From Symbiodinium natans (taxonomy: Eukaryota > Sar > Dinophyceae > Suessiales > Symbiodiniaceae), in assembly GCA_905221605.1 (NCBI GenBank), contig CAJNDS010000002.1, positions 1,987,690 through 2,051,689 on the forward strand: a DNA stretch of 64,000 nt. The letters run 5' to 3'. Positions 1 through 64,000 of this stretch are shown here, one piece after another. Position numbers and translations under genes: made by a program. Within the stretch, counting starts at the first letter, position 1. Each line of letters opens with the position of its first letter. The notes beneath the pieces are model-generated. The model was not told the origin of the DNA. It did no database searches and was given only the letters and a program-made list of their open reading frames with translations.

Positions 1-238
1 CCCCCTTAACCCTAAAACCTTAAAGCCGAGAGAGGATGCCACTACCTCAAACCTAAAGCCCTAAGACCAGGACCCAAAACCCCTCTACTCTCAGACCCTA
101 AACCCTAATTAAACCCTAGAATGCCAATCTCTAAGAAAGGGTACATGGCCCCTTTGGTTCTGAAGTATTTGCCCTTAGGTATAGAAGGGGTATGTATAAG
201 GGCAACTACCCGAAGAAAATCCTCGAGAGCGGAAAGAG

Positions 239-307
239 GAAGCCACCTTCTCGATCTCCTTCGACGGGAGCGGGGGCGCGCCACCACTGTCTGGTGCCTT
301 CCGAGGG
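239..307 (+). CDS. Candidate exon, unknown product
   Basis: A 69-bp open stretch between an AG|G acceptor and a GTTTAGGG donor reads EATFSISFDGSGG then a Pro/Leu/Gly tail. It is flanked by CCCTAAA-like DNA upstream and TTTAGGG-like DNA downstream, as the sure exons are. No family is recognised. It could be an upstream exon of the helicase gene or of an earlier gene. Confidence 0.4.
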
Positions 308-1308
308 GTTTAGGGTTTAGGCTTTAGGGTTTAGGGTTTGGGGTTTGGGGTTTGGGGTTTAAACAAACCAGCCTATCCATGGTCCTTTTGCTCCAATTTC
401 AATTCCAATTGGAGCGCATTTCATTTGCCTATTCAAAGCATACTACTGCTGTGCGGGATAGAAGGGGCTCGTGGACGGAAATCTTGGGTAGTTCAGGCGT
501 CATGAGATTGACGGTGCACGAAACGAAAAGGGAAATCCAGTAAACATTCCCTGTTCATGAAAATCTCGAGAATTAGTAGAATTCAGTAGCGTTCATTAAA
601 TTTTCAAGGTTGGAAACCTTACAGACTTATTACAAACTAATGAAAGTGAACCCCAGCCAATATTGCATGCGTTTTTTGAATTTTGATCAGCGTTATTGAT
701 TAGTGTTACTTAGTTTCGATTAGTTTGAATTAGTTCCAAATGGTTTGATTTAGTTGATACTTCTTTTTCATGAGTTCTTTAAGTGTAATCAATTTTGGAA
801 TCATTTTATGCCATTCAGCTCATTTTCATGAACCTGGATCTAAGATTCAATGTTAACCCTTGAAGCCCGGAACCTGAACAAACCCTCCACCCAAAAACAC
901 AGACCCCCCATGCCTTCAAACGACACGGCCATGCAGTGGGCCAGTTTTCCGCCAATGCCAGAGAAACTGCAACTGACTCCAAATCCTAGGTGCTTTCAGG
1001 CCCCATACCCTAAGCCCCCGAAACCTGAGCCCCGACCCACAAAATCTTTCAACTGTTAAAGCCAACCTCAAACCCTTAACCCCAAACCGTCTAAAACCCG
1101 CAGGGTTGTTTCAACAAGCATCCAACAGTGAACCCTCAATCCCCTGAACCCTACACCCTCAAATCCTACACCCTCAGGCCCTTAAATCTTTCAAGAACCA
1201 ACCAAGGTGGTTTCAAGAACCACACAACACCCGAAGCCCTGTTAAGAACCAACAAAGGCGGCTTCAGCATGTAAAGTCCTTTCAAGAATCAAGAGAGGTG
1301 GTTTCAAG

Positions 1309-1368
1309 TGGATCGCCGAAGCTGGCAACTTGGTCGCTCAGCTCGCATTTCGCGTCAGACACAGCCTA
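1309..1368 (+). CDS. Candidate exon, unknown product
   Basis: After a TTTCAAG acceptor the plus strand reads WIAEAGNLVAQLAFRV, a sensible helical composition in a stretch free of telomere-like repeats. The 3' boundary is not clear. No family recognised. Confidence 0.28.
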
Positions 1369-1959
1369 CCTCCATTTCTTCATGTTCAGGGTTTAGCTCT
1401 CCCTGACGTAGATTTTTAGGGTTTAGGGCTCAGGATTTCAGACTTCTGAACGCTAAGACTCTAAGACTCTAAGACTCAAGCCTCAAACTCCAACCACCTC
1501 GAAGCGAAGACACAGATTGAGAACTCAGAAAAATGTCCCTCACACCCATCAACCTGAAACCTGAAACCATAATGGTACTAAGCCTCAAACCTCAAACCCC
1601 CAGGCCCACCCTAAGTCTTAAACCCTAAAAAACCCTCAACACTACACCCAGGTCCCCCACCACACCCGCGTGGCGGGGGCCGGTCCCGACCCTGCGGCTG
1701 CTGAGGAGCCCGAGTTTTGAATAAGGAGGGGGAGGTAAAACGGTTTGGGAGCCGGGGTTGAGTGTACTGAGGGTCCTAAAAGCCGTGAACGGCATCATGA
1801 ATCTTCAGCCTCAAGCCTTCTCCTAAACTCCTTCAGCCAAAGCCCCAAAGCGACACCCCGAAGCCCAGAGCCCAGAGCCCGAGCCCTAAAGCCGAAGCCC
1901 AAAAGGTCCTACATCCCCAAGCCCTACCCCCCAGCATCCGAAACCCTTTCACCACAAAG

Positions 1960-2001
1960 GAGTCCGGAGATGGACCCAAGCACCTCGGATTTATTGTTCT
2001 T
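1960..2001 (+). CDS. Candidate exon, unknown product
   Basis: A 42-bp phase-0 exon lies between an AAAG|G acceptor and a canonical GTGAGG donor and reads ESGDGPKHLGFIVL. C-rich repeat DNA precedes it and G-rich DNA follows, matching the exon context elsewhere. Product unknown. Confidence 0.45.
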
Positions 2002-3241
2002 GTGAGGGTTCGGTGTTGTTAGTCGGCCGAGTCTTCTTGACTTTGTTGTTACTCTGTCCCTTCGCAAGTGCTTTTGGAGAGGTTTCCTGAGGTTTTCGCG
2101 GGGTATATGTCTAGGTCACAGGGTGTTCTGGTTGATGTTTCGGACTAAGAGGAGCTTAGGGCTGGGGCACTTTTTTTGTTTGGAGAGGGGGGGTGGGGGG
2201 GCGCAGGGCCTGTGGCGTAGAGAGTATGTTGTTGCTCTTGGTCTTCTACGCGTTGTCGTGGAGCTTTAGAGGGCATAGCTACATAGAGGATATTCAGGAG
2301 TTCTCTTAGGGCGGGTCCCGGTTTCAAGGGTTAGATTCTTACCGGTCTGAGGTTTCAAGGTCCAGGAGTCCGGGATGTCAGGGGTTCAAGATTAAGATGG
2401 GCGAAGGGTTTCCTAGGGTTGGCCCGGCATTCATTCTTTCGGGATTTCTTTGAGGATCTCCTCTTTTCTAAGGTTTCTAGTTATGTGTAAGGGTTTGGGC
2501 TTAGGGCTTGGGTTGTCTTTAGCTGCTTTGAAACTCCTTCTGAAGCATCCCTTCAGGTTTCCGCAGATGTGTCTAAAGACGGCAGAGTTTATGGTTTGGG
2601 TTTCGGGTTCAGCGCCTAGAGCTTCGAAGATACAGTGTAAGGTTCAGGTTCTAGCATCTTCAAGGTTGGGAGCCAGGTTTGGAGGTTCGGGTGTAGAATT
2701 TTTGGACTTTGGATGAATTTGGCGATTAGGGTTTTGAGGTTCATAAGATGTTTACAGTTTAGCATGGAAGTTTTTGGCACTTTGTTAAGGGGATTTATGG
2801 GTGGAGGGTTCAGGGCCGAGGATTGAGAAGGCTTGTGTGGTTGAGGGTTCGGGTTGAGGTTTCAAGAGGTTGAGGGTCGATCTTTTGCAGTTTTTGGTTG
2901 CAGGGCTCCGGGTGAACGTTGTTGATGTCTTTACGGCTTTTCCTTGATCACGGTTGCAGTCTGGTGGTGGTGTACAACTTAAGGTTTGGACTAGGGTTCC
3001 GGGTCTACGTACAAGGCTTGCCAAAGATGTTTCAGGACAGCAAGCTAGGGCCTGTCGCAAACAGTTTCCTGGAGCTTACACCACCTTTGTTAAAAAGGGC
3101 TAGGGCTTAGGCTTTAGGGTCTATAGGGGTTTCGGGTACAGAGCTAGCAAGGGGTTAAGGGTCAGCTTTGGGGTTCGGGTTTAGGTCACGGAGCGATCCA
3201 CAAGCACTGCATCCTGAATCCCTGAAGTCTGTTGTCGAAAG

Positions 3242-3280
3242 GTTCGTGCTGACGCCGTATGGCTGGAGGACTCCATTCTC
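3242..3280 (+). CDS. Candidate exon, unknown product
   Basis: A 39-bp phase-0 exon between AAAG|G and a GTTTCG donor reads VRADAVWLEDSIL. It sits between C-rich and G-rich intron arms. Product unknown; probably in the N-terminal part of the same locus. Confidence 0.5.
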
Positions 3281-3555
3281 GTTTCGATTGGGTGCAAAAC
3301 CCCTAAGCCCAAAGACCTGAAACCTAAGCCCTAAGCGCTCGGCCTTAAGCCTTCAGCCCTCAGCTCGAAGCCTTCAACGCTTAAAGCCTAAAAGCTTAAA
3401 CCCAAATGCCCAGACCTTCTGCGATTTGGATCCGGGGCTTGGGGTTCTTGTTTCAGGGTGTTGGGTGTTGCGGGTAGGGTTTGAGCGTTGGGGTTTTGAG
3501 TGTCAGGATTTTGTGTCTTGGGGGTTGGCTTTAGGTTTTCGGTTTGGGGTTTGCA

Positions 3556-3630
3556 AGAGCTTTGCGGGTCGGGGCCATCGAGTTCAGGGCGATGTGCTCC
3601 ACACTCCCCAGCCAGATTTGGCGCTGGGCT
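3556..3630 (+). CDS. Possible exon, unknown product
   Basis: One plus-strand frame of this repeat-free patch reads LRVGAIEFRAMCS and then STLPSQIWRWAD, more protein-like than the other frames. Both splice sites are unclear. Confidence 0.3.
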
Positions 3631-4015
3631 GACACATGAACCTGAAGCCGCCACCCCAAACCCCAAACCCCGAATCCTAAACCCGTATAGCCTGCACCCT
3701 AAATCCGAGCCCCAATTCCAAAATCTACACCTTAAAACCTAGTGCTTATACCGGCTCTTCAATCTAAATCATGCATAGCAGAGGTCCCCAGAATCGTTCT
3801 CATCCCTAACCCCGAACCACTGATAGCCCTGGCGCCAATATATAGCTTGAACTCTACATCTCCAACCCGTTGAACCCCAAACCCTCAAGTCGTAAACTTT
3901 AACAACTTGAGCCCGCAACCCAGAACCCAACACCCTTTAAACCCATAGCCCGAACGAAGCCCAATGACCAACACCCGTCAAACCCAGAACCGGAAACCCT
4001 TGGAAGCCTAAAAAG

Positions 4016-4087
4016 GACAGTGGAGCAGGCGGGCGGCATTACGCAGGAGTGGAGAACGTCCCTGGACGCCTACGTCAGGCGACTCGG
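4016..4087 (+). CDS. Probable exon, unknown helical segment
   Basis: This 72-bp exon (AAAAG|G acceptor, GTTAGG donor) reads TVEQAGGITQEWRTSLDAY and goes on to VRRL. It ends with two bases of a codon, and the next candidate exon at 5212 begins with the third, giving an uninterrupted frame. No family recognised. Confidence 0.6.
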
Positions 4088-5211
4088 GTTAGGAATTGGG
4101 GTTTAGAGTTTAGGGTTGAGGTTCGTCGTTCGTCGTCGGGATGAAAGGGCTTGCCGGGCCTATCCTGCAAGCGAGGGCTTGGAGTTGAATTAAGTTTGAA
4201 GTTCAGGGGTCTAGGTTGAGGGTTTGGCGTGTAGCTGGTAGGGTTCGGGTGTTGCTACTGACAGTGTTTGGAATTTGCTATGTGCGTGTTGGCTCGGATC
4301 AAGGTTTGTTGTGTAAGTTGTGCACGTCAGTGGTGTAGGCTTATCGTTTACGATTCAGATTTTGGCATATAGGGTTTAATTTAGAGTTCGGAAACAATTT
4401 TCGGTTTACTGAGCATTGGAAGGTGGTTCTAAAGGGAGCTGAAGATTCAGGTCTGGCAGGAGGGCTTTTTCATTTTTGGATGCGGCTGCCGAAGGCTATG
4501 CCCGTTTTGAAGAGGTCGGGGGCTTTGTTCAGTGTTTGAGATATTCTGCAAGTTATATGATTCAGGGTTGAGTGTTTCTATGCCTCCATATGTAGATGTT
4601 AGGGGTGTAGGGATTGATATGAGTGACGTATTCGTCTAGGTTAGTGAGAGTGTTCCAGGAGTCTGTAGTGCTTTACGCCTGACCCCAAACCTTGCCTAAA
4701 CCCTACGTAACCCCTAAAGCCTTTTCAACGCCTACAGCAACTCCAAACACCAAGCCCCAAGACCCTAACACCCGACTTTGACCCCAAACCGAACATCTAC
4801 CCTGAGTCCGCGTGTAGAGTTACAGTTTAGGGTCTAGTAGTCTAGGATGTCAATCCGAAAGGAAGCTTCTGCAGGTCCCTATCGACGAGGCTTTTCAGAT
4901 TAGGCCCTGAAATCCTGCACCCTAAGCCCTAACCCCACAGACCTTAAGGCCTAAACTTAAATCCCAAAGCTTACCTACACCGTCCGAGAATCCTGAGCTC
5001 CAGCCCTAAATCTTTAGATCCGAAGCCTTAGACGCGACCATCCTTGCCCCGCCCCAAGCGAGGCGCTTCACTTCGAGCCTCAAGCCTACAGCCTCCTAAC
5101 CTTAAGCCTGCAACAGTAAAACTCAGTAAACCTTGGGTTCAGGGTCAGGGTTTGGGGTTCAGGGTTTTGGGTTTTGGGGTTTAGGGTTTAGTCTGGACAT
5201 GCCCTTTACAG

Positions 5212-5283
5212 GCATTTCACTTCGAGCCTGGAGCTGGAGTACGAGGCGGAGAGGCAGGCGGTGATTGCAACTGGGCCGACACG
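5212..5283 (+). CDS. Probable exon, unknown helical segment
   Basis: A TTTACAG|G acceptor and a GTTTGC donor enclose 72 bp reading HFTSSLELEYEAERQAVIAT. It joins in phase to the preceding candidate exon. A related TTCACTTCGAGCCT string also occurs near 5071, so this exon may have a partly duplicated relic upstream. Confidence 0.6.
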
Positions 5284-5910
5284 GTTTGCTGTGTTAAAGT
5301 TCATGGCTTAACGTTTACATGTAGGATTTCGGGTTGAGGGGTGAATGTTTATGGTTGGGAAATACGGTTCATGGTTGAACTATTTTAGGTGCTGAAAGGC
5401 CTTTTCGTTGCCAGTGATCTGGGGTGTTGGCTTTCGGGTTTAGGGTTTGTGGCTTGAGGCTTAGGGTGAGGTTTAGGGTCAAGGTTTGAGGGCTCGGGTT
5501 TCGGGGGCTTCGTGAGAGGCCGGGCTCCTTGTTGGGTTTGGGGTTCAGGTTTTGGGCAGGAGCTGAGGGATTAAGGCTTCGGACTCGGATTTAAGGTTTA
5601 GGGCTTAGGGGTCTACAATTCAGGTTCATGTTTTTCAGAGCCTTGGGGCCTTAGAAACCCCGAAGCCTTAAGTCCCCCAAACTGATACACCAGGGCCTTA
5701 ACAAACTCAGGAAAGTTTTCAGTCTCGAATTCGCTTATACCCCAAACCCCAAACCCTAAACCCTCAAGAAACCTCAGGCACGTAAGATTCTCCAGGAAGC
5801 CGAATGACCCATCCCTGAGTCCCTGAGCCATGACGCCTTGATGCCCCTCAACCAAAAATCCTAAACCCCCCAAGCCCGAAACCCTAAACCCTAAACCCTG
5901 AACCCTCCGA

Positions 5911-5950
5911 GGAGAAGGTGAGCAAGCGAAGCGCCCGTCAGCTGCAGGAA
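5911..5950 (+). CDS. Possible exon
   Basis: After CCGAG|G the plus strand reads EKVSKRSARQLQE. It is free of telomere-like repeats and flanked by C-rich DNA upstream and G-rich DNA downstream. The donor is unresolved. Confidence 0.3.
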
Positions 5951-6850
5951 CCTTTTCCCTCCCCCCTCCCCCAAACAGCGTAGGGTTCCGGGTGTGGGGC
6001 TTACATTTCAGGGCTTAGTATTTGGACCCCCCGGAACAAGTGCGCTTTCGGGTGTTTAGGGTGTAGGTTCAAGGCTTGAGGGGTTAGGAATTGGGCATGT
6101 TGGGTTTAGGGTGCTGGGTTTAGGGTTTGCAGTGCATGGTGACGGGAAGGGTTGGGAGTAGGGTGCAGGGTTTGGGGTGTAGGGCTCAGGGTGTAGCGTT
6201 TGGGGTGTAGGGTGAAGATGTATAGGGTTTGGGGTGTAGGGTGCAGGGCTTTGGGTTGGGTGGGCTTAGGGTGTAAGGTTTTGGGTTTAGCATCAAGGGC
6301 TCAGGATGTTTAGGGTTTAGGGTCTGGGGTCTTGGACATCGCCTTGCAACAGTCCATCAGCCACGTCGGAGGATAGCATTCTCATCATTTTGAGGCTTAT
6401 GCTCAATATGACGCACTTCTGGATGGTTGCTTCACTACAACAGATATCCTGCTCACACGTTGTAGAACGTTGCACATATTCTCAAACTCATTCCATAGTT
6501 TCTGTTCCAAGAAAGGCCTTTAGGGTCCAAAGTCTGGCGTTGGGTTTCTTCTGCAGCTTGAGTTTGATTAACCCCCCCCCCCACCCACCCTCCCCCAAAA
6601 CCAAAGTGAAGAACAAGTCTCTGAGCAACACATGAAGTCGGCCTTTGACTACGTTTAGCAAGATCGTTCGGAGTTGGAGCTTGGGGATGGGGGCTTGGGG
6701 CTTGGGGATTCAGGCTTCATTGTTATTTTGGGTTTGGGATGCACCGTATGGTTTGCGATGTAGGGTGTTCCGATTCGTTTGGAAGCCCTCAGTCCTCAGC
6801 CTTCGGCCCAAAGCCCCCCTTCAACCAGAGCCCAACCAGACCTTCCGAAG

Positions 6851-6887
6851 GACGAGGGCATCGGCATTTCGGGACTCTGATCCTTGG
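6851..6887 (+). CDS. Candidate exon, unknown product
   Basis: A 37-bp stretch after CGAAG|G and before a GTTATG donor reads TRASAFRDSDPW. Its first base would complete the codon left open by the exon ending at 5283. Product unknown. Confidence 0.4.
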
Positions 6888-7715
6888 GTTATGATCAAGG
6901 TAGCGACTAGAGCTCAGAGTTGAGTTGCAGAGGTTAAGCTTAGGGGTTGCTTAAGCCTTATCCCTAAGCCCGAAACCTCAAACCCCACAACCCTACACAG
7001 TACATGCTATGCCCTCAACTCCAAAAGCACATAGCGGTGAGGTTTGGGGTTGACGTTGTGGAGCGTAGGGCTTGGGAGGTTTCGGTTTGGGGTTGCTGGA
7101 TTCGGGTTTCAGAGTTGTGGGCCCAGGAGTTCAGGGTGTGGGGTTGAAGGTTTGGGGGGGTTTGAGGGTTTAGAGGTCAGGGTTTCGGGCGTGGATTTTC
7201 CTGTTTCAACTTTATTAACTTCCAAGGAGCAGCCGGACTAGAGCCCAAACCCCAAAGCCCAAAGCCCAAACAGGACGTCAAAAGCCCCAAACCCTAGAGC
7301 CTTATCTCTGAACCCTGGCCCCAGAACTGCACAACTTGATCCTAAGCCCTGCAGATCCGCGCCCCTCAAACACCCTGAACCTGTCGCCTCCCACACTGCA
7401 CAGCCTTATGCCTTAATTGCCCGAATCCTAAAAAGCCCTCAGCCCGAAACCCGAAAGCTGAAACCCTAAACTCCAAACCTCGACTCAGGACCCTACACAC
7501 CTTAGGCACAAGAAACTCGTAAGCCGCAAACCATGAACATCCTGTTCGACCCCGTCTACTTGCTACGGCCCAATCCTTAAACCCTAATTCCTAAAGCCTA
7601 AACTTAACGTCTAAAGATCCCAACCCTAAACCCAGTCCTGAATCTTAAACGCTAAACCCTAAGGGGTATACCCAGCCAAACCAGACCCCCTACACCTAGC
7701 ACCTAATCCAGCAAG

Positions 7716-7770
7716 GTGGTGAGTTCGACCCGATCTACGGCCGCGTTACCCTCTGGACCGACGGCTGGAG
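7716..7770 (+). CDS. Probable exon, unknown product
   Basis: A 55-bp exon between CAAG|G and a GA-type donor reads GEFDPIYGRVTLWTDGW. The two leftover bases join the first base of the exon at 7995 to form an Arg codon, which supports both calls. No family recognised. Confidence 0.55.
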
Positions 7771-7994
7771 GACTTGGATTGCAGGGTTTCAGGGTTTGAG
7801 GGTTTGAGGGTTAGGCTTTGAGGGTTTGAGGGTTTAGGACGCTTAAACCCTCTACCCTAGGCCATATGCGCCCTAAGCCCTGAAGCCCCAAGCCCAAAGC
7901 CTGGCCCTGAAAGGTCGACCGGCGAACCTAAACCCTTGACCCTGAGCTTGGGCCCCAAATCCTCGATCCTACGCCTCGATCAAAAAAGCACCAG

Positions 7995-8058
7995 GATGCC
8001 GTACCTCTCCGAAATCAAGTTCGGCCGCGCCGTCTTGCTGAGCACGGCCACAGGGGGG
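7995..8058 (+). CDS. Probable exon, unknown product
   Basis: This 64-bp exon follows CCAG|G and ends at a GTAGAT donor. It reads MPYLSEIKFGRAVLLSTATG and is in phase with the previous exon. Such a segment could belong to the accessory region before the helicase core, but this is inference. Confidence 0.55.
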
Positions 8059-8333
8059 GTAGATCTGGAGGATCCGAAGACGCTCGGTTTGAGGGTTTGA
8101 GGGCTTTAGGGTTGTTGCAGGTCTCAAGTTTTTCGTGCTTCGTGTTTAGTGTTTGGGGCTTGGAGGATCCGAAGACACTCGTAAACGAAAGGGGCGTGGG
8201 GTTTAGAGTTTGGGGCTTCGAGGCTCCGGGGTGCAATGTGTAGGTTTAATGCAGGGTTTGCGGTTTAGGGCTGTCGGTGTCGGGTTTGGGGTTTTGCAGT
8301 CAGGGTCCAGGGTTCAGGGTTCTGTGTTTCAAG

Positions 8334-8357
8334 GTGCGGCATTGGGAGTTCCAAGAG
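8334..8357 (+). CDS. Possible 24-bp microexon
   Basis: AAG|G and GAG|GT borders enclose 24 bp reading VRHWEFQE in phase 0. It interrupts otherwise TTTAGGG-like intron DNA. Too short to be sure. Confidence 0.3.
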
Positions 8358-8597
8358 GTGTTCTCTCTTTTCCTTCCTTGCGTGGAAGTTGGTTTGAGTT
8401 TAGGGTCCAGGCGCTCAGGGCTTGGGTTTGAGTGTTTCTGAATTTACAGTCGGGTTTGGGGCTTCAGGGCTTTAGGGTTAGTTTGGGGTTTGGGACATAG
8501 GGCTCCTGCTTCAGTGTTTCGGGTTTGGGTGTGGGGTTTAGGGTTTGGGACTTGGGTGTTTGGGGCCAAGGTCTTTGGGTTCGGGTGTAGATTTCAG

Positions 8598-8722
8598 GGT
8601 TTCGGCAAATCAGACCGAGGAAGACGATCTCGGCCGAAGTCGAAAGCATTCGCGACAACACCATGGTCCTAAGCACCCCATACGAGCGACTGCCCTCCAC
8701 TGGAAGCTCGGAAGACTTAGGG
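8598..8722 (+). CDS. Probable exon, unknown product
   Basis: The longest non-repeat patch in this part reads, in one plus frame, KTISAEVESIRDNTMVLSTP and then YERLPSTGSSEDL. It is bounded by TTTCAG|G and a GTTCAG donor. Other frames are Arg/His-rich and less natural. The phase does not join directly to the 8058 exon end, so an exon may be missing between them. Confidence 0.5.
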
Positions 8723-9133
8723 TTCAGGCTGATGACGAGTGCTCGGGGGTTTGAGGTTCAGGGTTAGCCCCAGATCCTTTAAGCTCAAGAGGAGATTGCA
8801 TGTTCAGCTGACTTCTTCACCCGAAGCCCTCCGCCAAAAACCCAAATCTTGAACCGTCATCCCCAAGACCTCAGCCCGAAGCCCTCAAACCTCAACCCTA
8901 GGCTCTTTCCCCATTCACCCTCAACGCTGGACCCTAAACATGTTTCACATCCCTACCCCCTACGCCCATTCGCTTAGGGGACGGTGGCTTGCTTGCGGGT
9001 TGTGGTTGTTGTCTCAGGGTCCAGGGTTTAGGGTGTAGAGTTTTGGGTTTAGGGAGTGGAGTCGGGTTGAGGCTTGAGGATCAGGTTTAGAGCTTAATGG
9101 GGGTTTAAGACTCAGGGTTCAAAGCATCCAGAG

Positions 9134-9182
9134 GGTTGCGTGGCGACCTTCAGCAAGAACGACAAGCCGGAAACCCGCAGCT
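9134..9182 (+). CDS. Possible exon
   Basis: The plus strand reads GCVATFSKNDKPETR after a CCAGAG acceptor. The 3' border is unresolved; C-rich intron DNA resumes near 9260. Confidence 0.33.
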
Positions 9183-9983
9183 GTTCAACCGAATGCGCTG
9201 AAACGATCTCAAAAACTAAACTAGAATCGAACCAGTCGTAAACTTCGTAAACCTGAAACTCCAAACCCCAAACCCGCAAGCACCCTTCACCCGCAAACTG
9301 CAGAAACACTTCTAACGAGCCCGAGAGCAGTGGTCGGCTGACTTTGTGACGCACAGGCTATCCTTCGGTTTGCCAATTCTTCCTCTTCGTTCGCCCCACG
9401 CGTCTTGCGATCCCCTTTGTTCAAGCCCACAGCCCCTATTGCTTAACCCTTAAACCCGGAACCCTAAACCCGACTAACCCCTGTGTGATTCCTTGCAGCG
9501 TCTGATTCCACACGCTCCGCCCGGCCCATACTTTCTGGGCCCTTTCTTTATGCACACCGCGTAGATGCACCGTAGAGACGAGGGCCGTGGATGCGGGTCG
9601 TTGGGGTTTGGGTTCGAGTCCCTGTTCCCATTGGATTTTTGAGTCGCCTGAGCTGCCTCGGGTGTTTCAAAAGAACTGGTGGTTCCATAAGTTACTGACG
9701 GGGAGCTGACATGCCTTTCACAACTCTAGAGCCTAAACTCCAAGCCCTAATCCCCAAGCCATAAAAAAACCCGACGCTAAACCCTGAAAACCCCCAAGCC
9801 CCAAACCCTGAAAACCCGAAGCCCCAGCCACAAGCGCTAAAAAGCACGAAGCCCAAACCCCAAACCCTGCGCCCTAAATCCTGAAAACCCAAAACCCTCA
9901 ACAAACCCTGCAAAGCCCACAGACCCTAGACCCAAAGCCCTGAACCGTACTGCAAACCTTTGAACCCTCAACCCCGAACCCAG

Positions 9984-10054
9984 CCGATGACGAGGAAGCG
10001 GCAACGACCTTTACAGGGTCGACCTGGGTCCGAACATCATCGCAGCTCGCTTGG
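9984..10054 (+). CDS. Probable exon, acidic then Thr/Ser-rich segment
   Basis: After CCCAG the plus strand reads DDEEAATTFTGSTWVRTSSQ and ends LAW at a GTTTCA donor. It leaves the frame at phase 0, matching the phase-0 start of the exon at 10219. Product unknown. Confidence 0.55.
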
Positions 10055-10218
10055 GTTTCAGGTTTTAGGCTTAAGAGTTAAGGGTGAAGAGTTAAGGGTT
10101 TGGGGTTCAGGGTTCAGGGTTAAAGAGTTTACGGTCAACAGTTAAGTGTTCAGATTTTTTCGGTTTTAGAGTTTACGGCTTCGTTTTCGAACTGCAACCC
10201 AACCCGAAACCCCAAGAG

Positions 10219-10278
10219 GCCAACAAGCGCATTGACCGAATGTTGGACGAGCTCCAGCGATGCCTGGGAGTGGACCAG
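10219..10278 (+). CDS. Probable exon, amphipathic helix
   Basis: A 60-bp phase-0 exon between AGAG|G and a GC donor (GACCAG|GCCTCC) reads ANKRIDRMLDELQRCLGVDQ, clearly helical. It lies just upstream of the insertion-like block at 10.4 kb. No family recognised. Confidence 0.65.
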
Positions 10279-10499
10279 GCCTCCGGGGGGGCTTAGTTCT
10301 AAGGTTTGGGTTTCAGGTTTATGGAGTTAGAGCTTATGCTTCAGGGTAGTTTGGGTGTAGGACTTGCGGTTGGGGTTTGATCTTTAAGGTTTGTGCTTAG
10401 GGTAGAGTATAGGTGGTCACCGCCTGCCTTGGGGTATCCCACAGGGGGGGGATGATCATCCCCACAAACATGCCGTCTAACATGCCCCCCCCCCCAACT

Positions 10500-10519
10500 G
10501 AGGACAGAGAGAGAGAGAT

Positions 10520-10566
<47 letters not shown>

Positions 10567-10730
10567 AGAAGAAGAAGAGAGAGAGAGAGAGATGGATGGA
10601 TACAGAGAGATCAAGGGAAAGGGCGAGAGACATACAGAGCGGACAAGAGGACCTGAAAAAAGAGTGGAGAGAGGACAGATAGTCGAGAGGAAGCAAGGAG
10701 AGAGGTGGGCAGAGAGAGCGAGAGAGATCA
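10500..10730. repeat. GA microsatellite
   Basis: Near-continuous GAGAGA with GATA, GAAGAA and GACAGA interruptions follows a run of C at 10485-10497. Open frames across it are Arg/Glu or Leu/Ser low-complexity and are not taken as genes. Confidence 0.95.
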
Positions 10731-11056
10731 AGCAGCTTCTTGGCCGCAAAGCATTTAATGCTTAGGGCTTAGGGGTTAGTTTAGGCCTTAAGGCCTTAGG
10801 CCTAGGACCTAGGGTTTAGGGTTTGGTTTTGGGTTTGAGCTTTACGGTTCAGTTTTTTTTGGTCTGGGGCCTCTGCCCTTTCAAAAGCCCCAAACCCGAA
10901 GCCCTAAACCCTAAACTCGGCTAAACCCCCTAAACTCGTTAAGCCCTACAGGCCCTAAAGGCCCTAAATTCCCAGAGGCCTAAACCCCCTAAACCACCTA
11001 AACCCCTTAAACCCCCCTTAACCCTAAACCTGAAGCCCTAAATCATAGGTCCAGGT

Positions 11057-11280
11057 AGGGATCGGCTGAGCGTGCGCTGTTAAGCCCTGCCCTAAATCCT
11101 CAATCCTAAACCCAAAGCCCTTAAGGATCGGCTGAGTGTGCGCCGTCAAGCCATAAAGGCCCTAAACCTAAAACCCTAACCCGAGGCCCTAAACCCTAAA
11201 CCCGAAGCCTTAAACCTTAGGGCCTAAGCCCGGGGCCCCCTAAGTAAGGATCGGCTGAGCGTGCGCCGTTAAGCCCTCGC
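11057..11280 (+). repeat. Three copies of a 30-bp motif
   Basis: GGATCGGCTGAGCGTGCGC followed by a GTTAAGCC-type end occurs near 11059, 11125 and 11249 with one to three differences. The intervals hold CCCTAAA-like DNA, so the copies are not a simple tandem array. Function unknown; a duplicated exon relic is possible. Confidence 0.7.
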
Positions 11281-12029
11281 CGCTAGTGGGTGCAAGTGGA
11301 GGCTTGAGGCTAGGGTATAAGGTCAGGGTACATGGGCTCCTTGGTCTTATGGGGTGCAGCCTTGCAGCAGCTTGACTGCAGTGCTTGTCTGAAGCTTGAA
11401 GCTGGGTGGGAAGGCTAGTGTGGTTTCATCTTTCTCTAAGGTTATACGGCAGGGCTGGGAGGAGCAAGCCAGTCTGGCTACTGCCTTTTTTTGGCCAGGA
11501 CTACAGGAAGAGCTTGTAGCTTCAGATCTTCTCAGACTTAATATGCCTTCAGGCTTTAAAGGGTCCAGCTATTCTGCGTGCAGCAGGAGCTGCAAGCCTA
11601 GAAAAACGTCTCTGGCAAGTAGCAGGTAGCAGTCCTTCGGAGTCTCTGTGCCAGCAGGAGAGAGACCCAAGGACTGGTGAAGGACTGCAGAAACAGCACC
11701 GCTGAAGGACTGCAGCAGTCCTGTTTCATTGAAACTTGCTGTTGCTCGAGCACCCAGTTTGCTGCTTCTGCCCTGCTGCAAGACTCGAAGACCTCAGATG
11801 CTGTGAGTAGCAAAGGACTATAGGCGGCCCTCTGCCTTCTGCCCTGCTGCAAGACTCGAAATCCGCCCGCGCTAGGAGCAGGTAAGGATCTCAGGCGGGC
11901 CTCTTAGACTCCAGGATTTGTTTTGGGGAGGGCAAAAGACGTGGGGTCCGTAGGATTGTCTGACGTGGGACCCGGACCCATTTTGCCGTTTATAGCGCGT
12001 GGGAACAAGAGTCATTTCGGCCGTTTTAC

Positions 12030-12300
12030 AGGCGAAAACGCGTGGGACTCAGACCCATTTTGCCGTTTGACCGTGGGGTCCGGGCCCATTTCTCCGGTTT
12101 TTGTGCAGTTTTTGTAGCAGGCGAAAGCGCGTGGGGTCCAGCAACTTCAAAAACAGGAGAAAACGCGTGGGGGCCCGGGCCAATTCAAAAGCAGGAGAAA
12201 ACGCGGGGGTCCTGCAAATTCCGAAGAAGGCGAAAACGCATGGGGCCTTACAACTTGAGAACTAGGAGAAAATGCGTGGCATCCCGAAAGAAAAGCCTTG
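12030..12300 (+). repeat. Degenerate 36-bp tandem array
   Basis: A GCGAAAACGCGTGGGG-type core recurs at about 12032, 12121, 12156, 12194, 12230 and 12266, with a period of 35-38 bp across the last five. Similar GCGCGTGGG strings occur just upstream near 11997. No coding role is evident. Confidence 0.75.
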
Positions 12301-12720
12301 GAGTCTAGAAGGCCTGGCCAAGGTCCTGATCTGCCTGGAGAATAGCTGGAGCCTCTAAAGCCTAAAGCCCTGAAGTCTGAGAGGCTCCGAAGCTACAAGC
12401 TCTTCCTGTCTTCCTGGCGAAAAAGCCAAGGCAAGCAGTAGCCAGACGGGCTCCTCCAAGTCCTGCCCTAGAGCCTTAAAGAAAGATGAAGCCAGACGGG
12501 AAGGCCCGCGCAGCTTCAAGCTGGAAAAAGCACTATGCTGAAGAGGCAGCGCGGTCTTTTCCTCGGGACCCAGAAACAGTTCCTGCAGCTGACGGCTTGC
12601 TGCCTACACGCTTGCAGACAAGCTTCAAGACTTGCGGTGCTTGCAGCAGCCAGAAAGAGGCAGGCCCCTCATGGTTCTTAAGCCGTAAGCTTGGCTTTGT
12701 TTTTCTCAGCCACATAAACC

Positions 12721-13280
12721 CTTCATAGTCCTCCTGCACAAGACAAAATGCAATTTCGGCAGCTGAAAAGTGCATTGGGCTTCTTGGAAGTTCTAGCCCG
12801 GTCTGCAGAAATACTTGATGACTTCTGCTGCTTGTGATGACATGAGAAAGCTAGCCAGGCCGCCAGGCCCTAGCGGCTTTATCCGTTCTTCCTCAGCCAA
12901 AGAGACCCTGAATAGTCCTTTCCCACAAGACAAAATGCAATTTCGGCACCTGAAAAGTGCATTGGGCCTGTGTCATCAGCTAGCGAGGCATCTAACGGAG
13001 GCAAGGGCTTTTTAGGCCTGCCGTGCCTGTTTTAGGCTAGAAGAGCATCCAACAAGCCCAATGCACTTTTCACATGCTGAAATTGGGATTTCTCTTGTGC
13101 AAGTGCACAACTCAAGGTCTGTCTGACCGAGGAAACGATCGGGGCACGCCTAAAAAGCAGTAAGATGCCTGGATAGGCGTCTTACTTCATCAGCAGCAGC
13201 AGAAATCTTGAAGCATTCCCGTAGCCCGGTTCCAAAAGAGCCCCCACCCAACAAGCCCGATGCCCTTTTGACCTCTTGAA
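12721..13280. repeat. Direct and inverted copies of a 60-bp repeat
   Basis: A unit with ACAAGACAAAATGCAATTTC and then TGAAAAGTGCATTGGGC occurs at 12721-12783 and 12908-12970. An inverted degenerate copy lies at about 13051-13103 and a shorter one near 13250-13280. The inverted copies could form a hairpin. Confidence 0.75.
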
Positions 13281-13298
13281 GCGCTGATGTCAGACCAC

Positions 13299-13346
<48 letters not shown>

Positions 13347-13580
13347 GACACATACAGAGAGAGACCGGCATTGAAAACTCAGAACACAGATAGAGAAAGA
13401 AGGTATAGAGATAGATGCAGACATGTAGAGAGAGAGACACAGAGAGAGACCGAGAGAGAGGGTTAGACAGACAGAGGCTGGCAGATAAAGAAATACAGAG
13501 ACAGACAGGGGGGGAGGGGAGGGGGGGAGAGGGGGATGGAGGGGGGGAGAGGGGGATGGATGAAGGGGGGGAGAGGGGGA
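13299..13580. repeat. GACA microsatellite grading into GA and GGGGGA
   Basis: About a dozen GACA units are followed by GAGA and then a G-rich minisatellite with GGGGGATGGAGGGGGGGAGA units. Frames through it are low-complexity. Confidence 0.95.
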
Positions 13581-13766
13581 TGGAGGGGGGGGGGGCATGT
13601 TTAGGTGCACGTTTGAGGGGATGTTTGGGAGGACGATCATCCCTTTATACAAAGTAGTAAGCAAGGCAGGGTGGCGACCACCTATAGGGTAGAGGTTTGA
13701 CCATTTGAGGTTTCGGGGCACGTAGGGGGTTAGGGTTGGGGTGCGGGGTTTGGGCCTCAAACACAG

Positions 13767-13812
13767 GATGCTTCGACTTTGGCAAGCTCGTCAAACGAGT
13801 GCAAAAAATGCA
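13767..13812 (+). CDS. Possible exon
   Basis: After CACAG|G the plus strand reads CFDFGKLVKRVQKMQ before a stop. It lies immediately outside the insertion-like block. The donor is unresolved. Confidence 0.28.
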
Positions 13813-14404
13813 ATGATTGAGGGTTTGTCTTGATGTGTGTTGTCGTCTACCTTAACAAATGAAACAAATGTGTTTTGTTCTGTTCTTTCCACAGAGCACA
13901 TCAACGTGATGTAGCGTAGTGATGCGTAGTGTGCAGGGCGTCGGTTTGAGCTGAGGATTTCAGGTTGAGGGTGCAAGTTTCCGGTTTGATAGGTTAGGGT
14001 TCAGTACTGGGGCTTCAGGTTCGCGATGATGGTGCGATTCCAGGGTTCAGGTTAATGATTGACATCTATCGGATACACGTTCAGAGTCGAAGCTGCGAGT
14101 TTACGTTTAGACGTGGGTGCCCGGGTTTGGTCTGGGTTTCGGGGTGGGATTTCGGTCTACGGCTCAGTGCCCGAAGCGGTTGGGGCTTCAGAGTTTGCCG
14201 GGTCTTAGTGTGTGAGCCTGAACTTTCCATCAACGTTCCCTACAACTTTCGAACCTCAAGAATGGCAGACCCGCCACACCACAGGCCTTTGACCCTGAAC
14301 TGCTAGCCCCTCGTTACACCCCAAACCCTCCCCGCGAACCAAGCCATATGTCCTATTTCCCAAACACGAAGCCCCAAGCTGTCAAGCACCAACAGCTGCG
14401 CGAG

Positions 14405-14440
14405 GCGGCGAATCCCAGAGATTCGATGCCCGGCTTCACG
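14405..14440 (+). CDS. Probable 36-bp exon
   Basis: GCGCGAG|G and a GTTTAGGG donor enclose AANPRDSMPGFT in phase 0. The next exon at 14894 also starts in phase 0. The donor is itself one telomere-type unit. Confidence 0.5.
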
Positions 14441-14893
14441 GTTTAGGGTGAGGTCCAACTGCTTCGGGCCAAAGTTTAGGGTTTTGGGTTTGGGTCTTGA
14501 GCTTAGGATTGAGGGTTAGGGTCTCCTGTTTAAGATTTCTGGTTGAGGGTGCCTGTTTTGAGGTTTCTGGTATTTGGATTCGAGTTTCGCGTTTAGGACT
14601 GAGGCTGCAGATCATTCGTGAGACAGCCTCCACTCTTGATTGAGCCTTCGAAGATGGCATGCGGGTTCCTGATGTTGGGTTTCGGGTTTTGAGGTTGCGG
14701 GTGCAGGGTCTCGGGCAGTGTTGAGGGCTTCATCAGCTTGCGGGCTTCTCAGACGTCTCTTCTTTCTTGGGTCTTGCGCCCCAGGCCCCTTTCGGCACCT
14801 TAGACATTAAAATTAAACCCTAAACCCCCCTTGAACCCTTAAGCCTTCAACTCCAAACAAGAACCTAAAGCCCTAAATGCCCTAAGGATCCAG

Positions 14894-14956
14894 AAGCTGA
14901 ACTACAACGCGAACCTCTGCGGCCTCCTTCTGCCTGGGGCTCCGCCGCGAGACCTC
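14894..14956 (+). CDS. Probable exon, unknown product
   Basis: A 63-bp phase-0 exon between CCAG and a GTTACG donor reads KLNYNANLCGLLLPGAPPRD. It is clear of repeat DNA and flanked by the usual arms. Product unknown. Confidence 0.55.
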
Positions 14957-15671
14957 GTTACGTCTGCGATTTTTGTTCCGGGATGAGGGTTCAGGAACTA
15001 GGGTGTAGGGTTTGGGTTCAGGGTTTTAGGCTTCAGCGTTGGGATGTGCAGTGTAGTGTCTAGGGTTTAGGTTGCAGATTTGAGGTGATGTTCAGTAAGG
15101 TGCAGGGTCTCGGGTGATTTAGGTTTGCGGTGATGTCCAGGTAGGGCCTATGATCCCTTCCTATTACCACCCCCCAAAATCCCCAAAGGGTTTTGGTATA
15201 AAGGGGGGGGGGGGTGGGGGGTTCTTGTCCGAACAACAGCCCGTGCTTTTTGTAGCTTGCTGGGAGACCCTAAGCCCAGGGACTGAGAGGAACTTGGGTC
15301 TTGAGGGTTTGGGGCTTTCAGAGTCCGGGTTAAGGTTTCTGCTTCAGGCTTCCAATCTCCCCCCCTCCCCCCCAAACCCCCCCTATTTTCAATAGGGGTG
15401 GGTACGGGATCGGGTTTTGAGTCAGGGTTTTTTTAGTATTAGGGGTGTTCGGATATTAGGTGGAAGGGTATGTTGTAGGTTTGGGGGATGTTGTGGGGTC
15501 TAGGGTTTAGGCTTAGGCTTTAGAGTTGCTTGCCATTAGACTACAGGAAATTTAAGTACAGAACCTAGGAAATACCCTGAAGAAGGTTGAATGAGTACCC
15601 TAAGCACTAAGCACTAAACCCAAAACCCCGAAACCCTAATCCCCAGATCGCAAACCCTAAAGCGATGTGAG

Positions 15672-15700
15672 GTTGGCCGATGCCTTGTACGCAGACATCG
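15672..15700 (+). CDS. Probable 29-bp exon
   Basis: TGAG|G and a canonical GTGAGT donor enclose one leading base, LADALYADI and one trailing base. Confidence 0.45.
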
Positions 15701-16230
15701 GTGAGTCCTCTGCAGCGGCAGCGCACCTTCGATGAGTGGTTTTGGGTTTCGGTTTAATGGTCAAGGCTTTTAGGTTTCAGGGTTCTTAATCTCCTAAGTC
15801 CCAACCCTAAACCCTGAAAACACAGCAAGGCAACCGGAGGTTTGATGTCAAGTTGTAACCTAGTTTCGTCAGAGCCGTAACAGCCGCCCTCAGGGTGGCA
15901 CAATCACATGTCTTTATGCGTGGCCTGACTCCTAGTAACCCTCTGACCCCACAAGCCTCAAGCCTCAAGCCTCAAGCCCTAAAGGCCAAAACCCCCAAAA
16001 GCCCGAACAGCCCCAGAAAACTTGAAGCCCTCCAGGCCCTCCAAAACTCATAGGCCCCGAAGCCGAGGCCCCAAAACTTGACCCTAACTGATACCAAACC
16101 TCACAGGTACCTTAAATCCCAAACCCTACCATCATCCGAAGCCTGACCTCGTAAACCCCAAACCCTGAACTCTCAGACCCTAAGCTCAAAAACCTAAGCT
16201 CTAAAGAGCCCGAAACCCTCGGCTGCTCAG

Positions 16231-16270
16231 GAAATGGGATCCTCTGACCCGTGCTGCGCCGAATGCGAAG
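16231..16270 (+). CDS. Probable 40-bp Cys-rich exon
   Basis: GCTCAG|G and a GC donor enclose EMGSSDPCCAECE. The Cys pairs (CC, C) could belong to a zinc-binding fold, but too little is present to name one. Confidence 0.45.
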
Positions 16271-16828
16271 GCTGGATGCTTAAGGCAATTTGGTGTTTAG
16301 GGTTGGTTTAGGGTTCGAACATCATGGTGGCTAGAACAAGTTCAGGGTTTGGGGGTGATTAGGGTTTAGGGTTGAAGGTTTGCGGTTTGGGGTTTAGGGT
16401 TTGGAGTTCGGGCTTCGGGTTTATCGGGTTTGGGGTTTAGGGATTGGGTTTCAGGGTTATGGCTTTCTGGTTTCGGGGCTTGGGAGTTGAAGCTTGGGGG
16501 TTCAAGGCTCAAGGCTTGTTGTTTAGGGTGTGGGATTCGAGGTTTAGGGTTCCGGGAATTACCTCATCAAGGCGGCAGGCTGGTGCTAAAAGGGCCCCGG
16601 CACGCCGACTTGTGAATACCGAGTGTATGTCCACCCCTTTGGCCTTTGCGGGCTTAGGGTTTCCTTGCTTTCTGATCGTGCTCGTGTTTATGCAAGCGGG
16701 GATTAGCCACACAATAGGGTTTTCTTGGTGTCTTTTTGCGGGTGGGCGGGGGGGGGGGAGTTACAAAACAAGGGTATTTACAGTGTTTGTGCGTATGTGC
16801 CAGTTGGTGCAAGAGTAGCACAACGCGA

Positions 16829-16918
16829 GACCTCGCAGGGTCCGCAGGCCTTGGCAGACGAGTGGCACAAAACAGAATTGGGGCGCTGCAATGCGCGAAA
16901 ACGCGAAAAACAAGTCTG
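16829..16918 (+). CDS. Possible exon in a repeat-free patch
   Basis: After CTCGCAG the plus strand reads GPQALADEWHKTELGRC then NARKREKQV and a stop. The patch at 16.56-17.03 kb lacks telomere-like repeats. Frame and borders are uncertain. Confidence 0.3.
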
Positions 16919-17105
16919 ATAGCACCTCTCAGATGGGACTCCGTGGTTTGGTCCTTTGTGAATAAACATAACATGACGCAGAAGCATGTTTAGATGCGCT
17001 CTCACAATTGCTCTTATTTACAGGCTTTTTGCTGTTTCAGCCCTAAACCCTGAGTGCACTGGATCCTAAACCGTAAGCCCTAAACCCTCAACCACAAAGT
17101 GGCAG

Positions 17106-17142
17106 GCCGACATCAGCCGTGCCGCCAAGGAGAAGGACATCG
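17106..17142 (+). CDS. Helicase exon before the Q motif
   Basis: A 37-bp exon between GGCAG|G and GTGCAG reads ADISRAAKEKDI. Its last base joins the first two bases of the next exon to give Glu and an unbroken reading into the Q motif. Confidence 0.7.
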
Positions 17143-18218
17143 GTGCAGAGAAGTGCTCAAACCTCCCCCATGAACTTCCCCCCCTTTTTGTCGTGGAAGG
17201 AAGGCTTCGACTTCGGATGGCTGAAAAACAGGGTTTGCCCGGGGTTGTAGGGCCTTGTAGGGTGTAGAGTTGAGGTTCTGGTTGTAGATTTTAGGGTCGG
17301 GGGCTGAGGGTTTAGGTTTACGGTTTAGGAGAGGTTGACCTCTTGCGGGATGCGAGTCTTTGCTGAAGAGCTCACGATTTTCTCTCTTGCTCACTAGGGG
17401 GCTTTCGGAGAGCCCAAACGCCCCAAACTGCAAGCTCGATCCTAAACATGGCTCTCCAGTCTTCAAGCCCTCATCCCTTTATGCACCCTTGAACCTTTGC
17501 AATTCACCCTGAGGTACATTGCACACAGCACCATTCACAGCGAGAAGGACTGAGCGTGTAAAGAAGCATGACTTGGGGCCTTCATGATCTAGGAATCTAG
17601 GCGTTAATAAGGCTTCACGATTTGGGGATGAGAAGTTCAGGGGTTCGGATGAAGGGGTCAAGGTTTAGTGTTTTGGACTTCGGGTTGAAAGTTTAAGGCT
17701 CGAGGCCTGGGGTCCAGGGCTTCTGGCAGAGGCAGGATTTGGACCTGTATGTTGTCTTCAGGTTTAGAATACGGTTTCAGGTCAATACGGGGTTTAGGGT
17801 ATGGTCTTCTTTTTTGGCATTACTCAGCCCGAAAAACGGAGAGAAGCAATCCTCGAACCCAAACTCCCAAACACCAAAGCCAGATTCATGCCCCCAGTTT
17901 CAAGCTATATGCCCACAGCCACGAACCACGGACAACCTAAACACAAAACAGTAGACCCCAAACCCCAAGCCCTCAACACGTAAGCCGTCCACCCTGGAGC
18001 TTGCACCGGATAGGCCCTAGACCTTGAGACTTAAGCCCTAAACCGGCTAAACCTCAAACCCCTAGACCCCAACCCCCTAAACCCTGGATCGAAAACCCAA
18101 ATCGAAAGCCGAAAAGAAAACAAAAGCTACGACCCGAAACCCCACAACCCCGAAATCAGAAAGCCGAACCGAAAGCCAAAACGACACAAAACCCCTGCAG
18201 CTAAAGTAAAACACCCAG

Positions 18219-18285
18219 AGAATCTCTTCCTGAAGGACCTGAACGAGTCTCAGCAGAGTGCCCGGGACATGGTCCTCGAGTCAAG
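18219..18285 (+). CDS. Helicase exon with Q motif
   Basis: Reads NLFLKDLNESQQSARDMVLE, matching the LNxSQ Q motif that contacts adenine in UPF1-like helicases. The donor AAG|GTGAGG is canonical. Two leftover bases join the next exon to make Arg. Confidence 0.88.
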
Positions 18286-19090
18286 GTGAGGTTTTAGGGT
18301 TATAAGGGTCAAAGAGTCAAAAGGGTTTAGGGTTTAGGGTACAGGGTTCAGGTTTTAGGTTATTTTGGCGTTTAGGGTTCAGGGTTCTGGGGTTGGGGTT
18401 TCGGGCTTGGGCTTATAGGTGTTTGGGTTTAGGATTTAGGGTCCAGGGCGTAGGGATGAGTATGTTGAGGTTGGTGCTTGAGGGGGTGCAGGGTTGAGGG
18501 TTTAGGTTCCAGGCTTTGGGGTTGCTGTTGCGGGTTTAGGGTTTGTGTTTAGGGTTTAGGATTTGAGGGTTTAGGGTTAGGGGTTGTGGGGCTTGTAGTC
18601 AAGGCCAAACCCTATGGGTAAAGTACAAAGGGCTTCGTCTACAGGATTTAGGGCTAAGGTTTAGGGGTTCAGGGCTTAGCGTGCAGGATTTGGGGTTTGG
18701 GGCGAGGGCAGTGAGGGTTTGGGGCTGCAAGGTCCCAGATTCGCATCGACCTTCCGGGCCTTGGAAAAGAAAGGATTCCCGGCTTTAGAAGTGTAACAGT
18801 TGCAGCGTCAGGGCATGGTTTGGGGCTTAGGGTCTTTAGGAGCTGGACATTTAGAGATTCATGGGCCTGGGGGTAACCCGATAGCCGGGTCTCGAACTCT
18901 AACCCCGAAACCCTCAAACCCGTAACCTTAGCCTGCATCTGAAGTAGCTTAAACCCTCTCGCCTTCCACCCTAACCCTTTCCCCTTACCCTTTCTTTACC
19001 CTTTGAGGAGCCGAAAGCCTTTTATCCTTCAAAACCCGAAAGAGACCCGTTCCCTTGCCCTCTTTCCATTTGTTATCTCGACCTGTAGAG
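18286..19090 (+). other. Intron with opposed telomere-like arms
   Basis: Representative intron. The 5' part (18290-18850) is full of GGGTTTAGGG variants and the 3' part (18900-19030) of CCCTAAA or ACCC-rich variants, so the ends are roughly complementary. No gene seen inside. Confidence 0.75.
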
Positions 19091-19157
19091 GCGTCGCTTC
19101 ACCCTGGTCCAGGGGCCTCCCGGGACGGGAAAGACCACCACAGCCGCTCGCTTTGGG
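19091..19157 (+). CDS. Helicase exon with Walker A (motif I)
   Basis: Reads RRFTLVQGPPGTGKTTTAAR; GPPGTGKTT is the nucleotide-binding P-loop of SF1B helicases. The acceptor is GTAGAG|G and the likely donor is GTTTAGGG, a telomere-type unit. Confidence 0.93.
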
Positions 19158-19488
19158 GTTTAGGGTCTAGTCATGTTGCGGTTCTGGGCTAATTAGCGTT
19201 TGGGAATTCAAGGGTTGAGGGTTCAGGACTGAATGAGGGTGTCAGTTTAGGGTTGTTCCTTGCCACGCAGAACCCAAGCCCTGATCCCAAAGCCCTAAAA
19301 CCTACACCCAAGACCCTAAACCCAATCTCAAGACCCTCCACCCTGAACCATCCGGTCTGGAGCCCAATATCTTCGAACCCAAATCGATAAACTCTGACTT
19401 AAGGTTCCCAAACCGTGAGCCACATCCTAGACCCTGAGCAAAAAACCTTAGCTCCCTAGTTAGCACAAGAACCCTTGAGCCCTTAGAG

Positions 19489-19560
19489 GCCACAGCCATC
19501 ATTTGCGGCTGGCTGAAGTCCAACCGTGGTCCGGTGTTAGCCTCCGCCTTCAGCAACAAG
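19489..19560 (+). CDS. Helicase exon with motif Ia
   Basis: Reads ICGWLKSNRGPVLASAFSN, matching the PVLxxAxSN strand that contacts nucleic acid. Starts AGAG|G in phase 0 and ends AAG before a GA-type donor. Confidence 0.88.
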
Positions 19561-20122
19561 GAGAGAGAGCCCTTTTTCTGTTGGTCTTTCTCGGTTTCTT
19601 GGGTTCCCCGAAACACCTGAAACCCGGAGCCCCCGAACTCCGAAACCCTGAGCCGACGAACCGCAGCTTGCGGTGCAGCTTCGGGGTTTTGAGCCCTGGG
19701 TGCACAGTCGGGTTTGGCATGTGGGGTTTAGGGTTTGAGGTTTCGTCTTCAGGTTCGGTGCCTGAGTGTAAAGACCAAGCGTGCAGGATGTACTCCCAAA
19801 AACGAGTCTTTCCAAACTAGGCCTGAGGCCTTAACCCACTTAACCCCTTTGCCCAACATTTTTCGGTACCTTTCAAGACATGAGATCTGAAACCCGAACC
19901 CCCAAACCCTAAACCCTGGGGTAAGTAAAGTCGAACTACGTTCCCAGACTTCAAACTTCCCAGGTTTCAAACCTTCAGGGTTCGGCCCTAAACTCCCTGA
20001 CACTCCCTGAACCCGATGCTCATCCTGAACCCCATGCCTCGAAGTTGAACCACAGATCTCAAATCCAAATACCACCACAAGCCCCTCTGGAAGCCTGCAT
20101 TCTAAAGCCGCCTGTGCGCGAG

Positions 20123-20197
20123 GGCTGCGACAATGTGGCGAAGCAACTGCACGCCATGGGGGTGAGGGTGCTACGCATGGGACTGTGCTCGGCCAAG
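20123..20197 (+). CDS. Helicase exon after motif Ia
   Basis: Reads CDNVAKQLHAMGVRVLRMG, the expected helix-strand after SN in UPF1-like proteins (N-A-V-x-x-L ... GxxVxR). Phase 0 at both ends; the donor is GC. Confidence 0.88.
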
Positions 20198-20278
20198 GCG
20201 GGGAAGTTTCTTTGCGTTCTTGAAAAGACCGTCAACCCTAAAGCTTATAAGGCCTTATATAAGCCTAAACTTTAACCC

Positions 20279-21143
20279 CTAATAAGCCCTACACCCTCAT
20301 GAGTTCAATTATTTTTGAAAGAGCTCCTTTCTTCCCTCTTGAGTTTACAATAAGCTGGACTTAGGTCCTCATCTGTGAGTTTTGCCAATGCCCCGAGAGA
20401 TGTTTACAATTTTCTTTTTTTGTTCTCCCTCCGCTTCTTCTTGGAGGCAAATGGATTGGAGTTCAGGGTTCTGGGGTTCGCGGTGTAGTTTAAGGCGTGG
20501 GGTTTAGGGACTTACTTGCTGGGTCTTAGGGATGCGAAGAATGGCCTACACCGCAGACCTGAACCCTAAACCCTAATGCCAGCATTTGGAACGCTTAAAC
20601 CCCAGGCCTCTGGCTCGCGAACCCAATCCTTCGAAGCCGTAGGACCTTCAACCATCAGCCCGAAACCTGAAACCAACAAGCCTGCACCCTAAACCCAAAG
20701 CTCTGAATCTTAAACACTCAACTTAATGTCCAAAGCTTGAACCCTGCATGTCTACAGAAAGCCTTGAACCTACGAGAAGCCAAACCAGAAACAGGCGCGG
20801 GAGACGTTCCGCTGAACTTACACCATTAGCCCTTGACTCTAGACCGTAAATTCGAAACCCTAAGCTGCACACCCTCGACCTCGAGCCGTAAGCCTAAAGC
20901 ACCACAAGAGAGACTCCTTCAAAACCCTACTGCATTCAAGAAACCAAGCCCAAACCTAATCCCTTGACTTGAATCCTACTAAGCCCTACACGTTGAAACC
21001 TGCACCCTTTCTGCCTCCCCCCCGCCCCCAACAGAAACTGTCCCTAAGCTCTCGCCTTAACCCCTAAACCCTATAAACCCTGTGGATCCTAAACCCACTT
21101 CAACCCTAACTTCAAACCTCAAAGCTTCGAAGCCAAAAACAAG
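20279..21143 (+). other. Intron stretch
   Basis: Repeat-poor, T-rich DNA at 20300-20450 is followed by C-rich CCCTAAA-like DNA. No convincing exon seen; a short candidate near 20785 was too weak. Confidence 0.6.
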
Positions 21144-21198
21144 GAGCCCTATAGCTTGGAGACGCGCCTTCAGGAGACCTGGTTGGACAAGCCTTCAG
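21144..21198 (+). CDS. Helicase exon, domain 1B/1C region
   Basis: Reads EPYSLETRLQETWLDKPS between ACAAG|G and TCAG|GTTTCA. One leftover base joins the next exon to make Ala. This fits the linker between motifs Ia and Ic of the family. Confidence 0.7.
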
Positions 21199-21850
21199 GT
21201 TTCATCTGGGGTTTAGGGTTTAGGGGTAGGGCTGTTCAGGCGTTTTGGGGTTTTTAGGGTTTTTTGGGTTTTGGGGGGCGGGGGGGGGGGGGGTTGGGAC
21301 AAGATTTTTGTTTTGGTTTAGGGTTAAGGGTGGCAGAGGCGTATTTAGAGTTTAGGGTGGCAGGCTTCGGAGCCAGGAAGCTTGTTTGTGGGGAATTGGG
21401 GCTTGCAGTTCAGGGCTTAGGAAGGGTCCATGGTTTGGGGTTACTTAGGGTTTAGGACCCGAACCCTTACACAGCCCATTTGATACTCCTCAACCCTCAA
21501 CCCTTATGGGCGCGCATGTATCCCTAAACCGTTAAGCCTTGACACAAAGCACATCGCGGCAGCCTGCCATCACCTCCTTGTCGCGGAGTTCTTGCATTTC
21601 ATGCGGTGCCCTGCTTGCAGCAACCGCGGAAGCTTGCACGCTACTTTGTGCTCGGGTTCCTGAGCTGAGAATGTTACATTCAAGGATCGGTAAACCCAGA
21701 GAACCCTCAACCCGACACCGAACACCCAAAACCCAAACCCCCATCCCAAAACCTACAACCCGAAGCCCCCAAAAGCCACAACACACACAACCCTGAAACC
21801 CTAAATCCTCAACCCTTCATGCTGAACCATGAACGCTCCTTGACGCCGAG

Positions 21851-21897
21851 CCCTGAAAAAGGAGCTCGGCCTGAAGCGAGGAGACAAGGGCATGAAG
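21851..21897 (+). CDS. Helicase exon, basic helix
   Basis: Reads LKKELGLKRGDKGMK and joins both neighbours in phase. The donor is GC (AAG|GCCGG). This intron side is almost wholly C-rich, an exception to the two-arm pattern. Confidence 0.7.
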
Positions 21898-22245
21898 GCC
21901 GGCCTTGAAGCCTGAAGCCGAAGCAGCCGAAAAGGCTTGTGAGCCAAGACCCGAAATCCCACACCCCCATGGTATGCAAAACCTAAACGCCCAATGGCGA
22001 AGCCCAAAGCCCAAAACCCTAAACTGGCCACACCCCCTCCTCCGAGCAATAGCGAAGTCCATTACGAACCTCTTCCCCTAAGCGTTCGCCCGACCAGCCG
22101 TCGAAAAGCCTGCAAAACCCAAAGCCCTAAATTCCCAAGAGGCCCTAACGCTAAACACTAACAGTCTCAACTCTTGAGGGAACGTGACCCTAGACAGCGA
22201 CCCCAGACCCTAAATCCTCAACCCTTAGGCCCTCTGCCCTGAGAG

Positions 22246-22300
22246 GCGGTTTTCGACAGTGTGGACGTGATTTGCGCCACCTGCATTGGCTGTGGCATGG
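22246..22300 (+). CDS. Helicase exon before Walker B
   Basis: Reads AVFDSVDVICATCIGCGMG, the strand and turn (VIxATCxGxG) that precede the DEAA box in UPF1-like proteins. The GC donor leaves one base for the next codon. Confidence 0.85.
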
Positions 22301-22380
22301 GCGCCTCGGCAGCACCTTGAGTCCACGTGTCCCAAAGGCATGCATCAAGGCGGAAGGGTTTACGGCTTAAGGTGTAGGGT

Positions 22381-22490
22381 TTAAGGGTTTAAGGGTTTAA
22401 TGATTGAAGGGTTTAAGGGTTTAAGGGTTGAAGGGTTGAAGGGTTGAAGGGTTGAAGGGTTGAAGGGTTGAAGGGTTGAAGGGTTGAAGT
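22381..22490 (+). repeat. Tandem telomere-like variant, 8-bp unit
   Basis: GGGTTTAA units change into about nine perfect GAAGGGTT units. It shows a pure tandem form of the otherwise degenerate intron repeat. Confidence 0.9.
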
Positions 22491-23005
22491 GTGCCAGAGT
22501 CTGGAAGGGCAAGTGGTAAAGGGTCCAGTGTTACAGGGTCTCGGATAGTAGGCTCAGGGTTTTCGATATAAAGGTTTAGGGTCTAGGGTTGAATCCCGAA
22601 GGGGGCCGGGAGGAGCAGCTCATTTTTTGTCCGAGTGTCGTAAACAACTTGGCAACGCATGGGGTTGAAGGGTTCAGGATTTGTGATGAGGGTATAAGGG
22701 GTCAGACATTCCCCCCCCCCCCCCCCCCCCGCGCCCCCGGTTGACGTTGTCGGGTGGCTTGGGTTTTTACGTCACCTGTTGGTTCTTGCTCTTCGTGGGC
22801 TTCTTGGGTTGGTGTTTCGACCGGGTGGTCAGTCCATGAGCAACCCTCAGCAGGCCATACACAGGGAGGCCCACAAACCCTAGGTCCGGAACCCCATGCA
22901 CCAACCCGTAAACCTACAACCCTGGGCCCTAAGCCAATAACCGGAAGCTTTAAACAGAAACCTTAAGTCCTAGATTCAGCTCAATGCTCTACACCCTAAA
23001 CGCCC

Positions 23006-23263
<258 letters not shown>

Positions 23264-23408
23264 CTCTAGCTCCCCAAAGTGAAAGACGAGCCCCAAAAGA
23301 GTGAACTGAAAAGGTTCGAGAAATCCTTAGCACAGTCCCTTTAAAAAAAAACACAACCCTGAGCTAAAAACTTCACTTTCCAGCGCTAAATTCTTGAGAG
23401 CTTCAGAG

Positions 23409-23461
23409 GCCCCCTGGACAGCAAGACCTTCCCCTTCATAGTCATCGACGAGGCGGCGCAG
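23409..23461 (+). CDS. Helicase exon with Walker B / DEAA box
   Basis: Reads PLDSKTFPFIVIDEAAQ; IDEAAQ is motif II, which binds Mg2+ and activates water for ATP hydrolysis. The donor is GC after CAG. Confidence 0.93.
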
Positions 23462-23807
23462 GCCAGGCCTCAGAGGAATATGTCGGGTTTCGGCTGTGAT
23501 TAGGGTGATCAGGGTTGAGGGCCGAGGGTTTTAGCGTTGAGGGCCGAGGGTTGAGGTTTAAGGGTTAAGGGTTCAAGGTTTGGGCCTGTGTGTGCCTCAG
23601 TTTTCTCTTTGTGTCTTCAGGCTTCAGGTTTGCTTGGGGCTTAGGATTTCAGGTTTCGGGTTTGAGGCTTCAAGGCTTAGGGTGTCCGAGATGCGCGCGA
23701 CTTCGTACGCCCGGGTCATCGACCTCTTCGCCCCATCAATACTCTAGGCTAAGCCAACTATTCCTAAACCTCGAGCCCCTCCCTTAACCCTGAAGCCTCA
23801 GACGCAG

Positions 23808-23837
23808 GTTATCGAGCCTGCAGCTGCTCGGCGAAGA
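23808..23837 (+). CDS. Helicase 30-bp exon after motif II
   Basis: Reads VIEPAAARRR; with the previous exon it gives DEAAQVIEPA, the family pattern. The donor is taken as GC, which keeps phase 0 into motif III. Confidence 0.7.
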
Positions 23838-24660
23838 GCTCGTTTTGGGATTTGGGGGGCTGAGGTTTTCGCATTTGGGGTTTAGCGTTGAGGGTTCGGG
23901 CCTGAGATTTGGGACTTGAGATTTGGGGCATGGGGTTCGGCTGTGGGATTTGAGAGTTGGGATGCGGGTCTCAGGGCTTCATCGGTTGACAGTCTGGGAT
24001 CTGAGGGCTTAGGACTCAGGATTTGAAATTTAGATTGAGGGTTTAGGGCTTGGGATTTGGGACGTGGCGCTTAGGATTCCCGATACCCTATAGACCCTTC
24101 GACCCTATAAACTACGTAGGCTGTAGACCCTAACCCCAGCCATAAAGGCCACAGATCTTGAACCTGTTCACAGAAGCAGAAAGGACGAATCCTCATACCC
24201 GAACCCTAAACCCTGGCTTCGTAGCCCTAAACCCTAAACCAGTGTTGAACAAAGGGCCAAAACCCTCAAAAAGGTCATCTTGCCTCTGGGCAAAGGTGCC
24301 GTCCAGGCAGGGGAATTCATGGTTCCGGGTTTTAAGGTTTAGGGGTGCAGGGTTTGGGGTTTGTGTTTTAGGTCTGAGGAATCAGGGTGTAGGATTGGGG
24401 TCTGAGGTTTAGGTTTCAGGGTACAGTCGGGGACTTGGGGTTTGTAGGTTTAGAGCTTAGGATGTTGTAGCATAGGGCTCGTGATCTCGGGGTTAGGGTT
24501 TACAGTTCGGGATTAGGGTTTAGGGTTCACCCAGACTCCGCCTAGCGCCTACGCCTTCAACTAGACTCAACCACAGGCCATACAGTCACAGTCCCGCACC
24601 CTAAACCCCCAAACTCAGCAAGCCTTCCACACCCTAAGCCTGTAACCCTAAGCGCGGAAG

Positions 24661-24720
24661 GCCGTAATGGTCGGAGACCAGTGTCAGCTTCCTGCGACAG
24701 TCCTCAGCCAGGAGGCTATG
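24661..24720 (+). CDS. Helicase exon with motif III
   Basis: Reads AVMVGDQCQLPATVLSQEAM; VGDxxQLPxTV is motif III, linking ATP hydrolysis to movement. The donor ATG|GTTTGG was chosen because it keeps the usual spacing to the next helix. Confidence 0.9.
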
Positions 24721-25615
24721 GTTTGGGGTCGCTTCGGGCTAAACCTTGTCCTGAACCTTACAGGCGTTAAGCCATTAAGCCCTCAGGCCAGAATCGCAAA
24801 CCCTGAAACCTCAACCTCAAAGCGCAACCCCAAAACCCTCAACCTAATATAAACCCCCCAAAGCCCACTACACAAACCCCGAAACCTAAACCCTAAACCA
24901 TAGACCCTAGACCCTTCATCCGAAACCCTAACACTTAGATCCCCAAAACCTGAAATCCCCAAGCCCTGCACCCCTAATCAATCCCACTCATCTTACCCCA
25001 AAACTCCAAAACAACATAGCCGTCGTAAACGACACCTCAACCTCAATCTCTGCGCCCTGAAGAGATGCTAGACACCAAGCCACTTCCTTAGCCCTCGAGA
25101 AAATTTGAACAGCTACACCCGAAAAAAAGACCTTAAGACTTAAGACTTTAAAGTCCCAGACCGCAAGACCCCATAAGGCCCCAAACCCAGGCCCTGAAGA
25201 AATCTTAAGTTCCCTAAGCAGCTCCAACCCCTTATCCCTCAAGAAGCCCTGGAAAGCCCACTGAAGCCCAGCGCTTGAAAACAGCCGCCTGAGTGGAGGT
25301 AAGCCCTAAACACTAAGCAACAAACCTGAACCGAAATGTAAACTTTGAACGATGGCCCATACAGTAACCCCAAACCCTACACCCGCAACCTCAAGCCCCA
25401 AGCCTTCCACCCTCAACCCTAAGCCCAACGTCTTAAGCCCCAAGCCCTGAAGTCTAAAAACTCCGAATCCCAGGCCCCAAGCTTGTAGGGAGGTAAACCC
25501 GGGAACCTTAGCCTTCTGTGAAGCTTAAAGCCTACGTCCTAAAGGCCCAAGGACCCCAAACCCCAAAGCCTTAAACAGCCCTAGACACAAAATCTCCTAA
25601 CCTGACAAGGCGCAG

Positions 25616-25673
25616 GCCAAGGGCCTGGACATCTCCATGTTCGACCGCCTCCTGGCTGCTTCAGGGGTGGAGG
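25616..25673 (+). CDS. Helicase exon between motifs III and IV
   Basis: Reads AKGLDISMFDRLLAASGVE, the conserved GLxxSxFxRL helix. A GA-type donor gives the one leftover base required by the next exon. Confidence 0.88.
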
Positions 25674-25991
25674 GATGAGGAATGACGCGAATGAGGAGAA
25701 TGAGGCTTCCTTTCTATGAGGATGGCTCGTGGCTTCCCGAGGTTGAGGGCTTGGTGAGGCTTGGGGTTCAGCATTGAGGTCTTGGGGGTTAGGGTGTTGG
25801 GACCGAAGGGTTTGGGGTCTAGGCTTTGCTGTGATATGTTGAACCCATTACTTTTCAAATTTACGCCAAAAACTCGCTTCAACAGCATACTTCCATGAGT
25901 ATTTCTTTGCGCCTCCCAGGGCTCCTCTGCCCCAAAACCCTAAGCCCTAAGCCCGAAAAACTCGACGCCCAACAACCCTTCACACCCTTAG

Positions 25992-26076
25992 GTCTCCTGT
26001 CCATGGGCATGGAGTACACGCTCCTCACGGACCAGTACCGAATGCACCCCTCTATCTCTGCTTTTCCCTCCTGGAG
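25992..26076 (+). CDS. Helicase exon with motif IV region QYRMHP
   Basis: Reads LLSMGMEYTLLTDQYRMHPS and continues ISAFPSW. QYRMHPxxxxFPS is diagnostic for UPF1-like SF1B helicases. The GC donor after two bases of an Arg codon joins perfectly to RFY in the next exon. Confidence 0.95.
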
Positions 26077-26472
26077 GCCTCCTTGCAAAGGTTGCTTGTG
26101 GGTTTTGGGTTTTGGGGGTTTTGAGTTCAAGCGTTTCTGCAGATTTTGGGGTTATTGGGTTCACAAACGACGCTGCTCGTTTGTGAGGTTGCGAAGTTAG
26201 CAGAGGAAATCCCCATCCCTAAACCCCAAAACCCCAAATCCAAACAACACAAGCCTTAAACCCTCAACCGTAACACCCACCCATAAACTTCAGCCCCCAC
26301 CCTAGCAGTCATCCCAGTGAGTTCTGCCTGAAACCCGAAACCTTAAATGATCCGGCCCCCGACACCCCAACCATAAGCCCGAAACCCCGCCATAAACCCA
26401 AACCAGCAAAACCGAACCCAAAGCCATACACGAAACTCGCAAGCCCGCAACGCTGCTGCGCGCCGCACGCAG

Positions 26473-26520
26473 GTTCTACCGCGGCGAGCTGAAAAACGCC
26501 GTGACAGATGAGGATCGCCA
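26473..26520 (+). CDS. Helicase exon FYxGxL
   Basis: Reads FYRGELKNAVTDEDR after CGCAG|G. The GC donor leaves CA, completed to Gln by the next exon. FPS-x-x-FYxGxL is typical of UPF1 relatives. Confidence 0.88.
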
Positions 26521-27170
26521 GCATCCCGGCAAGAGCACAGTTGTCATAGAGGTTTCGGGTTTACCGAAAGCTTTATCTGGTAACCCAGCAAGTGGAAAAT
26601 CCCAGGAGGGTTTAGGAATTCTAGGGTCTGGGGATTGAGGTTTAGGATATATGGTTTAGGGTTTACAGTCCTGATTGAGGGCTTAGGAACTTCGCGATAA
26701 GATGAACAGAACCTTCAGTTTTAAGCTCAACACTCCGTACCCTGCAAAGCAACCACCAAGAAGCATTCAAGCCCTGAAGCCTGAGCCTGAAACAATCAAC
26801 TCGAAGCCTGCTTTCCCCCTGTACCTTGAAAGCCTTAAACGCTCAAATCCTCGAACCCGACTTGCCCCTGACACCCAACCCACCAATCCTGCCCTAAGCC
26901 CTAACCTTTAAACCGTAACCGCGAACCCTAGGCATCTTAGACAAGCCCAGAAGTCCCTAGATTAAAGCCCTATAAGCCGCGAGCCCGACAAAGACATCGA
27001 CACCTTGCACCCTGAGGCCGCACAGAGCAAAGCCTAAACCCACAACCTGCTACCGAAACCCTGACACCCCAAAAACCTGCAAGCCGAAACCCCTAGATCC
27101 TAAACCCGAAAAGCTAAATCGCAAACTCGAAGATCCCAAGCCCTGAACCGTAAATCCTAAACCCGAAAAG

Positions 27171-27235
27171 GCTTCCTGGCCTTCCCTTCCGGTCGCCCTT
27201 GGTCTTTCTCCACGTGGACGCCATCGAGAGCTCTG
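27171..27235 (+). CDS. Helicase exon, strand before motif V
   Basis: Reads LPGLPFRSPLVFLHVDAIES and one Ser more. The GT donor leaves one base. P-x-x-F-x-x-V-x-x-x-E matches the family strand. Confidence 0.87.
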
Positions 27236-27644
27236 GTGGTACTTCGGACTTGCGCGGCTTAAGTTTGGGTTGAGGGTTTGTAGGGCTCAGGGTTTGCAGG
27301 GCTGGGGGTTTAGGGCTTCTCGCTTCGGGCTCAGGGCTTAAGGTTTGCAGGGCTTAGGGTTTAGGCTGGTGGCGCCCCGAACTTGAGAAGCCCGCTGCCT
27401 TAACCCTTCTACACGAAAGCCTAAACCTTAAGCCCTAAATCTTATATCCTGCCTAACCTCCAAACCATATCCGTCTGGTCATATAGCTGGGAATCAAGGA
27501 TGGGGGTCATGGTTTAGAGTTTGGGTTTGCACTCGCGTGGTGCTCTGGACTTCAGGGTTCAGGTTTTTGAAGTTCTGATAGGTGGGGTGGAGGATTGTAG
27601 GGCGTAGGGTGTATCCCCTGAGTCTTGAATCCTCAAAGTTGTCA

Positions 27645-27701
27645 GGTGCCTCGAAGAAGAACGAGCAAGAGGCGGATGCCGTCTCATGGGTCATCGAGCA
27701 G
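27645..27701 (+). CDS. Helicase exon SxxNxxEA
   Basis: Reads GASKKNEQEADAVSWVIEQ; the N-x-x-E-A helix precedes the GVITPY strand in these helicases. The GA-type donor after CAG is a choice; a downstream GT would add six residues. Confidence 0.87.
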
Positions 27702-28294
27702 GACCTTCCGCGGGAGTTAGTTCTTGGGCTTAGGGTTCGTTTAGGGTTCATAGGCATAGGGGTTAAGCTGCAGGATGTCAGGCTTAGACTCCAAGGGCAC
27801 ATATGGTTTCGCACTGTGCGTTCTCGCCCCCCCCCACCCCCCGCATGGTGCACGGTCTCTCTCCCCTAAACCTTAAACTCTAAACCCTAAACCGTAAACC
27901 CTAAACCCAAACCCTAAACTCTAAACCTAAAATTAACCCACAGCCACACCACAGGGAAACCTTAAACCCTAAACCCTATGCTCGTTGGGAGCAGGTGAAG
28001 TTCGCCAAGCTTATCGGGGGTGAAGGTCTGTCATGGGCTAAGCCTTAGCGGGTGTGTAGTTGCACATAGGGTGATACTAACTTTGCTGAAGCCTGTGAGT
28101 CTACAAAAACCTTAACCCCCTAGGCCCTAAACCAAACGCCTCCTAAGCCCTGAATCCTCTGCCTTGACTGTTAAACCCTAGATCTTCAACCGCAGATCCT
28201 AGACCCTAAGTCCTAGCCTAGCCCCGCATAAACCTTACACATTAACCCCAAAATATGTGACTCTATAAGCCTTCAGCACTACCCGCAACCGCAG

Positions 28295-28354
28295 GTCATG
28301 CAGCATGACGTGCGCCCAGAGGACATCGGCGTCATCTCACCCTATGGCGCGCAG
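28295..28354 (+). CDS. Helicase exon IGVISPYxxQ
   Basis: Reads VMQHDVRPEDIGVISPYGAQ, the signature strand before motif V. Phase 0 at both ends with a GC donor. Confidence 0.93.
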
Positions 28355-29017
28355 GCTCTTTCAGGATTTGAGGGTAAGGGTCTAGGGGCTATGTAGGGTT
28401 TCGCTTTAAGGTTCAGGGTTAAGGGCTTAGGGTTTAGGGGAGGTTTGCTGGGCAGTGTTTGGGGCGTAGGGTGGTTGAGCGCTTAGGAGGCCTGAGGAGA
28501 GGGTGAACCCGCTTTAGAGATACATGCCCACAAACCCACACTCTACACCTTAAGAACCATACCCAACCCCCAGCCCCTGCCTTGAAAGCCAAGACCTTTC
28601 AAGTACCAACTTCCCTGATCAAACCTTCTACCCGAAAGTCCAAGGCCCTTATCCCTGAAATCCCAAACCTTTAAGCCCTGAAGACAAAGAACCCAAAACA
28701 CTAAAGCGTTCACCTAGATCTCGGCTCAGAAGGTTTAGGGGGACAGGCTAAGCTAATCCAGCCAGAGATCCTCGTCCGAACGCTGCGACCCGAAACCCTA
28801 GACCGCCCAAAAACCTTAAACCCCAATCCAACCCCCAAAGCCGAGACAACCCCTAAACCCGAAATCCTAGACATTCCTCAACCTTACATCCTGAGACCTA
28901 AACTCTAGACTCCAGATCCCAAATTACAACCCTACACCCCCAACCCAAAACCTTGAACCTGGTAAACCTTGATTCCTGAGCCCCAAACCTTCAACCCTAA
29001 ACCCCCACACTCCACAG

Positions 29018-29122
29018 AAGATACCCCCAAAGGTGAAGCTGATCCAGCGATCTTTGCCTTACAACGCCCAGCTGGCGGTGCAAGTGTCGACGGTGGATGC
29101 CTTCCAAGGCAGCGAGCGCGAG
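29018..29122 (+). CDS. Helicase exon with motif V TVDAFQG
   Basis: One of the longest host exons (105 bp). It reads KIPPKVKLIQRSLPYNAQLA and then VQVSTVDAFQGSERE. VDAFQGxE is motif V, contacting the nucleic acid backbone. The donor is GAG|GTGGG. Confidence 0.95.
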
Positions 29123-29767
29123 GTGGGAAAGGTACAGGGTTTAGGCTTTTTGGGTTTTGGGGGACTTGCTCAGTTTCCTCAGTGTTTAGGGTGTTGAAGT
29201 TTCTCAAGGGTTCAGGTTTCGGGTGCAGTGCTTTTCGAGTGTCCCTAAGTCTAGGTTTAGGGTTTCTGCTTTAGGGTTTGGGCTTTTCTCGGTTTTAGGT
29301 TTAGGCTTTCATTTCCTCCGTCCAGGGTTGCGGGGCTTCTTGCACAAAGACCTGATTTAGAGTCTGTGAACGGCACCCCAGGCGAAAGCTTACAGTGTAA
29401 AAGGGTCTAGGGTATAAGTTTAGGGCCTTTGTACGCTTCAGAGCTCAAGGTTCGAGGCGAATGAAGGTGAAGGGTTTAAGGTTTAAGCCTTTTGTTTTCC
29501 CGAGGGCTCAAGGCCACCAAATTGTCGGGTGTAGGGTGTAGAAATTCCTCTCGCCCGTGATTTCTCAGTTTGTCTTGCAAACGCGAAGGGTCTTTGCGAA
29601 CGCTCTGCGAGCGCTTGCAAAGTCAAAATAGGAGCCGTGTCAAAGCATCGGCGCCGAACCCCCAACCTAGCCTGAAACCCTAAAGTTTAGGCGCGGGCAG
29701 ACACTTCCGAATCCTATTCCAAAGCCCTGGTCGTTTTGGTTTGCTTGTCTTTTGTTTGTATTCTGTC

Positions 29768-29800
29768 TCTCTCTCTCTCTCTCTGTTCTCTCTCTCCCCT
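29768..29800. repeat. CT microsatellite
   Basis: CTCTCT run in the repeat-poor intron patch 29.49-30.06 kb. That patch otherwise shows no recognised gene. Confidence 0.9.
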
Positions 29801-30401
29801 AGGTAGGGCTTTCTAGGGGCGATTAAGGAAAGGTTCAGCAGGGGCTGCAAGAAGCATGACAGGGGCTTAGTTGGGGGGGAAAAGGTGTTGCGAAAAAGGT
29901 GTTGTGGCACCTAAAACGGGCTGATGTTTACCATGGCCCCAAATATTCTGTCTTGGCGAAGCATTCCAACTGTGAGATTGGGCCTGTGGAAGGATCTTGG
30001 CCGCTGACCACACTTGTAAACCAACTGTTCTCTCGTTAAGTGCCTGAAAAAACCGTATATTCTATCTGCAAGGTCGCCACTCTAGACCCTGAAGGCTAAA
30101 CCCTAACCCACCAACCATACAACTTCAAACGAGAACCCTCCAGCTTCGCACTGGGGAAAGCCAGCTTCGATCTGGGTCATGATATGTCATGATGTTCCAG
30201 CCTGGTCGGAAGTTCTCAGGCCACCCGAAGGCCTAAACCCGACACTCCAAACCCCACAAGCCACCCCAACGTTATCAATCCTAAGCCCCAAACACTGTTC
30301 CTTTGACGGGTAGTCATTTGGGCTACGTAGTCCTAAGTCCCTCTACACCCTATGTAAGAACTACACCTTGAGGTCGCACTCCCAAACCCTGAACCCTGCA
30401 G

Positions 30402-30472
30402 GTCATCATCTTCAGCCTGGTGCGAGCAAACCGCCGTGGCGACGTCGGCTTCGTGGCAGATTGGCGGCGGCT
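30402..30472 (+). CDS. Helicase exon before motif VI
   Basis: Reads VIIFSLVRANRRGDVGFVAD then WRR and two bases of Leu. IxxSxVRAN and GFxxDxRR are family hallmarks. The GC donor was chosen to give RRLNVALTRA across the junction. Confidence 0.95.
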
Positions 30473-30763
30473 GCGCCTTGGCCATTTTGTTGTCAGGGGC
30501 TTTAAGATCAGGGTGCAGGACTTTCGTGGTTTAGGGGCTCAGGGCTGTTGTGACGCCCGGCACCCCTAATCCCTATAAACCTTGAATCCTGACCATGAAT
30601 CCCTAAGCCCCAAGCCCCGGGGAGCTTACACCTGCAACCTTGGGCCTTTAAGCATTCCCTGAGCCCTAGAGCCTTAAATCCGGAAGCCCACAATCCTGAA
30701 CCTTAAGCCTTAAAACTTCCCAAATCCAAAAGACTGCAGACCCTAAACCCTGAAAAGCTCGAG

Positions 30764-30807
30764 GAACGTGGCCCTTACGAGGGCCAAGCGGCTTTGCGTC
30801 GTGATCG
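30764..30807 (+). CDS. Helicase exon with motif VI
   Basis: Reads NVALTRAKRLCVVI; with the previous exon it makes RRLNVALTRAK, containing the arginine finger. The GT donor leaves G, completed to Gly by the next exon. Confidence 0.95.
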
Positions 30808-31214
30808 GTGCCGGCCTCAGAACAAAAACGAGCAGGAGGAAGGGTGTACGGGGTTAGAGGTTTGGGGTTGAGGGTCTAGGATTACGGCGGTCTACCCCTA
30901 CGTTTTTACATCCTCAAAACCCTTAAGCCAGCTGAAGCCTTAAAGCTTCAAATGCCTCAATCCGAAGCATCACGCAGGAAACATTCCCACAGCCCCAAAA
31001 ACCCATTAACGTCCTAAAAAAGCTGATCGCACAAACCTCCCCACATGGTCTAAGCCCTAAAGCTTCAAACCTCAATCCTTGACCCTCAACCCTCAACCTT
31101 CCACCCTCAAACCTCCACCCCAAACACCGCCAAACACCTAAACCCTTTAGCCCTAAACCCTAAGCCCCCAGCCCTGCACCCCAAAAGCTAAGCCGCTGAG
31201 AGATGATCACCCAG

Positions 31215-31279
31215 GCAACATCCCCACATGGCTGCAGACCGAGAGCCCTCTGATCCGGGACTGGCTGGGCTTCCACCAG
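31215..31279 (+). CDS. Helicase exon, end of core
   Basis: Reads GNIPTWLQTESPLIRDWLGF and HQ. GN followed by a Trp-containing helix is the usual end of domain 2A. Canonical CAG|GTCCTC donor. Confidence 0.88.
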
Positions 31280-31410
31280 GTCCTCGTGCGTTGGAGGGGT
31301 TTGGGGTTTATCGGCAGGGTGTTTAGGGTTTAGGGGTCGAAAGGCTAAGGTCAAGTTTGGGGTTAAGGAAGGGCTTGACATGGGGTTTCAGGCTCAGGGT
31401 GTTGCACTTT

Positions 31411-31460
31411 TTGTTTCTCTCTCTCTCTCTCTCTCTCTCTTTTTCTTTCTTTCTCTCTTG
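31411..31460. repeat. CT microsatellite
   Basis: CTCTCT run grading into TTTCTTTC, inside the intron after the helicase core. Confidence 0.9.
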
Positions 31461-31743
31461 TGATACCTTAAGCCACCATACCGTAACCCAACCGTGAATG
31501 AACCTTCGAAGCTTTAAGGCGCTCGGCCCTTGAAACCTCAACGCTCGGGCCTAAACCCTAAATTACATTCCCTGAAGCCCAAGGTCCCTGGACCTTAAAC
31601 CAACACTAAGACCCTGGGCCCGAGCTGTGCATCTCAAACTTCCGAACCTCCCTACCCTGGCCCCACAACATCCTAAACCCCCAAGCCTCAGCCCTTTCAT
31701 CCCTGGGCCCTCAACATCTTTCTCGGTGTCGGTAACTCGCGAG

Positions 31744-31774
31744 GTTGGCAAGGCCGACGTCCGTGCTTTCCGAG
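31744..31774 (+). CDS. Post-core exon
   Basis: Reads VGKADVRAFR; phase 0 in, and a GC donor leaves one base that pairs with the next exon to make Gly. Confidence 0.6.
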
Positions 31775-32161
31775 GCTGTGCAGTTGCGGGATTAGGGGTT
31801 TTCGAGTGAGGTTTGGGCTTGGGAGTTATGGTTTCGGGGTTTAGGGCTCAGGGTTGGGGTTTAGTGTTGAGTTGAGGGTTTGGTTGTTCCTTCCTCACCC
31901 TCATGGTTCTTGAGGTTGGGGTTTGCGGTTAGGGTTCAGGGCTGAGGCTTTGTGGTTTGGGTTCAGGCGGGTTTCGGGTTTGGGTTGTAGGCTGTAGGGT
32001 TTGCTTTAAAGTTTAGTTTCAGTTGATCGGGTTCGGGGTTTGGGTCTAGCGTTTTGGGTTTAGTGATTCGGGGTTAGGGTTTACAGTGGGGGTTAGGGGC
32101 TGTTCAGTTTGTAGAAAGTTTAAATCCTAGACCCTAAGCCGTCAACTCTCAACCCTGAGCC

Positions 32162-32377
32162 CTAGATGTTGAAGGGGCGGCCCTCGGGGATCATCCCAAT
32201 GTGGTGGAGTAGACACACGTGGTGCCTGTTGTCCACAATAGTCAGCTCAGAGGCAACGAGGATGATCTGCATGGTACCTATACAACAACGACGCCATTTC
32301 CAGTCTTTAGAATCGATGCAATGCACTTCTAGAGATGCTACGTCAAACTCCTGGTGCAAGAGGCGTTGCATCTCCAA
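32162..32377 (-). pseudogene. Minus-strand coding-like fragment
   Basis: A repeat-free patch inside the intron 31775-32856 reads on the minus strand EVHCIDSKDWKWRRCC and then IILVASELTIVDNRHHVCLL, ending EGRPFNI and a stop. A TAG|GTACCATGCAG string in the middle could be a splice or frame border. Composition is protein-like and opposite to the host gene, so an inserted fragment of another gene or an antisense terminal exon is suggested. No family recognised. Confidence 0.4.
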
Positions 32378-32856
32378 CCTGCGACCTGTGCTGCCCTAAC
32401 CTGGCATGCCTGGAGTGTCTTCAGCACTAAACCTACACCCTAAACCCTCAAACATGGACCCTACACCCTAAACCCTCAAACTCAGACCCTGAACCCTAAG
32501 CCATAAACCGTAAACCCAACTCCAGAATCCCCAGACTCTAAATCCTAGACCCTAAACCCTAAAGTCTGAATCCTAAAGCCTTAAACCTGCACCTGGGCAT
32601 GCCTTGAATCGACAGCCACAGGGTATGCGGTTCAGGGTTGTTTCGCCGTCAGAACTTCGGTTTTTTCTTTTTGTTTAACCCAATCCGTTGGCTTGGCGCC
32701 CTCAGAAGAAGGACTGCCCGTGTCATGTTTTTCTTGACTTCCTTGGCTCTTCAGAGCTGTTATTTCATGGTCCCAAAACTTCTAAGCCCTCAGCCCTAAA
32801 CCCTAAACCCCATGCCCATACTTCATCCTACCCAATATCTTTGTTGCTCCCGCAAG

Positions 32857-32915
32857 GCTACAACGTCACGGTGCTCCCCGCAGATGTAGCTGCCAAGTGC
32901 ACGGCCCTGCGACAG
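32857..32915 (+). CDS. Post-core exon
   Basis: Reads YNVTVLPADVAAKCTALRQ after CAAG|G; GC donor after CAG. In phase with the exon at 31744. It may mark the C-terminal part of the helicase or the linker into the downstream region. Confidence 0.65.
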
Positions 32916-33850
32916 GCCTCAACAGCTTTGAGCTTTAGGGGTTAGGGTTTTAGGGTGTAGGGACTAGGGTTAGGGATTGCAGGGTTTCGGATGTCTCGGG
33001 TTGAGGGTCTAGGGTTTAGGGGTTGAGGACGATATGGGGTTTAGGGTACAAGGTGTAGGGGTTCAGGTTTTGGGGTGTAGGGCTTGGGGTGTAAGGCTCG
33101 GGCTGCAGGGTTAGGGTGTGTAGTGTGTAGGATGCAGATGTTAGAGCGCAAGGTCTGGGGTGTTGGTAGGATATCGGGTTTACATCGGATGCAGGCTGCA
33201 GGATTTAGGGTGCTTTGGGTTTAGTGGCTTCCGGGCTCAAGGCTCAGGGTGAGGGCTCGGGGTGAAGGCTCCGGATACAGTGTTTAGAGTTGAGGTTTAG
33301 GGTTTCGGGTTTGGGGGGTTTAGCGGTTAGGGTTTAACATTCACGCAGGGTTTGAGGTGCAAGGTTTCAGCCTTTAGGAATGTGGGGCATAAGGTGAAGC
33401 GTGCAGCGCCGAGGGTTGAGGTGCTTAGGGTTCAGGGCTCAGTGTTTGGATTTAGGGTAGGGTTTCCCGTTTAGGGCTTAAAGTGGTTTGTGGATCACTG
33501 GTTCAAGGTTAATCCCAAGGTGGACTCTGCACGCAAACCTTAGATATTAAACCCTAGGCCCTAGACCCTAAACCTTACACCCTAACCCGTAAACCCTTGA
33601 CTCTTCGCCCTCAAGGAAATCCTCAAGCAGCCCAGGAGAATTCGCTTGGGACGCCGAAGCCTTCATCCCTAAACGCTAAACCCTAGGAGGCCCTCGAAAA
33701 GCCTCTACCCCAACACCAAAAACCTTGCACCCTGAACCCTGCCCCGATCTAGCACTTCACTTGCAAGGCCTTAAGTCCAAAAAGATTCGTGAGCCCTAAG
33801 CCTCAAACGAGCCTTTCTGTGCCCTACGCTCCAAAACCCATAGCCCTCAG
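32916..33850 (+). other. Intron with two arms and one weak exon candidate
   Basis: G-rich TTTAGGG-like DNA fills 32940-33490 and C-rich DNA 33540-33840. A possible exon at 33616 (EILKQPRRIR) has an unresolved donor. Confidence 0.5.
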
Positions 33851-33901
33851 GACTTTGCGACAAAGAATCCTGCGCCCGCGAAGCTGTCGCGTGCGCAGAA
33901 G
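33851..33901 (+). CDS. 51-bp exon, Ala/Lys-rich
   Basis: Reads DFATKNPAPAKLSRAQK, phase 0 both ends, CTCAG|G acceptor and AAG|GC donor. Confidence 0.6.
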
Positions 33902-34230
33902 GCCCGAGTATGGTTGCACTGAATCCTGCCAGAACAGCTCGTCTTTGTTTCCCTCACGCGCTTTCCACTTCTGGTTGTTCGAGTTTAAGGATTAGCGGGA
34001 GCTGGGTTTGAGCAGTCCTGCATGTGTACCTAAGAGCAACGGCAAAGGTTTAGAGACTAAACCCTACGAAACAAATTAGACAATGAACGCTTTAGTTGGG
34101 CTTGAGTTTGAGGAGCAGTGGCAATTAGGATCCGGAAGCCGAAGACAGCATCCCGCCCCACAAAGCCTAAACCCTAAACCCATGACCCCAATCCCAAAAA
34201 GCCACAACCCCAAACCCAAAGTTCGGAGAG

Positions 34231-34263
34231 GCCGAGAGAAATGTCTCCGCCGCCGGCAAGAAG
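34231..34263 (+). CDS. 33-bp microexon
   Basis: Reads AERNVSAAGKK between GAGAG|G and a canonical GTAGGC donor, phase 0. It continues the Lys/Ala-rich run of the previous exon. Confidence 0.5.
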
Positions 34264-35173
34264 GTAGGCTTTGTGGCTTTGTGTTTTCGGGTTTAGGCCT
34301 TTGGGTTGCGGGTTTTGAGGATTGAGTTGAACTCGGGGCATGAGGTGACGAGACCGAGCCTTGAATCCTAAACCCTAAAGGCAAAACCTGAAAGCTTACC
34401 ACCGAACCCAAAACCTTAAGGAACCCTGAACCTGAAACACTGAACCGTTAACCCTTACACTTTCTTGTCCCACACTGGTGAAGCCTAGAACCGAGACCCG
34501 ATGCTCCTTGATGGTCTGGTGGGGCTTCTTGTTGCACCTTTTCGACTCTCAGAAGGTTTAGGGCTTCGGGCTCAGGGCTTGCGTATGGGCGGGGTTAGGG
34601 TTTCGGAGCTAGGGCTTGGGAATCGGGTTTAGGGCTTAGGGTTCATGCGCCTTTGGGGTCTCCTGGTTTCCCTTTCGAGTTTCGGATTTGGGGTTTAGGG
34701 CTTGCAGATTCGAGTTTCCGGGTGTTTTCCTACGGGTTCGCAAGGGTCTAGGATTGGAGGTGCAGGAGGGGTTGCCCATGCTTCTGAAGATTGTAAAGCT
34801 CAGGGGTTAGGGTGTGTTTTTCAGGCTTCAGAGTTTAGGTTGTCGAGGCTTAGGCTTCAAGGTTAAGACCACAACCCCAAATCCCGAAACCCCAAAATGG
34901 CTCTGACCCTGGAGCCCGTAACGAAGAGCCAAGAGCTACGCAATTCAGTTCAAGAGCTCTGCTTGAAGCTGCAAGGTCTCAGTGTTAATGCAGTCAGAGG
35001 TCCCCGCTGAGGTTTTTGTTCTTGGTGGTGTATCGTACCAACCTCAATAACAGTTGGCCCTCAACATAAGAACCTGCATAAGGGTGCCATTGGTTTGACT
35101 GCCCTCAATCCGAAAACCCTCAGCCCTTAACCCTAAACCCCATACCCAAACCAGCACTAAACTTTTGGTCCAG

Positions 35174-35212
35174 GCTCGTGAGATCACGCAGGCCCTCGAG
35201 GATGCCATCAAG
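35174..35212 (+). CDS. 39-bp helical exon
   Basis: Reads AREITQALEDAIK between CCAG|G and AAG|GC, phase 0. First of a series of similarly sized acidic/basic helices. Confidence 0.65.
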
Positions 35213-35642
35213 GCTCGGGAGTCGGGGTTCTTAGGGCTTTTGGGGGTTTGGCGGTTCGCAGGCTTCCCGGCTTAGGATTTGGGGCGCGGGGCCTTTTAGG
35301 GTTTACGGGTTTGGGGGGTTTGGGGGGTTTAGTTGTTTTTGGGATACGGGGTTGAAGTTTAAGTTTCAGGGTGTGGTTTGAGGTTTGGGGTTGGGGTTCG
35401 TCTTTTTGGGATTGGGGCCTGGTTCGGGGGTTCGAGAGTTCGGGGGTTAACCCTATCCCCTACACCGTAAGCTCTAAACTCCCAACTCTATACCCGAAAC
35501 CCTAGGCCCTAGAAGAAAACCCTGCACACTGTTCAGCCCTGAGACCAAGTCTGCGGGCCCAGGCGTTGCAATTTCTGCCTAAGAATTTGCGGTGTGAACA
35601 ACCCCTAAACCCTAAGCCCTTGCTGCTTTCTTTTCTCTGCAG

Positions 35643-35690
35643 GCCGAGGACGAGGTCGTGCTGAAGAGCGTCATCTCCCAAGCCAAGGAG
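35643..35690 (+). CDS. 48-bp helical exon
   Basis: Reads AEDEVVLKSVISQAKE between CTGCAG|G and GAG|GC, phase 0. Reading on would meet a stop just after the donor. Confidence 0.7.
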
Positions 35691-35968
35691 GCCTGAACGC
35701 AGCTCAGGGTTGGGGCTTAAGGAGCAAGCTTTGGGGCTTCGGGTTTAAGGTGTGGGGTTTTGCATGTGGGGGGTTAGGTCAGGGTTTACTCTTCACGAGT
35801 TTAAGGCGTCGGGTCAAGGGTAGGCGGTGGGTGGTCGAGGAGCTTGAAAACCCGACACCCTAACTAAATCCTAAGCCCGAAACCAATCATTGAAACGACA
35901 AAGCTTGAACCTTAAAACCCAAACCCTAAACCTTCAACCCTGCACCCTCCTTATGCAAGCGTCGCCAG

Positions 35969-36018
35969 GCGGGCATCGAAAAGAGCATCATAGACGAGGC
36001 TGAAACGACCCTTGGCAA
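35969..36018 (+). CDS. 50-bp helical exon
   Basis: Reads AGIEKSIIDEAETTLG plus two bases of Lys completed by the exon at 36832; a GA donor is assumed. Confidence 0.62.
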
Positions 36019-36831
36019 GATGGGAGTTCAGGGCTGCGAGCTTAGTGTGGGGGGATGGGGCACTGGGATTTAGGCTGAACGGAGCCTTGGTGTCATCCGT
36101 GAATATTCAGCTTTGAGGTTTAGAAGTATTGGGTTCAGGCTGTTCAGGGTTTAGGACTTAGGGTTTCATTAGGGTTTAAGGACCTTAGGGCTTGAAGATT
36201 TCAATAGGGTTTTGGGTATGGGCGGCTTGGGGGGGTGGGGGGGGGGGGGGGGGGTGATGACCTTAGCGTAGCGGCAAGGGTTTGGTGCTTAGCGTGGCTT
36301 GTGTAATCTGAACCCGAAAGCCCAGGCCCTAAACGCTAAATCCTGTTCCCGAAAAGCCTACATCCTGAACCCTAAAGTCTAATCATTTGTGAAGTCGTTG
36401 TGATGTTTAAGGAGGATCCGCAAAGGCAGGGCCAGGGAGTCAGGTTCAGGTTTGTTCGGGTTTAGGGTTTAAGGTTGAAAGCCTGAAACCCTGCCTTTCC
36501 ACGGCCTCTGTAACATCTCTTTGAAACCAGGAAAGAGCAGAGCAGCCGAAGAGACTCCAGCCCTTGCGATCCTTCACGAAACGTTGAGGTCGCAACCCAA
36601 TGAGCCACCCATACCCACAACCGTTTATACATCCGCTGATGTTAATCAGAACTATCGGCCTTTCATCAGCTCACCCAGACCCTTCATTTTTTCACCGTAT
36701 ATACAAGCCTTCAGTCACTGAGACTCTAGACCCCCGACCCTAAGCCCCGTGTGAATCTTCAAAGAGGATACCCCTAAACCCCTGAACCCCTCAACCCCCT
36801 AAGCCCTATACCCTAAAAACCCGATATCCAG

Positions 36832-36868
36832 GACGCTCGAGTCGCTGGGTGCTTCCAAGCGCCTCCAG
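36832..36868 (+). CDS. 37-bp helical exon, upstream of the retroelement
   Basis: Reads TLESLGASKRLQ between TCCAG|G and CAG|GC. It is the last host exon before the retroelement; the next, at 45153, starts in the same phase. Confidence 0.62.
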
Positions 36869-37376
36869 GCCCTCGCTTGTTGTTTTAGGGCTTCCATTTC
36901 GGGGTTTCTAGTGGTTTGCAGGGTTGCTAAGGAATTAGGGTTTCAAGGTATGGGTTTAGGGTTTGGGTAGTGGGTTGCTTGTTTACGATGCGGAGATTAC
37001 CGTTTGGGTTCAGGGTTGTCGGGTCTAGGGTTTGGGGCTCGAGTGTAGGTTTAAAATTTCGTGTTTTGGGTCGAGGGTCTAGGACTCAGGCTTTTTTAGG
37101 GCTCAGGGTTTAGAATTAATGTTAAGGATTTCAGTCTTAATTAGGGTCTAGGTTTAGTGTCTTGGTTTTTTTGGGTGTTGGCGGTTCTCCGCTTTTCAGA
37201 GATTGTTTAGGGTCTAGGATTTGCCGGTTAGTGGTTACAACTAGTGGGTGGGGAAGGGTCCTTTGCTCAAAACCAATAGATGCAAACACGTTACTGCAAA
37301 CCCCAACTCTTTTCTCCCAACCCTTTCAATCGACCCTGTCCCCTAAACCCTTCACCCCAAACCCTCGACCCTAAAC
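36869..37376 (+). other. Host intron 5' part, before the retroelement
   Basis: G-rich TTTAGGG-like repeats to about 37250, then C-rich CCCTAAA-like DNA up to the spliced-leader border. No exon seen. Confidence 0.7.
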
Positions 37377-37397
37377 CCGTAGCCATTTTGGCTCAAG
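37377..37397 (+). other. Dinoflagellate spliced-leader sequence
   Basis: CCGTAGCCATTTTGGCTCAA plus a final G matches 21 of the 22 nt of the conserved dinoflagellate SL that is trans-spliced onto nuclear mRNAs (the first, variable base is not matched). It abuts CCCTAAA-type host DNA on the left and element DNA on the right. Its presence in the genome means the element copy derives from a mature trans-spliced transcript. Confidence 0.96.
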
Positions 37398-37413
37398 CCG
37401 CAACTTTTAGGCT
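37398..37413 (+). repeat. 16-bp element 5' leader shared with the 3' spacer
   Basis: CCGCAACTTTTAGGCT recurs at 44346-44361, where it is directly preceded by TTTTGCGTAG, a plausible trans-splice acceptor. Here that upstream part is replaced by the SL. Confidence 0.9.
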
Positions 37414-37423
37414 TAAGTTAAAG

Positions 37424-37984
37424 ATGAAGTGTCACTGGTGTGGGAGCGAGCCCTGTTTGGAGCCCCGGTTGTTGAAATCAAACCTAGTGGGATGCGCTGT
37501 TTGCAGAGAAGTGGACCGGCTCCGAGGGATCGTTAATCTCATACCTGTAGTTCAGCATCCCAACTTGCTCAATGAACTTCGCATCTTCAATTCTCGATTC
37601 AGGGACTGGACTACAACTCGTTTCGGGGGGCCCCCGGTTGATTATCAGGCACCACCTCCACAGCCTGAAGCCTCATTGTCCCACAGCATCAAAGCCCGTC
37701 CTCAAGAACCCGCGGGGCCTCCTCCTAGCTGGGTACGTAGTAGTGCCTCTGACCGCCATAGACCTACGGTTGTTGCTCGTCCTGCGCTGCCACGATCCAG
37801 AGCTGCTGCAAGTGCCGAGCCGGAGAGCACGGGTACTACGGAGACAAAGCACAAGAGGAAGAAGAAAAACAAGGGGCAGCGACGGGAGGATTGGAAGAGA
37901 GCGCGGTCGGGGATTTATCGTGGGCGTGAAGACCCCATTGGTGAAACCGTCTCCGACGCGGAGAGCGATTCCAATCTTGATTGA
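37424..37984 (+). CDS. Retroelement ORF1, zinc-knuckle-like protein
   Basis: 186 codons. The start is the first ATG after the spliced leader; an earlier in-frame ATG at 37280 lies in host DNA. The N-terminus has KCHWCGSEPC and then GCAVC, a C-x2-C-x4-C ... C-x2-C pattern likely to bind zinc. The middle is Pro-rich and the C-terminus has a basic KHKRKKKNKGQRR stretch and an acidic tail. It may be a nucleic-acid-binding nucleocapsid-type protein. It ends 32 bp before the Gag-like ATG. Confidence 0.8.
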   Translation: MKCHWCGSEPCLEPRLLKSNLVGCAVCREVDRLRGIVNLIPVVQHPNLLNELRIFNSRFRDWTTTRFGGPPVDYQAPPPQPEASLSHSIKARPQEPAGPPPSWVRSSASDRHRPTVVARPALPRSRAAASAEPESTGTTETKHKRKKKNKGQRREDWKRARSGIYRGREDPIGETVSDAESDSNLD

Positions 37985-38016
37985 GTCTTGATTGCACTGC
38001 ACCTTTTTGTACTTTG

Positions 38017-39420
38017 ATGCCTCCCAGGGTTCGTCGAAAGCCTTCGTCTAGGACACGTGGTTCTGGTCAAAAGAGTGATCCGGGTGCTGGAAAGTCCAGA
38101 GTTCGACTCTTTGGCAAGGGTAAGGTGTTCGATTACAAGGGCCGCTTGCAAAGGGGAGAATCCCTCGAGATTGCGGAAGTGCCGCTTGAATTTTGGAAGC
38201 CAGGAGGTGAGTATTGTATTTTGGGTAATTATTGGGGAAAGCAGACACTTATTTTTGGTGAACTGGAGCGAGTGAGTATTGAGCGGAGTGGGTCCTATTT
38301 GCAGGTGGTTGTAAGAGGGAGTGACAACCTAGAGTTGGTAAAATGGTGCGAGACCGAAGCAGCAGGCGGTGTGAGCCCCGAAGTTTTCGTTCACCTTTGC
38401 CCCGCAGGTTGCCCTCAGACATCCATAGGCCCGAACACGCTTCACGCACAGCAGCTGGTCCCAGGAGATCCCGCAGCCCCTTGGTTAGGAAACGTACGAG
38501 CATTTCAGGTGAAGGACAGGGGCGGAGAGCAGAGGTTGGAGCAGGAATTGGCAGCTATCGCGGGGAATCCGGGGGCAGGCGTCTTCGGGAAAGGGGAGAT
38601 ACCTGGCGAGGGCCCAGGAGCCAAGAAGAGGAAAAACCTCACAGGAGATCACACTTTCGAGGGGAGCCCCTTAGACCCCCATCTCACTCTAAAGCAGGCC
38701 CTCAAAAGCACCAGCAAGAAAGAGAAGCGGAGGAAGAAGAAGAAAGGGAGGAAAGCACGGAGCAAGAGCAGCAGGGACAGCAGCGTGAGCAGCATCAGCA
38801 GCGATGGCGAGAGCTCCGGGGATTCAGAAGATGCAGGTCACCTTCTCAAAGACTCGCATCGGATCCGCCGCATTTCCCGGCGAGCTCCCGGAGCCTTGGT
38901 CCGTCACGCGCTCGAGGAAGTCAGCAGACTGTTGGTGGAGAGTTTCGGGGAGGAGCGCACGAACAAGATCAAGCCCCTTTTCCTCAAATACACGAGGTTG
39001 CATATCATGAACAAGCAGCTCACCCCAGCGCAGAAGAGAGAGACTTTGACCCTTGTGTACTGCCTAGACAAGCTGGTTCAGAGAGACATTCTGGGGTGCC
39101 TCGACATCCTGGTGCAACGTTTGAAAGCGATCGAACTAGTTCTGGGAGGTGCCTCATGGCAGGTCGCGCAGAATATGGAACTGGTGCCCCTGGAGCAGGA
39201 GAGAATCAGCAGCTTATCCGAAGCCCAGGAGGCGACGAAGTCATTCAGAGCGGATTTCAAGGTCTCTCGGGACTTGGGGAAAGGGGGCAAAGGTTGGTTT
39301 CAGAAGGGCGAAAGCAAAGGGAAGTTCACATGGAAAGGAAAAGAGGGAGGAAAAGGAGCCAAGGGGGGAGCAAAGGACGCTGGAGGAGCGGCGCGCGTGG
39401 ATCCCGTTCGCCCCCACTGA
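38017..39420 (+). CDS. Retroelement Gag-like protein
   Basis: 467 codons from ATG at 38017, frame 1. The N-terminal third has a globular-looking segment (FDYKGRLQRGESLEIAEVPL, then an FWKPGGEY run). A Lys/Arg/Ser stretch lies near residues 230-275, followed by a helical segment (RRAPGALVRHALEEVSRLLV) and a Gly/Lys-rich tail suited to RNA binding. Position before Pol and composition suggest a Gag/structural role; no named domain was recognised. From 38343 its coding DNA overlaps the open Pol frame. Confidence 0.78.
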   Translation: MPPRVRRKPSSRTRGSGQKSDPGAGKSRVRLFGKGKVFDYKGRLQRGESLEIAEVPLEFWKPGGEYCILGNYWGKQTLIFGELERVSIERSGSYLQVVVRGSDNLELVKWCETEAAGGVSPEVFVHLCPAGCPQTSIGPNTLHAQQLVPGDPAAPWLGNVRAFQVKDRGGEQRLEQELAAIAGNPGAGVFGKGEIPGEGPGAKKRKNLTGDHTFEGSPLDPHLTLKQALKSTSKKEKRRKKKKGRKARSKSSRDSSVSSISSDGESSGDSEDAGHLLKDSHRIRRISRRAPGALVRHALEEVSRLLVESFGEERTNKIKPLFLKYTRLHIMNKQLTPAQKRETLTLVYCLDKLVQRDILGCLDILVQRLKAIELVLGGASWQVAQNMELVPLEQERISSLSEAQEATKSFRADFKVSRDLGKGGKGWFQKGESKGKFTWKGKEGGKGAKGGAKDAGGAARVDPVRPH

Positions 39421-42400
39421 AGCACCGAGGCCCCGGCTCTCCTCTTCCTAGGAGGGTAGGGGTGTCGTGTGTTTCCGCTGCTGGTCCAAGGAGTGGACCC
39501 TTGGGCGACGCAGCGGTGGGGGCAAAGCCTCCCGCCAGCAATGACGGGTTGGATGACTCTTCGTTTTCGGTTCCTTTGAGTTCGAAGCTATTGGGTTCTT
39601 CTATTTTGGATTTGGCTCTGGGCAGATGTTTGCAGAGTTCGTTTGGCGTTTGGCTGAATAAGTTCTGCGAGGGTACAGAAGGTTTGACGGCTGGGAAAAA
39701 ACGAAATCGTGAAGATATTTTTCCCCTGCCCCTGCCTGGGCCAAAGTCCTTACCTGAGTGCTCCGAAAGAGACGACCCTGAAGCTTCATGGATGTTAGTT
39801 TTGGTGGCAAGCCTGAATTACATGCATGGTGGTCAAGACTCCTCATTTTCAGCTTGGCCGGGAACCCCTTTGCAGCAACAGATCATATCTTATTTGCGAA
39901 GTCGAGTACGCCTTTTCATGGAAAATGAGTTCACCATTGAGGCAGTTGATTGGGAAGAATTTTTCAAGGTCACAAGCGTTTCCTATTCAGGCGAAGAGGT
40001 GAAGGTTGCCCGTTGGACCAACTGGGAGCACATTAAGCCAGCTCTCCCATACGGACATATTGCGAGCATCCCTGCTTTGGACTTGGCAGAGGACGGTGTT
40101 CGTGATTTACTGTTGCATCCAACAAAGTATCTGAAAAAAGGTTTTGAGGACCGCCCAGTTCGACCTTCAAGGGTTATGGTTCGAGATGAAGATTGGGGAC
40201 CGTTGGCTCGGGGTTTGGTACAATATGACCTGTGCGCTATACTACCTCGCTCAGCGCTGCAAACAGCAGGAGGTGAGCCCATCCACAATGGTTTGTTTGG
40301 AGTAGAGAAAGGAGACGAAATGGATGGCGTTGCCATTCACCGACTCATAATGAATTTGATACCGCTCAACTCAGTCTCACAATCAGTCGAGGGGGACGTT
40401 GGTACCCTACCCCTGCTCTCTCAGATGAATTCTCTCCAGATGCATCCTGATGAACACCTTGTCGTGTCGTCTGAGGATTTGAAGTGCATGTTTTATCTTT
40501 TCGAAATGCCTTCAAGCTGGTTGCCACTGTTGAGCTTCAATCGGCCAGTTCCTGATGACCTGATCCCTCCACACTGTTCAGAACCCTGCTATTTGTGCGC
40601 GAAAGTTCTCCCGATGGGTTACCTCAACTCAGTCGGAGTTGCTCAGCACTTGCATCGAAACCTTATCCGTAAGGTTCAGGGCGGACCCACTCGGCTGTTG
40701 AGCAGTGCGGAAGTTCGGAAGGACAGACCAGCCACGAACTCCAATCCCATGTGGAGGGTTTATTTGGACAACTTTGACCTTTTGGAGAAAGTCAGTCCGC
40801 GCATGAGTTCCCTGCTTGAGGGGTCGGTGTCACCCGACTTGGAGCCGCTTTTGGATGAGTATCGTCGCGCTGGCTTGCCACTGAATAGCAAGAAATCGGT
40901 CAAACAATCTACCCATGCCGAAGTTCAGGGAGCTGAGATAGATGGTATCTCTGGTTTGGCCCGGCCAAAAAAGGATAAGTTGAGTCGGTATGTGGGAGCT
41001 GTTTTGGGACTGTTGAAAAAAGGCAAAAGCACTCAAAAGCAGATGCAAGTCGTCAGCGGCGGTCTGGTGTATTTTGCGATGCTTCGGAGGCCTTTGATGA
41101 GTGTCCTGAACTATGTGTGGCGATTCATCCACAGCTTTGACCTTTGTTCTCATCATGTTCTCACTCTTCCTTCGGGCGTCATGTCGGAGCTCCTCATGTT
41201 CCTTGGTCTCCTGCCGCTAGCCCACATGGACTTTCGCACTGAGGTATCGGGCATTGTCACGGCCAGCGATGCTTCCTGCCTAGGTGGAGGACTCTGTGCG
41301 TCAGATGGGCTCACTCCGTTTGGTTTGAAAGTCTCCCAGTCTGGCTTCAGGGGCGACTATGAACCAGATGTCCCTGATGGCGGCGTCGTCTGTGTCTGCC
41401 TATGCGATGATATCAGTTGCCTGAGGGTAGCTCTGGAACTTTTGCGGTCAAGAGTTGTGCTGCATGTGTCAGTGGGTTCGGATGAAACTGCCAAAAGGGT
41501 CGTGGAAAGCCACTTCCCAGATGTGATCTTCGTTGACAACGTGGATTCTATATCCGAAACTATGTGTTTAGAGTGGGCCGGTAAGGCCAGCAATGCCCAG
41601 TTGGTTTTGGTTGGCTCGGGGGCCAAGGGCCCTCCTGGCCAGTCTGCTTCGCAAGTCCAGACCATGGTGCGCCAACTCCAATCGGTCTTTACCTGGTGCC
41701 CAGTCCACTTCTTTCAGGAAAGCGTGTTCAGCATGGATCCCAATGATCGGGCCAGGATGACGACGGAGGCCCAGGTTTTGCCCTACAAAGCTTGTGCAAG
41801 CGGTCTTTCCCTGGCCAGACGGGAACGTTTGTACTGGTTTGATTGGTCATTGCAGTCTGAAGCTGGGGTCAGCTTGAGGCCGCCCCCCGATTCTTCGCCG
41901 ACAAGCTATGGCGTTGTGACTTTCTCCGCTGCGGTAGATCCTCGGATGGTTTTTGAGCGAGGTTGGAGCCTCCACCCCAAAGCCACATGTTTGAGTACTT
42001 TTACCACGTCTCAACCTTCAGACCTTCCTCGTGCTCACCCAGCTGGTCTGGACAGATGCGACGACATGGCCAAAGCGCGCTGGGCTCAAGACCGCCACCG
42101 TTTTCCACCTTACCAGTACCAAGACTGCAACCTCGTGTGGAAGGGAATGGAAGCTCGCACCCCTTCTGTACATGAGCGCGAACGCATCATGGGACTCCCA
42201 ACGGATTACACTTTCAACTGCCTCAACAAATCTGACATCAAAGCCCGCGCTCACCTGCATGAAGATTGCCGCCTCACCTTGATTGGTAACGCCTGGTCCA
42301 TTCCCGTCGTGGCTTTTTTCGTTCTGCAACTTCTTTCACCTCTCAATCTCTGTCTTGTTTGCAGTCTTTCGGATGCTTTGGACACTCTCTTCAAAGGGTC

Positions 42401-42932
42401 CTCTGCCTACGGGGCGGCTCTCCTCTCCTGGAGGGCCCTCCACCAGGACCCGGGTGTCTTTGCCGCAGAGGGGCTGTTGGTTCGAAAACTCCTTACCCAA
42501 GTCTCTTCAAAAGGAGAAGACGTCCTCCTTCAAGTCGGTGCGGACACTCGTTCATACCAGCGTTTCCGTACTTCCATTCCCGCGTCGCTCTGGCGCTGGA
42601 ACGAGATCTGCGGCTGGAAATGGCCTTCCCCTCATTCGGATCACATCAACAAGCTCGAGCTTCGAGCCATCTACACTTCTTTTCGTTGGCGCATTTTGCG
42701 CAAGAAACATCTGCGGATGCGATTTCTTCATTTGACCGACTCCATGGTCTGCCTCCATATTTTGAACCGAGGCCGCAGCAGTTCCCGAAAAATTCAGTGC
42801 CTCATGAGCCGCTTGAGTTCCCTTTTACTAGCTACTGGAGTACATCCTGTCATTGCTTATGTCTCCACTCATTCCAATCCGGCCGACAGGCCGAGCCGTC
42901 GCGCTCGTGTGAAACGCAAATGGCGAAAGTAA
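38343..42932 (+). CDS. Retroelement Pol: RT, RNase H and C5-methyltransferase-like domain
   Basis: 1529 codons from an ATG at 38343 in frame 3. Family-like sequence starts only after about 39420, so the true start or a -1 shift from Gag is unsettled. RT follows: SSEDLKCMFYLFEMPSSW (motif A), LPMGYLNSVGVAQH (motif B) and VYLDNFD (motif C, Asn in place of the second Asp) near 40758-40778. TASDASCLGGGLCAS near 41260 looks like the first RNase H strand. A C5-MTase-like block (about 41386-42325) contains HFPDVIFVDNVDS, FFQESVFSMD, RRERLYWF, ERIMGLPTDYTF and LIGNAWSIPV. RNase H then resumes with INKLELRAIY, LTDSMVCLHILNRG and STHSNPADRPSRR. Expected roles are cDNA synthesis, RNA removal and possibly DNA methylation; motif IV of the MTase lacks Pro-Cys. 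Confidence 0.9.
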   Translation: MVRDRSSRRCEPRSFRSPLPRRLPSDIHRPEHASRTAAGPRRSRSPLVRKRTSISGEGQGRRAEVGAGIGSYRGESGGRRLRERGDTWRGPRSQEEEKPHRRSHFRGEPLRPPSHSKAGPQKHQQEREAEEEEEREESTEQEQQGQQREQHQQRWRELRGFRRCRSPSQRLASDPPHFPASSRSLGPSRARGSQQTVGGEFRGGAHEQDQAPFPQIHEVAYHEQAAHPSAEERDFDPCVLPRQAGSERHSGVPRHPGATFESDRTSSGRCLMAGRAEYGTGAPGAGENQQLIRSPGGDEVIQSGFQGLSGLGERGQRLVSEGRKQREVHMERKRGRKRSQGGSKGRWRSGARGSRSPPLKHRGPGSPLPRRVGVSCVSAAGPRSGPLGDAAVGAKPPASNDGLDDSSFSVPLSSKLLGSSILDLALGRCLQSSFGVWLNKFCEGTEGLTAGKKRNREDIFPLPLPGPKSLPECSERDDPEASWMLVLVASLNYMHGGQDSSFSAWPGTPLQQQIISYLRSRVRLFMENEFTIEAVDWEEFFKVTSVSYSGEEVKVARWTNWEHIKPALPYGHIASIPALDLAEDGVRDLLLHPTKYLKKGFEDRPVRPSRVMVRDEDWGPLARGLVQYDLCAILPRSALQTAGGEPIHNGLFGVEKGDEMDGVAIHRLIMNLIPLNSVSQSVEGDVGTLPLLSQMNSLQMHPDEHLVVSSEDLKCMFYLFEMPSSWLPLLSFNRPVPDDLIPPHCSEPCYLCAKVLPMGYLNSVGVAQHLHRNLIRKVQGGPTRLLSSAEVRKDRPATNSNPMWRVYLDNFDLLEKVSPRMSSLLEGSVSPDLEPLLDEYRRAGLPLNSKKSVKQSTHAEVQGAEIDGISGLARPKKDKLSRYVGAVLGLLKKGKSTQKQMQVVSGGLVYFAMLRRPLMSVLNYVWRFIHSFDLCSHHVLTLPSGVMSELLMFLGLLPLAHMDFRTEVSGIVTASDASCLGGGLCASDGLTPFGLKVSQSGFRGDYEPDVPDGGVVCVCLCDDISCLRVALELLRSRVVLHVSVGSDETAKRVVESHFPDVIFVDNVDSISETMCLEWAGKASNAQLVLVGSGAKGPPGQSASQVQTMVRQLQSVFTWCPVHFFQESVFSMDPNDRARMTTEAQVLPYKACASGLSLARRERLYWFDWSLQSEAGVSLRPPPDSSPTSYGVVTFSAAVDPRMVFERGWSLHPKATCLSTFTTSQPSDLPRAHPAGLDRCDDMAKARWAQDRHRFPPYQYQDCNLVWKGMEARTPSVHERERIMGLPTDYTFNCLNKSDIKARAHLHEDCRLTLIGNAWSIPVVAFFVLQLLSPLNLCLVCSLSDALDTLFKGSSAYGAALLSWRALHQDPGVFAAEGLLVRKLLTQVSSKGEDVLLQVGADTRSYQRFRTSIPASLWRWNEICGWKWPSPHSDHINKLELRAIYTSFRWRILRKKHLRMRFLHLTDSMVCLHILNRGRSSSRKIQCLMSRLSSLLLATGVHPVIAYVSTHSNPADRPSRRARVKRKWRK

Positions 42933-43909
42933 GAGCCCTCCCGAAGGGCCGAACTAAGCAGGACAGGAAACAGTTACGCCAAAGTTTGGGAACTCTTCGC
43001 TCCTTGACAGTAGCGCCGAAAACTCGGGTTCGCTACGATAGAGCTCTTCAGACCTTTTACCTTTTTGTTAAAGGCATAGGACAACGCGTCCCAGATGATG
43101 CTTTTTCTCTGGACCGATTGTTTTCGCAGTTCATGGAACACTTGTGGCAAGAAGGGGATACCCTCTCACTTGCAACTGATGGGCTGTCAGGGCTCCAGGA
43201 CCTCCGACCTTCTCTCCGAGGCTGTCTGGCCCTCTCGTGGAGGTTAGTTAAAACGTGGCAGAAGTGCGAAATGCCGGACAGGGCAGCTCCACTGCCCGAG
43301 GATTTGCTGCAGGCCCTGGCTGGGTGCTTGCTGTTACAGCAAAAGCCGGAGATGTCTTTGGCGCTTCTAGTCGGTTTTTACTGTCTCTTGCGAACAGGGG
43401 AGCTCTTGGCTCTTCAAGCCTGTCATGTACAAATCAGTCCAAAACAAGATTTTGCCATCCTCAATCTGGGGTATACCAAAACATCCCACCGAACTGGAAC
43501 AGAAGATTCCATGACTTTGAGGGTGGATTTTGTTTGCCGGGCCTTGGCAAAATGGAAGTCTCGGGTTTCACCGAACACTTTTCTTGTCCCTTTCTCCTCG
43601 TATCTCTTTCGCCAGCAGTTCGATCAAGTTCTCAAAACGCTGGGCCTTTCAGACTGGGGCTTTCGCCCCTACAGCCTCAGACGGGGCGGTGCGACGATGT
43701 ATTTTCAGAAAAATCCTTCCTTCGACTCGGTACGTCAACTTGGCCGATGGGGTTCTGACAGAACCGCCCGCATCTACATCAATGATGCTGTAGCACGCCT
43801 CGCAGAAATTACTTTTGATGTATCTCGTCCTCCGCTGAAGACTCCTTTCACTTTTTTCAGACACACGTTGCGGCTTGATCGCGTTGCGACACATGGGGGA
43901 CGTGGATAA
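42920..43909 (+). CDS. Retroelement tyrosine recombinase
   Basis: 329 codons; the ATG at 42920 overlaps the Pol stop by 13 bp in another frame. The frame is open further upstream without an ATG, inside the RNase H coding region. The catalytic core shows LLRTGELLAL (box I Arg), YSLRRGGAT (box II, Tyr where HxxR usually has His) and ARIYINDA (nucleophile Tyr). The N-terminal half has the expected helical core-binding region. It should integrate circular cDNA by site-specific strand exchange without target duplication, as in DIRS/Ngaro elements. The stop lies within the first bases of the B1 repeat. Confidence 0.9.
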   Translation: MAKVRALPKGRTKQDRKQLRQSLGTLRSLTVAPKTRVRYDRALQTFYLFVKGIGQRVPDDAFSLDRLFSQFMEHLWQEGDTLSLATDGLSGLQDLRPSLRGCLALSWRLVKTWQKCEMPDRAAPLPEDLLQALAGCLLLQQKPEMSLALLVGFYCLLRTGELLALQACHVQISPKQDFAILNLGYTKTSHRTGTEDSMTLRVDFVCRALAKWKSRVSPNTFLVPFSSYLFRQQFDQVLKTLGLSDWGFRPYSLRRGGATMYFQKNPSFDSVRQLGRWGSDRTARIYINDAVARLAEITFDVSRPPLKTPFTFFRHTLRLDRVATHGGRG

Positions 43910-44296
43910 GAGGGGGCTCTGCCTAAAAATCGAGAAAAGATGTTTTTAACTTGGTTTGGTGTCCTAACCCCTGTTACAGTATTAGTGTAGAGCCCTCTCT
44001 TCAGAGCGCGCAGCTTAAGGACCCATGCACACTCGTAAGGGTATCTGAGATGCCCGTGCAGCATGCCATCTTGAATTGTAAGCTGCAGACTTGTAAGGGT
44101 ATCTGAGATGCCCGTGCAGCATGCCATCTTGAATTGTAAGCTGCATGTTGGGTCCCAAAAGCTTTTGGCTGTAGACTTGTAATGCCGACTTGTAAAAACA
44201 GCCGAAGCACCTTTCGAAAGCTGTGCCTCTAGTCTTTTCTTTTGGTACAAGACTCTGCGCCCTCGCAGACAAAACGAAGGGAGCGTGCGAAGCCTT
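43904..44296 (+). repeat. Retroelement repeat B1
   Basis: 393 bp identical by eye to 44422-44814. It overlaps the last codons of the recombinase and holds an internal 58-bp tandem pair (44031-44088, 44089-44146). B1 and B2 are direct repeats around a unique spacer, as in Ngaro-type split direct repeats. Confidence 0.95.
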
Positions 44297-44421
44297 TGAC
44301 GTAACCTTGGTAGTTTAAGGCGTAGCGCGAACTTGTTTTGCGTAGCCGCAACTTTTAGGCTCCCACCCTCCCGCCCAGGTTCTGCTACGCACAGGCGTGT
44401 TCTCTCCACTGGTTTTTTTTC
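44297..44421 (+). repeat. Retroelement A2-like spacer with putative trans-splice acceptor
   Basis: 125 bp between B1 and B2. It contains CTTGTTTTGCGTAG followed by the 16-bp leader also found right after the SL at the 5' end. In split-repeat YR elements this A2 copy templates the 5' end. Here only the part downstream of the AG is present at the 5' end. Confidence 0.85.
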
Positions 44422-44814
44422 GGATAAGAGGGGGCTCTGCCTAAAAATCGAGAAAAGATGTTTTTAACTTGGTTTGGTGTCCTAACCCCTGTTACAGTAT
44501 TAGTGTAGAGCCCTCTCTTCAGAGCGCGCAGCTTAAGGACCCATGCACACTCGTAAGGGTATCTGAGATGCCCGTGCAGCATGCCATCTTGAATTGTAAG
44601 CTGCAGACTTGTAAGGGTATCTGAGATGCCCGTGCAGCATGCCATCTTGAATTGTAAGCTGCATGTTGGGTCCCAAAAGCTTTTGGCTGTAGACTTGTAA
44701 TGCCGACTTGTAAAAACAGCCGAAGCACCTTTCGAAAGCTGTGCCTCTAGTCTTTTCTTTTGGTACAAGACTCTGCGCCCTCGCAGACAAAACGAAGGGA
44801 GCGTGCGAAGCCTT
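44422..44814 (+). repeat. Retroelement repeat B2, 3' end
   Basis: Second copy of the 393-bp repeat, offset exactly 518 bp from B1. Host CCCTAAA-like DNA resumes soon after 44815, marking the element end. No target-site duplication was seen. Confidence 0.95.
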
Positions 44815-45152
44815 AAACCCTTGTCGCTGGGCGTTTTCCTTGAACTGCCCGAGCCCTGTGCTCTAAACCATACGCCTATCATACGCCCCTTTAACCCGAA
44901 GCACTTTACTTCAGCAAACCTCTACCCTAAACCCTACACACGAAACCGACACGCAATACACGCACACAAACACACGAGCACACGAACGCACGCGAAGCCA
45001 CACGCGCGCACCCGAACGCACTCGAACGCACACGAACGCAGACGAACGCACGCGAACGCACACGCGCGCACGCGTGCGCGAAAGCACACGTGCGAACACG
45101 AACGCATGCGAACGCACACACAGACACACAGAGACACAGACACAGAGACCAG
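44815..45152 (+). other. Host intron 3' part with ACGAACGC minisatellite
   Basis: C-rich intron DNA is followed at about 44940-45140 by a minisatellite of ACGAACGCACGCGA-type units grading into CACAGA, which runs straight into the acceptor of the next exon. Confidence 0.85.
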
Positions 45153-45191
45153 GCGGCTGTGAAGAGCAAGGACCCCACGGCGTTGGTGCAG
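45153..45191 (+). CDS. 39-bp exon downstream of the retroelement
   Basis: Reads AAVKSKDPTALVQ between ACCAG|G and CAG|GC, phase 0, matching the exon at 36832. Confidence 0.65.
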
Positions 45192-45426
45192 GCAGGTGCT
45201 TTTCGGGCATTGTGGCCGGGTTGTCAGTTTAGAGGGTTCAGCTATTGGGGGGAAGGGCTTAGGGTGCAGATTTTAGTGTTTGGGTCGAGTGCGGAGGCTT
45301 GAGGCTGATGATTCGGGTTTGGGGTGCAGGGTTCAGCACTTCAAGGTTGGTATTGATGGAAGCCCCAAGTCACCAAGACCCTGAGCTGAAAACCACCCTA
45401 AGACCCTGATGCTCTAGTCTGCCCAG

Positions 45427-45474
45427 GCCATCATCCAGGCCAAGATGACAGGCGTGGACGACGACAAGATCCAG
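45427..45474 (+). CDS. 48-bp helical exon
   Basis: Reads AIIQAKMTGVDDDKIQ between CCCAG|G and CAG|GC, phase 0. Confidence 0.68.
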
Positions 45475-45819
45475 GCTTCTTGTGCCAGCATTTGGAGTGT
45501 TGGACTTAGTGCTTTTTTGGTTTTGGGTTTGGGATGGTTTGGGGTTTTTGTTTTTGCGAGTCCAGGGTTTGGGGGCTAGTTAGAGTTTGCGCTTACGTTC
45601 AGGGTTTAGATGGATTTAGGGTTTAGGTACAGCCCTTAAGTTTGAGGGCTAACGGCGTTGCATTTCGAACTTAAGTTTCTCCCGAAAAAAGCAGAGGGTT
45701 GCACCCTGAACCCTAGACTCCCTAGGCCCCCAAACCCTAATCCTAAACTGTCGATCCCAAAGCCCTCTAGCCGAAACCCTAAACCCAAAGCCTCTTAAAC
45801 CCAAATCGTGAAAGTGCAG

Positions 45820-45861
45820 GACGCAGAGGATCTCATGCACCAGCTCGTGGTTCCGTCGGAG
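45820..45861 (+). CDS. 42-bp exon
   Basis: Reads DAEDLMHQLVVPSE between TGCAG|G and a GA-type donor, phase 0. Confidence 0.62.
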
Positions 45862-46029
45862 GACCTTCACCCAAATCCGTAAACCCAAAGCCCGACACCC
45901 TAAACCGAAGTCCTCTAGGAACCGGAGGGGGGATTCCTTCAGGACCCCCCCTGATGGAGCATGGTGGAAACTCTATGTCATCCCAATCCCAAGGCCCTAG
46001 AGACCCCTGTAATCTACATGTCTGGCACT

Positions 46030-46390
46030 TGGAGCTCCGAGACTCGCGACAACAAGAACTCTTGCTAAGATACAAGAGGATACCATATACTAGAGTCGTA
46101 CCTAGTCGTGTTTCTTCTATCTTGCATTGTGCTCCTTTAGAACCGCGGGCTCGATGACCAGAGAACCAATTAATACTAAAGGGCATAGACGGGCGAATAA
46201 GAGAACATGGTACGCCCATATGATATAGTTGAAAATTCACGTGCACAAAGCCCCTATGGAATGGTAGGAAGATTTGGGACGTCGGTGAGCACAACAAAAA
46301 TACAAGACAGCAAAAATAAGTGAAGTGTAAACAACAAGTATGAAGAGCGAAAATATACTTCCGAAAATGAAAAGAACGAAAAAATATGAA
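46030..46390. other. AT-rich repeat-free island
   Basis: AT-rich unique DNA inside an intron, sharply different from its surroundings. A minus-strand open frame covers it but has no recognisable features. Possibly an inserted element remnant. Confidence 0.5.
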
Positions 46391-46465
46391 TGAACCCAAA
46401 AGCATTATCCGCTAACCTCCTGCACCCAAGACCCCTGAACCCCAAAACCTACGCCGCCCTTCCAG

Positions 46466-46534
46466 GAGCATGGGCGCTCCTTCTACGCGCCGGCACCGCA
46501 GAAGGCACAGGCCGAAGAGAAAGCGCCGGCGCAG
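46466..46534 (+). CDS. 69-bp Ala/Pro/Glu/Lys-rich exon
   Basis: Reads EHGRSFYAPAPQKAQAEEKA then PAQ, between TCCAG|G and a GA donor, phase 0. Low-complexity, probably disordered. Confidence 0.62.
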
Positions 46535-46959
46535 GACCCTTCTCTCCGGGTTCTAGGGTTAAGGGCTTTATGGGTTTGGGGATTGGGGTTCAGGGTTTAG
46601 GGTTTGGGGTTGAGGCTGAACGAGGGTTGAGGGTTTTGGGTTTAGGATTCAGGGTAAGGGGTTTGGGATTAGGGTTAAGGGTTACAAGCGTTGCGGTGGC
46701 TTAGGGGTTTGGGTTTTGTCAAGGTTAAGGACTGGGGATTGGCTTTCGGGTTTAGTGTTGAGGGTTTAGGGTTTGGCCCGAAGCCCCAGAACCAACACCC
46801 TAAACCCTTCTACTCTGGGCCCTTAAAGCCTAAACCCGAAGCCCTAAACCCTGAGCCCTCAGAGCCCAAGTCTCAAAATGCAAGAGCTTGTAAGCACCAA
46901 CCTTCGAAATATAAGGCCCGAAGCCTTATGTCCTAAACCCGAAGACGGAAACCCTTGAA

Positions 46960-47343
46960 GCCCAGAAAGAAGCCTAATATCTCTCTTACGCGAGTCCCAT
47001 TGCGACTGAACCTTCTTGAGCTCCTTCCAGCAAATACAAGGTTTCTGGTATTAGTCCTCTGCCAGCACAGCAAGACTTGTGTGCACCTGATATCGATGGG
47101 GCGGGGCGGGCTGCCAAGAGGTCCCTCCATGCTGAGGCTCGCCTGAAGGCATCTGTGAATTTGGTCACTCAGAGAAGAGGTTGACCTCCTGAACTCTTCG
47201 CAGGCCACATAGAGATCACGGGACCGGGCCATTACGGCATCTCTGAACCAGGCAGCGGACATCAGCACAGTCTGGTACCCATCATTCCTTTGGGCAGTGC
47301 GTTCGGCTGGGTGCTGCTCTTGGTGGGTAAAACTCCATACCAA
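46960..47343 (-). pseudogene. Minus-strand coding-like island
   Basis: A repeat-free patch in an intron reads on the minus strand MSAAWFRDAVMARSRDLYVA and then CEEFRRSTSSLSDQIHRCLQ. The composition is protein-like and opposite to the host gene. No family recognised; could be a processed gene fragment. Confidence 0.35.
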
Positions 47344-47648
47344 AAATCCTATGAAGTCTAAACCTTACACCCTGAATCTAAACCCCCAAACCTTAAACTC
47401 TACACTGCACTGAACCCTAAAGCCAAAACCTTAAACCCTAGACCTTAAACCCTAAATCCTAAGTTCTAACCCTAGTTCCACCCCAAACCCTGATCCTTGA
47501 AACCTAAACTCTACAGCCGATACCGCAAACCTTAAACCCACTACAAACCCTAAGTGCCTATCGCCTGAACCGTAAACCCCCACATCACACCCTAAACCTA
47601 AACCAGAAAGCCCTGAGCCTAAAAGCTCGACAGCGAAATCCTCCTCAG

Positions 47649-47688
47649 GAGGAGGCAGCAGCTCCCAAGAAGGCGCCGAAGAAGAAGA
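47649..47688 (+). CDS. 40-bp Ala/Lys-rich exon
   Basis: Reads EEAAAPKKAPKKK between CTCAG|G and a GC donor; one leftover base makes Thr with the next exon. Confidence 0.55.
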
Positions 47689-47946
47689 GCCTTCTCTGCC
47701 CCAGGGTTTTGGCTTTAGGGTTGAAGGTTCAGGGTTTTGGGGTTTGGGGTTTAGCGTTTGGGGTTTAGGTTTAAGGTGAAGGGTCTAGGCGGTCTAGGCG
47801 TTACCGTTACGGTTCGAGGCTCAGATTTTGGTTTCGGGCCCTCGGTTACTCGGTTCAGGGATGCGGGTTCGGAATTCAGGTAAACTTTCGGGGTCTGGGA
47901 CTTTGGGTTTGGCATGAATTCGCCGTCACTTTTCTGCTCCGGTCAC

Positions 47947-47988
47947 CCTTCCTTCCTTCCTTCCTTCCTTCCTTCCTTCCTTCCTTCC
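47947..47988. repeat. CCTT microsatellite
   Basis: About ten perfect CCTT units in a repeat-poor intron patch (47.9-48.2 kb). Confidence 0.97.
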
Positions 47989-48270
47989 CTGCGGCTGCTC
48001 CTCGAAGATTCTCTCTTCCCTCTCCTGCCCCTCCACTTTCAAAGTGCTTCTTGAATGCCAGGTGACGAACAGAGACACTGAAGACCCAGTGAAGCACGTC
48101 CAATTTATTCAATTCCGCACTAGTCACTAGGAAATCCTTCAACCTCTGTTGCTGGAACCCCTCTTGCGGCAGCGCCAACGCTTCAGTACCATCCATTGCA
48201 GACCCGAAACATTCAGCCCCAGCCCTCAACCCTTAACCCTCAGCCCCAAACCCTTAATCTTTCTCCAAAG

Positions 48271-48326
48271 CTGAGGAGCTGGGCCGGCTTGCTAAACACC
48301 GGGCCGAAGTACGCCGGGCGCAAGAG
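48271..48326 (+). CDS. Basic helical exon
   Basis: Reads EELGRLAKHRAEVRRAQE after CCAAAG. It joins the previous exon in phase. The donor is unresolved within a few bases. Confidence 0.55.
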
Positions 48327-48978
48327 GGACGAGGATAGGGGTCTAGAGGGTTAAGGGCTTCAGGGGTTATGTCAGGTTATGGTGGTTAAGGGTGTCCGGT
48401 GTAGGGTAAAGGTTTATGGGTGAAGGGTTGAGAGTTTAAAGGTTTAGGGGTTTGGGGCTAAGTGTCAGGGTGAAGGGTTGATGGTTTAGGGTTAAAGGTT
48501 TGGGGTCAAGAGGGTTTTGACCTTTAGGGGTCAGGGTTTAGGGTTTATAGGCAAGTCGCTCGCTGGTAAGAGCGCCTTAGTGCAGACATGCCCACCCGAG
48601 GCCACACAAAAACTATTCAAACCCATGCAAAACACATGATCCGCGGGCGCGTTTCAAGTTTGGGTTTTGGGGTTCAGTGTTCAGGGCTCTGAGGTCCAGG
48701 ATTTCGGTTCTAGTGTGTAGGCCTGACGCCCTGAATTTCAATTGCGAGACACCCACTAAGCTCTGAAGCCGACCTTATGCCAAAACCCAAACTCGAAGCG
48801 CAGCCATTCCCCAAACGTTAGACCCCAAAACTGCAAACTCCAAACCCGCCCTAAACCCAAACCCTTGAACCCTGACCTCAAACCCAAGCCATGAAACCCT
48901 ACCACCCCTTTCTGAAAAAAGACTCACAAGCCCCAGACCCTGCCCGCAAGCCCTCAATCCCAACCCCTGAACCTGAAG

Positions 48979-49047
48979 GACGAGGATGCGCCTCCCCCGC
49001 CTGAGCCTGAGCCGACGCCGACGCGCGCAGCCGCTCCGGAACCCGAG
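48979..49047 (+). CDS. 69-bp Pro/Glu-rich exon
   Basis: Reads DEDAPPPPEPEPTPTRAAAP then EPE, between TGAAG|G and GAG|GC, phase 0. Disordered linker. Confidence 0.62.
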
Positions 49048-49673
49048 GCCGCGGGGAGCGGGGGGGCGGAGTGTGGGGTTTAGGGTGATGAATTGAGTCC
49101 TCCGCGTTGAAGGAGGCTACTTGGCCTTTCGGAATTCCCATGGCAGGGTTTGATTACCTATTCCCCCACTCGAGGGGATCTGAGAGTCGATGATTCGGGG
49201 CTGCCTGAGGCTTTGAGGATGTCGGGTTTAGGGCCAAACTTAAGTCCCCAGGGCCAAAAAACCCTCAGCAATACTCTCCTACCTGAAGCTTGCTCGTCCA
49301 CCCGCCAACGTCTCAACAAAAAACCTCACCTCTTCACTCTAAACCCGTAACTCTAAACTCAAAACCCTCAAACTTTTTGATCCTTCGCCCTCAATCCTCG
49401 ACCCAGCAATCCCGACCTTTCCACCGCTGTAATCCACGTACCCTGACGCCTAAACCTCTAGTCCTCTAAATCCTAACCCGAATTCGTGTACCTACGCTCC
49501 TGACTTTGTGACTAAATTTCTTCAATCGCAGCCCGACTAGCGCCCACCCCTCCCACCCTTAACCCCACACCCTGTCGAGGATTGAGGCACGGGCGCAGGC
49601 TTTTTAGGATGTAGAAGTAAGCCCTAAGCACAAACCTAAACCCCAAACCCCCACCCATGGAAGTTTGCCCGAG

Positions 49674-49734
49674 GCGAAAGTCCCAGAGACCGGAAAGGGA
49701 AAGGACGGCAAAGGCAAAAAAGGCAAGGGCAAAG
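49674..49734 (+). CDS. 61-bp Gly/Lys-rich exon
   Basis: Reads AKVPETGKGKDGKGKKGKGK; the leftover G is completed by the next exon. A strongly basic, RNA-binding-like tail segment. Confidence 0.62.
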
Positions 49735-50156
49735 GCCGGGTAGGGTCAGGTTGCTATGGTTTGGGGGCTGCTTGGTTTCAAGGTGAGCTTAGGGCTTCAG
49801 GTCTTAAGTGGCAGGGTTAGAGTTTGGGGTAAAGGATGCTGCCCTAGGTTAAGGATGAGGGTTTATGTTTAGAGCTTCAAATTCCGTTTTTTTGGTTCAG
49901 GTCTAGACTCCCCAAACTGCCCCTTAAGAGGTAAGGAGCCAGGGACTTCGGATTCCGAAGCCTTAACCCTGAATACCTATGCCCCGAACTCCTCAACCCC
50001 AAGTGCCCGAGAAGTCGTACATCCCCAAAACCCCCAAACCCCAAAGGCAAAGACTTCTCTCAAATCCGAAAACCCTTCAACTAAAAACCTTCAAAACCCC
50101 AAACCCTGCACCCAAAACCCCAAACCCTAAATCCAAACCCTTTCTCCCTCTAGAAG

Positions 50157-50236
50157 GCAAAGAACCGGAGAAGCCGTACATTGTCGTGGGCGCCGATGGG
50201 GCGGGCATCGAGCTCACAGCGACTTGCCGCTCCGCG
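50157..50236 (+). CDS. Exon EKPYIVVGADGAG
   Basis: Reads KEPEKPYIVVGADGAGIELT after an AAG|G acceptor, in phase with 49674-49734. The donor is taken as GC at 50237. Confidence 0.5.
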
Positions 50237-51004
50237 GCATTAGGCTTTGGGGGCGTTAGGGTTTGGGGTTACGTGTTTGTGTCTAAGGGATACGCGAAAC
50301 CTTAAACCCTCAACACTACAATTTCAGCTTCGCCCTAAAGTTAGCGGCCTGCACCTTGACATTTCGACCTCACAAGGTCTAGACCGGTTTGGGGTTTAGG
50401 GTTTAAGGATTTAGGATTTCGGGTTTCAAGCATTTAGGTTTTAGAGCTTCGGAAGGTTCAAACGGACTGAGTGAAGTTATCAGCATCGACTCCTAAACCC
50501 TCAGCCCTTGTAGCCCTTTTGTCTTAAATCCAAACTCCCAAGCTCACGCAGTCCTAAACTTAAACCCAACCCCTGGACCCTGAACTTCATATCCCACACC
50601 TTCAGCCACGAACCCTAACTGCTGTTTTAAGCTCGACACCATACACACACCAACCAAAACATTCCCCAAAACGTCTAAAGAGATGCTGAACTGGAGGCTG
50701 GGGCATGCACGTGGACGAGGCTCGAATCGCTCCCCACCCTCCTTTGGACTCAAAGATGTGGTGGAGAGTCATGCAACCTTCAGATTAGGGGTTAAGGGTG
50801 CTTCGAGAGCCTGAACCTGACCTCAAGCCTCGATAATCCCTAGGGCCCACTTTCGACCTTGAACCCTAGGCCGTGTACCCCAAGCCCGAAGCCCTAAGCC
50901 ATAAACCCCAACCCAGAGCCCTGAACCCTAAACCCGCCACGAATCACAAAATCCACCGGAGAGGGAGAACCAATGGGGAGGGATGCCATACCATGCGCAA
51001 AGAG

Positions 51005-51065
51005 GTGGAGGAGAAGCCGGGCCAACCGCACCTCTCTGCCGGGTCGACGATCACAGCCATCGGCG
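51005..51065 (+). CDS. 61-bp exon
   Basis: Reads VEEKPGQPHLSAGSTITAIG between AGAG|G and GTGCTC. Its leftover G is completed by GT of the next exon. Confidence 0.58.
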
Positions 51066-51644
51066 GTGCTCTCCTCAGCGCGTGGGGTGGGGTAGGATAG
51101 AGTTTTGGGTTTACACCTTAAGGTTCGGTTCAGGGCTCAGGGTGCAGCATTTTGGGTTAAGGTTTCGGCTTTCGCTTGTTTCGGGCAGGTGGACAAGGTT
51201 TGGGGGAAGAGGGAGGGGCTCTTTCCCGGTAGACTCGAGCAATAGACCCTAATCCCTAAGCCCCACTGAAAACTCCCAAGATCTAAAGCCACATTTCGCA
51301 ACTTGCCCGTCACATTTGGGGGGTTGGGATCGAGGCTACGCCTGAACCAAACCCCCTAAAACCGTCCACTGGGTCTAGGTCCTGTTGGAAGGAGTGATGT
51401 TCTAGGAAGATGAGGACGTATGGGAGGAGGAACATGATCGTGAAGAGGGCGGAATGTGGGCTCACCTCGGGAATGTTGACCATGATGGGGACAAGATGGC
51501 GAAAACGCCGCACCTTTGCAGGCTTAAGCCTAAGACCCCAAACCCTAAAACCGTTTATCCCACCTAAGCAAAGAACCTTGAGTTAAACCCCAAGCCCCTT
51601 TAACCCCCTAAATAAATCCTGAAGCCCCTCTCACGCCCCAAAAG

Positions 51645-51709
51645 GTGTCAGTCTCCTCGGGCTGGCAGACGAGGATGCCGTTGTCGACGCCTTCGGAAAG
51701 AACTTCGAG
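51645..51709 (+). CDS. 65-bp exon
   Basis: Reads VSLLGLADEDAVVDAFGKNF and Glu between AAAAG|G and GAG|GC, in phase with both neighbours. Confidence 0.65.
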
Positions 51710-52595
51710 GCCCCGTTTGCCATGTCGGGTTTAGGGCTTGGGGGTCTTGGCTCAGGGCTTAAGGCTCAGGTTTGGGGTCTAGTAGCTTAGGGTTAACGAG
51801 TTTGGGAGTTGAGTTAAGGGTCTGGGGTCTATGCTTTCAGGGATGTAGCAGTTAAAGGATGTTAGGAGCTAAGCTTTTACAGTCGGGGCGATCCAATAGG
51901 CAGATCTTCTTCTGCTTTCTGGTCCTCTTTTGGCGAACTGGATGACCCCACCCAAGGCTTAAGGGTTATGGAATGTCTCAGTTAGGGTTGAACCTTGAAA
52001 ACCAACGGTAAAAGCATTGAGGGTTCAGGAGCCAGGGGTTAGGGCTTGAGGTTTCAACAGCAGCTATATCTGAATGCATTCGTGGTTAAGGGTTTAAAGT
52101 CTTAGGGTGCAGCTTTAGGGCTAAGGGTTCAGGGTTAAGTTCTAGGTGTTTGTGGTTTCGGGTTTTGGGGTTGAGGGTTTGGGTTTAGAGTTTAGAGTTA
52201 AGGAATTCAGGAGTGGAGTAAAGGCTTAAACCCTAAACCCTGGAAACCTAAGTCCCATACCTCTCAACCACGAACTCTGGATTCTAAACCCCAAATCCCC
52301 GAACCCTCAACCGCTAACCTCCAGCGCGATATGTTACATAGCATCTGAGCAGCCCTTTACTAAACCCAATCCGGAACCCAAGCTACTAGCTACGCCGATG
52401 ACCCTCACCCTCTAACCCTGCGTCCTGCAGTAAACCCTGCGCCTGGAAACCCGAATCCCTTCTTTTTCTCCCTTAAGCCTTAGACGCAAACCCTCAACAT
52501 GGAGATCCCATTTATTCCCTAAACCCTGATCTCTAAGTCCTGAACCCTAAAACCCCAAACCCCTCCTAAACCCCTACAACCCGGCCCTTCTGGAG

Positions 52596-52643
52596 GACGG
52601 GGCTCTGATCGAAGTTGACCCTGCAACCTTCGACACCCTCGAA
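52596..52643 (+). CDS. 48-bp exon
   Basis: Reads DGALIEVDPATFDTLE between TGGAG|G and a GC donor, phase 0. Confidence 0.62.
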
Positions 52644-52839
52644 GCTCGGACTTTCATAAGGTTTGGGCTTGTAGTTTGGGGTTTTGGTGTTTCGGGTTTA
52701 GGGTTTCGGGTTTCGATGGCCTCGATGCTCGGACTGGTAAGGTTTATGGATCGCGGAGCGAAATCATGCGAGAAGAAAATGCTGGTAGAAAGAACTGGCT
52801 GAGAGGTCACACGGTGCTGCTAGAACACCATGTCTCAAC

Positions 52840-53750
52840 ATCTATTGCACTTTGAATAATTCAACAGTATACAGAAACACGAAAACAACTAGTCTCCTTT
52901 CTTTTTTGTATTTTTCAATATTTTTAAAAGTAGTCAAGATTTAACTGTTTTCTGATAGCAACTCTCAAATTCCACATCAATCCTTGTTCATGCAACTAAT
53001 TCGCTCGAACGAAGCGAAGCAAAGTGCATGAAATCACCTTATGGCATGTCATCTCATCGCAATATACGATATGAAAATGTTTGCCCGCATGCCGTTCTAT
53101 GAAGAGCCTTGTTTTTGCACCGGGGACCCAGAGGCAGCATCGACCTGATCACCTTCTATAGCGATCGTCAGGCAGCACCGAATGCTCCCTATCAACAGGA
53201 ACTGCTTGTCGGCTAGTGGATACATATGTCAGTTAATGCATCTGAAGAGACGGAGACGGAGACAGAGAAGAGAAAGAGAAAGAGAGAGAGAGAGAGACAC
53301 AGAGAGACAGAGTGACAAAGAGAGACAGAGGGAGACACGGAGGGAGACACAGAGAGAGACACAGAGAGAGACACAGGGGACAACCCAACCACATTTTTTC
53401 CGGCAGACGCTCGAGCACCTCGCGATACAATCATTTCCTTGGTTCAAGAAGTGCCAATTATCAATTCAATAGTATTTGGTCGGCTAAATCCTGTGAGTCA
53501 TTTGTTTCATCCTTGTCCTTAAATACGGGTAAAAGTGCTATAAATGGCACTATCATGATAGCGTGGTACATGGCCCGTTTAAATAGTCTTATAGTGTAGA
53601 GTACAGGCCTCTGCAAAATAATGAAAATAACATTGAAGAAGAAAATATAAGCTTCTTGTTCCTTTCAGTCACTTTGTTTTTCTATTCTCGCTTTGTCCCC
53701 GACATGCCAGCGGAGATTTGCCTTATCTACGACAGCGTCAGTACTCAGTG
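52840..53750. other. AT-rich repeat-free island with GA/GACA microsatellite
   Basis: AT-rich DNA without telomere-like repeats, interrupted at 53255-53380 by GAGACAGA-type units. Open frames across the microsatellite are low-complexity. No gene identified. Confidence 0.6.
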
Positions 53751-53894
53751 AAGGGATGGCGGTACCCTAAGGGCGTAGGATTTAGGATTCGTGTCTAGGG
53801 TCTTGGATTTAGGAGTTAGGAGGCAAGGCTTTGGATTTAGGATTGAAGGTTCAGGATTTAGGATTTAGAGCTTAAGATTTGGGAGTTAGGGTTG

Positions 53895-54240
53895 TGGTTG
53901 CCCAGGTCCACAAACGCAAGGGCCCCCAAACCATCTATTCAGCGAAAACATCGCCTCTTTATGATGGGTCCAACCAAAATCCTGGGGTCCCCCAAATTGT
54001 TGGTATTCTCTACTAGGATTTAGGGTTGGAATTTTCGGATTTGGGGTTTCGGATACAGGATTTAGGATTTTCGGATTTAGCGCGTGGGATGTCGGATTCC
54101 GGGTGCCGAGGTCCACAAATACAGGGGTCCCCAGGACCATGTGGTATTTCCTACTAGGCTTTCGGATTGGGATTTAGGATTTAGGACTCCGTGTCCATGT
54201 CCAGAAAACGAGGATCCCCAGATTGATTTAATTTGGTACT
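53895..54240 (+). repeat. Degenerate 205-bp direct repeat, two copies
   Basis: AGGTCCACAAACGCAAGGGC and AGGTCCACAAATACAGGGGT mark units starting near 53905 and 54110. Each is followed at similar distance by a CTACTAGG-type string and GGATTTAGGATT variants. A weaker third match lies near 54195. Confidence 0.5.
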
Positions 54241-54451
54241 TAAGAATCGTACTTTCGTTATGCAATGAAGCTACCCTGGTCCGTAGCCTCAGCCATTTAA
54301 ATGTGGCCGTGACCAAAGAAAGAAGCATCGGCGCATGAGAAAAACAATTCCGTAACCCCAAATCATCTTTAACCCCCAAGCCTCTGACCTCTAAACCCCA
54401 AACCCTAAACCCCTAGAGTAAACTCTAACCCTTGAACCCGATTGAGCCAAG

Positions 54452-54496
54452 GAGCTGCCTGCGCAAGCGACGAGCTGGCCCGTGAGCTTCCAGGAG
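54452..54496 (+). CDS. 45-bp exon
   Basis: Reads ELPAQATSWPVSFQE between CCAAG|G and a GTGCAC donor, phase 0. Confidence 0.58.
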
Positions 54497-55363
54497 GTGC
54501 ACCGCAAGGGGTTCGGGTTTGCAGTGTAGGGGTCTGGGGTGTAGGGTTTTGGGGTTTGGGGTTTAGGGGTTGGGGTTTGGGTTTAGGGCTTGGGGCTTAG
54601 GGTTTTAAGCAGCTTAGGGTTTGGGGTTTTGAGCGTTACTGGCTTCGGATTCCAGACATGAATGTCATGCGGGGTCCAGCCTCGTATCTTCGCAACCGTA
54701 AGAAACAAAATGATCTTGTTGTTTGAAGCGTTCGTCTCAATATCATTTCATGAGTGGTCCCTCTGATTCTGCAAAAGGGGTAAAGGCTTGATGGGTGTTA
54801 GGATAAAGGGCGGAGGGTTAAGAGTTTGAGATAAAGGATTTAGGGTTGCAGGATCAAGGTTTACCTGTTCAGGGTTGGAGGAGTGAGAAGTTTGTGGCCT
54901 AGGGATTGGACTCAGGATAAGCGTTTCAGACTTTGGGTTTCGGGTTTAGGGCTTGGGGTACGGGTTAAGGTTTAGGGCTTGGGGTTTTAGTGAGAGATTA
55001 TCCTTTGGGGCCAAGCGACGCACAGGTTCAAAGGTGTTCGGTCCGGGTGATAGCCGACGGGTTGAAGATCCAGGGTTTAGGGTGTAGGGTGTTAGGTTTT
55101 AGTGGGTTTAGGGTTGAGGGCTGAGGTTTTTGGTATGAGGTTCCAACCTCCCAGCCTTGAACTCTAAAGCATAAGGCCCACCTAAACTTAATCCGAAATC
55201 TTCAAGCCTAATCCTGTAACCCTCAATCCCAACTCCTCAAATCTTAACCGTAACCTCAAATCCTAAATACTAAACCGCTAGTCCTCATCCTGAATGTGCC
55301 TGAAGCATGAGATCCTTGAACCTCAAGCCCAAAACCCTCAACCCGAAACCCAAACACAGCAAG

Positions 55364-55411
55364 GACTTGGAGATGCTCTCCGCAAAGTTCGCCATCGACA
55401 CTTTTTGGCCA
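55364..55411 (+). CDS. 48-bp exon
   Basis: Reads DLEMLSAKFAIDTFWP after GCAAG|G; the donor is GTCAAA, or GTAAGG ten bases later. Confidence 0.58.
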
Positions 55412-55859
55412 GTCAAAATTTGTAAGGGTTTCGGGTTTAGCGTTCAGGCTTAAGGGTTTAGGGTTTATTCGGTTCTTGTTTAGGGTTTCAGGTTCAGGGC
55501 TTGACTTGAATTTACGGGTTAAGGCCTTAGGTCAAGCGATGTCAAGCGCACACCTAGATTTCACAGATTTTTTGGCTTTACCCAAGGCCCGGAACCCCAT
55601 ACCCCAGCCCTTCAACCCTAACTAACCTTAAGCCCTGAACAGAGTCTATGGCACCGCCGCGGACTGATTGTTGATTTGGGAAATACGTGGGGTTGCTTCA
55701 CCACATACTGCTTGCGCAGTTTCAAGTCGCTGACAACGGCTCTGACAGGCTTCCATGAGACTTTTGGGGCCTGGGTGGGCGTAGCTGTTAGGGCAGAGGT
55801 CAGGGTCCGTTTTGGGATTGGGTAGGCTAAGTTTCCAAAATGCCAAAGCTAAAGCAGCT

Positions 55860-56235
55860 GTGAGGCCCCGGGCATTCGGTACAACCTGATGAGCCGTTCT
55901 GACATCAGCGCCTCCGAAAGCTTACGACAGAGAATTTTGCATGGCGCCCACACATTTCCTTTATCGGGCGTGCTGCCTGCATCGCTTCGCGGTGGGCGGC
56001 TGTGAGGCTGCGCCGGTGGTGCCCGATCTTTTGCTATGCGTGGAAGCCAATGCCATCCATTTTCGAGATTTGTGTGCTGAACGATTCCATGACGGAATGG
56101 TGGCCTCGCATCCGGAATATGTGGGGAGCAGTAGCTTCCAGATAAGGCGTTTGAAGTTCGAATTGCTATGGTGTGAGAGCATGTTTCGAGGATGCATTCG
56201 GAAGATGAGACGACGGCCTTGGTTAGACTTAGATC
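55860..56235 (+). other. Repeat-free island with coding-like plus frame
   Basis: One plus-strand frame from an ATG at 55941 reads VVPDLLLCVEANAIHFRDLC and continues to a basic IRKMRRRP tail near 56215. The patch is far larger than a usual exon here and is flanked by normal intron DNA. It may be an inserted gene fragment. No family recognised. Confidence 0.4.
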
Positions 56236-56332
56236 CTTGCCCCAAACCCTAACCCTCAAGCCCCCAAGCTTTGGACCCCAAAGCTTTGGACCCTTGCACC
56301 TGAACCCCAAGCCCTGAACCCCCGGCACCGAG

Positions 56333-56383
56333 GACTGCAGCATCTCCAAGCTCGGCGACGCGGCAGCGATCAAGAGATGCCGG
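56333..56383 (+). CDS. Candidate exon
   Basis: Reads DCSISKLGDAAAIKRCR after ACCGAG|G, phase 0. The donor is unresolved. Confidence 0.45.
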
Positions 56384-56817
56384 GTCGAGGGGTGAGGATG
56401 CCGGGTAGAGGGTTTAGAGTACGTACCCGTACAGCTGGTGGGTTGAGGATCGGGCATTGGGTTTCGGACTTCGGACTTAGAGCTTCAAAACATCTACGCA
56501 GAGGTCCCATGCCTCGAAGATTTGGGGTTTGGGGTTCGCAAGGATGCCCAGCCCGGCATTCCCACTGTTGTCATTCAGGCCGCCAGAAACTCTTGGGATG
56601 TGTACTAGCTTGCTTGACAAGGAGGGGCTTGGTCTGAGCCCTCTGCCTTCTAAGCCCTACGCAAATCTGACGCCTCAGCTCCCAAAGCCTGAGCCCTCAG
56701 CCAACCTGAAGCCTTAAATCTTAAATCGGAAGACATAAACCCCAAACCCCAAACCCTAGACCTTCAACCTGAAACCCTAAAATAGACCCTAAAGACTAAA
56801 TCTTCAACCCTAAACCC

Positions 56818-57075
56818 TCAAATCTTGCACCTTAAGCCCGAATCCCAAGGGCTGGAGTTGGCTGGGCCGTCTGTGGCGATGGAGCCCGCCAAGGCATTTG
56901 TTCGGTTGCACGTTAGGCTCAGTTTTGGTTGTTTTGGCCTTGTGTTTACAAAACAACGATTGAGGCTTGATGGAGACTTAAGGGTCAGGACTGCTTCTTC
57001 TCCTTTTGGCAAAGCAAGGGCAGAGGGTTTAGGTTTTGAAGCTGCTGCTTTCTTCATCTTTGTAGTTTCTGACAA
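56818..57075 (-). other. Minus-strand coding-like patch
   Basis: A repeat-free patch whose minus strand reads MSETTKMKKAAASKPKPSAL from an ATG at 57075. Lys/Ala/Pro/Ser-rich, unknown. The plus strand here is less protein-like. Confidence 0.3.
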
Positions 57076-57436
57076 GGGGTTTTAGGATTGAGGGTTAAGT
57101 TTCTTAGAGTGAAGTAACTCTTCCATCGCGTATTTTGGAAGTCAATGTTGTCCCTCTTCTCCTAGCGTTGTTTCCTCGCCTTGTTGCGCTTTGGTCAATT
57201 TAGCCGTGGTTTGGCTTTCATCAATCTACTATTTTGTTTTCGGGGTCCTGCTGCTTGTTCTTCTCCACCAATTTGGTTCCTTAATCCCTAAGCCCCGAAC
57301 TCCAACCCGTGGACGAACCCCCAAATCCTTCTCGTTCCTTCTCCTTTTCCTGTTTGCCCCACTCTGGGAGTCTACAAGCCCGAAGTCCCGAACCCGAACC
57401 TCCGAAAACTAAACCCTTCCTGGCCCGAAAGCCCAG

Positions 57437-57507
57437 AAAGCGGAAGCCTTTGGAGCGAACGTCCTCCGAGGTTGAGCTGCAGCAGCTCTTGGACTTCTAC
57501 CTCAAAG
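57437..57507 (+). CDS. Exon with ELQQLLDFYLKG
   Basis: Reads KRKPLERTSSEVELQQLLDF and YLK after CCCAG. A GC donor at 57508 is possible; reading through reaches a stop at 57522. Confidence 0.55.
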
Positions 57508-57630
57508 GCCAAGCGAAGCTTTGAACAGTTCCTCTTGTAGGGTTTAGGGCTGTAGGGCTGTAAGGAATGGGTGTGTAGGGCTTAGGGTTTGGGAGTTGGG
57601 TTTGGAGCTTAGGGGGCTTAGGCCTGGCAG

Positions 57631-57745
57631 CCACCTGGAAGCCCACAAGGCGCTGTCACCCCGCTTTCGCCTAAGATATGCTGATATGCTTGTATCGAGA
57701 GGCCAGCTGGCAGAAGAGCAGAAGCAGCTCAAGGCGGACTTCAGG
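57631..57745 (+). CDS. 115-bp helical exon
   Basis: Reads HLEAHKALSPRFRLRYADML and VSRGQLAEEQKQLKADF. A long charged helix, between GGCAG and a GTTGAG donor. The junction with the previous exon is unresolved. Confidence 0.62.
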
Positions 57746-58379
57746 GTTGAGGGTCTGGGGTTTCAGGGTCTACGGTTAGAAACGGTTAGAAATTTCAATT
57801 TTTGAGGTTTAGGCTTGAGGCGGACGTCGGCTAAACAGCTTGAAGAATAGAATCGGACGAGGGTTTCAGGGTTTAGTTTAGAAGGCTTATGCTTTAGACC
57901 TTGGGTGAAGCACATAACATAGCCCTCAGATACAAAAAACCATCCTAAAACGAAGCGCTAAGCTAAGTCGTAAGCCGATATACCCTTACACCCTGAACTC
58001 TAAAAACTACCCTAGGTAACCTAAAACCTGTAGCCCCGGCCATTGATTGCAGCCCATACCCCCACGCCGAAACCCTTGTCAAGCCCGTTGGAAGGTCTAC
58101 CTTAGGCCGTAAACGCTCTCCCTAACCCCAACTGCATAGCCCCGTCTTTTGTCGAGCCCTGCTTACAAGGTGGACAATGGAGTCTAAGCCGCAAGCTCTT
58201 AAGCACTAAGTTCTAAACCCGCAACCCCCTTCAGCCCTTGTACCAAGGTCTTTGGAAGGTGGACGAGGAAGCCTCAAAACTAAACCGTGAACGGTAAACC
58301 CTAAACCCTATACCCAAAACCCTTAACCCGAAACCCTGGGCCCTGCACGCTAGACCCTTTAATCCGAACCCTTCAGCCA

Positions 58380-58960
58380 TGACGCTGGCCCGAGCTAGCG
58401 GGCCCGCTAGCTAGCTTTGTCTCTAGATGCGAGGTTGTGGCCCTGGGCCCTGGCATCTTTACGCACTTTATGCCAACAAGCCTTTGACCATGCAGCCTTG
58501 CTCGGCGAAAAACAAAACCCTCGGATGCTTCTATTGTCGTACGCAGGACAAGGCATCTTTGTGGCAGCACGTTTTCACCATGAGCCTCGGCAGTCTGGAG
58601 TCGATGACGACAGCACTGAGAATTACCTCCAGCCGAAGACGCCCCCGCCGCAATGCCAAAATCTTTCTCGTATATTTCGAATGTCTTTCAGACAGACCAT
58701 CCAGAGTCGAGAAGAACGACAACGAGACGACCCTCCGACCGAACACGTCCGCCAGAGCAAAACCAAAAGGACCTAAGTTTCCTCCGGACGCTGCGAATCC
58801 GAGGGTCCGAGGGTGCATGAAGAAAGTTACGAGCCAGATCCGCGGTATCTTCTGCGGAGTTCTGTGAATCGGCTTGGCTAGTTTGGGTTCGGTTGGCTCG
58901 GTTGGCTTCGTTTTGAGTAGCGGTCTTGGGCATGTTTGCACATTATAACTGACCAACTCA
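58380..58960 (+). other. Repeat-free island, coding-like, frame uncertain
   Basis: GC-rich unique DNA with two competing plus frames. One reads LLSYAGQGIFVAARFHHEP to a stop at 58774-58776. The other runs from 58427 to a stop at 58867. Neither is recognised. A palindromic GCTAGCGGGCCCGCTAGC lies near 58395. Possibly a degraded inserted gene. Confidence 0.4.
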
Positions 58961-59042
58961 ACCTTCAACTCTTCTGCCTGAACCCTTATCCCCAAACCGC
59001 AGTTCGAAACCCTTAAGCATCCTTAAACCCTCAAGCCAACAG

Positions 59043-59085
59043 GTGGACAAGGAAGCCATGGAGATGGCCATCCGTGGGAGCCCTG
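59043..59085 (+). CDS. 43-bp exon
   Basis: Reads VDKEAMEMAIRGSP between AACAG|G and GTTGG; the leftover G pairs with GT of the next exon. Similar AAG|GTGGAC strings near 58169 and 58259 may be relics of duplicated copies. Confidence 0.55.
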
Positions 59086-59276
59086 GTTGGTGGTGATGTT
59101 GACCTCGTTTTCATAACCCCCCCGTCGGAGCCAGGAGAAAATTAGAGCGAAACTGAACCCCTGTATTTTAAAGACTAAGGCCCTAGACCCCTTACATTAA
59201 AACCTCAAGCGCTTGAAAGGACACCTAACCCCAAACCTGAACCCTAAACCCCTACACCCTCGGCCCCCTTAAAAAG

Positions 59277-59360
59277 GTCAGAACCAGGAGAGGCTTCAGC
59301 GCGAAGCGGAAGAGTGGGCAGCGTGGCAGGCCTACGTTCAGCAGATGCAGGAGCCCGGGG
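59277..59360 (+). CDS. 84-bp Gln/Glu-rich coiled segment
   Basis: Reads QNQERLQREAEEWAAWQAYV then QQMQEPG. Charged helix with Trp, start of the Gln/Met-rich region. The donor is GTCTAT. Confidence 0.65.
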
Positions 59361-59849
59361 GTCTATGAGGGTTTTGCAGTGCATTGTGCCTAGGGTTTGA
59401 AGAGAGCAGGGGATTGGCTTAACGTTTTGGGGGTGTAGGGTGTGGAGTGTCGGGTCCAGGGTTCAGTTTAGGGTTTGAGGTCGATGCAGGAGCAGCAGCC
59501 TGAGGGTTTTTTGGGGTTTTGGAGTTTTGGGTTTATGGTTGAGGGTTTGGGGTTCGGGTGTAGGGCTTGGGGCTGAGGGAGGTTTAGAATGCAAGGCGTG
59601 TTGGAGGTACGCGGCACAGGGCAGCACATGCAGGAGCCCTGTTCCTGGTTATAGTTGCGGGTTTGGGTTTGGGTTTAGGAGGTTGGGTGTGGGGGTTAAG
59701 GCTCAGAGTATCGCAGAGTTTTAGGGTTTGGGGCTGTGGCGGCAGGTGTTGAAGCGCCACTTCTTCATCGGCGTTGGGTTTATAGTTCAGAGTGATTTAC
59801 CATTTAGGGTCAAAGTGCGAGTTTAGGTTGTAAAGCTCGCGGTTTCCGG

Positions 59850-60070
59850 TTATTTGGGATTGGGCGCGGCGCAAGGCACCAACACTGGACAGAACCGAGT
59901 GCGAGAATGGGCGAGTTGCTGTCACAGGTGGTATACGGCTCTTCTTTTGTGCTGTTCTGTCCTCGCACCGCCCTCAGACGTAGGGATGGTGGGAGTGCGG
60001 CTGGGGTGCTACGCCGCCCCTACCGCGTGGTTCTGCACGTAAGAACCCGGCAAGTCCGGTTTCTTTCAAC
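59850..60070 (+). other. Repeat-free patch, no gene assigned
   Basis: Unique GC-rich DNA with competing short frames, none recognisable. Normal intron repeats lie on both sides. Confidence 0.4.
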
Positions 60071-60472
60071 CAGGGCTTCAGGTTTAGGGTCTAGGGTTCA
60101 AGGTCTCCAGGGCTTAGGGCTTAGGGTATGCGCTTGAGGCTTCTCTGAGTTCGGGGTTTACGGATTGGGCCTCGCGTCTGTGGTGTAAGGTTTCTGAAAG
60201 GCCATAAGCTTCGCAAGGAAACCAAACCCTCAGCCCTAAACATGAACGAAACCCTGAACCGTTTATTGAGCCTAGAACCCCAAACCCTGAAGGCCCTAAA
60301 AACCTGAACTAAAACCCCAAACCCAGACCCTTAAACCCTCCAACCCCAGCCCAAAACCTTTTCAACCCTGAACCCTAACACCCTAACACCCAAAACCCTG
60401 CACCCGAACCACTGAATCCTGGCCCCTTCACCCCAATCCCCCACCCCGAATGAATACTAACATTCTCGTGAG

Positions 60473-60508
60473 GAGACCTACACCGCCTATGCCATAGCTG
60501 CCCACCAG
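60473..60508 (+). CDS. 36-bp exon
   Basis: Reads ETYTAYAIAAHQ between GTGAG|G and CAG|GC, phase 0. Confidence 0.5.
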
Positions 60509-60904
60509 GCGATGTAGCTGAAGGGTGCTAAGGCTTAGGACAAAAGATTTCAGGGGCAGAGGATTGAGGGTTTGGGGTTTCGGGTCTAGGGGATAGGCAC
60601 TAGGGTTCAGTCTTAGGGTTAGGATTCAGGGTTTAGGGCTGTCGTTTGACGGATGTAGGGTGGAGTATCTCCGGCCTAGGATTGAGGTTCTAGAATCGGG
60701 TTTAGAGCTGAAGGTTTAAGGTGCAGTGACGTTGCTGAAGGGCTCTGGGCTTTGGATCTTGGAACTGCTTATCCCAAGCAGCCGCTTCTAGACGACATGT
60801 AAGATCCTTCGGGGAGAGCCCTAAACCCGACACTGTTAAACCTTAACAGCCTACCTTACATCTTAAACCCTGACCCCTAAACCCCCAAGCTTAGACCTAA
60901 GCAA

Positions 60905-61183
60905 CAACCCTACAGTCCTGTCTGCACATGGTAGTGTGCAACACGGTAATGTGCAAGGGACAATGTGTCGCACAGCTTTGATGCTACTTGTAGCGTCCAA
61001 AACCAGAGTCTGCCAAGCCCTCATTTTCTGAAGCTGATGGTCATGAGCCTTCTTGTAAAGCTCCCCGCTGAAGGCTTCTGCGTTCACCCTCCCTACCCAA
61101 CCCGGGGGACATCGCTTGCTGTGTACTCCGGCTCTTGCTTTGCTTCGCCATCTGAGCTGGCGTGGGCGTGTGAGTGAGCTCAT
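60905..61183 (-). pseudogene. Minus-strand coding-like fragment
   Basis: A repeat-free patch reading on the minus strand NAEAFSGELYKKAHDHQLQK and then MRAWQTLVLDATSSIKAVRH. Protein-like, opposite to the host gene, in an intron. No family recognised. Confidence 0.4.
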
Positions 61184-61401
61184 GACAAGACTGACCGCAC
61201 AAAAGTCCTGTCTGCATCTTATATAGGGCCTAAGTTTGCTTTGTGGCCCGCGTGTTCAGACATGTGCAGTAGGCCCCCATTCCTAAACCCTAACCAAAAC
61301 TCCCAGACACCCAGCCCTTCGATCTGAAAGCCTCAAGCCTGCTGGAAGCCCCCGACCCTCATCTGAAACCCTGAGCCCCCAACCTTGAGCGAAACCGGCA
61401 G

Positions 61402-61473
61402 GCCATGTATCAGCAGATGGCGATGCAGCAGGCCATGCAGCAGCAAGCCATGCCACTGGAAAGCAATGAGATG
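61402..61473 (+). CDS. 72-bp Gln/Met-rich exon
   Basis: Reads AMYQQMAMQQAMQQQAMPLE and SNEM between GGCAG|G and GTAGAA, phase 0. Low-complexity, prion-like composition. Confidence 0.65.
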
Positions 61474-61668
61474 GTAGAAGCCCCTGAGCACCTAAATTCC
61501 TAAGCACCAAACCCGCGCCCCAAACCCCAAGACCCAAAACTGTGTCCTGCAACCTTAAACGCCTGGGCGCTTCATGCTCTGGAGCTCGAAGCCCCTAAAC
61601 CGCTAAAAACCCTAAACCCTCAACCCTTAACCCTAAACCGTAGCCTACACACGGCACCTGGGTCCGAG

Positions 61669-61718
61669 GCAGCAGCAGGTGATGCACCAGCACGCGGCGA
61701 TGCAGCAGCAGCAGCAGG
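61669..61718 (+). CDS. 50-bp Gln-rich exon
   Basis: Reads QQQVMHQHAAMQQQQQ between CCGAG|G and CAG|GC. Confidence 0.62.
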
Positions 61719-62180
61719 CGTCTATTTTGTTGTGTGGGTGTGTGATTGTGGGGAGGGCTGTGAGGGTTTGTGTTGGAGGGTTTGGGTTGTAGGGGGTCAG
61801 GCTGGAGGGGTTTAGAGTTGGAAACCTAACTACCGCCCTGAGTCAAAACGATTTAAGCCTCTAGCTTAATCAAACATCCGTAAACTTCAAAACTTAAACA
61901 CTCAACCACAAAAGCTGCACCTCGACCCACAAATCCTAAACCATAAGCCCTGTGCTCCAAAACCCTCAGGCCTTTATGGGCTGTTTACTTAGCAAGAGAT
62001 ACCCCAAGCCATGCCCGATTGTGGTGGGCTCGACAGTTTAGGGTTCGGGGTTTGGGGTTCAGGCCTTCAGGTTCAGCGTTCAGCCCCCAAGAATCAGCAA
62101 TTAGAGTGCCCCAACGCCGGGCAGTTCTTGCGCTGGGCCAACTAGTGGCTTGCCGAATTCATGCACCAGAGCTCTGACAG

Positions 62181-62258
62181 GCTTACGGCGGTCCGCAGAT
62201 GGGACAGCAGTGTCCCTACCCGGCCCAGCCCATGCAAGCTCAGTCGAAGCCCTGCTGC
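62181..62258 (+). CDS. 78-bp Gln/Pro-rich exon
   Basis: Reads AYGGPQMGQQCPYPAQPMQA then QSKPCC between GACAG|G and a GTTTGG donor, phase 0. Confidence 0.58.
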
Positions 62259-62818
62259 GTTTGGGGGGGCGGGGGGGGTTTTGGGGTTCAGGGTTTGGGT
62301 TTTGGGGTTCAGGGTTTCGGGTTCAGACCTAACAGGATTTGGGTTTTACAAGGATCTAGGGTTCGGGGTTTGGGTTTTACGGTTTGGGGCTTAGTTTGGG
62401 ACTTTGGGTCTGGAGTTGGGTTTGAGGTTAGGGTGTAGTGTAAGCTCGTTTAGGGTCCAGGTTTAGGGTTTATGGTTTCGGGTATGGCCAGGTTTAGGAG
62501 TTTAGGATGTAGGGTTCAGGTTTTGCGATTTACGGTTCAGAGTTTGGGATTGAGGGCTCAGGGTGTGAGAGTTGACGTTTCAGGGATGAGCAGGGATTCA
62601 GGGGTCAGAGTTGTTACGGGTTCTGGATAACCATACCCAAAACCCAAAACCCGAAGCCCTACACCCTGACACAGAGCCCCTAAAACCGTGGAACCCAAAA
62701 CGCCAGCCCAAAACTAACCCAAAAACCCTAGAACCCTAAACCCTGAGCCCTAACCCTAGAACCCTAAGCCCTAAACCCTAAGCCCTGCACCTTATGAACC
62801 TTAAGTCGAAAACCGAAG

Positions 62819-62868
62819 GTACCCCAACCAGCAGATGCAGCAACCCGAGCAGCTCGGCCTGAACAAGG
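62819..62868 (+). CDS. 50-bp Gln-rich exon
   Basis: Reads YPNQQMQQPEQLGLNK between CGAAG|G and a GTTTAGAGG donor. Confidence 0.6.
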
Positions 62869-63575
62869 GTTTAGAGGTTAGGGCTTGCGGCTTTGAGAGG
62901 GTTCGGAGTTGAGGTGCAGGGATCCCGGGGTCTGGGTTCATCATTGCAGGCTTTGGGTGTAGGGTCTTTTAGGTGTCACGGCTGTTAGGGTTGTTAGGCT
63001 TTAGGGCTTGTGGGGTTGGAGGATGGCATACCGTTCAGGAGCCGGGTAGTGGTCGATGGTGTAGGACGTCGGTTCGAGGGCTCACGTTTTTGGACTTGCG
63101 TGTGAGGGTTGAAGCTCTAGGGTCGAGGGTTCAGGGTTCAGGGTTGCGGACTGAGAGTTAGGGGCTGCTTGCGATTAAGGATTTTCGGGTCCAGGATCGG
63201 GTTTCATGGTTTGTGGATTAGGGCTTGCGGTTTGTGATTTCGGGCTTATGGTTGCGGTTTAGGATTTTTGGTGAGGGCAGTTTCAATCTCAAGCCTGCGG
63301 CCTTCAATTTAAAGCCCGAAGCACTCAGCCCCCAAGCCCAAAGCGCTGCCGCGAGGATGAATCCAAAACCCTGAGCCCAAAGCCACCAGCACCCGACAAC
63401 CCGAAAGGGCCCTAAATTATGAAAACCCGAAACCCCACACCCTCAACCCCCAGCCCCTAAGCAATTTTGCAGAAGGTGAATCCAGAAACCGCAGCCCTAA
63501 ACTAACACCCTAAACCTTAGAGACCTGGACCTGTAAACTGTAAGCCCCACTCAGCCCTGGTAAACTTGGCAAAAG

Positions 63576-63628
63576 GTGGGTCCTGTATTACGACCAGAAT
63601 GGTCAGCCTTACTACTACAACGAGCGAC
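63576..63628 (+). CDS. WW-like half-domain exon
   Basis: Reads WVLYYDQNGQPYYYNER. The first Trp, the D-x-x-G turn and the P-YYYN strand match the first two strands of a WW domain, which binds Pro-rich ligands. The second Trp/Pro would lie in a later exon beyond the window. Confidence 0.68.
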
Positions 63629-64000
63629 GCTTGGGCCGTTTTGGCGTTCGGTGTAAGGCTTGACGGCTTGGGTTTGGAGTTTAGGGAGTTAGGATCAAAG
63701 CATCTGGGTGGAGTTTGGGGTTTGGGGCTTAGGGTTTAGTAAGGGTTTAACGGGTTCGTGAGAGCTTAGGTCTTCGGGAGTTTCTGTTTGGTGCAGGGTT
63801 TAGGGCCTTCGGGTTTAGAGTTTAGGAGATTAGGGCTTAGCATAGCTTAGGCTTCAGGTTCTGACTTCAGCCAGCTGTGCTAAGAACCTCAACCACAATG
63901 GGGTTGTATAAAAACCCCATGCATTCAATTTATGAAAGGAGCTGCCCTAAGCGTTTGGGGCCGTGCCCCTGACTCGTAAAACGATAATCAAGAAAAAACG

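Follow-up and report, generated by a model that had tools for sequence, protein, structure and literature searches.

Spliced-leader-headed copies of split-repeat tyrosine recombinase retroelements in Symbiodinium natans and their probable origin from trans-spliced RNA

Two tyrosine recombinase (YR) retroelement copies in the genome of Symbiodinium natans begin with the dinoflagellate spliced leader (SL), which stands where the upstream portion of their 5′ repeat (A1) would be. Read from their sequences, these SL-headed copies, which belong to two families, are products of RNA whose trans-splicing used an AG within the A repeat. One lies in the window, the whole stretch of 64,000 nt analysed here (part of contig C2; genome of 759 Mb in 2543 contigs), and its derivation from trans-spliced element RNA is very probable. 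The other, C2434, has close A1-headed relatives, C2210 and C647, in the same genome.

By its sequence features, the window element (7.4 kb, Table 1) is a split-direct-repeat YR retroelement close to the published SymbioDIRS elements: of the layout A1-ORFs-B1-A2-B2 found in PAT, Ngaro, VIPER and SymbioDIRS, it displays B1, A2 and B2. ORF1 matched no Pfam family, and its residues 1-95 are 43% identical to the first ORF of the canonical relatives C557, C1125 and C2229. The pol frame gave no Pfam match either, reverse transcriptase and methyltransferase included. Its putative reverse transcriptase motif, YLDN and not YxDD, is invariant across 10 aligned pol proteins, its methyltransferase region reads PPGQ where several relatives show PPCQ in the pol alignment, and its C-terminus is one that we take, by resemblance, to be RNase H. 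The YR ORF shares the invariant R, SLRR, GRW and Y across 11 aligned sequences, and some of its relatives carry PF00589. Searches with the pol region gave 504 protein matches at E ≤ 0.001; among the best 120 of these many have PF00145, and those named to species are from Symbiodinium. Each B repeat also contains an internal tandem duplication (44026-44145 and 44544-44663; 62-nt self-matches at an offset of 58 nt, 97% alike).

SymbioDIRS-Dnmt3 has been described with A-coding-B-A-B repeats, a separate YR ORF, a divergent reverse transcriptase and a methyltransferase in pol (PMC5890265), and the reverse transcriptases of Symbiodinium DIRS elements are reported to be divergent from Pfam (de Mendoza et al. 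2018, PMC5890265). Layout and content of the window element fit this description, as do its many PF00145-bearing relatives; it differs in its SL 5′ end and in its methyltransferase region, which is degenerate, with neither a Pfam match nor the PPCQ block. The word 'leader' does not occur in the main text of that paper.

Table 1. Features of the window element and its flanks (window positions; a slash marks a joint)
Feature	Positions	Strand	Description
Left flank	37320-37376	+	Degenerate CCCTAAA-type repeat, ends CCCTAAAC
SL	37377-37397	+	Exact 21 nt; stands in for upstream A1; same substitution in the C2434 copy
Leader	37398-37413	+	16 nt; forms the 3′ part of A, beyond the trans-splice acceptor; identical to 44346-44361
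ORF1	37424-37984	+	186 aa; gag-like, judged from position and resemblance
ORF2	37981-39420	+	479-aa open frame; best Pfam PF10500, E 0.072, far under its cut-off
pol open frame	38343-42932	+	Putative divergent reverse transcriptase (YLDN), degenerate C5-methyltransferase region, RNase H-like C-terminus
YR ORF	42920-43909	+	PF00589, E 7e-5, 23 bits; curated cut-off of 27.1 not reached
Repeat B1	43904-44296	+	393 nt, identical to B2
Repeat A2	44297-44361	+	49 nt ending TTTTGCGTAG (acceptor), then the 16-nt leader; matches relatives' A1/A2 by position
A2-B2 spacer	44362-44421	+	Starts CCCACCCTCCCGCCC; resembles spacers of relatives
Repeat B2	44422-44814	+	393 nt, ends GCCTT like relatives' CCT(T)/A; without poly(A)
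Right flank	44815-44820	+	AAACCC; possible target duplication of left flank

The first-pass annotation had described the SL as joined exactly to the leader, and searches with mismatches and shuffles bear this out. With up to 3 mismatches allowed, the SL has a single match in the window, an exact one, and 0 in 100 shuffles; the 16-nt leader that it abuts, CCGCAACTTTTAGGCT, has two matches with up to 2 mismatches allowed, both exact (shuffle mean 0.03). As had also been noted, the second leader copy is directly preceded in the window sequence by the acceptor TTTTGCGTAG; it lies inside the internal A2 repeat. Judged by A2, the SL replaces 49 nt of A1, and just 16 nt of A1 are retained. The earlier account of a 5′ repeat partly replaced by the SL stands, with the coordinates of B1, A2 and B2 corrected to those in Table 1. 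Exact SLs number 205 in the genome, against 0 for the backward-read pattern. The dinoflagellate SL begins with D, that is U, A or G (PMC6050394); this first base is not preserved in the window copy, which has C ahead of CCGTAG.

SL-tagged retrogenes of dinoflagellates are known to stem from SL-bearing RNA that was reverse transcribed and inserted (PMC6050394, PMC12014239, PMC3229502). Like them, the window copy retains the SL in DNA, and the AG acceptor at which the SL is joined can be seen in the parental sequence (A2 for the window; A1 of C2210 and C647 as compared with C2434). The retrogenes are host genes, whereas the window copy is a YR element of autonomous type that holds in A2 its own record of the unspliced 5′ end.

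C2210, C647 and C2434 exhibit the splicing event directly. C2210 and C2434 represent one element: past the joint they differ at 1 of 555 nt, and across 514 nt of the 3′ block they are identical. C2210 reads TTTCGGCTCATTAG and then CCTGCAACTTTAG, and C2434 reads SL and then CCTGCAACTTTAG, with the SL exactly at the AG preceding the 13-nt leader. C647 begins with an A1 that matches the A1 of C2210 at 55 of 56 positions, and its body differs from C2210 by 2 mismatches in 555 nt. A 29-nt probe with up to 2 mismatches found these three 5′ ends genome-wide. A2 is intact in both C2210 and C2434, that of C2434 keeping the unspliced form. Such a pattern is expected if an RNA is trans-spliced at that AG and then reverse transcribed, and the acceptor of the window element falls at the place corresponding to that of the C2210 family. 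A copy made from trans-spliced element RNA, with the SL replacing A1 upstream of the AG, as had been proposed for the window, is seen in these three 5′ ends.

A protein search located 122 YR-like places in the genome. Set against 191 of the 205 SLs (91 plus 100 of the 114 not followed by C; exact SLs, with mutated ones outside the set), these gave exactly two pairs no more than 12 kb apart on either side, namely the window element, with the SL 5.5 kb upstream on the same strand, and C2434 in the same arrangement. SL relics are common in CCCTAAA repeats, so an older relic might already have been at the site when the element inserted right beside it; but in both families the joint coincides exactly with the boundary between AG and leader, A1 lacks its upstream 49-56 nt, and only about 0.06 chance pairs are expected even per 4-kb slot, which leaves this account a negligible chance.

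No second DNA copy of the window element, and hence no parent of it, was found in the genome, its 3′ region being single copy; with the best 40 of 250 candidates scored, its 5′ region matched only itself beyond the SL and the first leader bases, and 53 further matches of this query were confined to query positions 3-78. An assembly chimaera, in which an SL-headed gene was fused to the element, would go unnoticed for want of a second copy as a check, but C2434 recurs independently with an exact boundary and a target duplication, and we regard such a fusion as extremely unlikely.

Including the window, 11 elements have resolved 5′ ends: nine begin with A1 (C2229, C557, C1125, C2210, C2089, C196, C924, C2195 and C647) and two, the window copy and C2434, with the SL. 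Eight of the A1-headed elements show A1, B1, A2 and B2, with the A1 sequence recurring in their own A2; C647 was read on the 5′ side only, and its A1 end alone was seen. Outside the 11 stand C446 and C1002, whose fetched stretches lack an A1/A2 pair, and C1956, a 61% relative whose 5′ end would lie at or beyond the contig start. The C2089 family has three 5′ ends in the genome, with A1 in all. The first-pass annotation had spoken of a YR retroelement with the SL as its terminus. An SL as the usual 5′ end throughout such elements would agree with the starts of the window copy and C2434; since A1 heads nine of the 11 resolved ends, the SL is not the normal terminus, and such a reading is very unlikely to hold. 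Unrelated DNA in place of the SL in most copies, which the annotation had named as evidence against itself, was not seen among these 11 ends.

Both SL-YR copies sit in CCCTAAA-type telomere-like repeats, versus one of the nine A1 copies (C2210, in CCCTAAG/CCCTAAA repeats), the numbers being small; as this canonical copy also lies within CCCTAAG repeats, the site alone does not exclude a YR. The joint of the window's left flank, CCCTAAAC/CCGTAG, recurs at many SL relics. In C2434, the two flanks share CCTAAACTT as their overlap. The element itself ends in CCT on the right, which leaves AAACTT as the smallest duplication, of 6 bp, or of 5 nt if the final T belongs to the leader as its first base. 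Conventional YR integration is marked by the absence of a target duplication, and C2434 departs from this with AAACTT on both sides. In the window copy AAAC is repeated on both sides, or AAACCC if the CC of the SL is counted, a duplication that is ambiguous because the site itself is CCCTAAA-like. Six canonical copies (C2229, C557, C1125, C2089, C196 and C924) showed no exact duplication by eye; C2195 and C2210 (simple or tandem repeats) and C647 (one side read) stood outside this comparison. An uninserted site for C2434 was not found among the best 40 of 1026 candidates scored. The right ends of canonical and SL copies are alike, CCT(T)/A, or CTT/A in the C2229 family, and poly(A), a mark of SL-tagged retrocopies, is absent at both SL-YR 3′ ends (GCCTT/AAACCC in the window, GATTCCT/AAACTT in C2434).

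CCCTAAA was found no more than 30 nt upstream in 24 of 83 SL relics, the window's included, where 1.6 were expected from background more than 600 nt from SLs, or about 4 with the window's own 5%. The relics were sampled regardless of flank (90 loci from 100 listed of the 205; 88 distinct SLs less 5 SL-RNA genes), an earlier estimate of CCCTAAA enrichment having been biased by the query flank and redone on these flank-independent loci; with a longer key the SL count was 89. CCCTAAA lies within 3 nt in 11 of the 83; TTTAGGG occurs at 5 of them and a GA run at 5. Long GA runs directly or closely before the SL relic, another repeat context, occur at L034, L073, L082, L108 and L118.

Downstream of the SL, CCCTAAA resumes in the same orientation in 10 of 31 loci (33 given, less 2 without an SL; 28 of the 33 from a repeat-biased search), and in the remaining 21 the 1.5 kb read is free of CCCTAAA in this orientation. 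Five of the ten (L007, L008, L012, L017 and L018) have a run of 8-10 A directly before the resumed repeat and look as if processed RNAs had been inserted into interstitial telomere-type repeats; in L003, L009, L023, L025 and L029 the repeat resumes without such a run. Telomerase capping of SL-cDNA ends was considered as the origin of SL-CCCTAAA joints and dropped, because the repeat resumes in these ten loci, right after the A run in five, and because the CCCTAAA tract of the window is decayed though B1 and B2 are identical.

Some LINE (non-LTR) copies in CCCTAAA repeats seem, from their ORFs, to begin with the SL. C2094 (L006/L145) and C205 (L028, L055/L146) have a PF03372 endonuclease ORF after (CCCTAAA)n and the SL, C2094 also has a PF00078 (RVT_1) ORF, and C2329 has an RVT_1 ORF downstream of the SL; C205 is one of the 24 relics, and C2094 and C2329 come from the repeat-biased search. 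Domain scans of 30 SL-downstream ORFs gave no match in 26; L005 (RVT_1), L036 (PUF) and L022 (OTU) scored above the curated cut-off and L052 (Metal_resist) below it. Two further SL contexts were recorded. Six SLs followed by G lie on one strand at C479:102078-129867, with four of the five gaps at about 3.8 kb and the sequence continuing GTACAAATCGGG, probably an SL-RNA gene array. A 7157-bp contig of the IMG/VR viral collection (L031) carries two exact dinoflagellate SLs 147 nt apart, which suggests a dinoflagellate origin for it.

As some LINE copies in these repeats seem to start with the SL, LINE machinery is a candidate inserter of the SL-YR copies, and a target-primed LINE-like route at CCCTAAA repeats is slightly favoured over conventional YR recombination of a circle. 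For this route speak the C2434 duplication, as against none in the six canonical copies, the closeness of SL relics to CCCTAAA and the SL-headed LINE ORFs in such repeats. Target-primed copying into telomeric repeats is performed by the insect LINEs TRAS and SART, in other hosts and with no SL known. SymbioLINE elements are reported to carry target duplications and to be devoid of poly(A) tails (de Mendoza et al. 2018, PMC5890265), so the missing poly(A) of both SL-YR copies is neutral for a SymbioLINE-type route; the same lack sets these copies apart from the A-run inserts at five of the ten loci with downstream CCCTAAA.

An SL-ended cDNA might instead have been inserted by the element's own tyrosine recombinase, with the right end made by normal YR chemistry and the A1-less SL end closed by staggered-cut repair. 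The RNA origin is the same, and the probability of this alternative, which we set somewhat below even, overlaps that of the best explanation. The canonical-like, poly(A)-free right ends of both SL copies agree with it, as does the canonical family member C2210 at the same kind of site, and a 6-bp stagger suits tyrosine recombinases; the absence of a duplication at the six canonical copies tells against it, as does, in small numbers, the concentration of SL copies in CCCTAAA-type DNA (two of two, versus one of nine canonical copies).

With the choice of enzyme set aside, the mechanism as a whole is probable. Host trans-splicing would put the SL in place of the 5′ end of the RNA at the AG within the A repeat. 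In the usual cycle the lost A1 would reappear in new copies, presumably rebuilt from the internal A2, with the 13-16 nt leader common to A1 and A2 as the likely pairing stretch. In the two SL copies this rebuilding would have been skipped and the SL end joined directly to a CCCTAAA-type target, presumably cut enzymatically at CCCT^AAA; a staggered break would account for the 6-bp duplication observed in C2434, the clear case. The A repeat extends past the acceptor marked by the SL by 13 nt in the C2210 family and 16 nt in the window, and the distance from an AG to the end of A is 13 nt in the C2229 family, 14 nt in the C2089 family and 15 or 5 nt in C2195. This spacing fits an A2 that serves to rebuild what trans-splicing removes, and is only suggestive, as chance alone can readily place an AG there. 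Tentatively, the split-repeat YR elements of dinoflagellates may even replicate normally through trans-spliced RNA, with A2 rebuilding the trimmed 5′ sequence via the remaining 13-16 nt of A and the SL-headed copies being cycles frozen before repair.

Other retroelements of SL-using hosts offer partial parallels. VIPER and TATE are YR retroelements of kinetoplastids, which trans-splice; VIPER copies begin with A1 and end with B1-A2-B2, as the canonical relatives do, and TATE sits in telomeric repeats as the SL-YR copies do in telomere-like ones (PMC6681497). The term 'spliced leader' does not occur in the text of that article, which thus describes no SL-headed copies under that name. For the LINE L1Tc of T. 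cruzi, luciferase transcripts from Pr77 promoter constructs are described as lacking the SL (PMC4748587). SL-tagged host retrogenes are established, as cited above, and for an SL-headed YR retroelement we found no report in the open-licence literature. The CCCTAAA insertion sites, the 6-bp duplication of C2434 and the LINE copies that start with the SL in such repeats go beyond the first-pass annotation.

From the SL-headed copies, the 5′ end of a YR retroelement RNA can be placed to the exact base, a point relevant to the model proposed for end restoration from internal repeats in DIRS-type elements. The type of retrotransposon that mediates retroposition in dinoflagellates was given as unknown in the review of Song et al. 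(2018, PMC6050394), with LTR elements (Ty1/copia) thought likelier. The findings further suggest that a sizeable share of retroposition in dinoflagellates enters CCCTAAA-type interstitial repeats, in which LINE copies and short-A-run inserts are SL-headed as well.
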